Positions 1 through 64,000 of a stretch of DNA of 64,000 bases are shown piece by piece. Where the stretch lies: NCBI RefSeq assembly GCF_009882935.1, contig NZ_WTVA01000015.1, forward strand, positions 310,001 through 374,000, in the 5' to 3' direction. The DNA comes from Sneathiella chungangensis. Lineage in GTDB: Bacteria; Pseudomonadota; Alphaproteobacteria; Sneathiellales; Sneathiellaceae. Below the pieces are notes generated by a model that was not told the DNA's origin, did no database searches, and was given only the letters and a program-made list of their open reading frames with translations. The position numbers were made by a program, and so were the translations under genes. How positions within the stretch are numbered: the stretch's first letter is position 1; the number at the start of each line of letters is the position of its first letter.

Positions 1-105
1 TTCCTGCACATTCGGCAAAAACCGGCGACGGGTTTTGTTGTTGGCGTGGCTGACATTATTGCCGGCCTGAACACCTTTACCTGTCAATTCGCAACGACGC
101 GCCAT
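1..105 (-). CDS. rpmB: 50S ribosomal protein L28 (5' part, cut by window edge)
   Basis: The first 35 codons of a leftward gene read [20 protein letters not shown] and continue with the basic NNKTRRRF segment. This is the diagnostic N-terminus of bacterial L28, a structural protein of the large ribosomal subunit. The start ATG is at 103-105 and the rest lies outside the window. The transcript leader contains a GC-rich hairpin (137-153). The next gene, meaB, is also leftward, but the 110-base gap makes co-transcription uncertain. Confidence 0.93.
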
Positions 106-136
106 CCTGGACCTCTTTAACCAAAAAATAGGGAGC

Positions 137-153
137 CCGGCGCAGTACGCCGG
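137..153 (-). other. Hairpin in the leader of the L28 gene
   Basis: CCGGCG and CGCCGG form a perfect 6-bp stem with a 5-base loop, about 35 bases upstream of the rpmB start. There is no T-run on either side, so it is not a classical terminator. It could be a leader structure or the end of meaB transcription; the sequence does not decide. Confidence 0.35.
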
Positions 154-215
154 ACGTGAGCACGCTATTTAAGGAATGGCGGCGCATCCGTCAAGCAATT
201 TAGGCGGCTATCGCG

Positions 216-1208
216 TTATTTTCCCAAAAAGATTGCCAGCAACTTTTCCGCCGCCGTCGTCGGGTCAATGCGTGCGGATTTCACGTCGGCCTCCATCTTG
301 CCGAGATGCGCAGCGACCCCCTCATGCGCCTTGAACCGTGACATAAGAGAATCGCCAAGTTCCGACCACATCCAGGAAACGGCCTGTTCCTTCCGCTGCT
401 CAGCGAGCTCTCCGTCAACGCCGCGGGCGGCCCGGTATTCTTCAATTGTATCCCAGAGCCTGTCTATTCCGGTCTTGTTCATGGCAGAGACCATCAGCAC
501 TTTCGGCCGCCAGTTTTTGCTTTTCGCCCGCATAAGGCCAACGGCGCCTTTATATTCCGCGGCCGCGCGGGATGCCGCCGCCTTCAAATCGCCGTCCGCC
601 TTGTTGATGACGATAATATCCGCAAGTTCCATCACGCCGCGCTTGATGCCTTGCAACTCGTCGCCGCCGCCGGGTGCCAAAAGAAGGAGAAAGACGTCCA
701 CCATTTCCGCAACAGTGGTCTCCGACTGGCCGACGCCAACGGTCTCAACCAGAATGACGTCGAACCCCGCCGCTTCCGTCAGCAGCATTGCTTCGCGCGT
801 ACGACGCGCAACGCCGCCGAGCGATCCGCCGGACGGAGACGGCCGGATAAAGGCGTTGGGATCCCGCACCAGCTCTTCCATGCGGGTCTTGTCCCCAAGT
901 ATGGAGCCCCCGCTACGCTGGGACGAGGGATCAATAGTCAGCACCGCGACCTTGTGCCCTGCCCCGGTAAGAAGCTTCCCGAATGCTTCAATAAAGGTCG
1001 ACTTCCCGACACCCGGCGTTCCCGAAATGCCAATCCGCACGGACTTGCCGGTATCGGGGAGCAAACGGTTCAACAGGATCTGCGCCGTCGCGCGGTGATC
1101 GGAGCGGACTGATTCGACAAGCGTAATCGCCCGTGCGAGCGCCCGCCTGTCGCCCCGGCGAAGTTTGTCTGCCATCAATTCCGCGTCTGCCGCCGTTTTC
1201 TTGCCCAT
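216..1208 (-). CDS. meaB: Methylmalonyl-CoA mutase-associated GTPase MeaB (ArgK family)
   Basis: G3E/SIMIBI-class GTPase that protects and reloads the B12 cofactor of methylmalonyl-CoA mutase. The P-loop GTPGVGKST is near residues 63-71, the switch region has ETVGVGQSE, and the specificity motif NKAD is near residue 202. The open frame extends up to 1268. I prefer ATG 1208: it has an AAGGA about ten bases upstream and leaves the short N-terminal helix seen in the family before RALARAITL. ATG 1217 and 1268 are alternatives. Its client mutase is encoded at 4885-7035 in the same orientation but four genes away, so the two are functionally linked without an obvious common operon. Confidence 0.93.
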   Translation of the reverse strand: MGKKTAADAELMADKLRRGDRRALARAITLVESVRSDHRATAQILLNRLLPDTGKSVRIGISGTPGVGKSTFIEAFGKLLTGAGHKVAVLTIDPSSQRSGGSILGDKTRMEELVRDPNAFIRPSPSGGSLGGVARRTREAMLLTEAAGFDVILVETVGVGQSETTVAEMVDVFLLLLAPGGGDELQGIKRGVMELADIIVINKADGDLKAAASRAAAEYKGAVGLMRAKSKNWRPKVLMVSAMNKTGIDRLWDTIEEYRAARGVDGELAEQRKEQAVSWMWSELGDSLMSRFKAHEGVAAHLGKMEADVKSARIDPTTAAEKLLAIFLGK

Positions 1209-1305
1209 TTCATTCATATCCTTGGGTATCGGAAAATCCCGCGCCTTCGTCAAGTCAATTGAAAGCACTATCGGAATTTATCGGAAGCCTTTATTCTTTT
1301 CGCAA

Positions 1306-2322
1306 ATGACAGACATAATGATCAGCCTTATCCAGACAGTAGAGATGCATACCGGCGGCGAGCCGCTTCGCATCATCACCAGCGGCGTGCCGATGCCGGA
1401 GGGGAGAACCCTTCTGGAAAAGCGGGCCTATCTTCGGGATCACGCCGATCACTACCGCCGTTTCCTGATGTTCGAGCCGAGAGGCCACAAGGATATGTAT
1501 GGCGCGCTCCTGGTTCCGCCGGACGATCCCGAAGCGGATCTTGCTGTAATCTTTATGCATAACGAGGGCTATAGCACCATGTGCGGCCATGCCATCATGG
1601 CGCTCGGTCGCTATGCGCTCGACTTCGGGCTGGTCGTTAAGGAGGACGGGGAGACGCCGGTGAATATCCAGTGCCCCTGCGGCCTTGTGCGCGCCCATGT
1701 CGCGACGACGGAGGGGGTAACGGGCGCGGTCCGCTTCGAGAGCGTGCCCGCTTTTGCCTACAAGCTTGGGCAATATGTCGAAACCCGCGACTATGGACCC
1801 GTCGAGCTCGATATCGGCTATGGCGGCGCCTTTTATGGCGTTCTTGATGCGGCGTCTCTGGGACTTGATGTCCGGACTTCCAGTACAAGGGATCTGGTTG
1901 CCGCGGCCACACATATCTCGGATGCCATAAAATCGCAAATTCCGATTGATCATCCGGACGCGCCCGATCTGGGCTATCTCTATGGCATAATTCTTACCGA
2001 CGGAGATAGCGGCGCACCGCGGAAACCGAGCGCCAATATCTGTATCTTCGCCGACGAACAGGTGGACCGCAGCCCGACCGGCTCCGGCGTCACCGCCCGC
2101 ATGGCGATAGCGGCCGCCAGAAAACTGGTTGATAGCGGCGAGATTTGCGAGTTTGAAAGCGTGACGGGCGCGATATTCACCGGCCGGCTTTTACGCAAAA
2201 CCAAAGTTGGGCCATTCAGCGCCGTTACGGTCGAAGTTGGAGGGCGAGCGTATTATTCCGGCTCCGCGGAATTCACCTATGAAGGCGACGACCCGCTTGG
2301 CGGCGGTTTCCTGCTGAAATAG
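1306..2322 (+). CDS. Proline racemase-family enzyme, probable trans-3-hydroxy-L-proline dehydratase
   Basis: Cytosolic, cofactor-free enzyme of the proline racemase superfamily. The first catalytic cysteine is present (MCGHA, Cys93). The position of the second racemase cysteine carries Thr258 (SPTGSG). In this family Cys/Thr pairs mark trans-3-hydroxy-L-proline dehydratases, whereas Cys/Cys pairs are racemases or 4-hydroxyproline epimerases. The HTGGEPLR signature sits near the start. The frame opens at 1165, but that would overlap meaB; ATG 1306 or 1318 gives the usual length of about 335-339 residues. The gene is divergent from meaB. The substrate call is an inference from the Cys/Thr pattern. 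Confidence 0.85.
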   Translation: MTDIMISLIQTVEMHTGGEPLRIITSGVPMPEGRTLLEKRAYLRDHADHYRRFLMFEPRGHKDMYGALLVPPDDPEADLAVIFMHNEGYSTMCGHAIMALGRYALDFGLVVKEDGETPVNIQCPCGLVRAHVATTEGVTGAVRFESVPAFAYKLGQYVETRDYGPVELDIGYGGAFYGVLDAASLGLDVRTSSTRDLVAAATHISDAIKSQIPIDHPDAPDLGYLYGIILTDGDSGAPRKPSANICIFADEQVDRSPTGSGVTARMAIAAARKLVDSGEICEFESVTGAIFTGRLLRKTKVGPFSAVTVEVGGRAYYSGSAEFTYEGDDPLGGGFLLK

Positions 2323-2344
2323 CAATGATTGACGAGTGAGAACG

Positions 2345-2743
2345 ATGACCGAAATCGATCTAAAAGCAAAAGCACGAGACGCGATGGCCAATGCCTATTC
2401 TCCCTATTCCCGTTTCAAGGTCGGGGCGGCCATCCTGACCGAGGCAGGGAATGTCTTTACGGGATGTAATGTCGAGAATATTTCCTACGGCCTCTCCATT
2501 TGCGCAGAGAGGAATGCCATTGTCCATGCGGTGGCCGTTGAGGGTCCCGGCATGAAACTGAAAGAGATTGTCGTCACCAATCACAATGAAAACGGCGATT
2601 CCGGAGCCTGCTCGCCCTGCGGCGCTTGTCGGCAGTTTATGATCGAGTTTTCCAGCCCCTCGACGCAGGTTACCTATCCCGGCGAAAGCGGAGATGTCGT
2701 CACAACCGTCAAAAAACTTCTTCCGGAAAGCTTCCGCTTCTGA
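2345..2743 (+). CDS. cdd: Cytidine deaminase
   Basis: Small homotetrameric-type deaminase of about 132 residues that converts cytidine and deoxycytidine to uridines in pyrimidine salvage. The zinc-site motif CAE (residues 53-55) holds the catalytic Glu, and PCGACRQ supplies Cys92 and Cys95; the three-Cys site is typical of the short tetrameric class. ATG 2345 is preferred over an in-frame GTG at 2336. The gene follows the hydroxyproline dehydratase gene by about 20 bases and probably shares its transcript. It converges on queF with a 2-base gap. Confidence 0.93.
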   Translation: MTEIDLKAKARDAMANAYSPYSRFKVGAAILTEAGNVFTGCNVENISYGLSICAERNAIVHAVAVEGPGMKLKEIVVTNHNENGDSGACSPCGACRQFMIEFSSPSTQVTYPGESGDVVTTVKKLLPESFRF

Positions 2744-2745
2744 AA

Positions 2746-3210
2746 TCAGCCGCGACCACGATAGGTCGCTACGCTCTGATCCGGCAGCCAGATATCGGCA
2801 AGCGGCGCGCCTGTCTGCCAGAAGACATCTATCGGGATGCCGCCGCGTGGATACCAGTAGCCGCCGATCCGGAGCCAGCGGGGGCTTAGCAGATCAACGA
2901 TCCGTTTTCCGATCATCACCGTGCAGTCCTCATGAAAGGCGCCGTGGTTGCGAAATGACGTGAGAAACAGCTTCAGTGATTTTGATTCGACCAGCCACTG
3001 ATCCGGCACATAATCGATAACAAGATGCGCGAAATCCGGCTGTCCCGTCATCGGGCAGAGGGAGGTAAACTCCGGCGCGGTAAAACGAACCAGACAATTC
3101 ACATCCTCCTGTCCGTTCGGAACGCGCTCAAGAATAGCTTCCTCCGGGCTCTTCGGTTGCTCCACTGCCTTGCCAAGTTGTGTAAGGCCACTGACATCCT
3201 TTCCCGCCAT
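2746..3210 (-). CDS. queF: NADPH-dependent 7-cyano-7-deazaguanine (preQ0) reductase
   Basis: Catalyses preQ0 to preQ1, the last free-base step of queuosine tRNA modification. At 154 residues it is the short unimodular QueF type. [14 protein letters not shown] contains the nucleophilic cysteine and conserved acid, VESKSLKL is the family signature, and [11 protein letters not shown] supplies the remaining active-site residues. Its ATG overlaps the TAA of the upstream deacetylase gene (TAATG at 3208-3212), so translation is probably coupled. No other queuosine gene lies in the window. Confidence 0.94.
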
Positions 3211-4244
3211 TACCGCGCCCTTTCAAATCCCGAGATGAAACTTGTGATGTTTGCGCCTAGAAAATCACGGTTATACCCCCCTTCCTGCACCAGTACAGTC
3301 GGTAGGTTGAGCTGTGCGATGCGGGCGGCAATACGTCCGAACCCTTCCGTCGTGACCGAAAGCCCTATTAAAGGGTCGCCTTCGAACGCATCGAGCCCGA
3401 GCGCGATGAACAGCACATCCGGCGCATAGGCACGAAGCGCGACCATGGCCTCCTCCAACCGGGTCATAAACGCATCGTCTGCGCTTTCCGGGGCGAGCGG
3501 CAGGTTGAGGTTGTATCCCTCCCCCGCGCCGGTACCACGCTCATGGGCATAGCCTGAGAAGAAGGGATAGAAATCCGTCGGATCACAATGGAGCGAGATT
3601 GTGAACACATCCGCGCGGTCATAGAAAATGCCCTGCGTGCCATTTCCGTGGTGCACATCGACATCCAGAATCGCGACCCGGTTCACCGTCCGGCGGGCAT
3701 ATTCCGCGGCAATAGCAATATTATTGAGAAAGCAGAAACCGCCTGCCTGATCCTTGAAGGCATGATGCCCCGGCGGGCGGCAGAGGGCATAGGCGGACAG
3801 ATTTCCCTTCAGATCGGACAAGACATAATCTGTCGCCGTCAGCGCAACATTGTTGGAGGCAATAGCCGCCTCCCATGTGGTCGGGCCGACAGGGGCGGAG
3901 ATATCGGTGGTATAAAAGCCAACCTCCCCAACGATCCCACTCGGCATTGACGACATATGCCGTCCCGGATGAATATTGGGGAGCACCTCTTCCCCGCCCA
4001 TCTGCGCCGCGCGCCAGCGCGCATGTATGGTCTCGAGGAAATGGAGATAGCCCGGCGTATGCACCGCTGCGCGCGGGGACGGGCCGAACTCGGCCGGAGC
4101 AATAATCTCATGCCCGGCTCCTTTCAAGCCCTGCACCAGCGCTTCCGCCCGACCCGGCACTTCCTGCGGCTCATGAAAGGCCCCACCCTTGAAATAGGTT
4201 TTCGGATCATGCTTCGCGTGATCGGGGCTATAGATGATTTTCAT
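3210..4244 (-). CDS. Histone deacetylase-family protein, probable acetylpolyamine amidohydrolase
   Basis: Class II-type zinc deacetylase of 344 residues. Visible active-site elements are RPPGHHA (tandem His), [11 protein letters not shown] (Asp and His zinc ligands), [10 protein letters not shown] (second zinc Asp) and GGYN (transition-state Tyr). The N-terminus, [18 protein letters not shown] followed by an RAEAL segment, resembles bacterial acetylpolyamine amidohydrolases more than acetoin-utilisation AcuC proteins. The frame extends to 4343, but ATG 4244 fits the family start. It is translationally coupled to queF, an unusual pairing with no obvious metabolic link. The exact substrate is inferred. 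Confidence 0.87.
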
Positions 4245-4355
4245 TTTTTGTCCCTTTGCTCCCAATGCCTTTTCAATAACTATCATACTGACAAAATGCG
4301 CGAAAATGATAAAATACAGGCGCTTGACCGCAATAGATACCATTCTCAGTAAGTT

Positions 4356-4874
4356 ATGGCGTTAATGAGTTTCATAAAATCAGGCTTGTCTCCTGCTTTG
4401 GCTTCTCTGCTAATCGGCGCGTTTATATTGATGCCGGGCGCCGCCTTTGGAGAGATTGACCGCGTGCTTGTCGATAAATCTCAGCGCAAAATGTTTCTCT
4501 ATAAGGAGAATGAGGTCGTCCGCCAGTACACAATTGCGCTTGGCGGCCTTCCCAAAGGCCACAAAGAGCAAGAAGGCGATCAGAAGACGCCCGAGGGCGT
4601 CTATATTCTGGATTATATCAATGAGAATTCAGCTTTCCACCGGTCAATGCATATTAACTACCCGAACGACGCCGACCGTCAGTCAGCGGTGGAGCGCGGA
4701 GTCGACCCGGGCGGCATGATAATGGTTCATGGCCAGAGAAACGGCGCCGGTATGTTCAGCGGCCTTATGCAGCTGTTCGACTGGACCGATGGCTGCATCG
4801 CCCTCAGCAACTCCGAAATGGACGAATTCCTCTCCCTCGTGCCTGTCGGCACGGCAATCGAGATCAGATGGTAA
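4356..4874 (+). CDS. Exported L,D-transpeptidase (YkuD domain)
   Basis: Periplasmic enzyme of 172 residues. An N-terminal hydrophobic segment ending near AAFGE looks like a cleavable signal. The YkuD domain follows, with MVHG carrying the conserved histidine and DWTDGCIALSN carrying the catalytic cysteine. Family members cross-link peptidoglycan through 3-3 bonds or attach proteins to it. There is no LysM or peptidoglycan-binding domain. It is divergent from the deacetylase gene and converges on the mutase gene with a 10-base gap. Confidence 0.9.
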   Translation: MALMSFIKSGLSPALASLLIGAFILMPGAAFGEIDRVLVDKSQRKMFLYKENEVVRQYTIALGGLPKGHKEQEGDQKTPEGVYILDYINENSAFHRSMHINYPNDADRQSAVERGVDPGGMIMVHGQRNGAGMFSGLMQLFDWTDGCIALSNSEMDEFLSLVPVGTAIEIRW

Positions 4875-4884
4875 GCGAGGTGTC

Positions 4885-7035
4885 TTAAGCCGCCTTGCGT
4901 TTCTTGCGGATAAGCTCAAGCACCTCTGCTGCGGCCTTCGGGATGTTGGTTCCGGGGCCGTAGATGGCGGCGACGCCAGCGTTATAAAGGGCATCATAGT
5001 CCTGCGCCGGAATGACGCCGCCACAGACGACGAGGATATCCTCCGCGCCCTGTTTCTTGAGCTCATCGATGATCTGCGGGACGAGGGTTTTATGCCCGGC
5101 AGCCTGCGACGAGATGCCGATGACATGCACGTCGCTCTCGATGGCGTCCTGCGCGGCTTCGGCTGGTGTCTGGAAAAGCGGGCCGACATCCACGTCAAAG
5201 CCGATATCGGCAAAGGCCGTCGCGATCACCTTGGCGCCGCGGTCATGGCCATCCTGCCCAAGCTTGACCACCAGCATGCGCGGGCGGCGGCCTTCCTCGC
5301 GGGTGAACGCGTCAATATCCTTGCTGATTTTCATAAAGCCCTCATCTCCCTCATACGCCGCGCCATACACGCCGGAAATGGAGCGGATTTCCGCGCGGTG
5401 GCGGGTGAACACCTTTTCCATGGCATCGGAAATTTCGCCAACCGTCGCCCGCGCCCGCGCCGCGTTGACGCAGAGTTCCAATAAATTCTCCTTGCCCGCG
5501 GCCCCCTTCGTTAGCGCATCGAGCGCCGCCTGGCAGGCGGCTTCATCCCGCGTGCTTCGGACTTTCGCAAGCCGTGCGACCTGCTGACGAAGGACTTCCG
5601 TATTATCGACATCGAGGATTTCGATATTGCTGTCGTCCTTGTCGATCCGATACTTGTTGACACCGACAATGACCTCCTCACCGCGGTCGATACGGGCCTG
5701 ACGGCGGGCAGCGGATTCCTCAATGCGAAGTTTTGGCATGCCACTTTCGACGGCCTTGGTCATGCCGCCCATTTCCTCGACTTCCTCAATCAGTTTCCAG
5801 GCTTCCGTTGCGATGGAATTGGTCAGGCTTTCCACATAATAGCTGCCGCCGAGCGGATCGATCACATTCGGAACACCGGTTTCCTCGGCGAGGATAAGCT
5901 GCGTATTGCGGGCGATACGGGCAGAGAAGTCCGTCGGCAGGGCGATCGCTTCATCCAATGCGTTGGTATGCAGGCTCTGCGTGCCGCCAAGAACGGCGGC
6001 CATGGCCTCATAGGCTGTGCGGATCACATTGTTGTAGGGGTCCTGCTCCGTCAGGCTGACGCCCGATGTCTGGCAATGGGTCCGCAGCATCAGGGAACTC
6101 TGGTTTTCCGGCTCGAATTCCTTGATCATCTTCGCCCAAAGCATGCGCGCGGCCCGCAGCTTGGCGATTTCCATGAAGAAATTCATGCCGATGGCGAAGA
6201 AGAAACTGAGGCGCGGGGCAAAGTCGTCGATTTTCAGGCCCGACGCCATGGCGGCGCGCGCATATTCCAGCCCGTCAGCAAGCGTGAAGGCGAGTTCCTG
6301 CACCTGCGTCGCGCCCGCTTCCTGCATATGATAGCCGGAAATAGAAATGGAATTAAACCTCGGCATATTGGCGGAGGTGTAACCGATGATGTCGCCGATA
6401 ATCCGCATGCTAGGTGCCGGCGGATAGATATAGGTGTTGCGGACCATGAATTCCTTCAGGATGTCATTCTGAATGGTACCGGATAGCTGCTCCGGCTTCA
6501 CGCCCTGCTCTTCCGCCGCGACGATATAGTTCGCCAGAATAGGAAGAACCGCGCCATTCATTGTCATGGAAACGGACATCTGATCGAGCGGGATGCTGTC
6601 GAACAGGATTTTCATATCCTCAACGCTGTCGATGGCCACGCCAGCCTTTCCGACATCCCCGACAACGCGTGGATGATCCGAATCATATCCGCGATGGGTA
6701 GCCAGATCGAAAGCGACGGAAAGCCCTTTTTGACCGGCAGCCAAGTTACGACGATAGAAGGCGTTAGATTCTTCAGCAGTAGAGAAACCGGCATATTGGC
6801 GGATGGTCCAAGGGCGGTTCGCATACATGGTCGCCCGGACGCCGCGCTGGAATGGTGCGATTCCGGGGAACGCGCCATCAAGCTCCATTCCCTCAAGGTC
6901 GGCCGCCGTGTAGAGCGGCTTCACCGTAATTCCTTCAGGAGTTTGCCAGTTCAGATCCTCAACCTTGCGGCCGCGCAGCTCTTTCTCCGCCAGCTTTTCC
7001 CAATCCTGCAGATTTCGCTTTGGAAAGTCGCTCAT
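4885..7035 (-). CDS. Methylmalonyl-CoA mutase, single-chain type
   Basis: Adenosylcobalamin-dependent enzyme that interconverts (R)-methylmalonyl-CoA and succinyl-CoA, the last step of propionyl-CoA assimilation. The 716 residues contain the N-terminal TIM barrel ([20 protein letters not shown]) and a C-terminal B12 domain with the base-off motif DGHDRG (about 595-600), the histidine being the cobalt ligand. Barrel and cobalamin domain on one chain mean a homodimeric-type enzyme; no small subunit is present. The frame extends to 7080, but ATG 7035 (MSDFPKRN) is the better start. It is the partner of MeaB at 216-1208. Confidence 0.95.
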
Positions 7036-7395
7036 GATCTTTTTTACCCTTTTCCCGCCGTGCTTTAGCCGCTGCCTCAATAGTTTGTCGATTGGCCTGT
7101 ATTAGAATAATGGTATCATAGGGATGGTGCTATATCATAAAATTCTTGAAATACCAAACGAGCGTTAGCTTTATGGTACTGTACTGCAAAGCAAGTTCAA
7201 CGCGGAATTTGCAACTGTTTGATTGATCGTCCGGAATGTCATCAATTTACAAAGATATTTTGGACACAATCACCATATATGGAAAACAGGTCGTCACGAC
7301 CAGGGTGCAGACATTTCCCTGTTCATTGCAAGGACGGCCACGTATATGATGTATTAAAGGATGGCATAAGCCTCAACCGGCAGACCAGGTTTGCG
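7036..7395. other. Divergent intergenic region between mutase and helicase genes
   Basis: About 360 bases, AT-richer than its surroundings, with no convincing gene. It must hold the promoters of the leftward mutase and rightward helicase genes. An in-frame extension of the helicase (TTG 7219, ATG 7279) runs through the right half but lacks family similarity and good ribosome binding sites. I see no B12 riboswitch-like structure in front of the mutase. Confidence 0.5.
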
Positions 7396-10296
7396 ATGCG
7401 CCCAACTTCCACGACATCCCCCGTCAATTTTAAGACCAGCCAGGTGACGGCAGTTCTCGGCCCCACCAATACCGGCAAGACTCATCTCGCGGTCGAACGC
7501 ATGATGGGATATTCAGATGGGATAATCGGCCTGCCGCTGCGTTTGCTTGCGCGGGAGGTTTATGAGCGCGTAGTCGCCGTAAAGGGCGCCGCAAATGTTG
7601 CGCTGGTGACGGGGGAAGAGAAAATCATTCCGCCGCAGGCCGCCTATTTCGTCTGCACGGTGGAGGCCATGCCTCTTGATCGTGGGTTTGAGTTCCTGGC
7701 GATTGACGAGATCCAGCTGGCCGAAGATCCGGAGCGCGGACATATTTTCACCGATCGTCTCATTTATGCCCGCGGCCGTCAGGAAACCCTGTTTTTAGGC
7801 GCGGAAACTATCCGGCCATGGATCAGGCGCCTGATCCCCGATGCCTCCTTCGTCTCCCGGCCCAGATTTTCGAAGCTGACGTACCGCGGCGCCAAGAAGA
7901 TATCCAGGTTGCGGCCGCGCACCGCAATTGTCGCCTTCTCCGCCAACGACGTTTATGCGATTGCCGAACTGGTACGACGCCAGCGCGGCGGTGCGGCGGT
8001 CGTTATGGGAAGCCTCTCTCCGCGCACCCGAAACGCACAGGTCGAGCTCTATCAGTCCGGCGACGTTGATTATCTCGTTGCCACGGACGCCATCGGCATG
8101 GGCCTCAATATGGACATCGATCACGTCGCCTTTGCCGGCACGGTAAAATACGACGGGGCGCTTTCCCGCCGTCTACGCCCGGCGGAATTTGCCCAGATTG
8201 CGGGGCGTGCCGGACGCCATATGAATAATGGCACCTTTGGCACGACGGCTAATGTCGATCCCCTTGAGGACGAACTGATCGAAAAAATCGAAAACCATGA
8301 GTTCGAACCGGTGCGCAATATTCGCTGGCGGAATCAGGACCTGAATTTCACGACGACGAGGGACCTGTTGCGATCGCTTGAAATGCTGCCGGCGGTCGAC
8401 GGCATGGTCTCGCCCCGGGACCCTGACGATTACACGGCATTTAAAACCCTGATCAATGACGAGGAGGTGAGGCGTCATTCACAATCAACGGCTAAGGTTC
8501 GTCAATTATGGCAGGTCTGCCAGGTGCCCGACTTTCGAAAAACCATGCATGACGTCCATGTCCGCCTGCTACGTGAAATTTTCATTCACCTTCAGGGCAA
8601 GCGGGGGAAGTTGCCGACTGACTGGGTTGCCGGACATCTGAAAAGCCTTGAGAAAACAGATGGAGATATAGACACACTTGCAACACGTATTGCTCATACG
8701 CGCACATGGACGTATATTTCCCATGTTTCCGATTGGATGGACGATTATAAATACTGGCAGGAAACGGCGCGAAACATAGAAGATAAACTGTCGGATGCCC
8801 TTCATGAGCGCCTGACGCAAAGATTTGTAGACCGACGCACCGCGATGTTGGTGCGAAAACTGAAAGACCGAAGTCAATTGGAAGCACAGATTAGCGAGAC
8901 CGGAGAAGTCCATGTGGAAGGACATTTTCTGGGGACCCTCAAGGGTTTGAGATTCAACGCCGACACTAGCCTTAACAATACGGAAGCAAGGACTCTCCGA
9001 AATATCGGGAATAAGGCCGTTGCCGCGGAAATTGCAATGCGGGCGTCCCGGCTCGCCTCCGCCCAGGATGCGGAAATTTCACTCGATGACCAGGGCAGGC
9101 TGATCTGGCAAGAAACGCCGGTTGCCTCGCTTGCCAAGGGAGAGACCGTTCTGAAACCTCGCGTCCAGCTTCTGGCAAGCGAGCAGTTGAACGGCAGTGC
9201 TCAGGATGCCGTCGCCAAGCGTCTAAATGACTGGGTAACATCGCAGATCGAGAGCAGGCTCAAACCGCTTGTCCAGCTTGAAACATTGCCGCTGACAGGC
9301 GCCGCGAGAGGCATCGCCTTTCAGGTCAGTGAAAATCTCGGCGCCCTGCAACGCTATAAACTCGGCGACCAGATTCGTCTGCTCGACAAAAAGGATTACG
9401 GGCGCCTCAAATTCGGCGGCATTCGGGTGGGATATGAGCACGTTTTCATGCCAATCCTGTTGAAACCCGATCCGACCGCGCTCCGCTGCCTGCTCTGGGC
9501 GATTTATCAGGAACGGAAGGAAATTCCGCCCGCGCCGCCCGCCGGCCGCGTCTCCTTTGAAACCGATAGCAAACTGCCCTGGACCTATTACCTCACGGCC
9601 GGATATGCGGTTTTCGACAGGCTGGCGGTCCGGCTCGACATGCTTGACCGGCTTGCCGGAATGCTCCGCCGCGCGTCACGCGGACTGCTTGAAACAAGTA
9701 CGCCGACCAATAATGAGCCCGTGGCGGCCGTCGATATTACCGATACAGCCGACATAGCGGATATGGCGACGAAGGCGACGGAAGCAACGGAGGCAACGCC
9801 GGCGGAAATTGTGAAAGAAGCGACCCCATCTCCTGCTGAGGCGCTCCCTGCCCCATCGCTAGAGGCGCCGTCGCAATCGGAAGCTCCGGCACCCGCCGCG
9901 GACGAGACAGTCCCGGTCGACAAAAATGTCGAAGGCAAGGCAATCACACCCGACAAAACGGAGAAAAAGAAGGACCTGCCCCGCAACCTTCCTTTCAAGC
10001 CGACCCATGAAATGCTCTCACTTGTTGGCACTACGCGCGAACAGTTTTCGCTCATTCTGGATAAGCTCGGATATGTCGCCGAAGGCGAAGGTGAGGAAAT
10101 CACCTATCGCAGGAAATCCTTCAAAAAGAAGGCGCGGGATACGAAATCCCCCAAGAAAAATAATGCGAAAGCCGGCATGACGGATCAGAAAAAGCAAAAG
10201 AGCACCCGCGCGGAGCAAAGACGGCCTCAGGCCAAGGAAAAGGCAATCGACCCTGACTCGCCGTTTGCCATATTGAAGACACTCGGCAAAAAGTAA
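7396..10296 (+). CDS. Suv3-type superfamily 2 RNA/DNA helicase with a long disordered tail
   Basis: Helicase of about 966 residues. Motif I is GPTNTGKT (22-29), the DExH-type motif II is DEIQ (104-107), and ATDAIGMGLNMD and QIAGRAGRH are motifs V and VI. This is the signature of the Suv3/mgpS helicase family, common in alphaproteobacteria. The last 200 or so residues are low-complexity Ala/Thr/Glu/Pro-rich and then strongly basic, ending in KTLGKK, and probably bind nucleic acid. ATG 7396 starts just before the helicase core; ATG 7279 is an alternative. The Hsp15-like gene starts 3 bases downstream, suggesting a shared transcript and a link to RNA or ribosome metabolism. Confidence 0.88.
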   Translation: MRPTSTTSPVNFKTSQVTAVLGPTNTGKTHLAVERMMGYSDGIIGLPLRLLAREVYERVVAVKGAANVALVTGEEKIIPPQAAYFVCTVEAMPLDRGFEFLAIDEIQLAEDPERGHIFTDRLIYARGRQETLFLGAETIRPWIRRLIPDASFVSRPRFSKLTYRGAKKISRLRPRTAIVAFSANDVYAIAELVRRQRGGAAVVMGSLSPRTRNAQVELYQSGDVDYLVATDAIGMGLNMDIDHVAFAGTVKYDGALSRRLRPAEFAQIAGRAGRHMNNGTFGTTANVDPLEDELIEKIENHEFEPVRNIRWRNQDLNFTTTRDLLRSLEMLPAVDGMVSPRDPDDYTAFKTLINDEEVRRHSQSTAKVRQLWQVCQVPDFRKTMHDVHVRLLREIFIHLQGKRGKLPTDWVAGHLKSLEKTDGDIDTLATRIAHTRTWTYISHVSDWMDDYKYWQETARNIEDKLSDALHERLTQRFVDRRTAMLVRKLKDRSQLEAQISETGEVHVEGHFLGTLKGLRFNADTSLNNTEARTLRNIGNKAVAAEIAMRASRLASAQDAEISLDDQGRLIWQETPVASLAKGETVLKPRVQLLASEQLNGSAQDAVAKRLNDWVTSQIESRLKPLVQLETLPLTGAARGIAFQVSENLGALQRYKLGDQIRLLDKKDYGRLKFGGIRVGYEHVFMPILLKPDPTALRCLLWAIYQERKEIPPAPPAGRVSFETDSKLPWTYYLTAGYAVFDRLAVRLDMLDRLAGMLRRASRGLLETSTPTNNEPVAAVDITDTADIADMATKATEATEATPAEIVKEATPSPAEALPAPSLEAPSQSEAPAPAADETVPVDKNVEGKAITPDKTEKKKDLPRNLPFKPTHEMLSLVGTTREQFSLILDKLGYVAEGEGEEITYRRKSFKKKARDTKSPKKNNAKAGMTDQKKQKSTRAEQRRPQAKEKAIDPDSPFAILKTLGKK

Positions 10297-10299
10297 CAT

Positions 10300-10704
10300 A
10301 TGAACGACGAGAAGAACGCGGCGACCACCAGCATTCGTGTTGATAAATGGTTATGGTACGCCCGTTTTTTCAAAAGCCGCTCGCTTGCAGCGAAACTCGT
10401 CCTGTCCAGGAAGCTTCGCGTCAACAGCGTTGTCATCGCCAAGGCAAGCGCTCTAGTGAAGGCCGAGGATGTGCTTACTTTTGCGCAAGGGCGAAATATA
10501 CGCGTGGTGCGCATCCTCGATATCGGCACAAGGAGAGGCCCGGCACCTGAGGCGCAGGCCCTTTATGACGATCTCGCGCCAGTCGACAAACAACAGGCGG
10601 AGACCCGCGCCGATCCTGTCGCCAAACGGGATGCGGGCAGCGGTCGGCCAACAAAAGCGGATCGACGGGCGCTTGACAAATTTCGTTCAAACCCTGAGGA
10701 ATGA
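10300..10704 (+). CDS. S4-domain RNA-binding protein, Hsp15 (HslR) family
   Basis: Basic protein of 134 residues starting with the Hsp15 signature IRVDKWLWYARFFKSRS and an S4 domain through about residue 70 (KLRVNS). Hsp15 binds stalled 50S subunits that carry nascent chains. The C-terminal third is variable and charged, ending in RRALDKFRSNPEE. It lies 3 bases downstream of the helicase stop, so the two are almost certainly one operon. Confidence 0.9.
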   Translation: MNDEKNAATTSIRVDKWLWYARFFKSRSLAAKLVLSRKLRVNSVVIAKASALVKAEDVLTFAQGRNIRVVRILDIGTRRGPAPEAQALYDDLAPVDKQQAETRADPVAKRDAGSGRPTKADRRALDKFRSNPEE

Positions 10705-10731
10705 GGACGCGTCTTCAAAAAGGAAAAATCA

Positions 10732-11223
10732 GTGACCGGCCATAAAAAATTTGATGAATTTATCACAGCCTGGGATTCGGACGGCACAGGTTACTTCAAG
10801 GTTGCCCGGATATTCCTGGATGAAACCCGCGATGCCAAAAAGCTGGAAGCGGCGGCCAAAAAAGCCGCGCGGGATATCGAAGCGGAGGTCATGTACGCCT
10901 GGGACCTGAATAAACCGAAGAGCGACGCCTGGTGGCTTGGATGGGGTGGCTACGACCTGGAGGAAGACATTCCCTTTTTTGCCGCGATGGCGAAACCCGA
11001 AGTAAAAGACAAAATCCAGGCATTCGATCCGAAAGATAATGAATTTGAATGCAGTACGCTGGAAGAATACAAGGAAATGCTGTTCAACGCCTATGATGAG
11101 GAATTGACGGCAGCGGAACTTATTCTCGGCTTTAAAGACTGGGTGCAGTCTCTCGACGGTCAGGCGCAGAACGCTTTGCTGAAAGACCTGAAAAGCTGGC
11201 TGAAAAATGCGAATGAAAAATAA
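10732..11223 (+). CDS. Conserved-looking acidic protein of unknown function
   Basis: A 163-residue protein that I do not recognise. It starts at GTG 10732 behind an AAAAAGGA-like ribosome binding site. It is rich in acidic residues and Lys, with a notable Trp cluster (DAWWLGWGGYD, about residues 63-73). It has no signal peptide, membrane segment or cysteine motif; a single cysteine lies near residue 104. Its position between hslR and the FAH-family gene, with short gaps and the same strand, suggests an operon with those genes but does not give a function. Confidence 0.72.
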   Translation: MTGHKKFDEFITAWDSDGTGYFKVARIFLDETRDAKKLEAAAKKAARDIEAEVMYAWDLNKPKSDAWWLGWGGYDLEEDIPFFAAMAKPEVKDKIQAFDPKDNEFECSTLEEYKEMLFNAYDEELTAAELILGFKDWVQSLDGQAQNALLKDLKSWLKNANEK

Positions 11224-11246
11224 CCATATCTGGAGACCTTCCCGGC

Positions 11247-11933
11247 ATGTCCTATGTAGTTGATCCCATTGAAACCCCTTCCGTCGCCGTGAAGGGAAGC
11301 GATAAACGGTTTCCGGTCCGGCGAATATTTTGCGTTGGCCGCAATTATGCGGAACATACGCGGGAAATGGGCGGCGATCCGTCGCGGGAAGCGCCTTTTT
11401 TCTTCACGAAACCGGCGGATGCGGTGGTTGAGAGTGGAACCCGGATGGCTTTTCCGAAGCTGACGAAAGATCTCCATCATGAGGTCGAATTGGTTGTGGC
11501 GATCGGCAAGGGCGGCGAGAATATCAAGAAGGAGGAGGCCAAGGCCCATATCTATGGCTATGCCGTCGGCATCGATCTCACCCGCCGCGATCTTCAACAG
11601 GCAGCGAAAGAAAAAGGCCGGCCATGGGATAGCGGCAAGGCATTCGATCAGTCCGCCCCCTGCGGCGCGATAACGCCGGCGGCCGGTGCCGCGAATATTG
11701 AACAGGCCAAGATCTGGCTGACCGTCAACGGCGTAATCCGGCAATCCGCGACGACCGCCGATCTTATCTGGTCAATCGAGGAAATCATTGAAACTCTGTC
11801 ACAATCTTTCCGCCTGGCGCCAGGAGATCTGATCTACACGGGCACCCCCGCGGGCGTCGGCCCTCTTGTTGCCGGAGATGTCGTTGTCGGCAGCCTGGAG
11901 GGGCTGTCGTCAGTTGAAGTCACCCTAATTTGA
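11247..11933 (+). CDS. Fumarylacetoacetate hydrolase-family protein (FAHD1-like)
   Basis: Single-domain FAH-fold enzyme of 228 residues. The active-site opening GRNYAEHTREMG, the metal-site HHEVELVVAIG and the C-terminal GDLIYTGTPAGVGP are typical of the FAHD1/YcgM branch, which acts as acylpyruvate hydrolase or oxaloacetate decarboxylase. The long fumarylacetoacetase N-terminal domain is absent. It starts 23 bases after the unknown gene at 10732. Substrate cannot be set from sequence alone. Confidence 0.88.
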   Translation: MSYVVDPIETPSVAVKGSDKRFPVRRIFCVGRNYAEHTREMGGDPSREAPFFFTKPADAVVESGTRMAFPKLTKDLHHEVELVVAIGKGGENIKKEEAKAHIYGYAVGIDLTRRDLQQAAKEKGRPWDSGKAFDQSAPCGAITPAAGAANIEQAKIWLTVNGVIRQSATTADLIWSIEEIIETLSQSFRLAPGDLIYTGTPAGVGPLVAGDVVVGSLEGLSSVEVTLI

Positions 11934-12058
11934 CGCTTTATGCGCCGTCGACATAAAAAGCCTTTGATTAATGAGGCCGCCACGTTACATCGACATTAGG
12001 GTACGGATTGAGCGGGAATTTCCGCCAATAAAGAACATGATAAATTGACAGGTGATGA

Positions 12059-12418
12059 ATGCGATATTCATACAAACTAGCAATATGTGGAACCATCTTC
12101 TTCGCTGCTTCGTCCTGTTTCGGAAATCCGGATTATCTGCCGAGCCGGATAGCGGCATACGGACCGGAAGACTGCAAACCGGTCGTTGAGCAGGAGATCG
12201 ACCGCCTGCACATAGACCGCCAAAAAATAACGAAAATCGATTATATCACCTTCTATATTTCTGACAGCGAATCCGGAAACGAATATAATTATCAGGGCTG
12301 GATAAATTTCAATAACTGCACGGGAAATTATGTCGTCAACATGAACAAATCCTGTCAGATTTTATCAGAATATCCCATGGGCAGCTGTCGTCTGGAGGAT
12401 GTTCTCGCCAAGAAATAA
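12059..12418 (+). CDS. Small exported protein, possible lipoprotein
   Basis: A 119-residue protein of no recognised family. The N-terminus has a positively charged start, a hydrophobic stretch and AASSC, a weak lipobox (the -3 residue is Ala rather than Leu). Further cysteines in the mature part could form disulfides. The mature part is Tyr/Asn-rich (SGNEYNYQGWINFNNCTGNY) and probably folds as a small beta-rich periplasmic domain. A GGTGATGA sequence precedes the start. It stands alone between the FAH gene and the AT-rich region at 12419. Confidence 0.68.
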   Translation: MRYSYKLAICGTIFFAASSCFGNPDYLPSRIAAYGPEDCKPVVEQEIDRLHIDRQKITKIDYITFYISDSESGNEYNYQGWINFNNCTGNYVVNMNKSCQILSEYPMGSCRLEDVLAKK

Positions 12419-12740
12419 TGCGATTCTCCATAAGTTATCTGACCCCGCATAAATGATTCGCGTTAACCATAACTATATGAATAAGTTAGATATTTTTATT
12501 GATTGCTCAATAAAACAGCAATTTCTTGGTTAATAAACGTGCCCTTTTTGCTGCCCTGCCGATTTCGCGAATAAATTATCGATATTTTACGCGAAATTAA
12601 CCATAAAATTTAGTTTTTCGGTGGTTTTGACCCGTTTTTCCCGTTAAAATATGCGACGCAATTTAAAAATTTTTCTTCGCGGTTAAACAGACCGGAATTG
12701 CATCCAATCACTCGAGGATGGGACGGAAAAAGCGCATCAG
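12419..12740. promoter_or_regulatory. AT-rich region with CtrA-like and GANTC sites
   Basis: This 322-base stretch has no gene and is markedly AT-rich. TTAACCAT occurs twice (12463-12470 and 12597-12604), a third half-site (TTAACC on the minus strand) is near 12529-12534, and GATTC (GANTC, the CcrM methylation site) is at 12422-12426 and 12455-12459. TTAACCAT is a known minor form of the alphaproteobacterial CtrA motif. I infer a cell-cycle-controlled promoter for the gene at 12741. No DnaA box or origin-like iteron was seen. Confidence 0.45.
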
Positions 12741-13454
12741 ATGAGTTTCGCTCGGCATCACCGTGAAAAACCCCTCTTCAGCCACACCGATATCGTTTCG
12801 GCGCGGGAACGGGCACTCGTGGCAGAGAACCGGCAACTGCGTGAGAAGAACAAGCGCCTGAAGGACGCGATGCTGACCCTCGTCGAGCGTATTGAAACGC
12901 AGCTTCCTTACCTGAAGGAGCAGTCCCAGAGTTTCGAACAGCCGAAACATCGCGCGCGCGACAGGGACAGCGCCCGCGACAAGGCATATCGGGAACGTTT
13001 TCGCCGGTATCGCGCGGCCACACCTCCGAAAATGGAGGTCTATGAGACCTTTCATGAGCCCATTGAATTTGGCGAACCGGCCCCGGAAATGCGGTTCGGG
13101 ACGACCAGCCAAAGAACCGATGCGAAAGCGGCGGAAGACGACAGTACCGTATCTCATGAGTATTTCATCTCCCCGGAACTTGCGCCTGAGGAAATCGATA
13201 TTCTAAAGTCACCAACGCGGGACCGTCGGCGCCAAAATCCGGTTCTGCGGGAAACGGTCGATATAGTAGACCTGCATCCGGCCGACCATTCGGAAGCAGA
13301 CGCGGCGGAACGATATGAGCCGGGCGACACAAGCTTCTCAGACGTGCCCGCCTTTGAGTTCCCTGAAGACGAGCCCGTGGTCGATATTGATTTCGAACGC
13401 AAGGAAAGCTTGCGGGCGGCAATGCGGCGACGGGTAAACCGGCTGCGCTGGTAA
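12741..13454 (+). CDS. Hypothetical protein with N-terminal coiled coil
   Basis: A 237-residue cytoplasmic protein that I do not recognise. Residues about 18-60 form a strongly heptad-like coiled coil (ERALVAENRQLREKNKRLKD). A long, charged, probably disordered middle follows, rich in Glu, Asp and Arg, and it ends in a short basic helix (LRAAMRRRVNRLRW). There is no membrane segment or enzymatic motif. The upstream region carries CtrA-like and GANTC sites, so a cell-cycle or division-scaffold role is possible but unproven. Confidence 0.7.
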   Translation: MSFARHHREKPLFSHTDIVSARERALVAENRQLREKNKRLKDAMLTLVERIETQLPYLKEQSQSFEQPKHRARDRDSARDKAYRERFRRYRAATPPKMEVYETFHEPIEFGEPAPEMRFGTTSQRTDAKAAEDDSTVSHEYFISPELAPEEIDILKSPTRDRRRQNPVLRETVDIVDLHPADHSEADAAERYEPGDTSFSDVPAFEFPEDEPVVDIDFERKESLRAAMRRRVNRLRW

Positions 13455-13528
13455 AAACTCACGGAAACCGTTACGGTTAATGACGCAGCGCCGCGTCACT
13501 ACCGGTTTCAATAATCTGAAAAAAGCGA

Positions 13529-14218
13529 ATGCCTTTACTTGCAGAACGTCAACTAGATAACCCGCTGCCAATTCTCTACAGTTTCCGTAGATGTCCATAT
13601 GCCATGCGGGCCCGCATGGCGATTTCCTATTCAGGGTCCACAGTCGAGCTTCGTGACATACTTTTAAGGGATAAACCGGCCGAGATGATTGCGGCAAGTC
13701 CGAAAGCCACTGTCCCCGTCCTGGAACTGCCGGACGGAGAGGTTTTGGACGAAAGTCTGGACATTATGCTCTGGGCATTAGAACGTCATGACCCGGAGGG
13801 TTGGCTACCTGAAGAGACGAGTGCGCGCGATGAAATATTCTCGCTTATCGCGGATAACGATGGCCCGTTCAAAATGAGCCTCGATCGCTACAAATATCAT
13901 GTTCGGTTCCCCGAAAATACCCGCGAAAAATACCGCGAAGACGGGGAAATATTTCTCGGAAAGTTGGATCGGAAACTTGGCAGGCAGGCATATCTTTTGT
14001 CCGAAAAAATCACGCTCGCGGATATGGCCATATTTCCTTTCATACGGCAATTCGCGAATGTCGATGCGGATTGGTTTGCCGCCGCTCCTTTTCCAAATCT
14101 TCGGCGCTGGCTCGATGGAATCCTCACCTCCCAACGGTTTCGTGAAATTATGATTAAACGCCCCCTCTGGACCCCCGGATCAACAGCAGAGATATTCCCG
14201 AAATCCGATGGACGCTAG
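13529..14218 (+). CDS. Glutathione S-transferase-family protein
   Basis: A 229-residue protein with a thioredoxin-like N-terminal domain carrying RRCPYAMRARM (CPYA, a redox-type GST/glutaredoxin-like motif) and ATVPVLELPDGEVLDES, the glutathione-contact cis-Pro and Glu-Ser region. An all-helical C-terminal domain follows. CPYA suggests an omega/beta-like thiol-transferase rather than a Tyr/Ser-GST. The end overlaps the next gene by 11 bases. Confidence 0.86.
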   Translation: MPLLAERQLDNPLPILYSFRRCPYAMRARMAISYSGSTVELRDILLRDKPAEMIAASPKATVPVLELPDGEVLDESLDIMLWALERHDPEGWLPEETSARDEIFSLIADNDGPFKMSLDRYKYHVRFPENTREKYREDGEIFLGKLDRKLGRQAYLLSEKITLADMAIFPFIRQFANVDADWFAAAPFPNLRRWLDGILTSQRFREIMIKRPLWTPGSTAEIFPKSDGR

Positions 14219-14705
14219 GTATTTCGAGAAATCCGGGGCTGATTTTAGTCCCTGCGGCACCTATCGTTACCGGCTCTGGCGGCGCTGGCAGGAGGGGCCA
14301 ACCGTTGCGTTTATCATGCTCAACCCGTCAACCGCGGATGCGACGCAAAACGATCCGACAATCGAAAGATGTCATCGTCGTGCGGTGACTATGGGGTTTG
14401 CCGCACTCGAGGTGGTCAATATCTTCGCCTATCGCGCGACCGATCCACGCGAGCTTAAGAGCAGCCCTCACCCGATCGGACCAAACAATGACGATTTGCT
14501 TCTTCAGACGGCGAAGAAATCGGATCTGGTGATCTGCGCGTGGGGAGGACATGGCGACCATTTGAACCGCCATCAGGAGGTTCGCCAGCTTCTTAAAAAA
14601 CATGGTATAAAGCCGCATGTCCTTTCTCTCACCGCGAAGGGACTTCCGGGACATCCACTATACCTGCCCTATTCACGACAGCCGGTGCTATGGGCGGACT
14701 TCTAA
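14208..14705 (+). CDS. DUF1643-family protein
   Basis: A 165-residue protein with the characteristic DUF1643 features: YRYRLWRRW near the start, AFIMLNPSTADATQNDPTI, VVNIFAYRATDP and ICAWGGHG. Function is unknown for the family. The gene overlaps the GST gene by 11 bases, and thymidine kinase follows after 13 bases, so it is translated from a three-gene transcript. Confidence 0.87.
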   Translation: MDARYFEKSGADFSPCGTYRYRLWRRWQEGPTVAFIMLNPSTADATQNDPTIERCHRRAVTMGFAALEVVNIFAYRATDPRELKSSPHPIGPNNDDLLLQTAKKSDLVICAWGGHGDHLNRHQEVRQLLKKHGIKPHVLSLTAKGLPGHPLYLPYSRQPVLWADF

Positions 14706-14718
14706 ATTCGAGAGATGA

Positions 14719-15297
14719 ATGGCCAAGCTGTACTTCAATTATTCCACCATGAATGCCGGTAAGTCGACGACGCTCCTGCAATCAAGCTTTAATTATCAGG
14801 AACGGGGGATGAGACCATTCCTGTTTACCGCCGCCCTGGATGACAGATACGGCGTGGGCAAGATTGCTTCGCGTATCGGATTGCAGGCGGACGCCAGTTT
14901 GTTCACGCCGCAAACGGATCTGTTAAAAGCAGTGGAGGAAGAGCTCGAAACGGGGCCCGTCGACTGCGTTATGGTGGACGAGGCGCAGTTCCTGACGCGC
15001 GACCAGGTCTTTCAGCTCACCGAGATTACCGACAAGCTGAAGATACCGGTGCTGACCTATGGTCTCAGAACCGATTTTCAGGGTAATCTGTTTGAAGGCA
15101 GCCAGTATTTGCTCGCTTGGGCGGACGAGCTTCGCGAACTAAAAACCATCTGTCATTGCGGTAAGAAGGCCACCATGGTGATACGGGTCGACGCCGATGG
15201 GAAACCCGCGAAGGAAGGGGCTCAGAAGGAAATCGGCGGCAACGACCGCTATATCGCGCTCTGTCGCCTGCATTTCAAGGAATCGGTCTACTCATAA
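14719..15297 (+). CDS. tdk: Thymidine kinase
   Basis: Type II thymidine kinase of 192 residues that phosphorylates deoxythymidine for nucleotide salvage. Visible features are the P-loop [11 protein letters not shown] near residue 11, the DEAQF motif at the catalytic Glu, YGLRTDFQG in the lasso region, and a partial zinc-binding set (CHCGKKA, CRLHF). It is last of the GST-DUF1643-tdk group; together with cdd at 2345 it gives the window two pyrimidine salvage genes. Confidence 0.94.
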
Positions 15298-15331
15298 AAA
15301 AAGCCGGAAACACCCTCGGCATTTCCGGCAA
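15296..15331 (-). terminator. Rho-independent terminator for the leftward acyl-CoA dehydrogenase operon
   Basis: GCCGGAAA (15303-15310) pairs with TTTCCGGC (15322-15329). Read leftward, the hairpin is followed by a run of seven T (complement of the A-run at 15296-15302). On the plus strand the bases after the stem are A-rich, so it serves mainly the leftward transcript. Confidence 0.8.
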
Positions 15332-15354
15332 AAATCTACGTCGCGGGCTCACAT

Positions 15355-16491
15355 TTACGACGTCAGGGCGGCATATTTCTTGAAGTGGTGATCGGTGTTG
15401 CCGAACAACATTTCAATGGTCGTCAACCGCTTGAAGTAATGACCGATAGAATATTCGTCGGTCATGCCCATGCCGCCATGCAGCTGGATCGATTGCTGGC
15501 CGATAAATTTCGCGGCCTTGCCAACCTGCGCCTTTGCTGCCGCAACGGCCTTGCGCTTTTCGGTTTCGTCATCCATCTCCAGCTTCATCGCAACCATGTC
15601 CGACATGGATTTGGACTGCTCCGCCTCCATATACATATCGACCATGCGATGCTGGAGAACCTGGAACTTGCCGATCGGTATGCCGAACTGCTTGCGCTCT
15701 TTCATATACTCATTGGTGATATGATTGGCGGCCTGCATAGCGCCGACAGCCTCCGCACAAAGAGCCGAAATCGTGCGATCAACGACTTTCTCAATTACCG
15801 GGTATGCTTTACCCTCCTCACCGAGAAGCGCATCGGCGCCGACTTTGACATTTTTTAGCATGATATCGGCGGCGCGCTGCCCGTCGATCGTCCGATAGTC
15901 CCGGCGCGTTAGGCCGGCGGTATTATTGTCGACGATAAAAAGCGAGATCCCGGCTTCATCACGGGAACCGCCACTGGTGCGGGCAGACACGATTATCTTG
16001 TCCGCTGTCGTGCCATGATAGACAACCGCCTTGTGACCGTTCAGCACATAACCGTCACCGGATTTGGCGGCACTTGTCTCCACGTCGTTAAGATCGAAGC
16101 GTGATTGCGCCTCCGCATAGGCAAAGGCGAGCATCATCTTGCCTTCGATAACTTCCGGTATGATCGCTTCGACCTGCGCCTCATTGCCGGCTTCCGCAAT
16201 TAGGCCACCGCATAATATGACGGTTGTCAGAAATGGCTCCAGCACCAGGCCACGACCCATGCTCTCCATCATGATCGCCGTCTCAATGGCCGTACCGCCA
16301 AAACCGCCGACGTCTTCGGAAAACGGTAATCCGAGCCAGCCAAGCTCCGCCATTTGTTTCCAGTGGTCCCGGCTGAAGCCAAGCTCCGTATCGGCAAGTT
16401 TCGCCCTTGCCTCAGCGGAGTAGTTGTCTTTCACGAACCGTTCGACGCTGTCTTTGAGCAGGTTTTGCTCATCAGAAAGTTCAAAATCCAT
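15355..16491 (-). CDS. Acyl-CoA dehydrogenase, PimD-like small subunit
   Basis: FAD-dependent acyl-CoA dehydrogenase homologue of 378 residues; ATG 16491 (MDFELSDEQ) is chosen over the longer frame to 16563. The C-terminal signature is IQLHGGMGMTDEYSIGHYFKR and then LFGNTDHH, where the usual YEGTNE with the catalytic Glu would be. Such divergent chains pair with a second subunit in heteromeric dehydrogenases (pimeloyl-CoA dehydrogenase PimCD, steroid ChsE4-ChsE5 type). It lies 13 bases downstream of its likely partner, in the same operon. Substrate probably a dicarboxylic, cyclic or otherwise bulky acyl-CoA (inference). Confidence 0.85.
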   Translation of the reverse strand: MDFELSDEQNLLKDSVERFVKDNYSAEARAKLADTELGFSRDHWKQMAELGWLGLPFSEDVGGFGGTAIETAIMMESMGRGLVLEPFLTTVILCGGLIAEAGNEAQVEAIIPEVIEGKMMLAFAYAEAQSRFDLNDVETSAAKSGDGYVLNGHKAVVYHGTTADKIIVSARTSGGSRDEAGISLFIVDNNTAGLTRRDYRTIDGQRAADIMLKNVKVGADALLGEEGKAYPVIEKVVDRTISALCAEAVGAMQAANHITNEYMKERKQFGIPIGKFQVLQHRMVDMYMEAEQSKSMSDMVAMKLEMDDETEKRKAVAAAKAQVGKAAKFIGQQSIQLHGGMGMTDEYSIGHYFKRLTTIEMLFGNTDHHFKKYAALTS

Positions 16492-16504
16492 CTTATTGTT
16501 ATCC

Positions 16505-17701
16505 TTATAATCCCAGAACCATTTTGGAAATGATATTGCGTTGAATTTCATTGCTGCCGCCATAGATGGTTGCAGCTCTCAGGTAAAGATGCTCAGCCAT
16601 AGGACCATGCGCATAATCGGGGCCGACCGGTGCTTCGTTCCGGCCTGCATATGATCTTTCCGGTTCGTACGGCACGCCATACATACCAAGTGATTCAACG
16701 AGGAGCTCCGTCAGACGCTGCTGAATCTCCGACCCCTTGATCTTCAGCAAGGAAGGCTCGGCGGAGAGTTGCTTCCCGCTAGCGATCATGGAAAGATACC
16801 GAAGTTCGGTATATTCCAGCGCCATTAGATCGACCTCTATACGGCTTAGCTTGTTGCTAAAGTCCGAGTCTTCGGCGAGTGGTCGCCCTCCACTGCGTTC
16901 AGCCTTTGCAATCTCTTTCAGTCGTTCAACCTGCCGCTTAGAACGGGCTATACGCGCAATGCCTGTTCGTTCATTTCCCAAAAGAAATTTAGCATAGGTC
17001 CAACCCTTATTTTCTTCGCCAATACGGTTCTTGACCGGCACCCGGACGTCTTCGAAAAAGACTTCGTTGAGGCTGTGCTCCATGTCAAGACCGATAATCG
17101 GCTTGACGGTAATCCCCGGCGTTTTCATGTCGATCAGGAGGAAGGAAATTCCTTCTTGTTGCTTGGCGGAACTATCCGTGCGCACCAGACAGAATATCAT
17201 ATCCGCGAGATGCGCAAAGGAGGTCCAGATTTTCTGCCCGTTGACGATATAATGATCTCCATCACGAACCGCCTTGGTCTGCAGGGAGGCCAGGTCGGAT
17301 CCTGATCCCGGCTCCGAATATCCCTGGCACCACCAATCGTCGGAATTCAGGATACGCGGAAGATAGTAATCCTTCTGCTCCTGATTACCGAAAGTGTAAA
17401 TCACCGGGCCGACCATGCTTACGCCGAAAGGAAGCGCGATCGGCGCGGAGGCGTGCCCGAATTCGTGGGCGGCGATATATTTCTGCGTGATGGTCCAGCC
17501 CGTACCGCCATATTCCTTCGGCCAGTTCGGCGCCATCCATCCTTTTTCATTCAGAATCTTCTGCCACCTGACCTGTCCCTCTTTCGTTGGGTGCAGGCCC
17601 CTGTCGCAACGATCCTTCACATCCGCCGGCAGCGACGTCGCGAGAAATTCACGCACTTCATCGCGAAATGCCAAATCTTCCTTGCTAAATGATAAATCCA
17701 T
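16505..17701 (-). CDS. Acyl-CoA dehydrogenase, PimC-like large subunit
   Basis: A 398-residue acyl-CoA dehydrogenase chain beginning MDLSFSKEDLAFRDEVREFL, with the FAD/substrate region YSEPGSGSDLASLQT, IWTSFAHLAD and the tail ATIYGGSNEIQRNIISK. The position of the MCAD-type catalytic Glu is Gly (YGGSNE), so the base must be elsewhere, as in several heteromeric or long/branched-chain dehydrogenases. The sequence resembles PimC and the large subunits of similar heterotetramers. First gene of a two-gene operon that ends at the 15296-15331 terminator. Confidence 0.86.
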   Translation of the reverse strand: MDLSFSKEDLAFRDEVREFLATSLPADVKDRCDRGLHPTKEGQVRWQKILNEKGWMAPNWPKEYGGTGWTITQKYIAAHEFGHASAPIALPFGVSMVGPVIYTFGNQEQKDYYLPRILNSDDWWCQGYSEPGSGSDLASLQTKAVRDGDHYIVNGQKIWTSFAHLADMIFCLVRTDSSAKQQEGISFLLIDMKTPGITVKPIIGLDMEHSLNEVFFEDVRVPVKNRIGEENKGWTYAKFLLGNERTGIARIARSKRQVERLKEIAKAERSGGRPLAEDSDFSNKLSRIEVDLMALEYTELRYLSMIASGKQLSAEPSLLKIKGSEIQQRLTELLVESLGMYGVPYEPERSYAGRNEAPVGPDYAHGPMAEHLYLRAATIYGGSNEIQRNIISKMVLGL

Positions 17702-17872
17702 CGGGGTTCTCCATTATTTTCATGGGTTTCTTCAGGCCCATTTGCACCCCATGCTAGGACGGGTTTTTCTTCTTGGCAAGCACGCCTTTCACTATGCCCG
17801 CGCAACGCGCACTGAACAAGCATTCCCTTGCGTCAAGCGCCGCTTAAAAGTCTCGAAAAGCAAGCTTTGACG

Positions 17873-19471
17873 CTAGAATTTGCGGAATCGGGCGAGCCCG
17901 TCCCGCGCGATTTGTTGGACAAGGCCGACTTCCCATGTGAGATAGTCTTCCATCCGTCGCTGCACCTCTTCTTTGTCACTGGTATCATAGGGTTTATACC
18001 AGACGTCATCCGTCTGGCTGAGCATCCGCGTCTCACCGCTTTCGAGGGCAAGGGACGCGGCTTCCCACGCTTGCGTTCCACCCTCAAGAACGCGGATTAT
18101 CGTCTGCGGCCGAAGGCCCGCCATTTCCTTTGCCGCGAGATGGGCGAGGGTGCCATCCGGTGAAGTCAGAATAATCAGCCCCACCGGCGGGATATATATA
18201 TGGTCTTTTTCGAGGCGAGACCGGATCGCCCAATAGGCGCCGGGGATATGGCCGCTTCTGTACTCCAGCGACGTGGCAAGATCGATCACGGCGACGGCCT
18301 CGCCGGATGTTAATACCGCATCAAGCTCGAACGCCGAAACTGTATCGGCGCGATCAACCGCCGGGACGGGAGCGGGCCCGGCTTCCGTCATATCGGCGGC
18401 ATCCGCCGTAAGTACGAATACTTCCGGCCAGTTCATCTGAATGAGCCATGACGCCGTCATGATGCCCCGTACGCCGTCGTCGTCGATCAGGACAATCCGT
18501 GAATTGCGTATACCGACATATTCATCCGTGGCCTGGACCAGCTGGCCGCCGGGCGCATGCTGCGTTCCCGGAAGATGGCCTTCCAGAAACTCCGCTTCCG
18601 TCCGCACATCCAGAAGATAGACGGTCCGGTCACCGCTCTGAGTCATCAAGGATCGCAGTCCTGCAACATCAAGGCTCTTTACGCCAAACCGGGTGGCGAC
18701 TTCCTTCGCATATTTCTGGCTTCTGGCCAGGGCATCGGGGCCCGGCGGCGGCGCGACGGCATCCTCCCGATGGGCAAGGTCCAATCCCGCGAGATACCAG
18801 CCCATCGTCCCGTCTTTAAGCGCCGACACCGGATTTTTGATTCCGGCGTTGATCAAAGACTGGGCGCCGATGATGCTGCGTGTTCGACCCGCGCAATTGA
18901 CAATAATCTGCGTCGTTTCATCCGTCACGGTCTCATGTACCCGATGGACGAGTTCTGCGCCCGGCATGTCGATTCCGCCGGGAATGGACATCCGGTGATA
19001 TTCCGGGAACGGCCGACTGTCGAGAATAACGATTTTCTCGCCAGCCGCACATCGAGCCGCGAGATCAGAAGCCGTGACGTGAGGTGTGCCGTAGGTTTCC
19101 TCGACAAACTCTCCGAAGGCTTTGCTCGGGACATTTACGCCTGTGAAAAGCTCGAACCCGGCATCATGCCATCCGGACACACCACCCTCAACGAGCGTGA
19201 GGTTCTTATAGCCGAGGGACCGCAACACCTTTGCCGCCCGTTCCGCGAGGGGCAGGTCAGGCCCTTGATCCAGAAGATAGATCGGCGCGGATTTCTGCGG
19301 TAACAGCCGCGGCGCCTTGAGCTCGAGATGGCTGAGCGGCAAAGGGACGGCGAAGAAGGGATGCCCCTGGGAATGGACCCCCTGCTCCCGCACATCAATC
19401 AGGGTATATTCTGCCGCGTCTTCCTTCATGATATCGCGAAGGGCCGCAGGCGAAATCGTTTCAAAGGTCAA
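17873..19471 (-). CDS. Four-domain rhodanese-like sulfurtransferase
   Basis: A 532-residue cytosolic protein made of four rhodanese modules (about 1-115, 125-240, 255-370 and 385-490). Only module 2 keeps an active-site cysteine (NCAGRTRS, Cys193); the loops of modules 1, 3 and 4 read DQGPDLP, DDDGVRG and SPDGTLA. So one catalytic domain is flanked by three inactive, probably structural ones. The start overlaps the stop of the cysteine dioxygenase-like gene by 4 bases (ATGA), implying coupled synthesis. The role is likely sulfane-sulfur handling downstream of thiol oxidation; the direction of sulfur transfer is not known. Confidence 0.88.
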   Translation of the reverse strand: MTFETISPAALRDIMKEDAAEYTLIDVREQGVHSQGHPFFAVPLPLSHLELKAPRLLPQKSAPIYLLDQGPDLPLAERAAKVLRSLGYKNLTLVEGGVSGWHDAGFELFTGVNVPSKAFGEFVEETYGTPHVTASDLAARCAAGEKIVILDSRPFPEYHRMSIPGGIDMPGAELVHRVHETVTDETTQIIVNCAGRTRSIIGAQSLINAGIKNPVSALKDGTMGWYLAGLDLAHREDAVAPPPGPDALARSQKYAKEVATRFGVKSLDVAGLRSLMTQSGDRTVYLLDVRTEAEFLEGHLPGTQHAPGGQLVQATDEYVGIRNSRIVLIDDDGVRGIMTASWLIQMNWPEVFVLTADAADMTEAGPAPVPAVDRADTVSAFELDAVLTSGEAVAVIDLATSLEYRSGHIPGAYWAIRSRLEKDHIYIPPVGLIILTSPDGTLAHLAAKEMAGLRPQTIIRVLEGGTQAWEAASLALESGETRMLSQTDDVWYKPYDTSDKEEVQRRMEDYLTWEVGLVQQIARDGLARFRKF

Positions 19472-20046
19472 TTGCGTGCCTCACGGATGTCCGTATGGGC
19501 AGGAAAAACCTTCCATTCCCGGGTATTGTCATTCCAGAACCGCCGACCGTGAAGCTGCTCCAGCCCAAGGCCGTACATGTGAAAATTCAAAACCGGCTTG
19601 TCCGCTTCAATATGAATGGTGTGAACGTCGTCCGGAAGCATGGCGACGCCTGTCCCGGGTTCAACGACGTGACTGCCGATTTGTTCGACGCCGTCAGATA
19701 CCTTCCTGTAAAAACGGTTTTCCTCCTGCCCTTCTATGCCGACAATCACGGCCCAGGTCGTGTGATCATGCGGCGGCGCATTTACCGAACCCCTGGCGAC
19801 GTTGAGATAAAGGGCAAAGCGATGATCGGGATCTTCCGACAAACGGTAAAGGCAGCTCCGCCGTTTGGAATCCGCCGCAGGCGGCGGAAAATCATCGATA
19901 GAGAATAGCTCCTTCCGCCGGGCGAGCGCGATCAACTCATCCCTGATCTCGCCAAGATCCGCCTTTGATAGCTGTTGTCCGGATGCTTTCTTTTTAATTC
20001 GCTCGACAGATTCGGAGACTGCCCTTCGACGCTCTTCTTTCGCCAT
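19468..20046 (-). CDS. Cysteine dioxygenase-family cupin
   Basis: A 192-residue single-cupin thiol dioxygenase. The iron ligands are visible as HDH (residues 93 and 95) and a third histidine in DDVHTIH (142 or 145). The family oxidises cysteine or 3-mercaptopropionate to sulfinates; the sequence does not separate the two. ATG 20046 is chosen over 20091 because a strong AAAGGAGAAAGAGG lies directly upstream. It is coupled to the four-rhodanese gene by ATGA, an arrangement that suggests a dedicated sulfur-compound oxidation pathway. Confidence 0.85.
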   Translation of the reverse strand: MAKEERRRAVSESVERIKKKASGQQLSKADLGEIRDELIALARRKELFSIDDFPPPAADSKRRSCLYRLSEDPDHRFALYLNVARGSVNAPPHDHTTWAVIVGIEGQEENRFYRKVSDGVEQIGSHVVEPGTGVAMLPDDVHTIHIEADKPVLNFHMYGLGLEQLHGRRFWNDNTREWKVFPAHTDIREARN

Positions 20047-20140
20047 CCTCTTTCTCCTTTTTTGTTTGCCTTTACATTTAGCATCCTGCACCCTTCAAGG
20101 AAAGAACAAGCGCCATAAAATCGATCCGGGGAGCGGAAAA

Positions 20141-21601
20141 ATGTTCAAAAAAATCGGTCTATTGGTCGGGGCAATCCTTATCGCCCTAGTTGGGGTTGTC
20201 GCCTTCAACACCTTCACCAATACCCCGTCGACAGCTTCGGTAGACCCGATCAAATTGCCGCCAATTGATGCCGACGCCGCCGCAGCCCGGCTTTCGGAGG
20301 CCGTGCGCATTGAGACCATTTCAATAGGCCGGGACGATCCGCCTGCGGCTGCGGAATTCGACCGGCTGCATCTTCTCATCAGCAGCTCCTTCCCGCTCGT
20401 GCAGGAGACATTGCAGCGCGACGTCGTCGGGGATCACAGCCTTCTTTATACGTGGAAAGGAAGCGATCCTTCCCTCCCGCCGGTTCTTTTGATGGGGCAT
20501 ATGGATGTGGTTCCCATCGAGCCGGGAACGGAGCAGGACTGGGAGGAAGGCCCTTTCTCGGGCACCATCAAAAACGGTGCCATCTGGGGCCGCGGCACAC
20601 TGGACGACAAACTGTCCGTCTTCGCCATCCTCGAGGCAGCGGAATATCTGCTTGCTGAGAACTTTACGCCAAAACGGACAATTTATTTCGCCTTCGGCCA
20701 TGATGAAGAGATCGGCGGTGAGAACGGCGCGGGGAAAATCGCGGCGCTGCTGAAGGAACGCGGCGTAAAGCTTTCCTTCACGCTCGATGAGGGGATGGTC
20801 ATCGTCGATGGACTGATGCCGGGCGTTGACGAGCCGATTGCGTTTATTGCACTTGCCGAAAAAGGCTACCTGACCCTGCAACTTGCCGCGATGGCCGAGG
20901 GCGGACATTCATCGATACCGCCGAGAACGACAGCGATTGGCAAGATCGCCCGGGCCGTCGCGCGCCTTGAGGACAACCGGTTTCCTGCCGCGTTGATCAG
21001 CCCGGCGGCCAATATGTTCGACACGCTCGCCCCGCATATGTCGATGCCGCTCAAAGCCATTATCTCTAACCGCTGGCTTTTCGATCCGATCCTGCTCGGG
21101 GAACTTGGCAAGGGAGGGGCAACCAATGCCATGGTTCGCACGACGACCGCAGTTACGATCGCGGAAGGCGGCACTAAAGACAACGTTCTTCCCACAATCG
21201 CGATGGCGACGATCAATTTCAGGATGCTTCCCGGAACCACTATTCAGGATGTCGTTGATCATGTCACGGCGGTCGTCGACGATCCTGATATAGAGATCAC
21301 CGTGAAACAGGGAAATGACCCGTCGAAGGTTTCCGATCAAAACGGGGAAGGCTATCGTCTGATTGAGACGACCATCCGCGAAACCCTGCCGGACGTTCTT
21401 GTGTCACCTGGCCTGATGCTGGCAGGTTCCGACAGCAAGCATTATGAAGCGATCGCCGAAAACAGCTACCGCTTCATCCCCATGCGCTTCGGTCCGGAAG
21501 ATCTGGCGCGTGTACACGGCACAAACGAGCGCATCATGATCGATAACTATGCGGAAATCATCCAGTTCTACCGCCGCCTGATGCAGAACGTCGCGGGCTA
21601 G
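20141..21601 (+). CDS. M20-family metallopeptidase, membrane-anchored (PM20D1/carboxypeptidase S-like)
   Basis: A 486-residue zinc peptidase. An N-terminal hydrophobic segment (residues 5-23) is a signal anchor or uncleaved signal. The catalytic domain has LMGHMDVVPI (zinc His and Asp), WGRGTLDDK and HDEEIGGENGAG (general base and zinc ligand). A dimerisation lid and a C-terminal GTNERI motif with the last zinc His (VHGTNE) follow. The length and the SFPLVQ region resemble the PM20D1/CPS branch, which acts on N-acyl amino acids or dipeptides. ATG 20141 is chosen; the open frame begins at 19865 inside the divergent gene. Confidence 0.87.
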   Translation: MFKKIGLLVGAILIALVGVVAFNTFTNTPSTASVDPIKLPPIDADAAAARLSEAVRIETISIGRDDPPAAAEFDRLHLLISSSFPLVQETLQRDVVGDHSLLYTWKGSDPSLPPVLLMGHMDVVPIEPGTEQDWEEGPFSGTIKNGAIWGRGTLDDKLSVFAILEAAEYLLAENFTPKRTIYFAFGHDEEIGGENGAGKIAALLKERGVKLSFTLDEGMVIVDGLMPGVDEPIAFIALAEKGYLTLQLAAMAEGGHSSIPPRTTAIGKIARAVARLEDNRFPAALISPAANMFDTLAPHMSMPLKAIISNRWLFDPILLGELGKGGATNAMVRTTTAVTIAEGGTKDNVLPTIAMATINFRMLPGTTIQDVVDHVTAVVDDPDIEITVKQGNDPSKVSDQNGEGYRLIETTIRETLPDVLVSPGLMLAGSDSKHYEAIAENSYRFIPMRFGPEDLARVHGTNERIMIDNYAEIIQFYRRLMQNVAG

Positions 21602-21607
21602 ACACGT

Positions 21608-21853
21608 CTAGTGCCGGCGCGCCTGAACAATAACGGCGCCAATGGTGTTTTCGCCCAACGCCCGGATTGCCTCCAGTCGGTGTTGCCCCTCTATCAGCAC
21701 ATAGCGCTCCTTACCGAGACGAACCTGTATGGGCGATTTCTGTCCATTCTCAAGGATATCTTCCGCCAGTTCATCGACGCGCGCAGGGTTAAGTGACTTC
21801 CGTGTTTTAGCCGGTACGTAGATCTTATCAATTTCGATAATGATCGTTTTCAT
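21608..21853 (-). CDS. Small ParB N-terminal-like domain protein
   Basis: An 81-residue protein consisting only of a ParB/sulfiredoxin-like fold: IEIDKIYVP, LAEDILENGQKSPIQVR and the GQHRLEAIRALG motif in the ParB nucleotide-binding box. It has no helix-turn-helix part, so it is not a partition protein. Similar stand-alone domains accompany small regulatory or phage-derived genes. It converges on the M20 gene with a 6-base gap. Function unknown. Confidence 0.8.
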   Translation of the reverse strand: MKTIIIEIDKIYVPAKTRKSLNPARVDELAEDILENGQKSPIQVRLGKERYVLIEGQHRLEAIRALGENTIGAVIVQARRH

Positions 21854-21961
21854 GCTGCCTCCAAAATCGCCATCATTAAAAATCAGCGGTCGTCACCCGT
21901 TGCCTGTTCACAAAATCTGCGTTGAGGCGTCTGACTCTATATTTAGTCAATGGAGTGAAGG

Positions 21962-22150
21962 ATGACAGATAAAGGCGACAGAGATAAGTGGGAATTTTAC
22001 CAGGACCACAATGAGAAGCATCATAAATGGCGATGGCGGCGAATGGCGCCGAACGGACGCAGAGTCGGCGCCTCAACCCAGGGATATGCGGAAAGGGAAG
22101 AATGCGTCGAAAATGCCGTTCGCAACGGCTATGACGAGGACGCGGATTGA
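21962..22150 (+). CDS. DUF1508 (YegP-like) small protein
   Basis: A 62-residue protein with one DUF1508 repeat: WEFYQD, KWRWRRMAPNGRRVGASTQGY and a C-terminal acidic tail. The family is of unknown function and often doubled (YegP); here it is a single copy. It is a good short gene, with the start preceded by GTGAAGG. Confidence 0.82.
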   Translation: MTDKGDRDKWEFYQDHNEKHHKWRWRRMAPNGRRVGASTQGYAEREECVENAVRNGYDEDAD

Positions 22151-22185
22151 TAACTCACCCGCCACTTGCGCTACACCTGATATTG

Positions 22186-22227
22186 GTCATACTGGGACAA
22201 AACAATAAATCAGAGACCCAGTATGAC
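22186..22227 (+). promoter_or_regulatory. 11-bp perfect inverted repeat covering a start codon
   Basis: GTCATACTGGG (22186-22196) and CCCAGTATGAC (22217-22227) are perfect reverse complements separated by 20 bases. The ATG of the PaaI-type thioesterase (22223-22225) lies inside the right arm, and the weak ribosome binding site (AGAGA) is in the loop next to the stem. In RNA this would hide the start codon; in DNA it could be an operator. Confidence 0.55.
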
Positions 22228-22633
22228 AGCTTCTCCTATCCCCGAAGGCTTCCGTCCCTTCGCATCCCGGGGTCGTTTCACGGAAAAAATCGGGCCGCTT
22301 TATTATAAGGAAGACGGTGACAGCTTTGTTTACGGCTTCCTCGCCGATGAAAGCCACACGAACGGCAATGGCGTCGTCCACGGCGGCATGCTGTTCAGCT
22401 TTCTTGACGAGGTGCTGGGCCAGATCGTCTGGCGCTCCCTTGACCGGCAACGCTGTGCGACTATAACCCTCAATTGCGATTTCGTTGCCTCTGCCAAACC
22501 CGGAGACTGGATCGAAACCCGATCCGAAATCAGCCGCAAGGGCCTCGCCGTCGTATTTGTCCGCGGCGAACTCCTTGTCCGGGGCGAGAGGATCATGACG
22601 GCGGACGGGATATGGAAGATTATCGGAAAGTAG
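22223..22633 (+). CDS. PaaI-family hotdog thioesterase
   Basis: Single hotdog domain of 136 residues. NGNGVVHGGMLFSFLDEVLG carries the HGG active-site motif of PaaI-type acyl-CoA thioesterases, and ITLNCDFVASAKPGDWIE is the second strand-loop of the family. It probably hydrolyses an acyl- or arylacetyl-CoA. The next gene starts 6 bases downstream. The start codon lies in an 11-bp inverted repeat (22186-22227). Confidence 0.86.
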   Translation: MTASPIPEGFRPFASRGRFTEKIGPLYYKEDGDSFVYGFLADESHTNGNGVVHGGMLFSFLDEVLGQIVWRSLDRQRCATITLNCDFVASAKPGDWIETRSEISRKGLAVVFVRGELLVRGERIMTADGIWKIIGK

Positions 22634-22639
22634 GGCGCG

Positions 22640-23584
22640 ATGGTTCGGAATTTCACCATTGAGGATATCGAGGCGGCGCGGCAACGACTGTCAACCCGTA
22701 TCCGTCGGACACCGCAGATGGAGTTTGATCTGGACACCGGCCTCAGAATATCTGCCAAGCTTGAGAACCTGCAGATTTCCGGATCCTTCAAGATACGCGG
22801 CGCCCTGAATACCGTTCTGGGGCTTGACGGAGATGAGCTGACGCGCGGCCTGGTGACCGCCTCGGGCGGAAATCACGGCATGGGAGTTGCGACAGCGGGC
22901 GCGATGACCGGCACGCCGACGACGATTTTCCTGCCCGAGAACACCCCCCTGTCGAAAATCGAAAAGCTCAAGAAAATTGCATCACATGTTATTGTCGTAG
23001 GAGCCGTATGGGACGACGCCAATGCCCTTGCGCTCAGGGCCGCAGAAGAGGAAGGCAAACGCTATATCCACCCTTTCGCAGACATCAGCGTCCTTGCCGG
23101 GCAGGGAACCATCGGTCTGGAAATTTTGGAGGAGGCGCCGGATATTGACGTTCTGCTTGTCGCAATTGGCGGCGGCGGCCTGATCTCCGGCATTGCGACG
23201 GCGGTCAAGGCACGGAACCCCGATATCCGCATCATCGGCGTGGAAGCGGTCGGCGCCCCGACGCTTAAATCCAGCATAGAAGCCGGAGCGCTTGTGACGC
23301 TGGAGTCGATCGAAACGAAAGCCGGCACCCTCGCCCCCCGCCGTTCGGCGGAAATAAATTTTCGGATTATTTCAGAGCTTGTCGATGACATTGTTCTAGT
23401 GACAGACGAAGCCATGAAACAGTCGGCGGAATGGCTCTGGGAGAATGTTGGGCTGGGCGTCGAACTTTCGGCCGCAGCCGCCATTGCCGCGCTGCGTTCC
23501 GGAGAATACAAACCTCCGGCGGGGGCGAAAACCGGCGTCGTCATCTGTGGCGCCGGCCCGGACGGTTTTTCTTTCACGGGATAA
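22640..23584 (+). CDS. Threonine/serine dehydratase-like PLP enzyme
   Basis: Fold-type II PLP enzyme of 314 residues. The lysine in SGSFKIRGALN binds PLP, SGGNHGMG binds the carboxylate and phosphate region, and GGGGLISG is the phosphate cradle. There is no C-terminal ACT regulatory domain, so it is a short catabolic type (TdcB, serine racemase or hydroxy-amino-acid dehydratase class) rather than biosynthetic IlvA. It sits 6 bases after the PaaI-like gene. Confidence 0.85.
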   Translation: MVRNFTIEDIEAARQRLSTRIRRTPQMEFDLDTGLRISAKLENLQISGSFKIRGALNTVLGLDGDELTRGLVTASGGNHGMGVATAGAMTGTPTTIFLPENTPLSKIEKLKKIASHVIVVGAVWDDANALALRAAEEEGKRYIHPFADISVLAGQGTIGLEILEEAPDIDVLLVAIGGGGLISGIATAVKARNPDIRIIGVEAVGAPTLKSSIEAGALVTLESIETKAGTLAPRRSAEINFRIISELVDDIVLVTDEAMKQSAEWLWENVGLGVELSAAAAIAALRSGEYKPPAGAKTGVVICGAGPDGFSFTG

Positions 23585-23678
23585 TGAAATCCGCGCACGG
23601 TTTCCATTGACCACCTTCCCCTTTGCGACGTACCTTTATCCATAACAGGGATAACAAAAAGTCCAGGGAGTTTTTTTA

Positions 23679-25397
23679 ATGTCTGACTTTCTATGGGAAA
23701 AATCATACCCGAAAGGGGTTAAGTGGGAAATCGATATCGAGGAAAAGCCGGTCTACGCTCTTCTGGATGAGGCCGTAAAGAATTGGCCGAATAATTACGT
23801 CATCGATTTTCTCGACAAGCGCTACACCTATTTTGACCTGGATGACATGGTGAACCGCGCCGCCAAGGGATTTCGCGAACTCGGCGTGAAGGAAGGCGTG
23901 CATGTCGGCCTCTATCTGCCGAATACACCCCATTATATCGTTTGCTTCTTTGGCATCCTCAAGGCGGGCGGGACGGTCGTCAACTATTCCCCGCTCGACG
24001 CCGAACGGGAACTCCGCCACAAGATCGAGGACAGCAATACCGATTTTATCGTCACGCTCGATCTGGAGGTTCTTTATCCAAAGATCGCGACGATGTTGAA
24101 AGAGACGCGATTGAAGAAAATCGTTGTCGGCTGCCTTAAGGAAGTTTTGCCCTTTCCGAAGAATTTCCTTTACCCAATTGTCAAATCCAAGGAAATCTCG
24201 AAAGTTCCGAATGACGACAACCATGTGACCTTCAAGCGGTTGCTCGCCAACGACGGGAAGATTGACGTAAGCCCCGTCCCGAACCCGGCTGAACAGGTTG
24301 CCGTTCTGCAATATACGGGCGGCACGACCGGCCTTCCAAAAGGTGCGATGCTCACCCACAAAAACCTCATTGCGGCCTGCCAGCAGCTTCGCGCCATGCA
24401 GCAGGGCGACGACGCGGTGCTTGTCGACGGCACGGAAAAAGTGCTTGCCGTCCTGCCGCTCTTCCATATCTATGCGCTCACAGTCATCATGAACTTCGGC
24501 ATTGCCGGCGGCGCGGAGATTATCCTCCATCCGAAATTCGAGCTCAACGACGTGATGAAGGACCTCGACAAGAAAAAACCGACGGTATTCCCCGGCGTCC
24601 CGACCATGTATATGGCTATCGCCAATCATCCCGATATCAAGAGCTATGACCTGTCGTCTCTCAAGTTCTGCGCGTCCGGCGGCGCACCGCTTCCTGTAGA
24701 AGTCCAGGACCAGTTCCAGAAGGTAACGGGATGCCGCCTCCTCGAGGGATGGGGCATGACGGAAACCTCCCCGTCGGGCACGTCCACGCCAATGACCGAA
24801 AAGCGGATCGCGGGCGCCGCGGGCGTTCCGGTTCCCGGCGTCGAAATCCGCATCCTCGATGTCGACGACAAGAGCAAAATCATGCCAACAGGCGAAATCG
24901 GGGAAATTGCGATCAAGGGCCCCAATGTCATGAAGGGCTACTGGAATAAGCCCGATGCGACCGCAGAGGCGTTTGTCGAGGGCTTCTTTCTTACCGGCGA
25001 TACCGGCTATATAGACGAAGATGGCTATATGCATATTGTCGACCGGACCAAGGACATGATCACCTCCGGCGGCTTCAACGTTTATCCGCGGATCATCGAG
25101 GAAGCGATTTTTGAGCATCCGTCTGTGGCCGAGGTAACCGTAATTGGCATTCCCGATGACTATCGCGGCGAGGCCGCCAAGGCCTTCATCAAACTGACGC
25201 CGAGCGGCAAGGAATTCACTCTGGAGGAGCTTCGCGGATTTCTCGCCGACAAGCTTGGAAAGCACGAACTGCCTGCGGCGTTGGAATTCCGCGCCGAACT
25301 TCCCAAGACGCTCGTTGGCAAGCTTTCCAAGAAAGAGCTGGTGGAAGAGGAGAAAAAGAAATACGAGGCCCGCAAGGGGGCGGAGGCATCCGCCTGA
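23679..25397 (+). CDS. fadD: Long-chain fatty acid-CoA ligase
   Basis: A 572-residue adenylate-forming ligase. The P-loop YTGGTTGLPKGAM, the A5 segment GWGMTETSP, the A7 TGD motif and A8 hinge (DRTKDMITSGGFNVYPR) and the A10 catalytic lysine (KTLVGKLSKKEL) are all present. It activates fatty acids to acyl-CoA for the several dehydrogenases in this window. It has its own ribosome binding site (CAGGGAG) and an exonuclease gene follows after 29 bases. Confidence 0.9.
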   Translation: MSDFLWEKSYPKGVKWEIDIEEKPVYALLDEAVKNWPNNYVIDFLDKRYTYFDLDDMVNRAAKGFRELGVKEGVHVGLYLPNTPHYIVCFFGILKAGGTVVNYSPLDAERELRHKIEDSNTDFIVTLDLEVLYPKIATMLKETRLKKIVVGCLKEVLPFPKNFLYPIVKSKEISKVPNDDNHVTFKRLLANDGKIDVSPVPNPAEQVAVLQYTGGTTGLPKGAMLTHKNLIAACQQLRAMQQGDDAVLVDGTEKVLAVLPLFHIYALTVIMNFGIAGGAEIILHPKFELNDVMKDLDKKKPTVFPGVPTMYMAIANHPDIKSYDLSSLKFCASGGAPLPVEVQDQFQKVTGCRLLEGWGMTETSPSGTSTPMTEKRIAGAAGVPVPGVEIRILDVDDKSKIMPTGEIGEIAIKGPNVMKGYWNKPDATAEAFVEGFFLTGDTGYIDEDGYMHIVDRTKDMITSGGFNVYPRIIEEAIFEHPSVAEVTVIGIPDDYRGEAAKAFIKLTPSGKEFTLEELRGFLADKLGKHELPAALEFRAELPKTLVGKLSKKELVEEEKKKYEARKGAEASA

Positions 25398-25426
25398 CTT
25401 AACGAGAAGGAGCGCAAGACCAGAGT

Positions 25427-25978
25427 ATGAGCAGTTTTCTTGCGATTGATTTCGAGACGGCCAACAATGCGTCCGACAGCGCCTGTGCAATCGGTCTGGT
25501 TCGGGCGGAGAACGGGAAAATAATCCGGGAGGAGGCCTTTCTCATTCGCCCGCCAAGTCCGGATTTCTTTTTCACCCATATACATGGTCTCACCTGGGAG
25601 CATGTCGCGGATGCGCCGGATTTCGGGGATCTTTGGCCGGACATGGCCCCCTTGTTCGATGGGGTGGATTTCTTCGCAGCCCATAATGCGGGGTTTGATT
25701 CGCGCGTGTTACGGAGCTGCTGTGATCGATACGGCCTTGATATCCCGACGAAGGACTTCACCTGCACCGTCAAACTTGCCCGCGGCATGTGGGAAGTGCG
25801 ACCGACGAAGCTCCCGAATGTCGCACATTTTTTGGGGCTCGAGCTCACGCATCATGACGCCCTTTCGGACAGCCGCGCCTGCGCGAACATCGTCCTCGCT
25901 GCGGAGCGGGATGGTTGGTCGTTCGAGACGGGTTATGACAATGTCAGAGAGCGTTATATCGCCATCGACCAGCTTTAG
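25427..25978 (+). CDS. DEDDh 3'-5' exonuclease (DnaQ-like)
   Basis: A 183-residue exonuclease domain protein. FLAIDFETANN is exonuclease motif I (Asp and Glu), AAHNAGFD is motif II, and HHDALSDSRACANIV gives the catalytic His and last Asp of motif III. No other domain is attached, so it resembles stand-alone epsilon-like proofreading or RNase T-type enzymes. It lies 29 bases downstream of fadD. Confidence 0.88.
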   Translation: MSSFLAIDFETANNASDSACAIGLVRAENGKIIREEAFLIRPPSPDFFFTHIHGLTWEHVADAPDFGDLWPDMAPLFDGVDFFAAHNAGFDSRVLRSCCDRYGLDIPTKDFTCTVKLARGMWEVRPTKLPNVAHFLGLELTHHDALSDSRACANIVLAAERDGWSFETGYDNVRERYIAIDQL

Positions 25979-26033
25979 CCTCCGCGCCTCACTCCTCAGC
26001 CGTCTCATAACTGCAAATCATTCTTAAAAAAGA

Positions 26034-26062
26034 TTGACGCCCGGGCCCTCATATTATTTAAT
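26034..26062 (+). promoter_or_regulatory. Sigma-70-type promoter for the 55-codon gene
   Basis: TTGACG (26034-26039) and TTTAAT (26057-26062) are separated by 17 bases, matching the sigma-70 consensus in 5 of 6 positions each. A Fur-type box begins 3 bases downstream of the -10 element and another lies just upstream of the -35. Confidence 0.6.
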
Positions 26063-26064
26063 AA

Positions 26065-26079
26065 TGCAAATCATTCGCA
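26065..26079 (+). promoter_or_regulatory. Fur-family (7-1-7) operator, with an upstream half-match
   Basis: TGCAAATCATTCGCA is a 7-1-7 palindrome with one imperfect pair, the layout of Fur/Mur boxes and similar to TGCAAAT-type boxes of alphaproteobacteria. It covers the expected transcription start. A second copy, TGCAAATCATTCTTA, is at 26012-26026, upstream of the -35 box. Repression by an iron- or manganese-sensing Fur protein is inferred. Confidence 0.55.
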
Positions 26080-26095
26080 ATTACTGGAGCCCATT

Positions 26096-26263
26096 ATGAT
26101 TCGAATCAGGTACCTTCCTCCCGCCGAGTTGGGATCGCTACTTGTGAAAGTGGCGGAAGAACAGCGGGCGACGCGCCTGTCATGTGACCGGCCGGTCGAG
26201 CCATATGGTCATTCGCAAATGCTTTATGTCATTCAAGGCCAAAAAGAAGGGCGGCCCCGGTAA
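26096..26263 (+). CDS. Small 55-residue protein under a Fur-type box
   Basis: ATG 26096 is preceded by GGAG at ideal distance. The product begins MIRIRYLPPAELGSLLVKV and ends GQKEGRPR; the stop falls inside the terminator stem. It has one cysteine and two histidines and no signal or membrane segment. It does not look like HemP, FeoA or bacterioferritin-associated ferredoxin. A promoter with two Fur-type boxes upstream and a terminator immediately after make a complete single-gene unit. Function unknown; a role in iron or manganese limitation is inferred from the operator only. Confidence 0.62.
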   Translation: MIRIRYLPPAELGSLLVKVAEEQRATRLSCDRPVEPYGHSQMLYVIQGQKEGRPR

Positions 26264-26285
26264 AACCGGAACCGCCCATTTCTTT
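26249..26285. terminator. Bidirectional Rho-independent terminator
   Basis: GGGCGG (26249-26254) pairs with CCGCCC (26272-26277), and CCGGT (26257-26261) with ACCGG (26265-26269). A T-rich stretch follows on the plus strand (26278-26287), and the AAAAAGAA at 26241-26248 gives T-rich sequence on the minus strand. It ends the 55-codon gene and the convergent basic-protein gene. Confidence 0.8.
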
Positions 26286-26303
26286 TCCGTTTAGGCTCGC
26301 GCC

Positions 26304-26510
26304 TCAGGCAGCGGTACGGGTCGCAGCCTGAACTTTCTTCAACTGCCGCCGTGCTGCATGGCGGCCATGCGCCTTCAGATTCATTTTACGGGCAGCGCGC
26401 TGCTGGTTGGACCGGCTGTTCTTGGTCAGTCCGTCGCCGCTTCCGCCGCCGCCTTTTTTCCGGCTCTTGCCGCCCTGGTTGCGGCCATTCCGTGCTGATC
26501 TCGCAGTCAT
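26304..26510 (-). CDS. Small, highly basic protein
   Basis: A 68-residue protein, starting at ATG 26510, with about a third Lys and Arg plus Gly and Ser, and no cysteine. It contains a GGKSRKKGGGGSG segment and a C-terminal Ala/Lys/Arg-rich helix, HAARRQLKKVQAA. Composition suggests nucleic acid binding (histone-H1-like or ribosome-associated) but no family is recognised. It is transcribed leftward into the shared terminator at 26249-26285. An upstream in-frame start at 26534 is possible. Confidence 0.55.
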   Translation of the reverse strand: MTARSARNGRNQGGKSRKKGGGGSGDGLTKNSRSNQQRAARKMNLKAHGRHAARRQLKKVQAATRTAA

Positions 26511-26617
26511 GTGACTAGCTCCACTCGCTTGCAACTAAAATTCGAAGCGCCTTTCATAATGGCTCGCGGCGAAAAGGTACAGAGAAAATTTCGCCCGAAA
26601 GCGCAAAATTTCCAGAT

Positions 26618-26920
26618 TCAGGCGAAAACGCTCTGCAATTTCATCGCAATACCCATATTTCCGCCGATTTTAAGCTTGCCCATCATAAAGGCGGTCGTCG
26701 GATCAAGGTCGCCGTTGGCCAGCGCCTCAAAATTTTCCTTGGTAATTGTGATCGTGCAGTCCGCTTCCTTATCCTCGTTCGAAACGACGTTGGGCACAGT
26801 GGCCGCATCAAGATAGACGACGCCATCGTCTCCGAAATCAAATTTCAGCGTCGCGTTAAGACCGCTATCTTCGCCGACCCGCGCCCGCATGCCTTCGGTA
26901 ATTTCTTCCAGCGTCGCCAT
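26618..26920 (-). CDS. SCP2 sterol-carrier domain protein
   Basis: A 100-residue stand-alone SCP2 domain: DATLKFDF-like first strands, CTITITKENFEALANGDLDP and TTAFMMGKLKIGGNMGIAMKLQ, the last being the conserved hydrophobic tunnel segment. SCP2 domains bind fatty acyl-CoA or other lipids. It is divergent from the SDR-dehydrogenase-biotin carboxylase operon, with the LiuR-like site (27000-27021) between them, so it may be co-regulated with acyl-CoA catabolism. Confidence 0.9.
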   Translation of the reverse strand: MATLEEITEGMRARVGEDSGLNATLKFDFGDDGVVYLDAATVPNVVSNEDKEADCTITITKENFEALANGDLDPTTAFMMGKLKIGGNMGIAMKLQSVFA

Positions 26921-26999
26921 TTTCTTTTCCTTTCAGGATTGCACCAAAAATGTCTATAAAACTACAATGAAGATCCGCGAAGGATCTCCGGTTTTGATC

Positions 27000-27021
27000 T
27001 TGACGTTAACGTAAAGGTCAA
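27000..27021. promoter_or_regulatory. LiuR-like operator between SCP2 gene and SDR operon
   Basis: This 22-base sequence matches 20 of 22 positions of the central part of the perfect palindrome at 41898-41921, in front of the MerR/LiuR-like gene (TTGACGTT...GTCAA frame). It ends about 95 bases upstream of the SDR start, in the divergent region with the SCP2 gene. Binding by the MerR protein at 41423 is inferred. Confidence 0.65.
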
Positions 27022-27115
27022 GCGTCAGTCTGTCAATTCCCGATCTGACGCCCGGGTGACATTCTCGGATGCGCAGGACCGCGATAAAAAAGAAAAAGAA
27101 ACGTGGGAGAAACTT

Positions 27116-27991
27116 ATGAGTTACCGATCCATTTTCCGGCCCGGATTGTTCGACGGACAGTCCATCGTGGTGACCGGCGGCGGCAGCGGCATCGGCCGCT
27201 GTACGGCGCATGAACTTATCTCATTGGGAGCACGGGTTGCCCTTGTGGGCCGGTCTTTGGAAAAACTGGAAACCGTCCAGCGGGAAATTGATGAGGCCGG
27301 CGGCAGTGCGACAATCCATACCTGCGACATCCGGGATGAAGACGCCGTCAAGCAAACCGTTGCCGATATTGTCGCGCAACACGGTGCTATACACGGCCTC
27401 GTCAACAATGCCGGCGGTCAGTTTCCAGCGCTGCTTGAGGAGATATCGTTGAAGGGCTGGGACGCGGTGATCAAAACCAACCTGACAGGCGGCTTTCTCT
27501 TCGCCCGGGAATGTTACGTCCAGTGGATGAAGGAAAATGGCGGCGGCCCGATTGTCAATATGATCGCCGATATGTGGAACTCCATGCCGGGGATGGGTCA
27601 TTCGGGAGCGGCCCGGAAAGGGATGCTGAGTTTCACAGAAACTGCCGCCCTTGAATGGGCACCGGCCGGTGTCCGGGTAAATGCCATCGCTCCGGGCATG
27701 ATTGTCTCGTCGGGAATGGATACCTATCCCGACTGGTGGAAGGCGCGGGTCAAGGCCCGTATCGCTTCGCACCCGGTCAAGCGCATGGGAACGGAATCGG
27801 AAATTTCCGCCGGCATTGTTTTTCTGCTCTCGGAGGCAGCGGCCTTCATAACGGGAAGCTGCCTGCGCGTTGATGGGGGTGCACCGAATATCCGTATGAA
27901 CTGGGACATGCCGGACCATAAGAACAACAAGGCGTTCAACGGGTTTCACCTCGCTGAGATCCCCAAGTTTTTACAGGAGGACGGGGAATGA
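27116..27991 (+). CDS. SDR-family enoyl-CoA reductase-like protein (PECR/AtuG-like)
   Basis: Short-chain dehydrogenase of 291 residues with the Rossmann motif GGGSGIG and NNAGG. The usual YxxxK centre is replaced by HSGAARKGM, the pattern seen in peroxisomal trans-2-enoyl-CoA reductase and 2,4-dienoyl-CoA reductase-type SDRs, and the RSIFRPGLF opening recalls AtuG of acyclic terpene catabolism. ATG 27116 has a GGGAGAAA site and is preferred over GTG 27056. The stop overlaps the next ATG (ATGA). First gene of a three-gene operon behind a LiuR-like site. Confidence 0.87.
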   Translation: MSYRSIFRPGLFDGQSIVVTGGGSGIGRCTAHELISLGARVALVGRSLEKLETVQREIDEAGGSATIHTCDIRDEDAVKQTVADIVAQHGAIHGLVNNAGGQFPALLEEISLKGWDAVIKTNLTGGFLFARECYVQWMKENGGGPIVNMIADMWNSMPGMGHSGAARKGMLSFTETAALEWAPAGVRVNAIAPGMIVSSGMDTYPDWWKARVKARIASHPVKRMGTESEISAGIVFLLSEAAAFITGSCLRVDGGAPNIRMNWDMPDHKNNKAFNGFHLAEIPKFLQEDGE

Positions 27992-29148
27992 TTTACGGAC
28001 CCGAACATCAGGAAATCATCCGCTCGCTCACCAAATTTATCGATCAGGAAATAAACCCCTATGTCGATGAATGGGAGGCGGACGGTGCATTCCCGGCCCA
28101 TGAGCTCTTCAAGAAACTCGGCGATCAGGGATTTCTCGGCGTCTGCAAGCCGGAGAAATATGGCGGACTCGGCCTTGATTATTCCTACAGCCTCGCGGTT
28201 TCCGAAACACTCGGGCAGATAAACTGTGGTGGCGTGCCGATGGCGATCGGTGTGCAAACGGACATGGCAACCCCGGCGCTTGCACGCTTCGGCTCCGACT
28301 ACGTTCGGGAGGCTTATCTACGGCCTGCCATTGCCGGTGATTTTGTTGCCTGCATCGGCGTCTCGGAACCAGGGGCCGGATCGGATGTTGCGGCGATCAA
28401 GAGCCATGCCCGCAAAGCCGGCGATGACTACATCATTAACGGCCAGAAGATGTGGATCACCAATGGCGCGCAGGCAGACTTCATGTGCATGCTGGTCAAC
28501 ACCAGTGACGGTCCCATGCATGAGAGCAAATCCCTGATCGTCGTTCCGATGGATAGCCCCGGCATCACGCTCGCGCGCAAGCTCGACAAGATGGGCATGC
28601 GTTCTTCCGACACGGCGCAGCTTTTTTTCAAAGATGTCCGCGTTCCGCAGCGAAACCTGATCGGGGAAGAAGGCAAAGGCTTTACCTACCAGATGATGCA
28701 GTTTCAGGAGGAACGGCTCTGGGCGGCCGGGGCCGGATTGAAACCGCTTGAAAAAGCGATTAATGACGTCATTGACTACACCCGGACGCGCGTGGCATTC
28801 GGCAAACCGCTCATCGACAATCAGTATATCCATTTCCGCCTCGCGGAGCTTTTGACCGAAGTCGAGCAACTCCGTTCCCTCGCCTATCGCGCGGTCTATG
28901 ATTATGTCCGGGGCGAAGATGTGACGATGCTTGCCTCCATGGCGAAACTGAAGGTCGGGCGCCTGACCCGGGAGATTGCCGATGCCTGTCTCCAATATTA
29001 TGGCGGTATGGGCTTCATGAATGAAACGCCGATTACCCGGCTTTATCGCGACGGGCGGCTTTCGTCCATTGGCGGCGGCGCAGATGAAGTGATGCTCGGT
29101 ATCATCTGCAAATATATGGATACCCTGCCCAAACAACGGCGCGGATGA
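27988..29148 (+). CDS. Acyl-CoA dehydrogenase (AtuD/IVD-like)
   Basis: A 386-residue flavoprotein with SEPGAGSDVAAIKS, KMWITNGAQAD and YYGGMGFMNETPITRLYRD. At the MCAD catalytic position the sequence is GGGADE rather than YEGTNE. This is as in isovaleryl-CoA and long/branched-chain dehydrogenases, where the base comes from an internal helix. Substrate is therefore more likely a branched or terpenoid-derived acyl-CoA than a straight chain (inference). It overlaps both neighbours by 4 bases (ATGA), so the operon is translationally coupled. Confidence 0.88.
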   Translation: MIYGPEHQEIIRSLTKFIDQEINPYVDEWEADGAFPAHELFKKLGDQGFLGVCKPEKYGGLGLDYSYSLAVSETLGQINCGGVPMAIGVQTDMATPALARFGSDYVREAYLRPAIAGDFVACIGVSEPGAGSDVAAIKSHARKAGDDYIINGQKMWITNGAQADFMCMLVNTSDGPMHESKSLIVVPMDSPGITLARKLDKMGMRSSDTAQLFFKDVRVPQRNLIGEEGKGFTYQMMQFQEERLWAAGAGLKPLEKAINDVIDYTRTRVAFGKPLIDNQYIHFRLAELLTEVEQLRSLAYRAVYDYVRGEDVTMLASMAKLKVGRLTREIADACLQYYGGMGFMNETPITRLYRDGRLSSIGGGADEVMLGIICKYMDTLPKQRRG

Positions 29149-30524
29149 AAGACGATAGAGCAATGCCACTATTTTCAAGAATCCTGATTGCCAACCGTGG
29201 CGAAATTGCGTGTCGAATAATTGAAACGGCGAAACGACTGGATATCCAAACCGTCGCGGTTTACTCGGAAGCGGACGCAAATGCCCGCCACACCCGAATG
29301 GCGGATGAGGCAATATTGATCGGACCTCCGCCTGCGACGGACAGCTATCTTTCGATAGCGAAGATTGTCGAGGCGGCGAGGAAATCAGGCGCGGAGGCCA
29401 TCCATCCCGGTTACGGATTTCTTTCTGAAAATGCCGATTTCGCCCGCGCATGTGCGGACGCAGGCATCGTTTTTATCGGTCCGGATCCGGATACAATTGC
29501 CCTAATGGGCAACAAGGCAGCGGCAAAACGATATATGATCGCGGCGGGCGTGCCCTGCATTCCGGGGTATGAAGCCGAGGATCAATCGGATAACGCCCTG
29601 ATCGCCGCGGCGGAGGGCATTGGCTTCCCTATCATGGTGAAGGCGGCGGCCGGTGGCGGCGGGCGCGGCATGCGCCTGGTCGCAAAACCGGAGAAATTAC
29701 TCAAGGCCCTGAAGACCGCGCGCTCGGAAGCCGAACGGTCTTTCGGATCGCCGGAACTCATCCTTGAAAAGGCGATCATCGAGCCCCGGCATATCGAAAT
29801 ACAGGTCTTCGGGGATAATCACGGCAATGCCGTCCACATGTTCGAGCGAGACTGCTCCATTCAGCGGCGGCACCAGAAGGTAATAGAGGAGGCCCCGTCC
29901 CCCGCCGTCAGCGCCGAGCTGCGCGATAAAATGGGAACAACGGCCGCCACCGCGGCAAAGACCATCGGATATTCGGGGGCCGGCACCTTCGAATTCCTGT
30001 TGGATCGGGAAGGAGATTTTTATTTCCTTGAAATGAATACGCGCCTGCAGGTCGAGCATCCGGTCACGGAATGTATAACCGGACTCGATCTCGTCGAATG
30101 GCAGCTCCGGGTCGCCGCCGGCGAACCGTTGCCGCTGACACAAGAAAAGATTTCTCTTAAAGGTCACGCGATAGAGGCGCGGCTCTACGCGGAGGATCCC
30201 GAAAAAAAATTCCTGCCCCGGGTTGGCGTGCTTAATAAATGGCGCCCGGCGGAGGGCATCGGAATTCGCACGGATCACGGCCTTGTGGATGGCTATGAAG
30301 TGACGCCTTATTACGATGCGATGATCGCCAAGGTTATCGGATTTGGCGAGACCCGCGCGGCGGCGCAAGCGAATATTATTCGCGCCCTCGACTCAACGGT
30401 CGACGACGGCTTGGTCACCAACCGGCATTTTCTGAAAGAATGCGTTTCGCATCCCGCGTTTACGGACGGCAACGCGACGACCGGGTTTATTGACAGCTAT
30501 TTCACAGGAAAAGCTTCCGCCTGA
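29145..30524 (+). CDS. Biotin carboxylase subunit without carrier domain
   Basis: A 459-residue ATP-grasp biotin carboxylase: ILIANRGEIACRI at the N-terminus, the glycine-rich KAAAGGGGRGM ATP loop, EMNTRLQVEHPVTE in the active site and the biotin carboxylase C-terminal domain. It ends before any biotinyl domain (no MKM motif), and no carrier or carboxyltransferase gene lies in the window. Similar biotin carboxylase regions occur in LiuD/AtuF (methylcrotonyl- and geranyl-CoA carboxylases), which are longer. A second start at 29163 gives the more usual MPLFSRILIANRG beginning. Confidence 0.9.
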   Translation: MKDDRAMPLFSRILIANRGEIACRIIETAKRLDIQTVAVYSEADANARHTRMADEAILIGPPPATDSYLSIAKIVEAARKSGAEAIHPGYGFLSENADFARACADAGIVFIGPDPDTIALMGNKAAAKRYMIAAGVPCIPGYEAEDQSDNALIAAAEGIGFPIMVKAAAGGGGRGMRLVAKPEKLLKALKTARSEAERSFGSPELILEKAIIEPRHIEIQVFGDNHGNAVHMFERDCSIQRRHQKVIEEAPSPAVSAELRDKMGTTAATAAKTIGYSGAGTFEFLLDREGDFYFLEMNTRLQVEHPVTECITGLDLVEWQLRVAAGEPLPLTQEKISLKGHAIEARLYAEDPEKKFLPRVGVLNKWRPAEGIGIRTDHGLVDGYEVTPYYDAMIAKVIGFGETRAAAQANIIRALDSTVDDGLVTNRHFLKECVSHPAFTDGNATTGFIDSYFTGKASA

Positions 30525-30529
30525 AACAT

Positions 30530-30571
30530 AAAGGCCCGCTCTTTCAAAGGGAAGGAGAGCGGGCCTTTAAA
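30530..30571 (+). terminator. Terminator after the biotin carboxylase gene
   Basis: A perfect 13-bp stem, AAAGGCCCGCTCT (30530-30542) with AGAGCGGGCCTTT (30556-30568), starts shortly after the stop codon. It closes the SDR-dehydrogenase-biotin carboxylase operon, showing that no carrier subunit is co-transcribed downstream. Confidence 0.82.
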
Positions 30572-30602
30572 ACGCGATGACAAGGACTCGCGTTTACTTC
30601 TG

Positions 30603-31127
30603 TTAGCCTTTTTTCATGCCGTGTTTCTTCGGGCCCATGGTCTGAAGCTCATCCGCGGAGAGAATCCCATCCTTGTTGGTATCGGCCGCCTCGAAGCGCT
30701 TATCGGATGCAGCGGTGAATTCCTCTTTTGAAACGGTGCCGTCACCATTCGAATCCAGAATCTCCATCATCCGTGCAGCATGACGTTCTTTCCGCATTTC
30801 CCGCTTCATTTCGTGAAACGCCTTGGCCTCTTCCTTGCTGATGGTGCCGTTTTTGTCGGCATCGAGCTTGTCAAAGAACTCTCTCTTGCTAACTGTCATT
30901 TCCTCAACAGTGACGGTGCCGTTGCCATCCTTGTCGAGCTTGGAAAAGCGCTCGGTAGATTTGGCCGTCATTTCCTCGAAGCTGATCTCGCCGTCCTTAT
31001 TGGTATCCAGGCGCTCAAAAATATCGCCTTTATGTGATTTTTTCGGCGCGCCGTCCGTCGCAGCGATGGCAAGTGCGGGGATAGTCAGGGAAGCAATCAT
31101 AGAGGCGATAATAAATTTACGTTTCAT
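30603..31127 (-). CDS. Exported EF-hand calcium-binding protein
   Basis: A 174-residue protein. The signal peptide ends at ALAIAA. Five EF-hand loops follow: DTNKDGEISFEE, DKDGNGTVTVEE, DADKNGTISKEE, DSNGDGTVSKEE and DTNKDGILSADE, all with the D-x-[DN]-x-[DG]-G pattern and a terminal Glu. This is a calmodulin-like periplasmic protein. ATG 31127 has GGAGACTAAAG upstream and is better than 31145. Partner unknown. Confidence 0.9.
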   Translation of the reverse strand: MKRKFIIASMIASLTIPALAIAATDGAPKKSHKGDIFERLDTNKDGEISFEEMTAKSTERFSKLDKDGNGTVTVEEMTVSKREFFDKLDADKNGTISKEEAKAFHEMKREMRKERHAARMMEILDSNGDGTVSKEEFTAASDKRFEAADTNKDGILSADELQTMGPKKHGMKKG

Positions 31128-31281
31128 AACTTTAGTCTCCTTCATTATGTGACTAACCTTTCAACGCGCCGTCCGAATTTATTCCGTCGAAAAAATTTCA
31201 AAAACTATCGGGTAGATCATCTAAAGAAAAATTAAACAATGTTCATTTTTTATGATAATGTATAATCTGCGAGGGCATTCA

Positions 31282-31914
31282 ATGGCAAAACCGGGAAAAA
31301 AGCAAAACCGTACGGATAGCATTCGGTCCTTCAAACGTCGACATATTCTTGCCGCGGCAAGGCGCATATTTGCCGAGAAGGGACTGGATGGCCTGAATAT
31401 GCGGGCCATTGCGGCGGAGGCCGGGTATTCCCTCGGCGCAGCTTATGCGTATTTTCAGACGAAAGAAGAGATTCAGCTTGAACTGTTGGCGACCATTCTG
31501 AATGAACTGACACGCCATATCAAAGCGGCATCGACGTCGCCCACTGAGGATAAGTCCACAAACAGACGCGCCTTCTCTCTGGTCGCGGATTATTTTTGTG
31601 AACGACCGGAAGAACGGCGGCTTCTGTTGCTGACGCTGCCGGGACTTGCGGCGGAAGATGCAAAAATACCGCCAGTCGTGAGGAAGGAGTTCGATAGCAG
31701 GCTGCTCACGCTGATGGGGTTGCTTGCAAACAGTCTTCACCGGATACATTCCGTGCCGCCCGCACTCTCGCAGGAGGAAACGATTGATTTTGTCGCCTTT
31801 CTCCTCGGGCTCTTGATGCTGGAAAACGGCGGGAGACTGCAACTATTGAATCAGCAACCGCAAGAAATGGTCGACCGGTATGCAAAACGGATGTTATTAA
31901 GGTTGGCGCAATAA
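31282..31914 (+). CDS. TetR-family transcriptional regulator
   Basis: A 210-residue repressor-type protein. The N-terminal helix-turn-helix is typical (ILAAARRIFAEKGLDGLNMRAIAAEAGYSLGAAYAYF, shown only in part here, about residues 21-55). The C-terminal ligand domain is unassigned. ATG 31282 is preferred over 31252 because GAGGG stands 6 bases upstream. The two hotdog thioesterase genes follow on the same strand, so it may control them in response to an acyl-CoA or fatty acid. Confidence 0.88.
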   Translation: MAKPGKKQNRTDSIRSFKRRHILAAARRIFAEKGLDGLNMRAIAAEAGYSLGAAYAYFQTKEEIQLELLATILNELTRHIKAASTSPTEDKSTNRRAFSLVADYFCERPEERRLLLLTLPGLAAEDAKIPPVVRKEFDSRLLTLMGLLANSLHRIHSVPPALSQEETIDFVAFLLGLLMLENGGRLQLLNQQPQEMVDRYAKRMLLRLAQ

Positions 31915-31954
31915 GAAGAAGAATAACAATTGTGAAGACAGGAGTTCCCCTTTC

Positions 31955-32389
31955 ATGAGCGGCTATGTAGAGAGCTATCGCGGCCAGGTTCTGATGCGAG
32001 AATGCGACCTTTTGGGTCACATGAATATTCAATTCTACAATGCCAGGATAAGCCAGGCGATGTGCCATATGTTTTATCTCATCGGGATCGATCCGGCCGA
32101 CATGAAGGGCGGCAGGCGCGGTCTCGCCGCTGTCCATCAGGAAAGCCGATATCTTGCCGAACTCCGAGCCGGCGACATCATCCATATGGAAAGCGCGGTT
32201 ATTGGACATTCCGAAAAATCAATTTCATTTGATCACCGGCTTTATAACAGCGAAACCGGCGCCCTTGCCTTCATCAACAAGATGACCTCCGTCTATATGG
32301 ATCTGGAGCGGCGCAAATCCGTTCCCTTAAGCGAGCAAATCCGCCGGAAAATAACCGAAATTATAACGGAAGCGGAGGACGCGGCATGA
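31955..32389 (+). CDS. 4HBT/YbgC-type acyl-CoA thioesterase
   Basis: Single hotdog domain of 144 residues. ECDLLGHMNIQFYNARISQ is the 4-hydroxybenzoyl-CoA thioesterase-type active-site motif (Asp-x-x-Gly-His-x-Asn), and ESRYLAELRAGD is the second conserved segment. The stop overlaps the next start (ATGA, 32386-32389), so it is made with the tandem-hotdog protein, possibly as a complex. Confidence 0.85.
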   Translation: MSGYVESYRGQVLMRECDLLGHMNIQFYNARISQAMCHMFYLIGIDPADMKGGRRGLAAVHQESRYLAELRAGDIIHMESAVIGHSEKSISFDHRLYNSETGALAFINKMTSVYMDLERRKSVPLSEQIRRKITEIITEAEDAA

Positions 32390-33288
32390 GCAAGTTGATC
32401 CCCTGTTACCGTGGTGGCGTGGAATCCTGGGAATGCGACCAGATGCGCCATATGAACGTTCAGTTCTATATGTCGAAGGGTTCTGATGCCTTCGCGCATT
32501 TGCAGCATGCACTGGGCCTTTCCCCAACTGTCATCCGCAGTACGCGCAAGGGACTCCGCTTCAAAACCCTGCGTATTCAGTATAAATCGGAAGTTCACGA
32601 GGGAACGCCGCTATACGGAATTTGCGGAATTAGACACGTGACGGAAGAGGGCATTCAGGCCTTTATACATATCTATGATGCGGTCAAGGACAGGCTGTCC
32701 GCAGTTTACGAATTCTCTGCCGGGTATACGGACTATGATACGGACGAGGAACTTCCGCTTCCCGCCGATGTGCGCGACGCGGCAGAAAGGTTGATGGACG
32801 AGCATCCGGCCGTTTATCGCCCGGCGCCCTTTGCCGGAGACCTGATGCCCAACAGACCCCTAAATCACATGTTCGAAAGCGCGCGTGGCTCCGTCGACGT
32901 ATGGGAATGTGACCAGTTCGATACGATCGAGATGCGCCACATCGTCGGTTATTTCTCGGATGCGGCGACCCATATCATAAATGCCGTTGGCCTGACGCGC
33001 GAGATTATCCGAAACCGCAATCTCGGATCTGCCGCCCTCGATTACTATTCAGAGTTCCATGCGCCAATTAAGAAATCGGCGGCAATCCTGCTTAAAAGCG
33101 GACTGATGGGCGCTGATGGAAAAATATTCCGTTTCGGTCATAATCTGATCGATATGGACAAGGGAACCATCGCGGTTACAACAACTGTCATCGGATGCTA
33201 TTTCGACATGACCACGCGGAAATCCGTCCCGCTACCGGAGGAATTCACGAGTTTCCCGAAGGAGAAATTGCTAAAATCACAGCTCTAG
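32386..33288 (+). CDS. Tandem hotdog-domain thioesterase-like protein
   Basis: A 300-residue protein with two 4HBT-like domains. The first (about 1-130) has WECDQMRHMNVQFYMSK, in which the conserved Gly-His of the active site reads Arg-His. The second (about 150-290) has WECDQFDTIEMRHIVGYFSDA, a further diverged version. The two motif-bearing halves look like an ancient duplication of the preceding gene's domain. It is translationally coupled to that gene. Activity is uncertain because both motifs deviate. Confidence 0.8.
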   Translation: MSKLIPCYRGGVESWECDQMRHMNVQFYMSKGSDAFAHLQHALGLSPTVIRSTRKGLRFKTLRIQYKSEVHEGTPLYGICGIRHVTEEGIQAFIHIYDAVKDRLSAVYEFSAGYTDYDTDEELPLPADVRDAAERLMDEHPAVYRPAPFAGDLMPNRPLNHMFESARGSVDVWECDQFDTIEMRHIVGYFSDAATHIINAVGLTREIIRNRNLGSAALDYYSEFHAPIKKSAAILLKSGLMGADGKIFRFGHNLIDMDKGTIAVTTTVIGCYFDMTTRKSVPLPEEFTSFPKEKLLKSQL

Positions 33289-33302
33289 GCAATGACCTTA
33301 CA

Positions 33303-33533
33303 TCAGGCGCGGTTCATCAGCATTTGCGTTAATTGCCACACGTCGCCCGGGGCCATATTCTGCGCCCCGGGGTCAACGGCCGGAGATGGGTAAATGTTCT
33401 TCAGATATAATTGGAGTTTCGGCTCTAAGCCACCAAGCCCTAAACAGCCACGCCTATACGCCCGCGCGCGCCGTCGAATGGGTTCTGGTCCCCTTAGATG
33501 GCGCGCGAAATTCGCGGTGGGCGAAGAAATCAC
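33303..33533 (-). CDS. Possible small protein of unknown function
   Basis: A 76-codon frame from GTG 33533 with an AGGG seven bases upstream. The second half (GLEPKLQLYLKNIYPSPAVD onward) has coding-like codon use with G/C third positions and ends at 33303. The first half is Arg-rich and less convincing. It may be a small gene or the remnant of a larger one. No family recognised. The surrounding 33289-33550 stretch holds nothing else I can name. Confidence 0.3.
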   Translation of the reverse strand: MISSPTANFARHLRGPEPIRRRARAYRRGCLGLGGLEPKLQLYLKNIYPSPAVDPGAQNMAPGDVWQLTQMLMNRA

Positions 33534-33545
33534 AAGACGCCCTAA

Positions 33546-33573
33546 TTAAAAGAGGCCGGAGAACCGGCCTCTT
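33546..33573 (-). terminator. Terminator of the leftward MBL-hydrolase gene
   Basis: AGAGGCCGG (33551-33559) pairs with CCGGCCTCT (33564-33572). On the minus strand the stem is followed by TTTTAATTA. It lies just past the stop of the MBL gene at 33600. Confidence 0.75.
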
Positions 33574-33599
33574 ATCTTGAACGCCGATTGACTTTTACA

Positions 33600-34571
33600 T
33601 CAGCAACCCGAAACGCAGGCGCCTTCGGCGTTAAATTCCAGCGTCTTATCGCTCAAGGCTGCATAGACAGGAACTTTTACTGCTTTCTTGAAAATATCCG
33701 TCCGTGTTCCTTCAATAATTTTCCCGTCTTTCGTCGCCTCTTCATTGGCATGAGACGCAATCACGGAAGCCGGTTTGACCATTTCATTAATGACATAGGC
33801 CGCTTCGGTCGGGCCTGTGGTGAAGGTATCGCCAATATTCATCACGACCAGTTTTGCCGCATAATAATCGCGGACAACGAGTTCCTGTTCCGCCGTAATG
33901 CCCGTATCACCGGAGAGATAGACGACAAGTCCATTGGAAAACTTAAGCACATATCCGGTTGGCGGCCCGACATGCCCGCCAAGCCCGGCGGCGGCCAGGG
34001 AATCCCCAAGATCGCCCCCAATCATACTGGGATGAACGCCGTTACTGTGGACAGCGGGTACCGTTGTAATATTCACGCCGCCAATTTCCTTGTTTGCCCC
34101 GAAGCGGACAAGCATCGAATTCTTCGGATCGCCGCCTAGGGAGGCAAGTTTCTTCGCAAAGAACTCTGGCATTTCACTTCCGGTAACAATCTTGGCGTTC
34201 TTGGCTAGAACGATATTGACCACATTGGTATTGGGAACAGCAACAACGGATAAATCTGGTTCCGCGCAACTCCCCGTATTCGGCGCCGCATTGTGACGGG
34301 ACCCCACATGGTCCCCGTGCATATGGCTGATCAAGACAATATCTATGTTTCCAAGCCTTGGATCTTCCGGACCGGCGACCGTCATGCCGGGGTCATACAG
34401 AACCCGGGTTCCGTTCGGATCTTCAAATACCATGGCCCGATCCAGTCGGCAGAACTCCCCTTCCTGCCCGCCGAGGGGTGTCACCTTTACATTTTCTGCC
34501 GATGCGAACGATACGCCAATCCCTGCAACTGTGGCGCAAACCACAGTCATTAATTTCGCGAACTGCTTCAT
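33600..34571 (-). CDS. Exported MBL-fold metallohydrolase (UlaG-like)
   Basis: A 323-residue protein. A signal peptide (MKQFAKLMTVVCATVAGIGV, cleaved near FASA) is followed by a metallo-beta-lactamase fold with LISHMHGDHVG (HxHxDH metal site), YLSGDTGI and VIASHANE for the remaining ligands. The layout resembles UlaG-type lactonases rather than beta-lactamases. The substrate is unknown. ATG 34571 with GGGAAGGAG upstream is preferred to 34613. Confidence 0.87.
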   Translation of the reverse strand: MKQFAKLMTVVCATVAGIGVSFASAENVKVTPLGGQEGEFCRLDRAMVFEDPNGTRVLYDPGMTVAGPEDPRLGNIDIVLISHMHGDHVGSRHNAAPNTGSCAEPDLSVVAVPNTNVVNIVLAKNAKIVTGSEMPEFFAKKLASLGGDPKNSMLVRFGANKEIGGVNITTVPAVHSNGVHPSMIGGDLGDSLAAAGLGGHVGPPTGYVLKFSNGLVVYLSGDTGITAEQELVVRDYYAAKLVVMNIGDTFTTGPTEAAYVINEMVKPASVIASHANEEATKDGKIIEGTRTDIFKKAVKVPVYAALSDKTLEFNAEGACVSGC

Positions 34572-34732
34572 TGCATTTGCTCCTTCCCGATAGCCCCGGA
34601 TCATACTACGCAAAAGCAGTTCATTTTACAAACAACGCCGAAGGCGAGGCAATTATCTACGCGCCCGACGGTGAGCGCCACAATTGACGGAAATAAAGCA
34701 GCCGAGTCAGCGAATGGCGCGTGTCATCACTT

Positions 34733-35869
34733 TTACAATTCTCGGGAGATGAGTTCTTTCATAATCTCGTTGGTGCCGCCGTAAATGCGCTGTACCCGGG
34801 CATCAGCGTAGGATCGCGCAACCCGGTATTCCCACATGAAACCGTAGCCGCCATGCAATTGCAGGCATTCGTCAATCACCTTGTTTTCGAGATCGGAGCA
34901 CCAGTATTTTGCCATGGCGGCGGTCGCCACCTGGAGGTTGCCCTTGAGCAATTCCTCAATACATTTATCAACGAAGACTCGGGCAATCTGCACTTGCGTC
35001 TTCTGTTCAGCAAGCTTGAAACGCGTATTCTGGAATTCGATAATCTTCTTACCGAAGGCACCCCGCTCCTTCACATAGTCAATGGTTTCTTCAAGAACCG
35101 CTTCCATCGTCGCCGTGGCGCCGATCGCGATCTGTAGCCGTTCCCAGGCGAGTTCCTGCATCAGGCAGAAGAAACCCTTTCCCTCGCCGCCGAGCATGTT
35201 GCTTGCCGGGACGCGGACGTCATCGAAGAAAAGTTCCGCCGTATCCTGGGCCTTGAGCCCGAGTTTATCGAGATTGCGGCCCTTCTCAAAACCGGGCGTG
35301 CCTGCTTCAACCAAAAACAGAGTGGTACCTTTAGCGCCCGCCGTCGGGTCCGTCTTCGTCACGACAATGACCAGATCCGACATAAAGCCGTTCGTGATAA
35401 AAGTCTTGGAGCCATTGATGATGTAGTCATCGCCATCCTTCACCGCGCGGGTCTTGACCCCCTGCAGGTCGGATCCGGCGCCCGGTTCCGTCATGGCAAT
35501 GGCGCCGATGATTTCGCCGCGCGCCATTTTTGGCAGATATTTCTTCTTCTGCTCTTCCGTGCCGTAGTTCAGGATATAGGGTCCGACAATCTCGGAATGA
35601 AGGCCGAAGCCCGGCCCAGACGTCCCCGCGCGCGCCTGCTCCTCCATCATGATAATGCTGTAAAGCTTGTCGGCGCCCGCGCCGCCATATTCCTCCGGGA
35701 TCGGCATACAGAGAAGCCCCTGTTTGCCGGCTTCCAGCCAGGCTTCGCGGCTCACCTGCCCGTCTTTCTCCCACTGGGCATGATGCGGGATGATATGTTC
35801 TTGATAGAAGCGGCGGACCGTTTCCCTGAAAATATTATGCTCTTCGCTGAAAATGCTTCTCTCGATCAT
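34733..35869 (-). CDS. Acyl-CoA dehydrogenase (LCAD-like)
   Basis: A 378-residue dehydrogenase with AMTEPGAGSDLQGVKT, KTFITNGFMSDL, LHGGYGFMWEYRVAR and IYGGTNEIMKELI. The last phrase is almost the mammalian long-chain acyl-CoA dehydrogenase (ACADL) tail, in which the active-site Glu lies on an internal helix rather than at YEG. It stands alone, behind a perfect 15-bp palindrome (35913-35927). Confidence 0.89.
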   Translation of the reverse strand: MIERSIFSEEHNIFRETVRRFYQEHIIPHHAQWEKDGQVSREAWLEAGKQGLLCMPIPEEYGGAGADKLYSIIMMEEQARAGTSGPGFGLHSEIVGPYILNYGTEEQKKKYLPKMARGEIIGAIAMTEPGAGSDLQGVKTRAVKDGDDYIINGSKTFITNGFMSDLVIVVTKTDPTAGAKGTTLFLVEAGTPGFEKGRNLDKLGLKAQDTAELFFDDVRVPASNMLGGEGKGFFCLMQELAWERLQIAIGATATMEAVLEETIDYVKERGAFGKKIIEFQNTRFKLAEQKTQVQIARVFVDKCIEELLKGNLQVATAAMAKYWCSDLENKVIDECLQLHGGYGFMWEYRVARSYADARVQRIYGGTNEIMKELISREL

Positions 35870-35912
35870 CTCGCCACCTTTGTTTTTAATTTTCGTGCGA
35901 CTTTCCCTGCAT

Positions 35913-35927
35913 TTGACAATTTGTCAA
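35913..35927. promoter_or_regulatory. Perfect 15-bp palindrome upstream of the LCAD-like gene
   Basis: TTGACAATTTGTCAA is a perfect 7-1-7 palindrome about 44 bases upstream of the start codon at 35869. The arm TTGACA is also a consensus -35 element, so a bound repressor would block RNA polymerase. A TetR-type regulator is likely, but which one is not known. Confidence 0.5.
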
Positions 35928-35966
35928 TTTTGTCCAAGTCTAGCCTTTTGTATCGCATTTCTCCAC

Positions 35967-35997
35967 AAAAAAAGGCGAGCCAAAAGACCCGCCTTTT
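35967..35997 (-). terminator. Terminator of the beta-oxidation operon
   Basis: AAAAGGCG (35970-35977) pairs with CGCCTTTT (35990-35997). Read leftward, the stem is followed by a run of seven T (complement of the A-run ending at 35973). It follows the dehydrogenase gene at 36020. Confidence 0.75.
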
Positions 35998-36019
35998 CGT
36001 ATATCTCATACCTGACGAC

Positions 36020-37810
36020 CTAGAACGCTTCAGCGTCGAGTTCCATCATCGTTTTTGATCCCGCGCTCATTTTCACAAGGAGGGAGGAGACATCCGGTAT
36101 CATGCGCTCAAAGAAGAACCGCGCGGTCACCAGCTTGGTCTTGTAGAACTCTGGATCGTCGGTTCCCTCAGCGAGTTTCGCCTTGGCGATTTTCGCCATT
36201 TGCGCCCACATGAAGCCAAGTGCGACAAGGCCGAACATGCGAAGATATTCCGTCGACGCCGCTCCGGCTTCATCGGGATTTTTCATGCCTTTTTCGCCGA
36301 GAAGCGCCGTTCCCTGCTGCAGCTTCGCGAAGGCTTTCGCGAGCGGCATGACAAACTCCTTCTGGTCCGGGTCCATCATATTTTCCTGGATGAAAGCATC
36401 CACCGGATGGAAGAACTGACGAAGGTTGCGGCCCATATTCTGCGGCAGCTTGCGACCGACGAGGTCAAGCGCCTGAATACCGTTCGCCCCTTCATAGATC
36501 TGGGTGATGCGGGCATCGCGGACGAACTGCTCCATTCCCCATTCATGGATATAACCATGACCGCCATAACATTGCATCGCGGTCGCAGCGAGTTCAAAGC
36601 CCATATCGGTGAAATAGGCCTTGATGACCGGCGTGAGAAGCGAGAGCGCTTCATCGGCGGCGCGGCGTCCCTCTTCATCCGGGTGCTTCTCCACCATATC
36701 GACCTGCAAGCCTGCCCAAAGCCCCAAGGCGCGGGCGCCTTCGGTAAAGGCCCGGATCATCAGCAGGTTCCGGCGAATGTCCGGATGCACGATGATCGGA
36801 TCGGCGGGCTTGTCCGGCGCCTTGACACCGGAAATAGACCGGCCTTGCAGACGGTCCTTCGCATAGATCACCGCGTTCTGATAGGCGACTTCGGCCTGGC
36901 TGAGGCCCTGAATTCCAACGCCGAGGCGGGCGGCATTCATCATCGTGAACATGGCGCGCATGCCCTTGTGCTTCTCGCCCAAGAGCCAGCCCGTCGCATC
37001 CTCATAATTCATGACGCAGGTGGAGTTGCCATGAATACCCATCTTATGCTCGATGGAACCACACTCAACCCCGTTGCGGGTGGCAGGGTTTCCATCCGCG
37101 TCCAGCAGGAATTTCGGCACGATAAAGAGTGAGACACCCTTGATCCCGTCCGGGCCCCCCGGAATTTTCGCCAGCACCAGATGGACAATATTATCCGCCA
37201 TATCATGCTCGCCGGCGGAGATGAAAATCTTCGTGCCGGTAATCTTGTAGCTGCCGTCGTCCTGCGGCACCGCCTTGGTACGCATAAGGCCAAGGTCCGT
37301 GCCGCAATGCGGCTCGGTCAGGTTCATGGTGCCGGTCCAGTCACCGGTGACCATTTTCGGAAGCCACGTCTGCTTCTGTTCATCGGTGCCATGCTTATGA
37401 ATGGCCGCATAGGCGCCATGAGTGAGGCCCGGATACATGCCGAACGCCATGTTGGCCGCGCTCATCATTTCGGCGAAGGCGATCCCTATGACATGAGGAA
37501 GGCCCTGCCCGCCATACTCCGGATCGGCATCAAGGCCCATCCATCCGGCGGCGCGATATTCGTCATAGGCCTCCTTGAATCCGGTCGGGGTTTTTACCTC
37601 GCCATTGTTCCAGGTGCAGCCTTCCTTGTCGCCGACCTGGTTGAGCGGCTGTATTACCTCGCTCATCAGCTTGCCGCCCTCTTCAAGGATCGCATCAATC
37701 ATGTCCGGTGTCGCGTCCTCGAAACCCGGCATATTGGTCATCTTGTCGAGACCCAGAAGGTCGTTGAGGACAAATTTGAAGTCTTTTACCGGTGCGTTAT
37801 AAACAGGCAT
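36020..37810 (-). CDS. Acyl-CoA dehydrogenase, long form with C-terminal domain
   Basis: A 596-residue dehydrogenase with the N-terminal ACAD_N-type extension, NLTEPHCGTDLGLMRTKA, KIFISAGEHDMADNIVH, CYGGHGYIHEWGMEQFVRD and QIYEGANGIQALDLVGRKL. Here the catalytic Glu of the YEG motif is present. The last 130 residues are the extra helical domain found in this class (FadE-like and DmdC-like, about 590-600 residues). It follows the FadN-type gene by 14 bases in a three-gene operon, so long-chain fatty acyl-CoA oxidation is the most likely role. Confidence 0.9.
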   Translation of the reverse strand: MPVYNAPVKDFKFVLNDLLGLDKMTNMPGFEDATPDMIDAILEEGGKLMSEVIQPLNQVGDKEGCTWNNGEVKTPTGFKEAYDEYRAAGWMGLDADPEYGGQGLPHVIGIAFAEMMSAANMAFGMYPGLTHGAYAAIHKHGTDEQKQTWLPKMVTGDWTGTMNLTEPHCGTDLGLMRTKAVPQDDGSYKITGTKIFISAGEHDMADNIVHLVLAKIPGGPDGIKGVSLFIVPKFLLDADGNPATRNGVECGSIEHKMGIHGNSTCVMNYEDATGWLLGEKHKGMRAMFTMMNAARLGVGIQGLSQAEVAYQNAVIYAKDRLQGRSISGVKAPDKPADPIIVHPDIRRNLLMIRAFTEGARALGLWAGLQVDMVEKHPDEEGRRAADEALSLLTPVIKAYFTDMGFELAATAMQCYGGHGYIHEWGMEQFVRDARITQIYEGANGIQALDLVGRKLPQNMGRNLRQFFHPVDAFIQENMMDPDQKEFVMPLAKAFAKLQQGTALLGEKGMKNPDEAGAASTEYLRMFGLVALGFMWAQMAKIAKAKLAEGTDDPEFYKTKLVTARFFFERMIPDVSSLLVKMSAGSKTMMELDAEAF

Positions 37811-37824
37811 CTCGATACTCCCTT

Positions 37825-40158
37825 CTAGTTTCTAAGCGGCTTGCCGGTGGTGAGCATATGCTCGATCCGGTCAAGCGTTTTATGGTTATGGATGAGAGTC
37901 ATGAACCCCTCGCGTTCCAGCTGTAGCAGCTTCTTTTCGGTCACCGGCTGGGTGATATCCGTATCCCCGCCGGTGAGGACGCGGGCGACCTGCTCACTGA
38001 CTACACCGTCATAGGCGGTGGCCCTGCCCATGCTCACGAACCCGGAAACCGCCATATCGAAGGCCGCCGCCGCCGTCGCGCCGGGAAGGTTGACTTCCAC
38101 GGGTTCGGGCGCGGTGTAACCCTCCACCATTTCAAGCGCGCGTTTCTTCGCATCGGCGAGAACACGCTTGCGGTTCATGGTGACTCGGTCACCCTCGCGC
38201 AGGATCATCATGTCCCGCGCTTCTGCCGCGCTTGTTGCAACCTTTGCGGTGGAAATAGCCTCGAACACGCCGGATAGCGCCGGCATTGCGCCGCCCGGGC
38301 GTTTCTTGTTCATCATCGCGCGGATGACCAGTTCCTTGCAGCCGCCGAAGCCAGGGATCACCCCGACACCAACTTCCACAAGACCCATATAGCTTTCTGC
38401 ATGAGCCTGAACAGCTGATGCCGCGAGTACAATTTCACAGCCGCCACCGAGCGCCATACCAGCCGGAGCCGCAACCACGGGGAAGGGTGCGTATTTCAGT
38501 TTCATCAACGCATTCTGACCTTCAGAGATCGAATTCTCGATCACCGGCCACATCGCCGCATTGGCCGCAAAAAGCGCGAGGCCGACATTAGCGCCAACGG
38601 AGAAGTTATCCGCATCATTGCCGATAACCAATGCTTTGAAGCCCTTCTTGTCGATCTTGCCCGCTTCCTGCAACATCGCGACCACATCCTGATCGATGGA
38701 GTTCATCTTTGTGTGAATTTCAAGGCAGGCGACACCGTCTCCGAGATCCCAGATACTTGCGCCCTTGTTAGACATTACCGGCTCGCTGCCGCGCTTGATA
38801 TCGGCGAGCATCCACGCGCCTTCCGCCACCGGAACGACTGCATAGTCGCCGTCAACCGTCATGTAGAAAGCGTCCTTACCCTCTTCCTTATAGAGCGGGC
38901 GATCGCCAACTTTTTTCAGGAATTCCGGCACCGGTAGCCCTTCAGCTTCCAGCCGATCAATAAAGTATTGGTTGCCGAGCTGATCGAGTTGTTCGAACGG
39001 ACCATATTTCCAGGCATAGCCGGTTTTCATGGCCGTATCGATGGCGATGATGTCATCGGCGATCTCACCCACCAGCGAGGCCGCGTAGGAAATCGTCTTC
39101 GAGAGGATCGCCCAGGCATATTGCCCGCCCTTGTCGTCATATTCGACGAGGGCACGCAGGCCCTTCTTCGCCGCCTTGACGGACCCGAGCTGTGGTTTCT
39201 GGGCCTTGGCATATTCACCGGTTTTGAGATTGCGGGCTTCCTTGACGCGTTTGCCGCCCTCTTTATTCATGCGGTAGAAACCGCCCTTGCCCTTGCGGCC
39301 CGTATAGCCCTCTTCGATCATCTTCGCGGTCATCGCGACCAGCGGATGATTTTCGTCATATTCCCGAGAAAACACATCGCTTGCAGGCAGCTCCGCCAGC
39401 ATGGAGGCAATCACCTTTGGTCCCAGATCGATACCCGTCAGGTCGCCGAGACCGAAAATCCCGGTGGAGGGGATGCCCATCGGCTTACCGCAAACCGCAT
39501 CGGCCTCTTCAACCGTGAGGTCGAGATCGTAGGCGGAGCGTGTCGCCACAGAGGACCAGTAAATGCCGATCCGGTTACCAATAAACCCGGGCGTGTCGTA
39601 ACAGTCGACAACTTCCTTACCCAGAGATACGTCCGCGAATTTGCGCAACTCATCCAGCGCTTCATTGCGGGTATGTTCACCGCCGACCAGTTCAAACAAC
39701 CGCATATAACGCGGCGGGTTGAAGAAATGGGTGATGGCAAAATCCTTCTGTAGGCTTTCCGGCATCCCCTCCATCAGTGTTTTGAGCGGAATGGTGGAGG
39801 TGTTGGAAGTAACAATGGAGCCTGCTTTACGTACGCCGTCGAGACGCTTGTAAAGGTCCTGCTTTAGCCCCGTATTCTCGATAATTGCCTCGCAGATCCA
39901 GTCACAATCGGCAACGAGATCGAGGTTGTCTTCAAGATTGCCCGTCGTGACCAGCCGCGCGTTCTTCTTGTGCATGAAGGGCGCGGGCTTGGTTTTCAGC
40001 ATGGTCGCAACCGCACCCTCAGCCAGCATATTCCGGTTCTTGGCATCTTTCGGAACGATATCCAGCAACACCACCGGAACGCCCGCATTGGCAACATGGG
40101 CGGCAATCGCCGCGCCCATGACACCTGCGCCGATAACGGCAACTTTTTCAATCGCCAT
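37825..40158 (-). CDS. 3-Hydroxyacyl-CoA dehydrogenase / enoyl-CoA hydratase, FadN-type
   Basis: A 777-residue bifunctional beta-oxidation enzyme. The NAD-binding motif GAGVMGAAIA is at residues 8-17, and the 3-hydroxyacyl-CoA dehydrogenase part (ITHFFNPPRYM, NRIGIYW) occupies the N-terminal half. The crotonase fold is C-terminal (APAGMALGGGCEIVLAA, VGVGVIPGFGGCKEL). This order, dehydrogenase first and hydratase last, is that of FadN, the reverse of E. coli FadB. It starts 2 bases after the thiolase stop codon. ATG 40158 is chosen over 40209. Confidence 0.92.
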   Translation of the reverse strand: MAIEKVAVIGAGVMGAAIAAHVANAGVPVVLLDIVPKDAKNRNMLAEGAVATMLKTKPAPFMHKKNARLVTTGNLEDNLDLVADCDWICEAIIENTGLKQDLYKRLDGVRKAGSIVTSNTSTIPLKTLMEGMPESLQKDFAITHFFNPPRYMRLFELVGGEHTRNEALDELRKFADVSLGKEVVDCYDTPGFIGNRIGIYWSSVATRSAYDLDLTVEEADAVCGKPMGIPSTGIFGLGDLTGIDLGPKVIASMLAELPASDVFSREYDENHPLVAMTAKMIEEGYTGRKGKGGFYRMNKEGGKRVKEARNLKTGEYAKAQKPQLGSVKAAKKGLRALVEYDDKGGQYAWAILSKTISYAASLVGEIADDIIAIDTAMKTGYAWKYGPFEQLDQLGNQYFIDRLEAEGLPVPEFLKKVGDRPLYKEEGKDAFYMTVDGDYAVVPVAEGAWMLADIKRGSEPVMSNKGASIWDLGDGVACLEIHTKMNSIDQDVVAMLQEAGKIDKKGFKALVIGNDADNFSVGANVGLALFAANAAMWPVIENSISEGQNALMKLKYAPFPVVAAPAGMALGGGCEIVLAASAVQAHAESYMGLVEVGVGVIPGFGGCKELVIRAMMNKKRPGGAMPALSGVFEAISTAKVATSAAEARDMMILREGDRVTMNRKRVLADAKKRALEMVEGYTAPEPVEVNLPGATAAAAFDMAVSGFVSMGRATAYDGVVSEQVARVLTGGDTDITQPVTEKKLLQLEREGFMTLIHNHKTLDRIEHMLTTGKPLRN

Positions 40159-40160
40159 GA

Positions 40161-41297
40161 TTAGCAGGCCTCCAGAACCGTGGCGATACCCTGACCGCCG
40201 CCGATGCATTGTGTGGCAAGACCGAGCGCCTTGCCTTCGCGCTGCAACAGGCTTGCCGTCTTGCCAGTGATACGGGCCCCTGTCGCGCCCATCGGATGGC
40301 CGAGGGCTATAGCGCCGCCATCAAGATTGGTTTTGGCGAAATCCATGCCGGATTCTTTCAGGACCGCTAAGGCCTGCGCCGCAAACGCCTCGTTCAGTTC
40401 AATGATATCCATATCCGCGAGAGTGACGCCCGCACGCTCCAGCGCTTTCTTGGTGGCCGGAACCGGTCCGATACCCATCAGCTCCGGCGCACAGCCCGCG
40501 ACGGCAATCGACCTGATGCGTGCGAGTTTCTTAAGCCCGTTCGCATCGGCATATTCTTCGGAACAGACGAGCGTGGCCGACGCGCCATCGGTGAGCGGGG
40601 AGGAAGTCGCCGCCGTGACTGTTCCATTCGCATCAAAAGCCGGCTTCAGTCCCGCGAGGGTTTCCATTGTCGTCTCGGGACGAATGCAGCCATCCTGTTC
40701 AACGCGGGTATTGCCATCGACAATCGGGATAATCTCGTCACTGAACTTACCGGCTTCGCGGGCGGCGGTGGCGCGGGCATGACTTTCCACCGCCATTTCC
40801 TCCTGCTCCTGACGGGAGATGTTATATTTTTTTGCGAGGTTTTCCGCCGTAATTCCCATGGAGACATAGGCCTCCGGATAGGATTTATAAAGCCCCGGGT
40901 GCGGCGCGGGATTGAAACCACCCATGGGCACACGGGTCATGCTCTCGATCCCGCCACAGACAAATACTTCGCCTGCGCCCATCTGGATCGCGCCAGCGGC
41001 CATATGGATGGCCTGCATGGAGGAACCGCAAAAACGATTGACCGTCGTTGCCGCGGCGGATTTCGGAATGCCGGCAAGGAAGCTGATGATACGGGCGACA
41101 TTTAGGCCCTGCTCTGCCTCCGGGAAGGCGCAGCCGATGATCACATCCTCAATATCCTCGACATTCACGCCGGTATTGGCGATCAGCCCCTTGACCACCT
41201 GTCCCGTCATTTCATCGGGGCGGATCTTGATCAACTCCCCCTTGTTTGCAAGGGTGAAGGGAGAGCGTGCATATCCCGCGATTACGACATTTTTCAT
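40161..41297 (-). CDS. fadA: Acetyl-CoA acyltransferase (thiolase)
   Basis: A 378-residue thiolase with nucleophile Cys90 in NRFCGSS, the GHPMGATGAR histidine loop and the QCIGGGQG second cysteine. It performs the last step of beta-oxidation. It is first in the operon with the FadN-type enzyme and the long dehydrogenase, and has a TTTCCTTTCA-complement ribosome binding site. The LiuR-like regulator gene begins about 125 bases upstream on the same strand. Confidence 0.93.
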   Translation of the reverse strand: MKNVVIAGYARSPFTLANKGELIKIRPDEMTGQVVKGLIANTGVNVEDIEDVIIGCAFPEAEQGLNVARIISFLAGIPKSAAATTVNRFCGSSMQAIHMAAGAIQMGAGEVFVCGGIESMTRVPMGGFNPAPHPGLYKSYPEAYVSMGITAENLAKKYNISRQEQEEMAVESHARATAAREAGKFSDEIIPIVDGNTRVEQDGCIRPETTMETLAGLKPAFDANGTVTAATSSPLTDGASATLVCSEEYADANGLKKLARIRSIAVAGCAPELMGIGPVPATKKALERAGVTLADMDIIELNEAFAAQALAVLKESGMDFAKTNLDGGAIALGHPMGATGARITGKTASLLQREGKALGLATQCIGGGQGIATVLEAC

Positions 41298-41422
41298 TGT
41301 CTCAACTTCCTTTCAGATCAATTAGATGAACCGGCTACTCCCGGTCGTTATTTTCGTTCTGCCCTTTTACATAGAGCATGCTTTTCACGTTTGGAAATTT
41401 GGTTGACTCACTTACCGGGTAG

Positions 41423-41863
41423 CTACGCGATCGTCTTCTTGCAACCGCCCAGCGGCTTTCCGCCTGACGCCAGATGTTCCTTCAACTGGGCGATACCATC
41501 TTCAAGCTCCGCAATCGCTTCATTGATATCCGTTCGCTGCGCATTCAGTTTTTCAAGCTGCTCTTCGCATTTTTTCAGTGTGAAGGTGAGCTGGTCTGTA
41601 CTGCCGCTTTCTGGTGAATACATGTCCAGCATTTTCTTGATATCCTGAAGGCTGAATCCCAAACGTCGGCCGCGCAGGATAATCTTCAGCCGGCCGCGAT
41701 CGCTCCGGGAATAGATCCGCGTTGTTCCCTCACGCGCCGGATTTATCAGACCCTTGTCCTCATAAAAACGGATGGTGCGGGAAGTGACGCCGAATTCCTC
41801 GGCGAGCTCTGTAATGGAGAAGCTTATCCGGTCTTCCGTCTCAATTTTTGTTCTGGCGTTCAT
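41423..41863 (-). CDS. MerR-family regulator, LiuR-like
   Basis: A 146-residue regulator. The MerR winged helix is FSITELAEEFGVTSRTIRFY then EDKGLINPAREGTTRIYS, and a long dimerisation coil follows (LKKCEEQLEKLNAQRTDI). It ends in GGCKK. LiuR-type MerR proteins control branched-chain amino acid and fatty acid degradation in proteobacteria. A perfect 24-bp palindrome lies 35 bases upstream of its start, and a near copy precedes the SDR-dehydrogenase-carboxylase operon at 27000. Confidence 0.88.
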   Translation of the reverse strand: MNARTKIETEDRISFSITELAEEFGVTSRTIRFYEDKGLINPAREGTTRIYSRSDRGRLKIILRGRRLGFSLQDIKKMLDMYSPESGSTDQLTFTLKKCEEQLEKLNAQRTDINEAIAELEDGIAQLKEHLASGGKPLGGCKKTIA

Positions 41864-41897
41864 ATGATTCCCAATCCTGACCCCTGCGATGAATATA

Positions 41898-41921
41898 GTT
41901 GACGTTTACGTAAACGTCAAC
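41898..41921. promoter_or_regulatory. Perfect 24-bp palindrome, probable LiuR-like operator
   Basis: The arms read GTTGACGTTTAC and GTAAACGTCAAC and abut without a spacer, giving a fully self-complementary 24-mer. It lies between the MerR gene (start 41863, leftward) and the Mpo1-like gene (42005, rightward). Autoregulation of the MerR gene is likely; a related site is at 27000-27021. Confidence 0.75.
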
Positions 41922-42004
41922 CTCCTGCAGGAAATTTGTCCGGATGGATTTGAGGCGGGTTTTTCTATTATAATAGCGCGTAAATTTGTTGGGAGACACA
42001 GGAA

Positions 42005-42331
42005 ATGGCGGACAAGATTAGCAGCTATGACGAATTCTGGCCCTATTACCTCAGGGAACATTCGAAGGTGAGTTGCCGCCGGCTGCATTATTTCGGAACG
42101 ACGCTTGCCCTGTTTTGCCTGATTGCCGCCATTGCCCTAAAGACGCCATGGCTGATTTTACTGGCGCTCGTGGCCGGCTACGGTCCGGCCTGGGTCGCGC
42201 ATTTCTTCGTTGAGAAGAACCGCCCCGCGACGTTCACCTACCCCCTCTGGTCACTTTACAGCGATTTCAGGATGTATTTTTACTGGATCGGCGGAAGATT
42301 GCCGGCTGAACTGAAAAAAGCGGGTATCTGA
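42005..42331 (+). CDS. Mpo1-like (DUF962) membrane protein
   Basis: A 108-residue protein with two membrane segments (about 27-45 and 47-65). The conserved segments EHSKVSCRRLHYFGT, WVAHFFVEKNRPATF and YPLWSLYSDFRMY are typical of DUF962. Yeast Mpo1 in this family is an iron-dependent dioxygenase that acts on 2-hydroxy fatty acids, so a lipid alpha-oxidation role is possible. It is divergent from the LiuR-like gene and shares the palindromic intergenic region. It converges on the glycosyltransferase gene with a 4-base gap. Confidence 0.87.
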   Translation: MADKISSYDEFWPYYLREHSKVSCRRLHYFGTTLALFCLIAAIALKTPWLILLALVAGYGPAWVAHFFVEKNRPATFTYPLWSLYSDFRMYFYWIGGRLPAELKKAGI

Positions 42332-42335
42332 TTAG

Positions 42336-43364
42336 TCAGGCCCGGTGCAGTTCCGTGGGCCACTGATAATCTTCGCTGAGCTCCTGACGGAACGTCACTT
42401 CGGTAATATATTTGGTCACCAGTCGTTCATTAAAGATTTCATGTGTCCGTTTCCAACCGTTCCGGGCGATGGTCCGCGCCTCGTCATCATGGTCATTGAA
42501 ATAGGCGATCTTTTCAAGAAGCTGGTCGAAATCATCATAGAAGACAAGTTCATCTTCCTTGTAAATCTGATCATATCCCGTCCGCCGGTGGATAAGGGTC
42601 ATAAGTCCGTTTCCGGTATATTGCGCCATCCGGTCGGAGCTATATAGCGGGAATATTTCATCACGGCTGAGGTTGAGACCCATCCGGGAATCTCCGATCC
42701 GGCGTTGGTAGGTAATACCGCTAATCGGCGGCTTTCCGGACATTCCGAGAATTTCCATCGTCTGCGTGCCAAACCGGTCAAGGATCATTTCGGCAACCTG
42801 TCGCCGCTCACTGCCCTCCTTCGCATTGCCCATGCCGTAGAAGAGACGGAATTTCGGATTGGGATTATCGAAGGCACGCACCGTATCAATGCTGGGATCG
42901 ACGAGATTGGGGAAAAAGCTGACGACATTGCGCTTATTCGCAAATTGCTTCAGCCCATCGCCCGCAGTTGTAATAAAAGTAGCATCGGCAATAGCCGCAT
43001 GTTTTGCCGTACGGGCCACAGTCTGGGCCTGCCAGAGTGGATCGAAATCATAAACGGCGATTTTGATATGGGGGACGGCTTTGCGTATTTCCTTGAGGGT
43101 CTGCGCAAAAATCGGATCCGCATGACCGATGAAGAGCAAATCCGGCCAATAATTCTTCGCGGTCTTGATCAATCGCATATTCGCAGGAACGACACCGAAT
43201 TTGCGGGATCCGAACCAGGTGGAGGACCTCGCAATATCGCGGTCGCTAAACTGGTAGACCTGATGACCATTTCGGATAAAACCGTTGGCGAGCTTCCGGT
43301 TGGAATCGTAGAAGGCGCCGCCATCATGCTTTTCGTTGAAGTTACCGACGTATAGGACTCGCAT
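42336..43364 (-). CDS. Glycosyltransferase, CgeB/YkvP-like
   Basis: A 342-residue GT-B-type protein. The N-terminal Rossmann half begins MRVLYVGNFNEKHDGGAFYD and the C-terminal half contains RMGLNLSRDEIFPLYSSDRM and a nucleotide-sugar region like that of CgeB/YkvP proteins. It probably adds sugar to a surface polymer. It is single and leftward, not part of a larger polysaccharide cluster here. Confidence 0.8.
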   Translation of the reverse strand: MRVLYVGNFNEKHDGGAFYDSNRKLANGFIRNGHQVYQFSDRDIARSSTWFGSRKFGVVPANMRLIKTAKNYWPDLLFIGHADPIFAQTLKEIRKAVPHIKIAVYDFDPLWQAQTVARTAKHAAIADATFITTAGDGLKQFANKRNVVSFFPNLVDPSIDTVRAFDNPNPKFRLFYGMGNAKEGSERRQVAEMILDRFGTQTMEILGMSGKPPISGITYQRRIGDSRMGLNLSRDEIFPLYSSDRMAQYTGNGLMTLIHRRTGYDQIYKEDELVFYDDFDQLLEKIAYFNDHDDEARTIARNGWKRTHEIFNERLVTKYITEVTFRQELSEDYQWPTELHRA

Positions 43365-43626
43365 CGCAGCTCCGGTTTGCTTTTTCGGCAGTCAGAATGG
43401 CGTTTAGATAGCTTGGCGAACCCGATTTTCACAAGCCTTTTCTCAAAATCCTCACCGGTTGCGCGGCATGTTCGTGCAACCTGCGGCAAAATGGCCGCGA
43501 ATGCCGGATATGTCGGGAAGTTTTCCTGCCGTCCCCTTCCCTTCTTTAGCCTTTTCATGTATAGCCAAGAGAATCGGCGCCTCGCCCCGTCCAACCGCAT
43601 AAAATCAAGAAGGCCAAAGCTGTCGA

Positions 43627-44544
43627 ATGACTGTTTATCTGCCCATTGCCGAGATTTCAGTTAATCTGTTTCTGATCCTGGGCATGGGCGGTGCGATAGG
43701 TCTTTTGTCTGGCATGTTCGGCGTCGGCGGCGGCTTTCTCATGACGCCACTTCTTATCTTTATCGGAATCCCGCCGGCGGTCGCCGTGGCAACCGTCTCC
43801 AACCAGATTACCGCGGCGAGCGTGTCGGGCGTGCTTGCTCACTGGCGGCGCGGAAACGTTGACTTCAAAATGGGCATAGTCCTGCTGATCGGCGGCATTG
43901 TAGGCTCGGCGGCCGGCACCTGGATTTTCACAATCCTTAAATCGGTCGGCCAGGTCGACCTGATGATTTCTTTATCCTACGTCATCTTCCTCGGCACCAT
44001 CGGCGCATTGATGTTCATCGAAAGCGTCAATGCCCTGATCGACAGCCGCAAAGGATCGATAAAGCGCAAGAAGCTGCATCAGCACTATTGGATACATGGC
44101 TTGCCCTTCAAGATGCGCTTTCGCAAGTCAAAGCTGTATATCAGCGCCCTGATGCCGCTTGGTATCGGCGCTCTGGTCGGAATCCTTTCCGCAATCATGG
44201 GTGTCGGCGGCGGCTTCGTCATGGTTCCGGCGATGATTTATCTGCTTGGAATGCCAACCAGTGTCGTTATCGGCACCTCGCTTTTTCAGATTATATTCGT
44301 AACGGCCAACGTCACCCTGTTGCATGCGATAAGCACCCAGACTGTCGATGTGATGCTGGCGCTCCTGCTGATGAGTAGTTCCGTCGTAGGCGCGCAGGTC
44401 GGCACGCGTTTCGGCGCCAAACTTCGCGGGGAACAACTGCGCGGCCTTCTCGCCCTCATGGTCATCATCGTATGCCTGAAGCTGGCGTTTGACCTTGTCG
44501 TCACGCCGGACGATCTCTTCACCCTGAGCGACGGGGGGCATTGA
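43627..44544 (+). CDS. TauE/SafE-family membrane transporter
   Basis: A 305-residue membrane protein with about eight hydrophobic segments and the two internal repeats of the family, GMFGVGGGFLMTPLLI and AIMGVGGGFVMVPAMI. The family exports sulfite or sulfonates or moves organic anions. It starts at ATG 43627. The TIGR02186 gene follows 4 bases after the stop, a conserved alphaproteobacterial pair. Confidence 0.9.
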   Translation: MTVYLPIAEISVNLFLILGMGGAIGLLSGMFGVGGGFLMTPLLIFIGIPPAVAVATVSNQITAASVSGVLAHWRRGNVDFKMGIVLLIGGIVGSAAGTWIFTILKSVGQVDLMISLSYVIFLGTIGALMFIESVNALIDSRKGSIKRKKLHQHYWIHGLPFKMRFRKSKLYISALMPLGIGALVGILSAIMGVGGGFVMVPAMIYLLGMPTSVVIGTSLFQIIFVTANVTLLHAISTQTVDVMLALLLMSSSVVGAQVGTRFGAKLRGEQLRGLLALMVIIVCLKLAFDLVVTPDDLFTLSDGGH

Positions 44545-44548
44545 CCGC

Positions 44549-45325
44549 ATGAAAAAATTGCCCCGCAACTTTAGGCAATCGCTTTTCGCCGTATTGATCG
44601 GATGCCTGTTTCCCGTGGGTTCTGCGACGGCTCAATCTTCCCTCGTGACAGATATCTCGTCGCATCTGGTTTCTGTGACGTCCGATTTCACGGGAACGGA
44701 ATTGCTGCTATTCGGCGCGATCCAGATCGATGACGAGGACAATCTCGGCCCTGGCGATGTTCTGGTTGTCGTACGAGGCCCGGAAAAGGAAGTCGTCGTA
44801 CGGCGCAAAGAACGCGTCGCGGGGATTTGGGTCAACACGGAAGCGGTGGAATTCAAGCGGGTTCCGAGCTTTTATGCGCTTGCAAGCAATCGGGCCGTCG
44901 AGGAAATAGCCTCTCCCGACGTCTTGAAACGACTTCGCATCGGCCCGACCCGCCTGCGCTTCCAGGCAAATGAACCGGCAGAAAAAAGCCTGTCCTTTGA
45001 AGAAGCGATAATCCGTCAAAAATCCGAGAACGACCTTTATTCGGACCAGGAAACGGCCGTCTATTTCCTTGGCGACAAACTTTTCAGGACGACGATAACT
45101 ATTCCGGCGAACGTTCCCGTCGGCGACTATATTGCGGAATTTTATCTTTTCAAAGACGGGGAGCTTCTGAGCGCGACATCGTCACCGCTGTTCATCAAGA
45201 AGTCGGGCCTCGGACGAACCATCTATGACTTCGCCTATAGTTACCCGGCGCTATATGGTATCGCGGCCATTCTTCTTGCTCTCATCGCCGGCTGGATTGC
45301 CTCGGCAATTTTCCGTAAAGATTAG
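44549..45325 (+). CDS. TIGR02186-family exported membrane protein
   Basis: A 258-residue protein. The signal sequence ends near ATAQS, an extracytoplasmic beta-rich domain spans about 30-225 (FTGTELLLFGAI, RTTITIPANVPVGDY), and one C-terminal membrane helix (about 232-252) is followed by FRKD. It belongs to TIGR02186, which almost always follows a TauE/SafE gene. An accessory role for the transporter is inferred from this pairing. Confidence 0.87.
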   Translation: MKKLPRNFRQSLFAVLIGCLFPVGSATAQSSLVTDISSHLVSVTSDFTGTELLLFGAIQIDDEDNLGPGDVLVVVRGPEKEVVVRRKERVAGIWVNTEAVEFKRVPSFYALASNRAVEEIASPDVLKRLRIGPTRLRFQANEPAEKSLSFEEAIIRQKSENDLYSDQETAVYFLGDKLFRTTITIPANVPVGDYIAEFYLFKDGELLSATSSPLFIKKSGLGRTIYDFAYSYPALYGIAAILLALIAGWIASAIFRKD

Positions 45326-45436
45326 CGGGTTGATAACAAGGGGCTTTCTTATTTGCCATGGGGTGGATTAGAATGCCCAGAAAGATTCATCCGTGCCACG
45401 TCATCCCGGCAGAAAAATAAGAACGGAGCGGGGGTA

Positions 45437-46672
45437 TTGACCCAACCCAAAACCACAGAATTCGTCCCCATCGCAATCGGCATTCTCGCAATTTGTTTTC
45501 TGATGGGCGTGGCCGGCCGCTTTGCGTCGGAAAATTTTCCGAATCTCGTTTCTCCCTTAGGAGACGAATTTTCCTGGCCGCGCGGAACGGTCGCGTCGAT
45601 TTACTCCATGGGCGGTCTTATCACAGGATTGACCGGCCCTATCGTCGGCACTTTGTTCGATCGCCTGGGCCCGAGAAATGTCTATGGCCTCGGCATTCTG
45701 ACGGCGGGCATTGGCCTGATCGGCGCGAGCTTTGCCACGAATATCTGGCATTTTTATTTCAGCATCAGCCTGCTCGTCGGTTTTTCCGCTTCTTGTCTCG
45801 GGAATGTGACGAATTCAGCATTGGCGAGCCGGTGGTTTCGGAGCCAAATACCGCTGGCACTGGCCATCATCTATTCTTCCATGGGTCTGGGATCTCTGCT
45901 CGGCCTCACATTTTCGCAGATTTTTATCGAAACCTATGGTTGGCGGCACGCGGAGTTGCTGCTGGGGTTTAGTGTATTGGGCTTACTTTGCCTGATCCTC
46001 GTCTTGCCCTGGCGCCGCATCGCAGCCGGTAGCCGGGACCTGATCCGGCCCAAATCTTCCGATATTGAATTGCCGGACGTCGAATGGACAATGGCGGCCG
46101 CGGTCCGGACGTTGTCATTCTGGGGTCTTGCTTCGGTCTTTTTCTTCACCGGGAATGGAATGTTTTCCATCGTCATCCAAGCCGTTACCTATTTGATCGA
46201 GATTGGCCTGACGCCGATTGAAGCGTCCGTAAACTTCGGTCTTACAGGCCTCTTGATACCTGTTGGAATGCTCGGCGCCGGCTACCTAGCGCTCAAAATC
46301 GGATTATTCCGCACAGCGATGTTGAGTTATGTCATTACGATAACTGCCGTAATCTGTCTGTGGCTTCTCGACAGCGCTGATCATATTCTACCGCTCTACG
46401 GATTTATCATCTGCTTCGGACTTTCCATGGGGTCGCGTGGCCCGATGATCGGGTCCATCGCCTCGCGTCTTTTCCGTGGCCGCAGTTTTGGGGCGATATA
46501 CGGCGGTATTTCCGTTGGCGGTGGTCTCGGGGTGGCGAGCGGCTCGTTCTTCTCCGGCCTGCTCTACGATCTGACCGGAAGCTACCAGGTTGTCTTCACC
46601 TATTCGATTATTTGCCTATTTGTCGGCGCCTCCCCATTTATCCTTGTAAGAGAGATACGATCGCAATCATAA
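45437..46672 (+). CDS. Major facilitator superfamily transporter (MCT/OFA-like)
   Basis: An integral membrane protein of about 411 residues with 12 likely helices. GTLFDRLGPRNVYGLG is the loop 2-3 MFS signature, and the repeated half contains SMGSRGPMIG. The class resembles monocarboxylate or oxalate:formate type carriers. No ATG precedes the first helix; TTG 45437 with GGAGCGGGG upstream is my preferred start, and TTG 45353 is an alternative. It precedes the CoA-transferase genes and could import their acid substrate. Confidence 0.84.
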   Translation: MTQPKTTEFVPIAIGILAICFLMGVAGRFASENFPNLVSPLGDEFSWPRGTVASIYSMGGLITGLTGPIVGTLFDRLGPRNVYGLGILTAGIGLIGASFATNIWHFYFSISLLVGFSASCLGNVTNSALASRWFRSQIPLALAIIYSSMGLGSLLGLTFSQIFIETYGWRHAELLLGFSVLGLLCLILVLPWRRIAAGSRDLIRPKSSDIELPDVEWTMAAAVRTLSFWGLASVFFFTGNGMFSIVIQAVTYLIEIGLTPIEASVNFGLTGLLIPVGMLGAGYLALKIGLFRTAMLSYVITITAVICLWLLDSADHILPLYGFIICFGLSMGSRGPMIGSIASRLFRGRSFGAIYGGISVGGGLGVASGSFFSGLLYDLTGSYQVVFTYSIICLFVGASPFILVREIRSQS

Positions 46673-46703
46673 TGGGATCGGACGAAATATAAGGAATAAG
46701 AAA

Positions 46704-47534
46704 TTGTCTTCGCCTACCAATATCACACCTATTGATGAGCTGGCCGGCGCTGTCCCTGACGGCGCCAAAGTCGCAGTGCCGGCGGATTATGCCGGCGTTT
46801 CCATGGCGGCGACGCGCGCACTTATCCGAAGGCGCGTTCGGAGTCTGCATCTTGTCGGCGTTCCAACAAGCGGTCTTCAGGCAGAACTTCTGATCGGTGC
46901 AGGCTGCGTCACGACGCTGGAGAGTTCCGCCCTCACACTCGGTGAGTACGGTCCCGCTCCCCGCTTCACCAAAGCCGTCCGCGACGGCTCGATCCGCCTC
47001 ATCGATGCGACATGTCCGGCAATTCACGCGGGCCTGCAGGCGTCGCAAAAGGGAACACCATTTATTCCCCTTCGCGGCATTCTGGGAAGTGACATCCTTA
47101 AAAATCATCCGGACTGGAAAGTGATCCAGAATCCCTTCGCGGAGGACGATGACCCGATCGTCGCCATCCCGGCAATCCGGCCTGATATCGCCCTCTTTCA
47201 TGCGCCACTCGCGGACCGCGACGGAAATGTCTGGCTTGGGCGCAAACGGGAGCTTGTCAATATGACCCATGCCTCGAAAACCGCGTTCGTTACGGTGGAT
47301 GCAATTAGCGAAACAAGTCTCTTCGAAACTGAGGAAATGGCCGCCGGAGTTTTACCCGCCCTATATGTCGGCAAGATTGCTGTCGCGCCAAACGGGAGCT
47401 GGCCGCTGCCTTTCTGGAATGGAGCGCAAGGGGATGATAGCCACATGCGCCGCTATATGGAGATGGCCGCAAGCGATTCCGGTTTCGAGGATTATCTCGA
47501 GCAGTTTGTATTCGGCGAAAGTGCGATGGCATGA
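46704..47534 (+). CDS. CoA-transferase family subunit A (IpdA-like)
   Basis: A 276-residue family I CoA-transferase alpha-type chain, starting at TTG 46704 with AAGGAA upstream. Segments such as GSDILKNHPDWKVI and ADRDGNVWLGRKRELVN resemble GctA and the cholesterol ring-opening hydrolase subunit IpdA. The stop overlaps the B-subunit start (ATGA, 47531-47534), so a 1:1 complex is expected. Whether it is a transferase or a hydrolase cannot be decided from this chain. Confidence 0.83.
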   Translation: MSSPTNITPIDELAGAVPDGAKVAVPADYAGVSMAATRALIRRRVRSLHLVGVPTSGLQAELLIGAGCVTTLESSALTLGEYGPAPRFTKAVRDGSIRLIDATCPAIHAGLQASQKGTPFIPLRGILGSDILKNHPDWKVIQNPFAEDDDPIVAIPAIRPDIALFHAPLADRDGNVWLGRKRELVNMTHASKTAFVTVDAISETSLFETEEMAAGVLPALYVGKIAVAPNGSWPLPFWNGAQGDDSHMRRYMEMAASDSGFEDYLEQFVFGESAMA

Positions 47535-48283
47535 CGGTAGCGGATGAAAAGAAAGCGCTGATCTGCCTGATCGCCGGGCTTTTGCGCGACTGCAACCATG
47601 TAGCCGTCGGCGCGGCCTCCCCCATTCCGGGCGCCGCCGCGCTTCTTGCTAAGGCGGCCTGGGGAAGCCCGAAGCATGTCAATATTCTGGGGTCCGTCGC
47701 CAATAATTTCTTCACCGGCGGAGGCGGAGAACTTTTCGACTGCGCCGCACAAGGAAGGATCGACGCCTTTTTCCTGGGCGGCGGGCAGATCGACGGCAAG
47801 GCCAATATCAACCTGATGGGCCTGGGCGACTATCCAAAGTCGAGCCCCCGTTGGCCCGGCACTTTCGGGTCCGCCTATCTTTATTTCCTGATCCCGAAGG
47901 TTATTCTTTTCCGCGAGGAGCATTCCCGCCGGACACTGGTCGAAAAAGTTGATTTTATCAGCGCACCCGGTACCTCAGCGGACCATATCTACCGTAAAGG
48001 CGGGCCGTTCGGCCTGATCACGAGCAAGGCGTTTTTCAGGTTTGACAAGGATAAAGAGCGGTTTCGGTTGGTTTCTGTTCATCCGACAAGCTCGCTTGAG
48101 GATATCCTCGATAACACCGGGTTTCATTTCGACTATTCAGAAGATACGCCGGAAACGCCGTCACCGGATCCGGAACTGCTGGCTATTTTAGACAGGGACG
48201 TCCGGCAAAAAGTCGCTGAGGTCTATCCGAACTTCGCGGACGCCATATTTCCAATGACTTCCGGCGTTGAACACGTAAAATAG
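47531..48283 (+). CDS. CoA-transferase family subunit B (IpdB-like)
   Basis: A 250-residue beta-type chain with FLGGGQIDGKANINLMGLGD and RWPGTFGSAY, features shared with IpdB. I find no ENG or SENG catalytic-Glu motif as in true glutaconate or 3-oxoacid CoA-transferases. Loss of that Glu is known in IpdAB, which opens a steroid ring hydrolytically. A cyclic CoA thioester is therefore a plausible substrate (inference). Coupled to subunit A. Confidence 0.82.
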   Translation: MTVADEKKALICLIAGLLRDCNHVAVGAASPIPGAAALLAKAAWGSPKHVNILGSVANNFFTGGGGELFDCAAQGRIDAFFLGGGQIDGKANINLMGLGDYPKSSPRWPGTFGSAYLYFLIPKVILFREEHSRRTLVEKVDFISAPGTSADHIYRKGGPFGLITSKAFFRFDKDKERFRLVSVHPTSSLEDILDNTGFHFDYSEDTPETPSPDPELLAILDRDVRQKVAEVYPNFADAIFPMTSGVEHVK

Positions 48284-48318
48284 CCATTCACCGTAAAAAA
48301 AAAAGAAATAGGACCGAC

Positions 48319-49518
48319 ATGTCGAGTAAAGGTGCCCTCTCAGGCTTGAAAGTAATCGATCTCTCCCGTGTACTTGGAGGGCCATTCTGCACACAGATCC
48401 TTGGCGATCATGGCGCGGATATCATCAAGGTCGAGCCGCCGCAGGGCGACGAGACGAGGGGATGGGGCCCGCCCTATAACGAAGCGGGCCTTGCGGCTTA
48501 TTATTCGGGGACCAACCGCAATAAACGATCCATCGCCCTCGATATCCGTCAGGAAGACGGGAAGAACATCCTTCTGAAACTGCTCGAAGATGCGGATGTG
48601 CTGATCGAGAATTTCAAGACGGGCAGTCTTGAAAAATGGGGCCTTGGATATGAAGACGTTCTCTCGAAGAAGTTCCCGCGTCTCATCCATTGCCGGGTCA
48701 CCGGCTTCGGCGCAGATGGTCCGTTTGGCGGGTTTCCGGGATACGACGCCGTAATACAGGCCTGGGCCGGACTGATCAGCGTCAACGGATCACCTGATTC
48801 CGGTCAGGTTCGCATCGGTATTCCGCTGGTCGATCTCGGTACCGGCATGAACGCGGCGATTGGCATTCTGATGGCGGTGAACGAGCGGCATGTCTCGGGC
48901 AAAGGGCAGTCGGTAGAAGCCTCGCTTTATGATACCGGCATCCAGCTCCAGCACCCGCATGCGCCGAATTACCTGATGTCAGGCAATGCGCCGAAACTGA
49001 CGGGCAATTCCCATCCCAATATTGCGCCCTACGATCTTTATCCCACACGGACGACGCCGGTGTTTCTCGGCGTCGGCAACCATGGCCAGTTCACTAAGCT
49101 TTGCGCCTCCCTCGGCGCACCCGAATTGTCCAGCGACCCGAGATTTGCCGACAATTCGCTCCGCGTCGCCAATCGCGAGGCATTGAACGATGCGCTGACC
49201 GCGCTTTTCGCGGACAAGGACGGTGTTGAAGTCGCGACCCAGCTGCTGGCCGCCGGGGTGCCTGCCGGCGCAGCCATGTCCGTCCCCGAGGCCATAAATC
49301 ATCCACATACGCGCCATCGCAACATGGTGGTGGAAATGGACGGTTATTCCGGCACGGGCGTTGCCGTCAAGCTGAGCCGCACGCCGGGGTCGGCCAAGTC
49401 CGCCCCGCCCGCATTCGGGGCACAGGGCCGCGATATCCTGAAGGAACATGGATTCAGTGACGGCGAGATTGAAAGCTTTCTGACGGGCGGGGTACTATGG
49501 GAGCAACCCAAGCAATAG
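48319..49518 (+). CDS. CaiB/BaiF-family (class III) CoA-transferase
   Basis: A 399-residue interlocked-dimer CoA-transferase. LSRVLGGPFCTQILGDHGAD is the N-terminal CoA site, and the catalytic Asp172 sits in IGIPLVDLGTGMNA. HTRHRNMV is the C-terminal signature. It transfers CoA between carboxylic acids and may activate the acid handled by the IpdAB-like pair directly upstream (35-base gap). Confidence 0.9.
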   Translation: MSSKGALSGLKVIDLSRVLGGPFCTQILGDHGADIIKVEPPQGDETRGWGPPYNEAGLAAYYSGTNRNKRSIALDIRQEDGKNILLKLLEDADVLIENFKTGSLEKWGLGYEDVLSKKFPRLIHCRVTGFGADGPFGGFPGYDAVIQAWAGLISVNGSPDSGQVRIGIPLVDLGTGMNAAIGILMAVNERHVSGKGQSVEASLYDTGIQLQHPHAPNYLMSGNAPKLTGNSHPNIAPYDLYPTRTTPVFLGVGNHGQFTKLCASLGAPELSSDPRFADNSLRVANREALNDALTALFADKDGVEVATQLLAAGVPAGAAMSVPEAINHPHTRHRNMVVEMDGYSGTGVAVKLSRTPGSAKSAPPAFGAQGRDILKEHGFSDGEIESFLTGGVLWEQPKQ

Positions 49519-49635
49519 CGATGACCGCATAAATTTAATTCAGGGGTTGAAGTCACCCGGCACCCGTCTGATAGTATTATTGACAATGGACAAAAGCGGC
49601 TGGGGCCGCCACCTCAAACAAAGTGGAAAAACAAC

Positions 49636-51966
49636 ATGGTGAAATTCGGTGTAAACCAGTCAGTTGAGCGCAAGGAGGATTTTCGTCTCATTACCGGATC
49701 GGGCGAATATACGGACGACATTACGCTCGATGGCCAGCTTTACGGATATATGCTCCGCTCTCCCATCGCCCATGGAAAAATCCTGTCCATAGATATTGAC
49801 GACGCGCGGCAGGCTCCCGGGGTTGTTGACATCATCCTCGGCAAAGATCTGGCCGCGGACAAGGCGAACCAGCTGCCCTGCATGATCCCGCTCAAAAACC
49901 GCGACGGCAGCGATCGTACGGACCCGGTACATCCGGTACTTGCGACCGACAAGGTCTGCTATGTCGGCGACAATATCGCTTTCGTCATCGCGGAAACGCT
50001 TGCGCAGGCAAAAGATGCGGCCGAGTTGATTGTCGTTGATTTCGATGAACTCGACGTCGTCGTCGATACGAAGACGGCCAACGCGCCGGGACAGCCCCTG
50101 GTGCATGAGCAGGCGACAAATAATATCGCCTTCGACTGGGGTCAGGGCGATGAGCAAGGTGTGGCCGATGCCTTCTCGAGGGCGGCCCATGTCACGGAAA
50201 TAGAACTCGTGAACAACCGCGTCGTGGTCAATTCGATGGAACCGCGGGGGCTCATCGCGGACTGGGACAGCAACGAGGGAAAAATGACGATCCGCATGGG
50301 TACGCAGGGGGGCTGGGTGCTTCGCTCCCTCCTCGCCAATGCGATCCTGCATATTCCCGAAGAGAACGTCCGGGTCATTACCCCTGATGTCGGCGGTGCC
50401 TTTGGCATGAAGCTTTTCTTCTATTCCGAATGCGCGGTGACGGTCTGGGCATCGCGCAAGCTTGGCCGTCCCATCAAATGGATCGGGGAACGGAGCGACG
50501 CATTCCTCTCCGATACCCAGGGGCGCGACCATGTCACACGCGCCAAACTGGCGTTCGATGCCAATCACAAGATCACGGGCATGAAGGTGGAAACCAACGC
50601 CAATCTCGGCGCCTATCTCTCCACTTTCGGGCCGTTGATCCCAACAATGGCGGCGGTGAAGGTGCTCCCGGGCGTCTATGACATTCCGAATTTTTACTAT
50701 CACTGCCTCGGCGTTTTCACCAACACCGTGCCGGTTGATGCCTATCGTGGTGCCGGACGGCCGGAAGCCATCTATGTGATCGAACGGCTGATGGACACGG
50801 CTGCGCGGGAACTCGGCCTCGGACAGGAGGAAATCCGCAGGATCAATTTCATTCCCGTCTCCGCCATCCCCTATACGACCGCGACAGGCTGCGTATATGA
50901 CAGCGGGGAGTTTGAACGGATCATGGACCGGGCGCTTGAAACCTCCGACTGGGCTGGCTTCGCGGCGCGCAAGTCGGCATCCGCGGCGAACGGCAAGCGA
51001 CGCGGCATTGGCATGTGCTATTACATCGAGGCAACGGCCGGCAATCCGACGGAAACCGCCACCATTCGCTTCGAAGACGACGACCGGGTGACGGTTGCTG
51101 TTGGCACTCAATCTTCCGGGCAGGGTCATTCGACCGCCTATGCCCAAATCGTGGCGGAGCGGCTCGGCGTTCCTTTCGAGAATATCGAGATTATTCAGGG
51201 CGATACGGACAAGATCAAGACCGGCGGTGGCACGGGCGGCTCCCGCTCCCTGACGACGCAGGGTCCGGCCATCCACGCCGCCAGCGATGAAGTGATCAAC
51301 AAGGGCAAGGAACTTGCGGGTCATTTCCTGGAGGCTGCAGCCGTGGATATCGAGTTTTCTCCTGAAGAAGGCGAATTCGCCATTGCCGGAACGGACCGCA
51401 AGATCGGCATTCTGGAACTCGCCCACCGTGCCCGCGGTTTGGGCCAGCTTCCGGAAAATCTCGCGGAAGGCCTCGATTCCAAGGCAAGCTTCACAGTGGA
51501 GGCCTTTACCTATCCCAACGGCTGCCATATCGCCGAAGTCGAGATAGACGAACTTACGGGCGCGACCGATGTGGTCCGCTACATCATCGTCGATGACTTC
51601 GGAACCATCGTCAACCCGGCGCTTGTCCGCAATCAGGTGATCGGCGGGGTGGGACAGGGTATCGGTCAGGCGCTCACCGAATATACCGTCTATGACGACG
51701 ATGGTCAGCTTCTCACCGGTTCCTATATGGACTATGGCATGCCGCGGGCGGATAACATCCCACTCGATCTGCAATATGAGACAATCGAGGTTCCCTGCAC
51801 CATGAACCCGATGGGTGTGAAGGGCTGCGGCGAGGCGGGATGCATCGCCGCGCCGCCCGCCGTGATCAACAGCATCATTGACGGACTCGCTGATCTTGGG
51901 GTCAACAATATCGATATGCCGGCAACGCCGAGGCGGGTATGGGATGCGATCCAGCAAGCCAGCTAG
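49636..51966 (+). CDS. Molybdenum hydroxylase large subunit (xanthine dehydrogenase/CO dehydrogenase family)
   Basis: A 776-residue molybdopterin-cytosine-dinucleotide-type subunit. It contains GGAFGMK, AYRGAGRPEAIY (not the AYRCSFR of true CO dehydrogenase), TQSSGQGHST and the catalytic glutamate in GVKGCGEAG. The 2Fe-2S and FAD subunit genes that normally accompany it are missing from the window. It may oxidise an aldehyde or hydroxylate a ring. It lies 118 bases after the CaiB-type gene. Confidence 0.9.
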   Translation: MVKFGVNQSVERKEDFRLITGSGEYTDDITLDGQLYGYMLRSPIAHGKILSIDIDDARQAPGVVDIILGKDLAADKANQLPCMIPLKNRDGSDRTDPVHPVLATDKVCYVGDNIAFVIAETLAQAKDAAELIVVDFDELDVVVDTKTANAPGQPLVHEQATNNIAFDWGQGDEQGVADAFSRAAHVTEIELVNNRVVVNSMEPRGLIADWDSNEGKMTIRMGTQGGWVLRSLLANAILHIPEENVRVITPDVGGAFGMKLFFYSECAVTVWASRKLGRPIKWIGERSDAFLSDTQGRDHVTRAKLAFDANHKITGMKVETNANLGAYLSTFGPLIPTMAAVKVLPGVYDIPNFYYHCLGVFTNTVPVDAYRGAGRPEAIYVIERLMDTAARELGLGQEEIRRINFIPVSAIPYTTATGCVYDSGEFERIMDRALETSDWAGFAARKSASAANGKRRGIGMCYYIEATAGNPTETATIRFEDDDRVTVAVGTQSSGQGHSTAYAQIVAERLGVPFENIEIIQGDTDKIKTGGGTGGSRSLTTQGPAIHAASDEVINKGKELAGHFLEAAAVDIEFSPEEGEFAIAGTDRKIGILELAHRARGLGQLPENLAEGLDSKASFTVEAFTYPNGCHIAEVEIDELTGATDVVRYIIVDDFGTIVNPALVRNQVIGGVGQGIGQALTEYTVYDDDGQLLTGSYMDYGMPRADNIPLDLQYETIEVPCTMNPMGVKGCGEAGCIAAPPAVINSIIDGLADLGVNNIDMPATPRRVWDAIQQAS

Positions 51967-51978
51967 ATCGCGACAGGC

Positions 51979-52428
51979 GTGACCAGAATCTTTATTGATG
52001 CGGATGCCTGCCCGGTAAAGGAGGAGATTTATCGCGTCGCCGGGCGGCATCGATTGATGACCTTCGTCGTCAGTAACAGCTGGATGCGTATTCCTGAGAA
52101 CCCGCTGATCGAGCAAGTCGTGGTCGACGACGGCTTCGATGCCGCCGATAACTGGATCGCCGAGAAAGTTGTTGCGGGGGATGTGGTCATTACCTCGGAT
52201 ATTCCGCTCGCCGACCGGTCCCTCAAAAACGGTGCCGTTGTTCTCGGCCCAACAGGGAAACCCTTTACGGAACAATCCATCGGCATGTCCCTTGCCATGC
52301 GCGACCTCAACGCGCATCTTCGGGAAACCGGGGATATCTCCGGCGGCAACGCCCCGTTCAGCAAAAAAGACCGCAGCCAGTTCCTGAACATGCTGGAGAA
52401 TACGCTGCAAAAACTGCGGAAGAGATAG
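51979..52428 (+). CDS. YaiI/YqxD (DUF188) family protein
   Basis: A 149-residue PIN-like protein, starting at GTG 51979 with MTRIFIDADACPVKEEIYR. VDDGFDAADNWI and GDVVITSDIPLADR are the acidic motifs of the family. Function not established. It begins 12 bases after the molybdenum hydroxylase gene, though the family is not known to be linked to that enzyme. Confidence 0.9.
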   Translation: MTRIFIDADACPVKEEIYRVAGRHRLMTFVVSNSWMRIPENPLIEQVVVDDGFDAADNWIAEKVVAGDVVITSDIPLADRSLKNGAVVLGPTGKPFTEQSIGMSLAMRDLNAHLRETGDISGGNAPFSKKDRSQFLNMLENTLQKLRKR

Positions 52429-52459
52429 GATTACCTACCACTAGACGTCACTATCAAAG

Positions 52460-52490
52460 CTGCCGCCAATATCGTTTTTATTGGCGGCAG
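52460..52490. terminator. Hairpin between convergent genes
   Basis: CTGCCGCCAAT (52460-52470) and ATTGGCGGCAG (52480-52490) form a perfect 11-bp stem. The T-tract is poor on both sides, but the place between two convergent genes suggests a bidirectional terminator. Confidence 0.6.
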
Positions 52491-52532
52491 ATAATAGAAG
52501 AATATTCGTTTGTCATCTCTCCTTATGACGCC

Positions 52533-53282
52533 TCAGATCTGGGCGTACCCACCGTCGACAAACACTTCGCTTCCGGTCATAAAGCTGCTATCGCCAGAGG
52601 CGAGGAACGCCGCAACCGCCGCAGTTTCGGACGGATCGCCGATCCGGCCCAAGGGCGTGTTTTCAATGAAGCCTGCGACAATTTCGTCTTCCATACCGGT
52701 TGTTGCAAATAAGTCCCTGACTTTATGCGTTTCTGTTGCCCCGGGGGAGAGGACGTTGACCCTGACTCCCGTCCCCTTGAGATCGAGAGCCCAGCTTCGG
52801 GCAAAGTTTCGCACTGCCGCTTTTGAGGCGCTGTAAACGCTCATCGCGGGCGTGCCTGTGACACCGACAGTCGATCCTGTCAGGATGATTGAGCTGCCAG
52901 GTTCAAGCAGCGGAAGCGCCTTTTGAACCGTAAAGAGTGTACCCTTGACGTTTATCTCAAATGTTTGGGCATAATGGTCCGGGGAAATCTCGCCAAGGGA
53001 GGAAAACTCACCAACCCCGGCGTTGGCGAACAAGATATCGACATGGCCCTTCTCGGTTTTCACCGTTTCGAACAGATTATCCAGATCTTCCAGATTTGTG
53101 ATATCCCCCCGAATTGCGCGTGCGTTCGTGCCAAGTTCATCCAACGCGGCGTCAAGAGCATCCTGCCGACGTCCGAAAATATAGACAAATGCGCCTTCGG
53201 CCAAAAACCGCTTCGCTGTCGCCAAGCCGATCCCGCTTGCGCCACCCGTGATGACAGCTGTTTTTCCTTCAAGCTTACCCAT
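52533..53282 (-). CDS. Short-chain dehydrogenase/reductase
   Basis: A 249-residue classical SDR with TGGASGIG (cofactor loop), NAG, the catalytic Ser in LTGSTVG and YSASK. Arg-rich GRRQDA after strand 2 suggests NADP(H). The substrate is unknown. It is divergent from an HxlR regulator gene with an 86-base intergenic region carrying an inverted repeat, the usual layout for HxlR-controlled redox enzymes. Confidence 0.89.
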   Translation of the reverse strand: MGKLEGKTAVITGGASGIGLATAKRFLAEGAFVYIFGRRQDALDAALDELGTNARAIRGDITNLEDLDNLFETVKTEKGHVDILFANAGVGEFSSLGEISPDHYAQTFEINVKGTLFTVQKALPLLEPGSSIILTGSTVGVTGTPAMSVYSASKAAVRNFARSWALDLKGTGVRVNVLSPGATETHKVRDLFATTGMEDEIVAGFIENTPLGRIGDPSETAAVAAFLASGDSSFMTGSEVFVDGGYAQI

Positions 53283-53301
53283 GATTTGATCTCCTTCAAT
53301 T

Positions 53302-53331
53302 GAAACTGATTTGGAGATATGGGACAGTTTC
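53302..53331. promoter_or_regulatory. Inverted repeat in the SDR/HxlR intergenic region
   Basis: GAAACTG (53302-53308) and CAGTTTC (53325-53331) are perfect reverse complements 16 bases apart, between the divergent starts. It is a candidate HxlR operator. AAGTAT is also repeated at 53340-53345 and 53358-53363. Confidence 0.4.
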
Positions 53332-53368
53332 TTTTTGACAAGTATGCACCTTTTGGTAAGTATAAGGA

Positions 53369-53740
53369 ATGAACAAAGAATTCATAGAACCATCCCCCTT
53401 TATCTGCGGTCTCGACGCATCCCTGCGTATCATTGGCGGAAAATGGAAACCGTTGATCCTCTTTTTCCTTGGTCACGGAACAAAACGGTACGGCGAGTTA
53501 AAGCGGGAAGTGCGCGGCGTCAGCCACAAGATGCTAATCCAGCAATTAAAGGAACTCGAGGCGCATGGTGTCATTTTACGCACGGACTACAAAGAAATCC
53601 CGCCACGTGTCGATTATACGCTGACGCCGTTTGGCGAGAGCCTCATTGAAGCCATGGTCCCACTATGCAGCTGGGGCGAAAGAAACACCGAGACTATTGC
53701 GAGAGCGCTCTCCAAACGGAAAGAGGGGACGTCGTCCTAA
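53369..53740 (+). CDS. HxlR-family transcriptional regulator
   Basis: A 123-residue winged-helix protein: FICGLDASLRIIGGKWKPLI with the N-terminal cysteine typical of thiol/aldehyde-sensing HxlR proteins, then RYGELKREVRGVSHKMLIQQ and RTDYKEIPPRVDYTLTPFG. It probably controls the divergent SDR gene. Confidence 0.91.
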   Translation: MNKEFIEPSPFICGLDASLRIIGGKWKPLILFFLGHGTKRYGELKREVRGVSHKMLIQQLKELEAHGVILRTDYKEIPPRVDYTLTPFGESLIEAMVPLCSWGERNTETIARALSKRKEGTSS

Positions 53741-53797
53741 CGCATCCAAGGTGCGAGACGTGTAAGGCCCTATCGATTTAGAAGTATAAAAAGAAAG

Positions 53798-53874
53798 TGG
53801 CGCACCGGGGAAGATTCGAACTCCCGACCCCTAGATTCGTAGTCTAGTGCTCTATCCAGCTGAGCTACCGGTGC
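53798..53874 (-). tRNA. tRNA-Arg (anticodon ACG)
   Basis: The minus strand reads GCACCGGTAGCTCAGCTGGA at the 5' end. The acceptor stem GCACCGG/CCGGTGC, the anticodon arm CTAGA-CTACGAA-TCTAG with anticodon ACG, the T arm with GTTCGAATC, a G discriminator and an encoded CCA (53798-53800) are all present; 77 bases in all. ACG is deaminated to ICG and decodes CGU, CGC and CGA. Confidence 0.96.
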
Positions 53875-54139
53875 TTAATTGCCGCAATGGCGGGGCGGTG
53901 GCGCGGCTTGCGTCCGCCCGAGGATCGGGAAATTAATCAAAAGGGGTGGGCATTGCAAGCGATTAAACCGGAAATTCGCAAAAAGTTGCAGCGAAATCGG
54001 TTCTTGTCGCCACGCTTTTCATTAGATACTATCTGGCACTGATTTCCGGTTACAAAAACCGCCCGGCATGGAAAGGTAATTTTTTTGCCCTCCGCTACCG
54101 GTTTATTGCGCGCACAGAAACGAAGAGTGTTTTACAACC

Positions 54140-55288
54140 ATGGTATTCAACCTTTCCCGCCCCGTTGCAATCACCGCCGCTCTCCTGCTTGCGAGTTGCT
54201 CTTTCGTCGATGAACAGCTTCTGCCGCCCCTGACGGGAGATCCGGCGCCGGCTAAGACGGCAATTGCGGCTCCGGCGGGAACAGAGAAAGCCGCAGCGAT
54301 GCCGAGCGATCCGACAGCGACGCAGCCCGCAATGCCCGCACCGGCGGCAGCGCCCGCGCAGGCAAGCCGGTTCCAACTCCCCGAGGTCACCTCGGCGCCG
54401 AGCACCGGCACGGTCGTCGGTCAGCGGGTCGAGGCCTTGCGCGACGACCTTCGGGCCCTGCAGGCGCGCATCAATCAAAGCAGCGGCGAGTTTGAAGCGA
54501 TCGAAACCTCTACCACCGAAACCTCGCAGCGGTATCACGGCACCATGGCCGCCATCAATGCGCGGCTTCAGATCGGCACAACCAAGGGTAATCCGATCCT
54601 GATCAACCAGTGGAATGAAGCACAGGGCGATCTCGAGCAGATCGCTGCCGATGTGTCGAAAATGAACAGCCTCGCCAATACGGTCGCGGAGGATGCGGGC
54701 GAAGTCGGGTTCCTGCTCGAATCGGTGCAGTCCGCTTTTGAGCTTAGCGGCGCAATCGAAGAGGACCATCGCCAGCTCACCGTTCTTGAAGATGAGACGA
54801 GCCGTACGTCAGTGCTGGCAAACCGGCTCCTCTCCCAACTCACCAACGACATCAACCGCCAGACAGCCTATGTCGGGACGGAACGGATGAACCTGACCAA
54901 CACCTCGATAGCCATCAAGAATGGCGGCTTCCTTGGCACCAGCGCGGGTTCTCGCAATTATCTGCAAACCGCAACGGCAGAGCCGGCGGCAGCCGAACGC
55001 CAGGCCCTCGTCATTATTCGCTTTGATCGCGAGGATGTTGCCTATGAACAGGCGCTCTATGATGCTGTCAGCCGCGCAATGCAGGAACGGCCGCAATCGA
55101 ATTTTGATGTGGTTTCCGTTGCGCCGCTTAACCGCAATCTCGCCAGCAACCAGGCGCAATCTGTCCGCAACGCAGAGCGGGTATTGCGCTCCCTCACCGA
55201 TATGGGGCTGCCGGCGTCGCGAATTAAGCTATCCAGTACAGCAAATGCGAACGTCGCCGCAAATGAAGTGCATGTCTACGTTCGCTAG
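54140..55288 (+). CDS. Lipoprotein with coiled-coil middle and OmpA-like end
   Basis: A 382-residue protein with a strong lipobox (LLASC, Cys20). A Pro/Ala-rich linker spans about residues 28-90. A helical coiled-coil region follows (VEALRDDLRALQARINQSSG). The C-terminal 100 residues (ALVIIRFDRED, NAERVLRSLTDMGLPASRIK, NEVHVYVR) look like an OmpA/SPOR-type fold that may contact peptidoglycan. No family name is certain. It stands alone downstream of tRNA-Arg. Confidence 0.75.
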   Translation: MVFNLSRPVAITAALLLASCSFVDEQLLPPLTGDPAPAKTAIAAPAGTEKAAAMPSDPTATQPAMPAPAAAPAQASRFQLPEVTSAPSTGTVVGQRVEALRDDLRALQARINQSSGEFEAIETSTTETSQRYHGTMAAINARLQIGTTKGNPILINQWNEAQGDLEQIAADVSKMNSLANTVAEDAGEVGFLLESVQSAFELSGAIEEDHRQLTVLEDETSRTSVLANRLLSQLTNDINRQTAYVGTERMNLTNTSIAIKNGGFLGTSAGSRNYLQTATAEPAAAERQALVIIRFDREDVAYEQALYDAVSRAMQERPQSNFDVVSVAPLNRNLASNQAQSVRNAERVLRSLTDMGLPASRIKLSSTANANVAANEVHVYVR

Positions 55289-55571
55289 CTGTGTCCTTGA
55301 TTAGCGCCTACTGAACATCCGTATCCCAAATATTCTCTTGTTGCACGCCGTAAGTTGTCTCTTGAGGTCGAGGGCCTTCCATATTTCTTGACTTGCAGGC
55401 GGCAACGACAAAATCATTGCCATTTCCCCTTCTGACACTGCGCCAATCTTACTCGCTCAACATTCTTTTAGGGATATAGATTAAAATAATTCTAAAAATT
55501 ACTTGCAATTTATGGATGAGCGGCTATATGTGGATCATCGACAATTTCACAAAGTATTGGAGCTGATAGAG

Positions 55572-56318
55572 ATGAAAAACATGGAAGGCCAGAAAGTCCC
55601 GAATGTCACGTTTAAAACCCGTTCCGGCGATAGCTGGTGCGACGTCACGACGGATGAACTGTTCAAGGGTCAAAAAGTGATCGTATTCGCCCTGCCGGGC
55701 GCATTTACGCCAACCTGCTCTTCTTCGCATCTGCCCCGTTATAACGAACTTGCGCCAACGTTTCAGCAACACGGCATCGACCGGATCGTCTGTCTATCGG
55801 TCAACGACACTTTTGTCATGAACGAATGGAAAAAGGACCAGAAGGCCGACAATATCACCTTTATTCCGGATGGTTGCGGCACCTTCACGGACGGCATGGG
55901 AATGCTGGTCGACAAAGCGGATCTTGGCTTTGGCAAGCGGAGTTGGCGCTATTCCATGCTGGTAAACGACGGCGTGGTTGAGAAAATGTTTATCGAACCG
56001 GAAGTGGAAGGCGACCCCTTTCAGGTTTCCGACGCGGATACGATGCTGAACTACCTGAATCCAGCCGCGGAAAAGCCCAAGGCGATTACGGTATTCACCA
56101 AACCCGGCTGTGGCCATTGTACGCGGGCGAAAGCCGCTCTCGAAAAGGCCGGTCTCAGCTATGAGGAGATTGTTCTGGGAACCGATGCGACCATGCGCTC
56201 CCTGCGAGCCGTATCTGGCGAGCTGACAACGCCGCAGATATTTGTCGACGGCCAGAAAATCGGCGGCGCCGACGATCTCGAGAAATATCTCGGGACTGCG
56301 CAATCCGCCGCTGCGTAA
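55572..56318 (+). CDS. Peroxiredoxin-glutaredoxin fusion (hybrid Prx5)
   Basis: A 248-residue fusion. The Prx5-type domain has the peroxidatic Cys49 in [13 protein letters not shown], and the C-terminal glutaredoxin has PGCGHC (180-183) instead of the usual CPYC or CPFC. It reduces hydroperoxides using glutathione. ATG 55572 with GGAG nine bases upstream is preferred over ATG 55512 and TTG 55503. A strong terminator follows at 56365. Known in gamma- and some alphaproteobacteria as a single-chain peroxide defence enzyme. Confidence 0.92.
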
Positions 56319-56364
56319 CCAGCCCATCCCGCGAAGAAGGCTCGTCTATACTCCCTCTTCAAAA

Positions 56365-56394
56365 AAAACCCGCCGGTGAGAGCCGGCGGGTTTT
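56365..56394. terminator. Strong bidirectional terminator
   Basis: AAAACCCGCCGG (56365-56376) and CCGGCGGGTTTT (56383-56394) form a perfect 12-bp stem with loop TGAGAG. T/A runs flank both sides. It ends the Prx-Grx gene and the convergent substrate-binding protein gene. Confidence 0.88.
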
Positions 56395-56426
56395 GTTGTC
56401 CTTATAAGGATATGATTCCGGGTCGC

Positions 56427-57905
56427 TTAGTTGCTCCAGGACATATTGGCAACGTCAGTGACGAAGAATGGAATATCCTTCCACACGCCATTCAATCCCT
56501 TCCGCACAACGATGACACGCGGAAGCTGGAACAGATATCCGTTTACCGCTTCCTCCGCCAAAATTTTCTGTGCGGCTTGCAGCAATTCCGTCCGCTCCGT
56601 CGGCGACGCAGCAGATTCGGAAGCCGCAATAATTTCATTAAACTTGGGGTTATTGTAGTTGAAATAATAGCCCTCACGCGCATAGATCCCGATATCGTTC
56701 GGCTCTACATGCGATACGATGGAAAGGTCATAGTTTTTCTTCTTGTAAACCTCGTCCAACCACTTCGGCCAATCAACATTTTCGATATTGATCTTGAACC
56801 CTGCCTTTTCAAGCTGAGCCGCGACAATCTGACCGCCCTGGCGGGCATAGTCATCCACCGGCGGCAGCTTCAAGGAAAGCTCGAGCCCGTTCGGATATCC
56901 GGCCTCTGCCAGCAACTTCTTGGAAAGCTCAGGATCATACGGATAGGTGCCTGTCAGATCAATATAGTCTGGATGATGCGGTGCAAAATGCGATCCGATC
57001 GGCGTGCCGTAACCAAACATCGCACCATCGATGATTTCCTGCCGGTTGATAGCATGGGCAATCGCCTGGCGTACCTTCAGTTTGGACAGTGCCTCATTCG
57101 CATTGTTGGTGCTGAGAATGGTCTCGCCATTCGTATTGCCAACCAGCACATTAAAATCAGCCTTCAGGGAATCGCTGCCAACAAGTTCGTTCGGAATGTC
57201 CGCAGAATCCACATCACCGGCAAGCAGGGCGGCAAGACGGGCCGACCCGTCGCCAATGAACCGGAAGGTTACATTCTTGATCGCAATGCTGTCCTTGTCG
57301 CGGTAGGTATCGGCAAGCGTGAGCTTGAGACTATCGCCCTTCGTCCAGCTATCGAACTTGTAAGGACCAGTGCCCACCGGATTCGTTGCATTCGTCGCGT
57401 CCGTAGCGGGGTCGACAATCACGGCCGTGGACTCGGCCAGTTGCTCAAGCAGCGCAGGGCGGCGTTCTTTCAGCTTGATGACAACAGTATTCGCATCAGG
57501 CGTTTCAATGCTTTCCATCACCTCGAAACGATCTTTGCGCTTGTTCTGGCTATCTTCCGCGGCATTGGCTTCGAAGGTATATTTCACGTCGGAGCTGTCA
57601 AAATCCGCACCGTCATGAAATTTCACACCTTCGCGAAGCTTGAATGTATAGGTCAAGCCATCGTCGCTGATCGTCCAGCTTTCGGCAAGGCCGGGATGCA
57701 CCATTCCCTTTTCATCCATTCGGGTCAGGCCTTCATAGACATTGTAAAGGGTGGTAAGAGAAATTGCAGCGGCCGCACCGGTTCTCGGGTCGAGCCCCGG
57801 CGGTTCCAGCCGCTGGGCAAAGGTCACGCTGTCATTCGCTGCCTGAGCCGATAACGGCGCCAGAACGGCACCGGCAAGGGCGGCGGCAATAAGCAATCTT
57901 TTCAT
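56427..57905 (-). CDS. Peptide/nickel-type ABC transporter substrate-binding protein (DppA family)
   Basis: A 492-residue periplasmic binding protein. The signal peptide ends at SAQA, and the SBP_bac_5 fold shows LYNVYEGLTRMDEKGMVHPG near the N-terminus and LREGVKFHDGADFDSSDVKY. No permease or ATPase genes are adjacent, so it must use a transporter encoded elsewhere. With the P1 hydrolase (32 bases upstream on the same strand) and the divergent gamma-glutamyltransferase it looks like a peptide-scavenging group. Confidence 0.9.
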   Translation of the reverse strand: MKRLLIAAALAGAVLAPLSAQAANDSVTFAQRLEPPGLDPRTGAAAAISLTTLYNVYEGLTRMDEKGMVHPGLAESWTISDDGLTYTFKLREGVKFHDGADFDSSDVKYTFEANAAEDSQNKRKDRFEVMESIETPDANTVVIKLKERRPALLEQLAESTAVIVDPATDATNATNPVGTGPYKFDSWTKGDSLKLTLADTYRDKDSIAIKNVTFRFIGDGSARLAALLAGDVDSADIPNELVGSDSLKADFNVLVGNTNGETILSTNNANEALSKLKVRQAIAHAINRQEIIDGAMFGYGTPIGSHFAPHHPDYIDLTGTYPYDPELSKKLLAEAGYPNGLELSLKLPPVDDYARQGGQIVAAQLEKAGFKINIENVDWPKWLDEVYKKKNYDLSIVSHVEPNDIGIYAREGYYFNYNNPKFNEIIAASESAASPTERTELLQAAQKILAEEAVNGYLFQLPRVIVVRKGLNGVWKDIPFFVTDVANMSWSN

Positions 57906-57937
57906 AGACTTATCTCCCTAATATAAAACCATAAAAT

Positions 57938-58933
57938 CTAAGACATAAAACCTGGAACGCCGCCTAAACTTCTGGCGTTGTAGACGGCGCGGGCAACCGA
58001 CCGGGCGACGCAATCTGCGGCCATTGCTCCGATCTTCGCGACACCAAACGGCCTTGGCTCCGACAACTCTTTTTTCTCCGTCGATATTGCAAAAATACTA
58101 TCGCCGTCAAAGGGGGTATGTACAGGCCTAATTGCACGCGCGAGACCATCGTGCGCCATTATGGCAATCCGCTTGGCTTCCGATTTTGTGAGGGTGACAT
58201 TCGTTGCCACAACACCAATAGTTGTATTTTCCGCCAGCCGCGACTCCGCCGGAATATCAAGCGGCATGTCTCCTTGAAACTCGGGTGGACCAAATCCGCC
58301 GTACTCCCCATCCTGCTCGAACGACCAGGCCCAGAAATGACGGGTTCCCGGAATGACCACGCTGCCAACCGGATTCACGGCGAATACCGCGCCAACCTGC
58401 ACACCATCCGCGCTTATCAGCGACGCACTGCCAAGCCCACCCTTTATCCGGCCCGCCGCGGCGCCATAACCGGCACCGATATTGCCAAGCGCAAAGTCAT
58501 CGCCAGCAGTCTCGACCGCCGCCATACCTAGTCGTCGATAGGGAGGCATGTCGCCCCATTCCTTGTTTCCGGCATTGCCAAGATCAAAAAGGACCGCCGA
58601 CGGGACGATTGGCACCCGAATAACTTTCATCTGGAAACCGCGTCCAAGTTTGGCAAGCGCCATCACCGCCCCGGCCGCCGCCTCAAGCCCATAGACAGAG
58701 CCGCCACTTAAAACGACAGCATCGACCCGCTCGACGAGACAATCCGGGTTCAGAGCCTCTGTTTCCCGCGTGCCGGGCCCGCCGCCCCGGACATCGACAC
58801 CGGCAACCGCCGCATTGTCAGGAACAATGGCCGTGACACCGGTCATTACGTCTTCGTCTTCGGCATTGCCGATTTTTATCCCATCAACATCCGTGATAAG
58901 GTTTTTGGTGCCAGGCTTGTTCATGCATTTCAT
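57938..58933 (-). CDS. P1-family N-terminal-nucleophile hydrolase (NylC/DmpA-like)
   Basis: A 331-residue precursor of the DmpA/NylC class, which splits itself into two subunits. The expected cleavage site lies in ENTTIGVVATN (Asn236-Thr237), comparable to the Asn-Thr site of the 6-aminohexanoate-oligomer hydrolase NylC rather than the Gly-Ser site of DmpA. Further family motifs are GVDVRGGGPGTRET and SGGSVYGLEAAAGA. It may cleave beta-amino or other unusual amides. Upstream of the peptide-binding protein gene in the same operon. Confidence 0.86.
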   Translation of the reverse strand: MKCMNKPGTKNLITDVDGIKIGNAEDEDVMTGVTAIVPDNAAVAGVDVRGGGPGTRETEALNPDCLVERVDAVVLSGGSVYGLEAAAGAVMALAKLGRGFQMKVIRVPIVPSAVLFDLGNAGNKEWGDMPPYRRLGMAAVETAGDDFALGNIGAGYGAAAGRIKGGLGSASLISADGVQVGAVFAVNPVGSVVIPGTRHFWAWSFEQDGEYGGFGPPEFQGDMPLDIPAESRLAENTTIGVVATNVTLTKSEAKRIAIMAHDGLARAIRPVHTPFDGDSIFAISTEKKELSEPRPFGVAKIGAMAADCVARSVARAVYNARSLGGVPGFMS

Positions 58934-59026
58934 CTTTTGTTTTTATTTCCACAACGTTAGCCTTGGCCTTTACGCCGGTCAACTGATCTTAACAACTGGC
59001 GAGGCATGAAATCTGGGAGCCCATCC

Positions 59027-60730
59027 ATGACCCGCTTATTCAAATCTTTTCAACTGGTTCTATCGATCAGCGTCGTTTTCCTGCTGGCCGCAACGCCGCG
59101 TCAGGCGGGAGCAAACGGAAAATACATGATAGCCGCTGCGAACCCGCTTGCCGCCGGTGCCGGAAGGGACATGCTTGAACGTGGCGGCAGCGCGATAGAT
59201 TCGGTTATCGCAACGCAAATGGTTCTGACCCTCGTGGAACCCCAGTCGTCCGGTATCGGCGGCGGGGCCTTCCTGCTTTATTTTGACGGTGTTGCCGGGA
59301 AACTCGAAACCTACGACGGGCGCGAAACCGCGCCAGCGGCCGTCAAGGAGACCCATTTCCTGAATGTCGACGGCAGCCCGAAAAAGTTCTACGACGCTGT
59401 GGTCGGCGGCGGGTCCGTCGGCGCCCCAGGGGTGGTCGCGATGATGGCGATGGCCCATCAGGACCATGGAAAGCTGCCATGGAAAGACCTGTTTCAGCCC
59501 GCTATCAGACTGGCGCAGGAAGGTTTCGAAATTTCCCCAAGGCTCCACTTCCTGCTGGCGCGAGATAAATACCTGAAGACAAAATCTCCCGCGGCGGCCT
59601 ACTTTTATGAAGCCGACGGGACGGCCAAACCGGTCGGCACGATCCTGCGCAATCCCGCTCTGGCGGCAGCCCTGAAGACAATAGCAGAGCACGGCCCGGA
59701 CGCCTTCTACCGCGGGGCAATAGCAAAAGCGATTGTTGAAACGGTCCGTGGCGACAACATGAAACCCGGACTGCTGACACTTGAGGATATGGCGAATTAC
59801 AGGGCCGTCAAACGTGACCCGGTCTGCGCGCCCTATCGCACCTATAAGATCTGCGGAATGGGACCACCGACGTCAGGTGGCATCACCCTCCTCCAGGCGC
59901 TGCAGATTCTCGAGACGTGGGACCTGCCTACAATCAGTCCGAGAAGTGCCGAAGCGATCGACATCATATCGCAGGCATCCGCGCTTGCTTTTGCCGATCG
60001 CGGAAAATATCTGGCCGATGCCGATTTCGTTAATATTCCGATCCCGGCCTTATTGAGCCCCGCCTATTCGGGAGACAGGGCCAAACTTATTCGTGAAGGC
60101 GAATCGCCTCTCCCGTTCGACGCGGGAAATCCGCTGGAGAAACACGGAAAATTAGGTGTCGACAACGCTATCGAATTGCCATCGACAAGCCATGTCAGCA
60201 TTCTCGATCAGTACGGAAACGCGGTTTCGATGACAACTTCAGTGGAAAATGTCTTCGGCTCGCGTTTGATGGCCAACGGTTTCATTCTCAACAATCAGCT
60301 TACGGATTTCTCCTTTACACCCGTGACAGAAGACGGCCCGGTCGCCAACCGGATACAGGCCAACAAACGGCCCCGCAGTTCGATGGCGCCCACCATGGTC
60401 TTCAATGCGGACGGAGACCTCGAGATGGTCATCGGCTCGCCCGGCGGCAGCCGTATTATCGGCTATGTGATGAAGACGATCATTTCCTCACTCGACTGGA
60501 ATATGGACATCCAGTCCGCCATTGCGTCGCCGCATTTCATCAACCGGAACGGCACGCTGGATCTGGAGGAAAATACGCCACTCGCTGAGTTGCAGCCGGA
60601 ACTGGAGGCCATGGGCTACAAGGTGAACCTGCGCACACTCAACAGCGGACTGCATGGCATTCGGATCACGCCGGACGGACCTGAAGGAGGTGCCGATCCG
60701 CGCCGCGAGGGGATTGTCCTCAGCCAGTAA
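59027..60730 (+). CDS. ggt: Gamma-glutamyltransferase
   Basis: A 567-residue periplasmic precursor. An N-terminal hydrophobic signal (about 1-28) is followed by the large-subunit motif SSGIGGGAFLLYFDG. The self-cleavage nucleophile is Thr387 in ELPSTSHVSILD, and the small subunit holds GSRLMANGFILNNQ and GSPGGSRI. It removes or transfers the gamma-glutamyl group of glutathione and gamma-glutamyl peptides. ATG 59027 with GGGAG is preferred to 59006. It is divergent from the P1 hydrolase. Confidence 0.93.
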   Translation: MTRLFKSFQLVLSISVVFLLAATPRQAGANGKYMIAAANPLAAGAGRDMLERGGSAIDSVIATQMVLTLVEPQSSGIGGGAFLLYFDGVAGKLETYDGRETAPAAVKETHFLNVDGSPKKFYDAVVGGGSVGAPGVVAMMAMAHQDHGKLPWKDLFQPAIRLAQEGFEISPRLHFLLARDKYLKTKSPAAAYFYEADGTAKPVGTILRNPALAAALKTIAEHGPDAFYRGAIAKAIVETVRGDNMKPGLLTLEDMANYRAVKRDPVCAPYRTYKICGMGPPTSGGITLLQALQILETWDLPTISPRSAEAIDIISQASALAFADRGKYLADADFVNIPIPALLSPAYSGDRAKLIREGESPLPFDAGNPLEKHGKLGVDNAIELPSTSHVSILDQYGNAVSMTTSVENVFGSRLMANGFILNNQLTDFSFTPVTEDGPVANRIQANKRPRSSMAPTMVFNADGDLEMVIGSPGGSRIIGYVMKTIISSLDWNMDIQSAIASPHFINRNGTLDLEENTPLAELQPELEAMGYKVNLRTLNSGLHGIRITPDGPEGGADPRREGIVLSQ

Positions 60731-60739
60731 AGAGGCTCG

Positions 60740-61510
60740 TCATTCGGGCAGTTGGACAACGATGAAAAGGCGGGAAAAGGGATAGAGCGTCGAGTCATCC
60801 TGCCGGATCGGGTAGGCTTCCAGCAGGCGTTCGGCATATTGTCCTTCGAATACCTGCGCGTCCTTTTCATCAAGGGCGGCAAGAAACGGGCGAAGGGCGG
60901 TCCCCCGCGTCCATTCGAGGACGGCGTCCTTACCCTTCAACACCTGAAAATAGGTCGTCTCCCAAATATTGATCTTTTCAGCGAGCGGCGAGAGAAGGTC
61001 GAAATACCAGTTGATATTATGGACGGGCGCGGGACGGACGAGCGCGCCCAATCTATCGATCCATTCCGGCGATTGCGCAAGATCGTAAAGATTCTGATGG
61101 GACGGCGCGCTGAAGTTATTGGGCATCTGGACGGCGAGGACACCGCCGGGACGCAACTGTGAAAGCAGCTTCGGAAACAGGTTTTCATGATCATCGAGCC
61201 AATGCAGCGCCGCATTACTGAAAATCAGGTTGCCTTTGCTGGTGGGCGAGAAATTGCTGATGTCGCCAAACTGCCATTCGATAGAGGGATGATCCTGTCG
61301 CGCCTTTGCCAGCATTTCTCGGGAGTTGTCGATGCCCGTGATGATCGCTTCCCCCCAATGCTGCGACAATAGGGCCGTGACATTCCCGGTTCCGCACCCA
61401 AGATCATAGATAACCGATGGCGATATCAGCGGAACCTGTGACAGGAGATCGAGTGCCGGGCGCAACCGGTGATCAGAAAAAAGTATATACTGGTCCGGAT
61501 TCCATGCCAT
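60740..61510 (-). CDS. tam: Trans-aconitate 2-methyltransferase
   Basis: A 256-residue class I SAM-dependent methyltransferase. WNPDQYILFSDHRLRPALDL is the Tam-type beginning, DLGCGTGNVTALL binds SAM, and IFSNAALHWLDDHE is the family active-site segment. It methylates trans-aconitate, a spontaneous inhibitor of aconitase. It converges on ggt with a 9-base gap. Confidence 0.92.
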   Translation of the reverse strand: MAWNPDQYILFSDHRLRPALDLLSQVPLISPSVIYDLGCGTGNVTALLSQHWGEAIITGIDNSREMLAKARQDHPSIEWQFGDISNFSPTSKGNLIFSNAALHWLDDHENLFPKLLSQLRPGGVLAVQMPNNFSAPSHQNLYDLAQSPEWIDRLGALVRPAPVHNINWYFDLLSPLAEKINIWETTYFQVLKGKDAVLEWTRGTALRPFLAALDEKDAQVFEGQYAERLLEAYPIRQDDSTLYPFSRLFIVVQLPE

Positions 61511-61597
61511 TGCGCAATTGCCTCCAAGTTGGGGGTTTTCAACAAGGTAGCAATTTTACGCGGCAATTGCAGCGATGATTCACAAAATTTCAACGGA

Positions 61598-61975
61598 TCA
61601 ATCGTTGGCTTGGGTTCCAACCTGGCTGGCCTGAAGCCGCTCGAACTCCTCAACGGAGATATTCTCCACCCCGGAAGATGCCAGGGCCGGGACTTTTCTC
61701 ACCCGCTCGGATCGTTCCGTAATATAGGGATTTTCCTCGCTGTAGCAGTTTACGCTGCCAAGGGTTTTGTAGCAATATAGCGGCGGCTGGACGAAAATTT
61801 CCTTCTTCGTCGGGCAGAAGTCATCGCCCTTTGAAAGGTTGGCAAACGAACAGGAATCGCCGAAAACACCCGCGACTTTTTTATCGACAGTCTTGAAAAC
61901 ATCGCTGGAACAGCCGGCGGTGGAAACCGCTATGCTCACCATAAGAATTATTTTCAATCGACGCATATTGCTCAT
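61598..61975 (-). CDS. Small lipoprotein with four mature cysteines
   Basis: A 125-residue protein with lipobox STAGC (Cys22). The mature part has four further cysteines (DSCSFANL, DDFCPTKK, PLYCYKTL, VNCYSEE), likely two disulfides. The C-terminal part ends with EEFERLQASQ. No known family. ATG 61975 is chosen over the longer frame, which would overlap the kinase gene. The histidine kinase gene ends 74 bases upstream. Confidence 0.72.
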   Translation of the reverse strand: MSNMRRLKIILMVSIAVSTAGCSSDVFKTVDKKVAGVFGDSCSFANLSKGDDFCPTKKEIFVQPPLYCYKTLGSVNCYSEENPYITERSERVRKVPALASSGVENISVEEFERLQASQVGTQAND

Positions 61976-62049
61976 GCAGATCGTCCTTTGACGGCTAAAA
62001 AGCCAGAAATTACTGCGTGATAGCCTAACGAAGGAGGGTTTAAATAGGG

Positions 62050-63441
62050 TTAATCCGGAATTTCGATGCAAAAAACGGTGCCGGAGCCATCCGACCTCTC
62101 CAGCGTGATTTCACCGCCATGGGCAACGATCAGCTCGCGCGCAATGGAGAGACCGAGCCCGGTTCCCCCGGCACGGGCGGACCCGGAAAAAGGCTCGAAC
62201 AGATGCTCTCGCGCCTTGGCATGCAACCCCGGCCCAGTATCACATATTCGAATAAGGATCCGTGACCCAGCGCGCAGAGCATGTATATCTATCGTCCCCT
62301 GTCCTTCCATCGCCTGAACGGCATTGCGGCAAAGATTCAGAAGAATCCGGTAGAACTGATCCCGATCCGCATTGAGCATCATGCCGGCCGGAATCTTGTT
62401 CTGCCAGACGATGCCGTTATTTTCACGAAGTCCGACGGACGTCTTGACTTCATTTACGAGGGGCTCGAGCAGGAAACGCTCTTTTCTCGGTTCCTGCTCG
62501 TCCGCGCGCCCGTATTTCAGGGTTTGCGTGCAAAGATCGATGGCACGGTCGATGCTGGTCATAAGGCGGGGAACCACTTTTTGCACCTTTGGATCCTTCA
62601 CATCCGCCAGACTGTCGCTGACGATCTGCGAGGTCGAGAGAATATTGCGAAGATCATGGCTGATCTTGGTAACCGCCGTTCCGAGCGCGACCAGATGCTG
62701 CTTTTGTTTAAGCGCGGTGCGAAGTCGGGTCTGCATGATCTCCAGCTCGCGTTCAGCTACGCCGATCTCGTCCCGCCGCCGTGAGGGCACCAGCGCCGTA
62801 CTGGGATTCTCCGGTGCCCGGCGAAAGGCGATCATGCTCTCGCTTAACCGTCGCATTGGCCGCACCATCAGCCAATGCAGTGTGAGATAGACCAATATCG
62901 CGGTGAGCGTCGAGATGATCAGCGACAACCAGAAAATATTCCACGCATAGGCATACATCGCCTCTATCAAGGGGGCTTCATCGATCACGACTTCCAGGGA
63001 AGAATTCGGCTCGTTGGCGATTGGGCTGATGATCCGGATAATCCGGCCCGGCCCGACCATGAGGCTCATGAAGGCATGTTCAATGAGCAGAAGCGGATTC
63101 TGATCCGCGAGATTAAACTCCGCATCGATGCCGTGAGGGATGTTCTCGCGCAGGATCAAAAGCCGGGAATTGGCACCATGAAGGACGACGCTTCGGGCAC
63201 CGACACGAAACAGCAATTCCTCGCGAAGTTCCTCTGAGACCATGTTGTCAGGCGATGCCAGCAGCGAAAGCGTCGCAAGATGCGCGAATTCCGTTTTTTT
63301 GACTAGGTAGTTCAGGCGGAAGAAGGCAATCGACGGAACGAAAATCAATACTTCCGCCAGCATAACGAATAAAAGCGTCAGGATCAGCAGTCTTGCGGAA
63401 AGACTGCGAAAGGGCGCCATTATTTTTCTCAAAATTGCCAT
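62050..63441 (-). CDS. Membrane sensor histidine kinase (orphan)
   Basis: A 463-residue kinase. Two membrane segments (about 17-40 and 166-188) frame a periplasmic sensor loop of about 125 residues, followed by a HAMP-like linker, the phospho-acceptor His262 in KISHDLRN, the N box NLCRNAVQAM and G boxes DTGPGLHAKA and GGTGLGLSIA. No response regulator gene is adjacent. The first Met (63441) or ATG 63420 could be the start. Confidence 0.88.
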   Translation of the reverse strand: MAILRKIMAPFRSLSARLLILTLLFVMLAEVLIFVPSIAFFRLNYLVKKTEFAHLATLSLLASPDNMVSEELREELLFRVGARSVVLHGANSRLLILRENIPHGIDAEFNLADQNPLLLIEHAFMSLMVGPGRIIRIISPIANEPNSSLEVVIDEAPLIEAMYAYAWNIFWLSLIISTLTAILVYLTLHWLMVRPMRRLSESMIAFRRAPENPSTALVPSRRRDEIGVAERELEIMQTRLRTALKQKQHLVALGTAVTKISHDLRNILSTSQIVSDSLADVKDPKVQKVVPRLMTSIDRAIDLCTQTLKYGRADEQEPRKERFLLEPLVNEVKTSVGLRENNGIVWQNKIPAGMMLNADRDQFYRILLNLCRNAVQAMEGQGTIDIHALRAGSRILIRICDTGPGLHAKAREHLFEPFSGSARAGGTGLGLSIARELIVAHGGEITLERSDGSGTVFCIEIPD

Positions 63442-63455
63442 TCTTCAGAATAGAT

Positions 63456-63493
63456 CAAAAAATGAGGCTGGCATCAACTTAATGATACCAGCC
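63456..63493 (-). terminator. Terminator of the CNPC-repeat gene
   Basis: GGCTGG (63466-63471) with CCAGCC (63488-63493), continued by ATCA/TGAT, forms a stem whose leftward exit reads into six T (complement of the A-run at 63457-63462). It separates the Cys-rich gene from the kinase gene. Confidence 0.72.
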
Positions 63494-63543
63494 CGTTGAT
63501 AGCATCAGATCTCTTAAAGGGAATGACGTCTCTAGTAACTGTG

Positions 63544-63783
63544 TTAGTTCTTTTTAGCTGCGCAGGGATTTGCCTTGCAGGGGTTACAAGGATTGCATTT
63601 CTTTTTCGCGGCGCAGGGGTTGCAGGGATTGCAGGCCTTCTTGGCTGCACAGGGGTTGCAGACTTTCTTCGCCGAGCATGCGTTGCATGCCTTCTTCGGT
63701 GCGCAAGCGGCGACGGCTCCGGGCACGATCGCGGTCGCAGCCATAGAAGCAATCGCGGCAGCGGTTAATACTTCCTTGAACAT
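63544..63783 (-). CDS. Exported cysteine-repeat protein (CNPC repeats)
   Basis: A 79-residue protein. A signal peptide ends at PGAVAA (about residue 26). The mature 53 residues contain 12 cysteines, mostly as CNPC or CNPCNPC joined by Ala/Lys spacers (AAKKACNPCNPCAAKKKC). There are no aromatic residues in the mature part. The regular CxxC spacing suggests multiple soft-metal sites or a disulfide-rich lattice in the periplasm. It has its own terminator and lies upstream of the orphan kinase gene on the same strand. I do not recognise a named family. Confidence 0.75.
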   Translation of the reverse strand: MFKEVLTAAAIASMAATAIVPGAVAACAPKKACNACSAKKVCNPCAAKKACNPCNPCAAKKKCNPCNPCKANPCAAKKN

Positions 63784-63900
63784 GAATCTCTCCTGTTTCG
63801 TCCTGTTGACTTTTCAAGCAATGATTGCTTGCCAAGAGGATGCCCCTTTTGCGGGTGAATTCCGAATCAACTGCGATAACGAACGCGTTATCGATTTCCT

Positions 63901-64000
63901 TCATCCGAAAAGGGAGAGAAATTTAACAACGGTGCGCGTGCGGGCGCTGAAAAGGCTGGGCGTATAGTAGCTGCCGGCGACCCGCTTGCTGATCTCGCCA
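63901..64000 (-). CDS. 3' end of a gene running out of the window
   Basis: From 63999 leftward one frame is open and reads GEISKRVAGSYYTPSLFSAR and then a basic, hydrophobic end to a TGA at 63901-63903. The other minus frames are stopped. 32 residues are too few for a family call. It may be the C-terminus of a neighbouring protein. Confidence 0.35.
   Translation of the reverse strand, partial: GEISKRVAGSYYTPSLFSARTRTVVKFLSLFG

Follow-up and report, generated by a model that had tools for sequence, protein, structure and literature searches.

The question raised by this locus is whether positions 26011 to 26286 of the Sneathiella chungangensis DNA analysed here (64 kb in all, hereafter the window) form a complete, metal-responsive one-gene transcription unit and, if so, what the small protein that it encodes might do. 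The segment had originally been predicted to be a complete mini-unit under Fur-type boxes, and every element then named is present between these positions: two Fur-type operators around a promoter, then GGAG as ribosome-binding site, the frame of 55 codons and, at the end, a terminator.

Specifically, the predicted sigma-70-like promoter, TTGACG-17-TTTAAT, lies at 26034–26062 (plus strand; -35 at 26034–26039, -10 at 26057–26062), and ATTGAC together with TTAATAATG is unchanged at the promoter in all nine aligned loci. A consensus scanner did not report it because the scanner requires an A at the second position of the -10 element; its output was one site on the opposite strand, at its own chance level. 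The ribosome-binding site, GGAG (26086–26089, plus strand), is located 6 nt 5' of the start codon of the 55-codon protein gene, which occupies 26096–26263 of the plus strand including the stop (ATG at 26096, TAA at 26261–26263), as had been described. A 12-nt palindrome, TGATTCGAATCA, was also seen by eye at 26097–26108, over codons 1 to 5, and a DNA site or a start-codon hairpin is possible there.

The promoter is indeed bracketed by two copies of TGCAAATCATTC, at 26012 and 26065, the only ones in the 64-kb window, where exact 12-mer pairs 12–100 bp apart number only three in all. The upstream Fur-type box, CTGCAAATCATTCTTAA (26011–26027, plus strand), is placed just 5' of the -35 element and matches the genus palindrome at 12 of 16 positions, and the downstream one, ATGCAAATCATTCGCAA (26064–26080, plus strand), overlaps the likely transcription start and matches it at 14 of 16. 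The second TGCAAATCATTC copy sits within TGCAAAT-C-ATTCGCA (26065–26079), which had been called a near-perfect 7-1-7 palindrome and in which, by eye, six of the seven arm positions are complementary.

Relatives with conserved boxes upstream, to which the original prediction had pointed as a check, do exist within the genus. By profile searches guided also by the upstream exonuclease gene, which 22 of 24 genomes yielded, the 55-codon frame was found at the same locus in 16/24 Sneathiella genomes, with a product length of 49–68 aa, and both boxes are present in 13 of these 16 loci. In the same 13, window included, the two boxes jointly beat dinucleotide shuffles (p 0.003–0.007 each), in a test that controls for composition only, since the box consensus was read from these same loci. 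The three loci that fail it (G003, G010 and G011; p 0.43, 0.37 and 0.20, respectively) are those with a weak or absent upstream box; each reaches 14–15 of 19 positions against the general Fur-box consensus, a figure without shuffle control. By best match, the box starts are 53 bp apart in nine of the 16 loci, including the window, and 47–51 bp apart in four more.

Over codons 2–24 of the ten closest orthologs, pS is 0.70 and pN 0.20 (uncorrected for multiple hits), a ratio of 0.29, and the other two frames of the same DNA give pN/pS of 1.31 and 1.81. Synonymous and nonsynonymous changes, whose equality had been named beforehand as the case against the gene, are far from equal in this frame. 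The in-frame ratio is 0.45 for all 16 orthologs; it amounts to 0.50 and 0.56 over codons 25–44 in two subgroups and to 0.57 and 0.91 over the last codons, where the terminator constrains the DNA as well. Such values mark a protein gene whose first half is conserved, and we conclude that the 55-codon frame is almost certainly translated. That it is a chance or decaying frame devoid of function, as its lack in 6/24 genus genomes and its poorly conserved second half might suggest, appears extremely improbable in view of the in-frame selection, the 16 open copies and the conserved promoter and boxes.

The ortholog alignments define a core of about 24 first residues, followed by a drifting tail; in the alignments A2, A3 and A4 this N-terminal core corresponds to codons 1–24 (26096–26167, plus strand). 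In the nine closest sequences M1, I2, I4, R5, L7, P9, L15, K18, E21, E22 and C30 are invariant, and in the 16-row alignment M1 and R5 alone remain so, with L7, L15 and E22 nearly so. The loss of C30 in the latter disfavours a metal site built on this residue. AlphaFold2, run with the 16 rows, predicts a short segment and one helix (residues 9–29), with the first 30 residues confident and the tail at low confidence (overall mean pLDDT 68.8, pTM 0.39). All 16 orthologs are basic, with isoelectric points of 7.9–11.8. A membrane anchor was considered and is not supported: the hydrophobic moment of residues 9–26 is 0.11–0.30 in 15 of 16 orthologs and 0.45 in one, and no transmembrane-like stretch was seen by eye in the 16.

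The 3' end of the unit is a stem-loop followed by a T run (26249–26286), identified by a scanner and by the predicted fold and common to the convergent gene. The scanner reports this terminator on the minus strand only, where the T run is stronger; in the predicted fold of the plus strand the stem is followed by TTTCTTTT. The stop codon had been assigned to the terminator stem: the terminator is there, but in the predicted fold of its stem (26249–26277) the stop codon falls at the apical loop and only its T is paired. Folding of a ten-row alignment that covered the 3' end of the unit gave the terminator as the consensus structure; three of ten pairs have two-sided changes, broken cells occur in four, and the covariation term is close to zero.

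Being short, with one gene and a terminator to itself, the unit could also act through a RyhB-like or dual-function RNA that pairs with mRNAs for iron-using proteins and in which the frame is secondary. Against this stand the pS of 0.70 over codons 2–24 and the synonymous variation in most of the core codons. Codon 3 is the exception: it is CGA in 8/8 of the closest copies with arginine there (of ten), none of the 28 pairs differing. This pattern allows for some local constraint near the start, as the RNA reading would have it, and less readily for an extended pairing seed within the core. At gathering scores, Rfam returned one tRNA as the sole match in the window and no RyhB-like family; to our knowledge, no RyhB has been described in alphaproteobacteria. 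With variable synonymous sites in most core codons and a conserved structure that coincides with the terminator, the dual-function RNA raised in the original prediction finds little support, and we regard an RNA as the main product of the locus as improbable.

As to the genomic context, the upstream neighbour encodes a DnaQ-like exonuclease, and downstream, on the opposite strand, there is a frame for a very basic protein of 68 aa (26304–26510, minus strand; starting MTARSAR and containing the stretch GRNQGGKSRKKGGGG) and a gene for an SCP2 protein. The 68-aa frame, which has no match in Pfam or NCBIfam, is preserved with hardly a change at 21 of the 22 genus loci, including those that lack the 55-codon frame; at the remaining one (G006) the contig breaks off inside it. 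A leader peptide of a downstream gene was ruled out by the intervening terminator and by the orientation of the next frame, which is convergent. We found no partner gene for the small protein.

This neighbourhood bears on a further explanation, in which the same protein gene yields a modulator of a metal transporter or exporter rather than a factor acting on iron use or RNA. A precedent is MntS of Escherichia coli, a small protein of metal shortage suggested to inhibit MntP (PMC4361602). It resembles the window protein in size and in its metal-box control, a likeness by description only, and differs in being manganese-controlled and in belonging to a different host group. No transporter gene adjoins the 55-codon gene in the window, which speaks against this explanation, and we consider it rather unlikely.

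Within Sneathiella, a genus of marine bacteria, the gene is patchily distributed. It is lacking in six of the 24 genomes (G004, G006, G008, G014, G018 and G023), in which the exonuclease gene is followed by the terminator and then by the convergent gene. G009 and G020, both less than 90% complete, yielded neither frame nor exonuclease and were left unjudged; when the count is restricted to genomes with completeness of 90% or more and contamination of 5% or less, 12 of 17 carry the frame. The carriers include S. litorea DP05 and S. sedimenti CAU 1612, according to the A5 scan of named genomes. An exonuclease tree of 21 rows was poorly resolved (three of 18 inner branches starred); gain and loss on it required four changes in the best tree and two to four over the bootstrap trees, values matched by equally low ones in 52–58 of 500 shuffles. 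One origin of the gene followed by losses is possible from these trees.

Searches outside the genus returned little. The window protein alone, searched singly, matched nine of 95 genomes including its own, all within the genus. No Pfam family was found for it at E up to 10, and the 16 members gave five weak, unrelated families (best E 0.038). The assertion that the product resembles none of HemP, FeoA and Bfd, which are likewise small and iron-linked, agrees with this, as their Pfam profiles matched neither the window protein nor any of the 16 members at E up to 10. NCBIfam provided no convincing match to the window protein, PHROGs none for the window and L011 proteins, and the PDB none by fold and none by the sequence profile A2. 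Among plasmids, the L011 and L008 proteins were unmatched, and the L052 protein gave three unrelated weak matches only (E 2–6).

When A2 was run over 385 genomes of the class, four matched at E ≤0.01: the window's own genome, one genus member, G388 and G052. The G052 match lies inside a 308-codon frame and was discarded as chance. With A4, 119 of the 385 genomes matched at E up to 0.5, mostly over short stretches and many in long frames; 26 loci (L051–L076) and one more place in G171 were inspected, and these matches were read as chance except for two places in G171 that looked like relatives. A4 includes L011 and L030–L035, and the strong A4 scores of those loci are therefore not independent; the independent scores are E 0.0078 for G388 (A2) and 0.0035 and 0.007 for G171 (A4), weak values for 385 genomes.

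G388, which belongs to another family, encodes a 51-aa protein at locus L011, and a Fur-box match of 17 of 19 positions precedes its start by 18–36 nt. By start, length and Fur box, it makes a convincing putative relative. At L011, about 15–60 nt 5' of the frame on the minus strand, an inverted repeat of 12 nt, GACAAATCTCCT / AGGAGATTTGTC, stands on either side of the Fur-type box and by eye takes in the ribosome-binding site. The eight other genomes in the order of G388 had no match, and its protein, searched against 21 genomes of the class, found itself only. G171 and G418, two species that belong to one other genus, have two similar frames each, which resemble the N-terminal core (M-L-I-L-R-N-L-D-P...) (L079:3593-5764 and L078:738-3046 in G171; L120 and L122 in G418), with no Fur box. 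In G171 both frames are found between AphA_like (PF14557) and DUF2325 (PF10087) genes, with an imelysin gene near one of them. These frames are likely to be relatives. In the order of G171, 15 of 17 genomes had no match (G171 itself being in the model), and G024, the sole genome in the window's order that comes from a different genus, had none. In conclusion, the gene is real, of restricted spread and without a family in the libraries searched.

To place the boxes in a wider context, the S. chungangensis genome (3.81 Mb in 15 contigs) was searched with the box pattern. At up to three mismatches it occurs at 22 places, compared to six for the reversed control, and the downstream box of the unit, with two mismatches, is among the four best sites, two of which fall inside frames. 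Of 15 places read, with a rough longest-frame rule to assign them, nine are inside frames and six intergenic. The intergenic ones comprise the box at this gene and those before a piece of TonB receptor whose closest family is that for heme/hemoglobin, at the bacterioferritin (bfr)–bfd junction, at an ABC-type solute-binding protein gene of ambiguous substrate assignment, at a gene for a protein matching no family, and near another ABC-type binding protein gene (judged by eye); two of the six adjoin genes with no evident iron tie. One Fur-type box, with three mismatches, lies at L018:1501-1517; the frame 3' of it encodes 248 aa, starts in a signal-like manner and had no convincing match in Pfam or NCBIfam.

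Three Fur-family proteins are encoded in the genome, nearest to Fur, Irr and Zur, respectively, an assignment in which only the Irr match exceeds its NCBIfam cut-off and which compares matched pieces, not whole frames. Alternatively, the boxes could serve a Mur that senses manganese, or Irr, the signal being manganese or haem status. Fur proteins of alphaproteobacteria can act as Mur, and Irr is encoded here above its cut-off. The box at this gene is, we presume, unlike the Irr motif, and the same box type stands before a heme-receptor-like gene and bfd; iron and Fur would therefore fit better than manganese or Irr, and control by Mur or Irr seems quite unlikely. We consider that putative Fur-type iron control of the 55-codon gene is likely, and that the regulatory switch of the unit, as read from its DNA, is well supported on paper. 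In a Caulobacter study, a palindromic Fur site of 19 bp was reported solely for genes that iron and Fur both control (PMC3751524).

Starting from the observed anatomy, conservation, selection on the protein and occurrence of the same box type near iron genes, we infer Fur as the regulator, iron as the signal and the cytoplasm as the putative place of action. The reading that we favour, and hold to be reasonably probable, is that Fur represses this monocistronic gene and that its product, a small, basic and probably cytoplasmic protein, serves as an adaptor in iron starvation. With enough iron, Fur-Fe would occupy both operators, 53 bp or about five helical turns apart, and block RNA polymerase; once iron becomes scarce, transcription would yield an mRNA of some 215 nt for translation. 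The segment and helix at the N-terminus (about residues 1–29) might then, as a guess, dock onto a partner, the basic tail staying flexible, and the protein would thereby tune iron use or uptake, the direction of the effect being equally a guess. Against the adaptor reading stand the three of 16 loci that fail the two-box test, the two of the four best box sites that fall inside frames, the two intergenic sites next to genes with no evident iron tie, the low overall confidence of the structure model, the lack of a partner gene among the genes found and the six genus genomes that live without the gene. Small proteins of metal starvation are easily overlooked by gene finders and family libraries, and, if iron sparing is the case, the gene would show how an alphaproteobacterium spares iron. 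Since the unit is compact, its switch clear on paper and the genus provided with named strains, the proposal is directly testable.

Regarding known systems, no Fur-controlled small protein of Sneathiella is among the matches listed for open-licence full texts, where Sneathiella and Fur together led to a taxonomy study only. Within the alphaproteobacteria, Caulobacter CC0681 and CC0682 are small genes repressed by iron and Fur and suggested to act in iron sparing (PMC3751524); they are alike by description only, and a later paper describes CC0681–CC0684 as a bacteriocin gene cluster (PMC5380434). A further comparison is with FbpA/B/C of Bacillus subtilis, small basic proteins under Fur regulation for which a role as RNA chaperones has been suggested, RNA binding by FbpB being described as without experimental evidence (PMC7430163). 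A broader view, which we put forward as doubtful, is that a scattered alphaproteobacterial adaptor family, with a fixed docking helix and a free basic tail and with the Fur-boxed copy of G388 and the unboxed pairs next to DUF2325 genes in G171 and G418 as its outlying members, might be an independent counterpart of FbpA/B/C that steers post-transcriptional iron sparing. FbpA/B/C work with the RNA FsrA, the window protein is not known to have such an RNA, and the likeness is by description only. It is a likeness of kind, not kinship: small basic proteins (49–68 aa here, 48 residues in FbpB) under Fur-type control.
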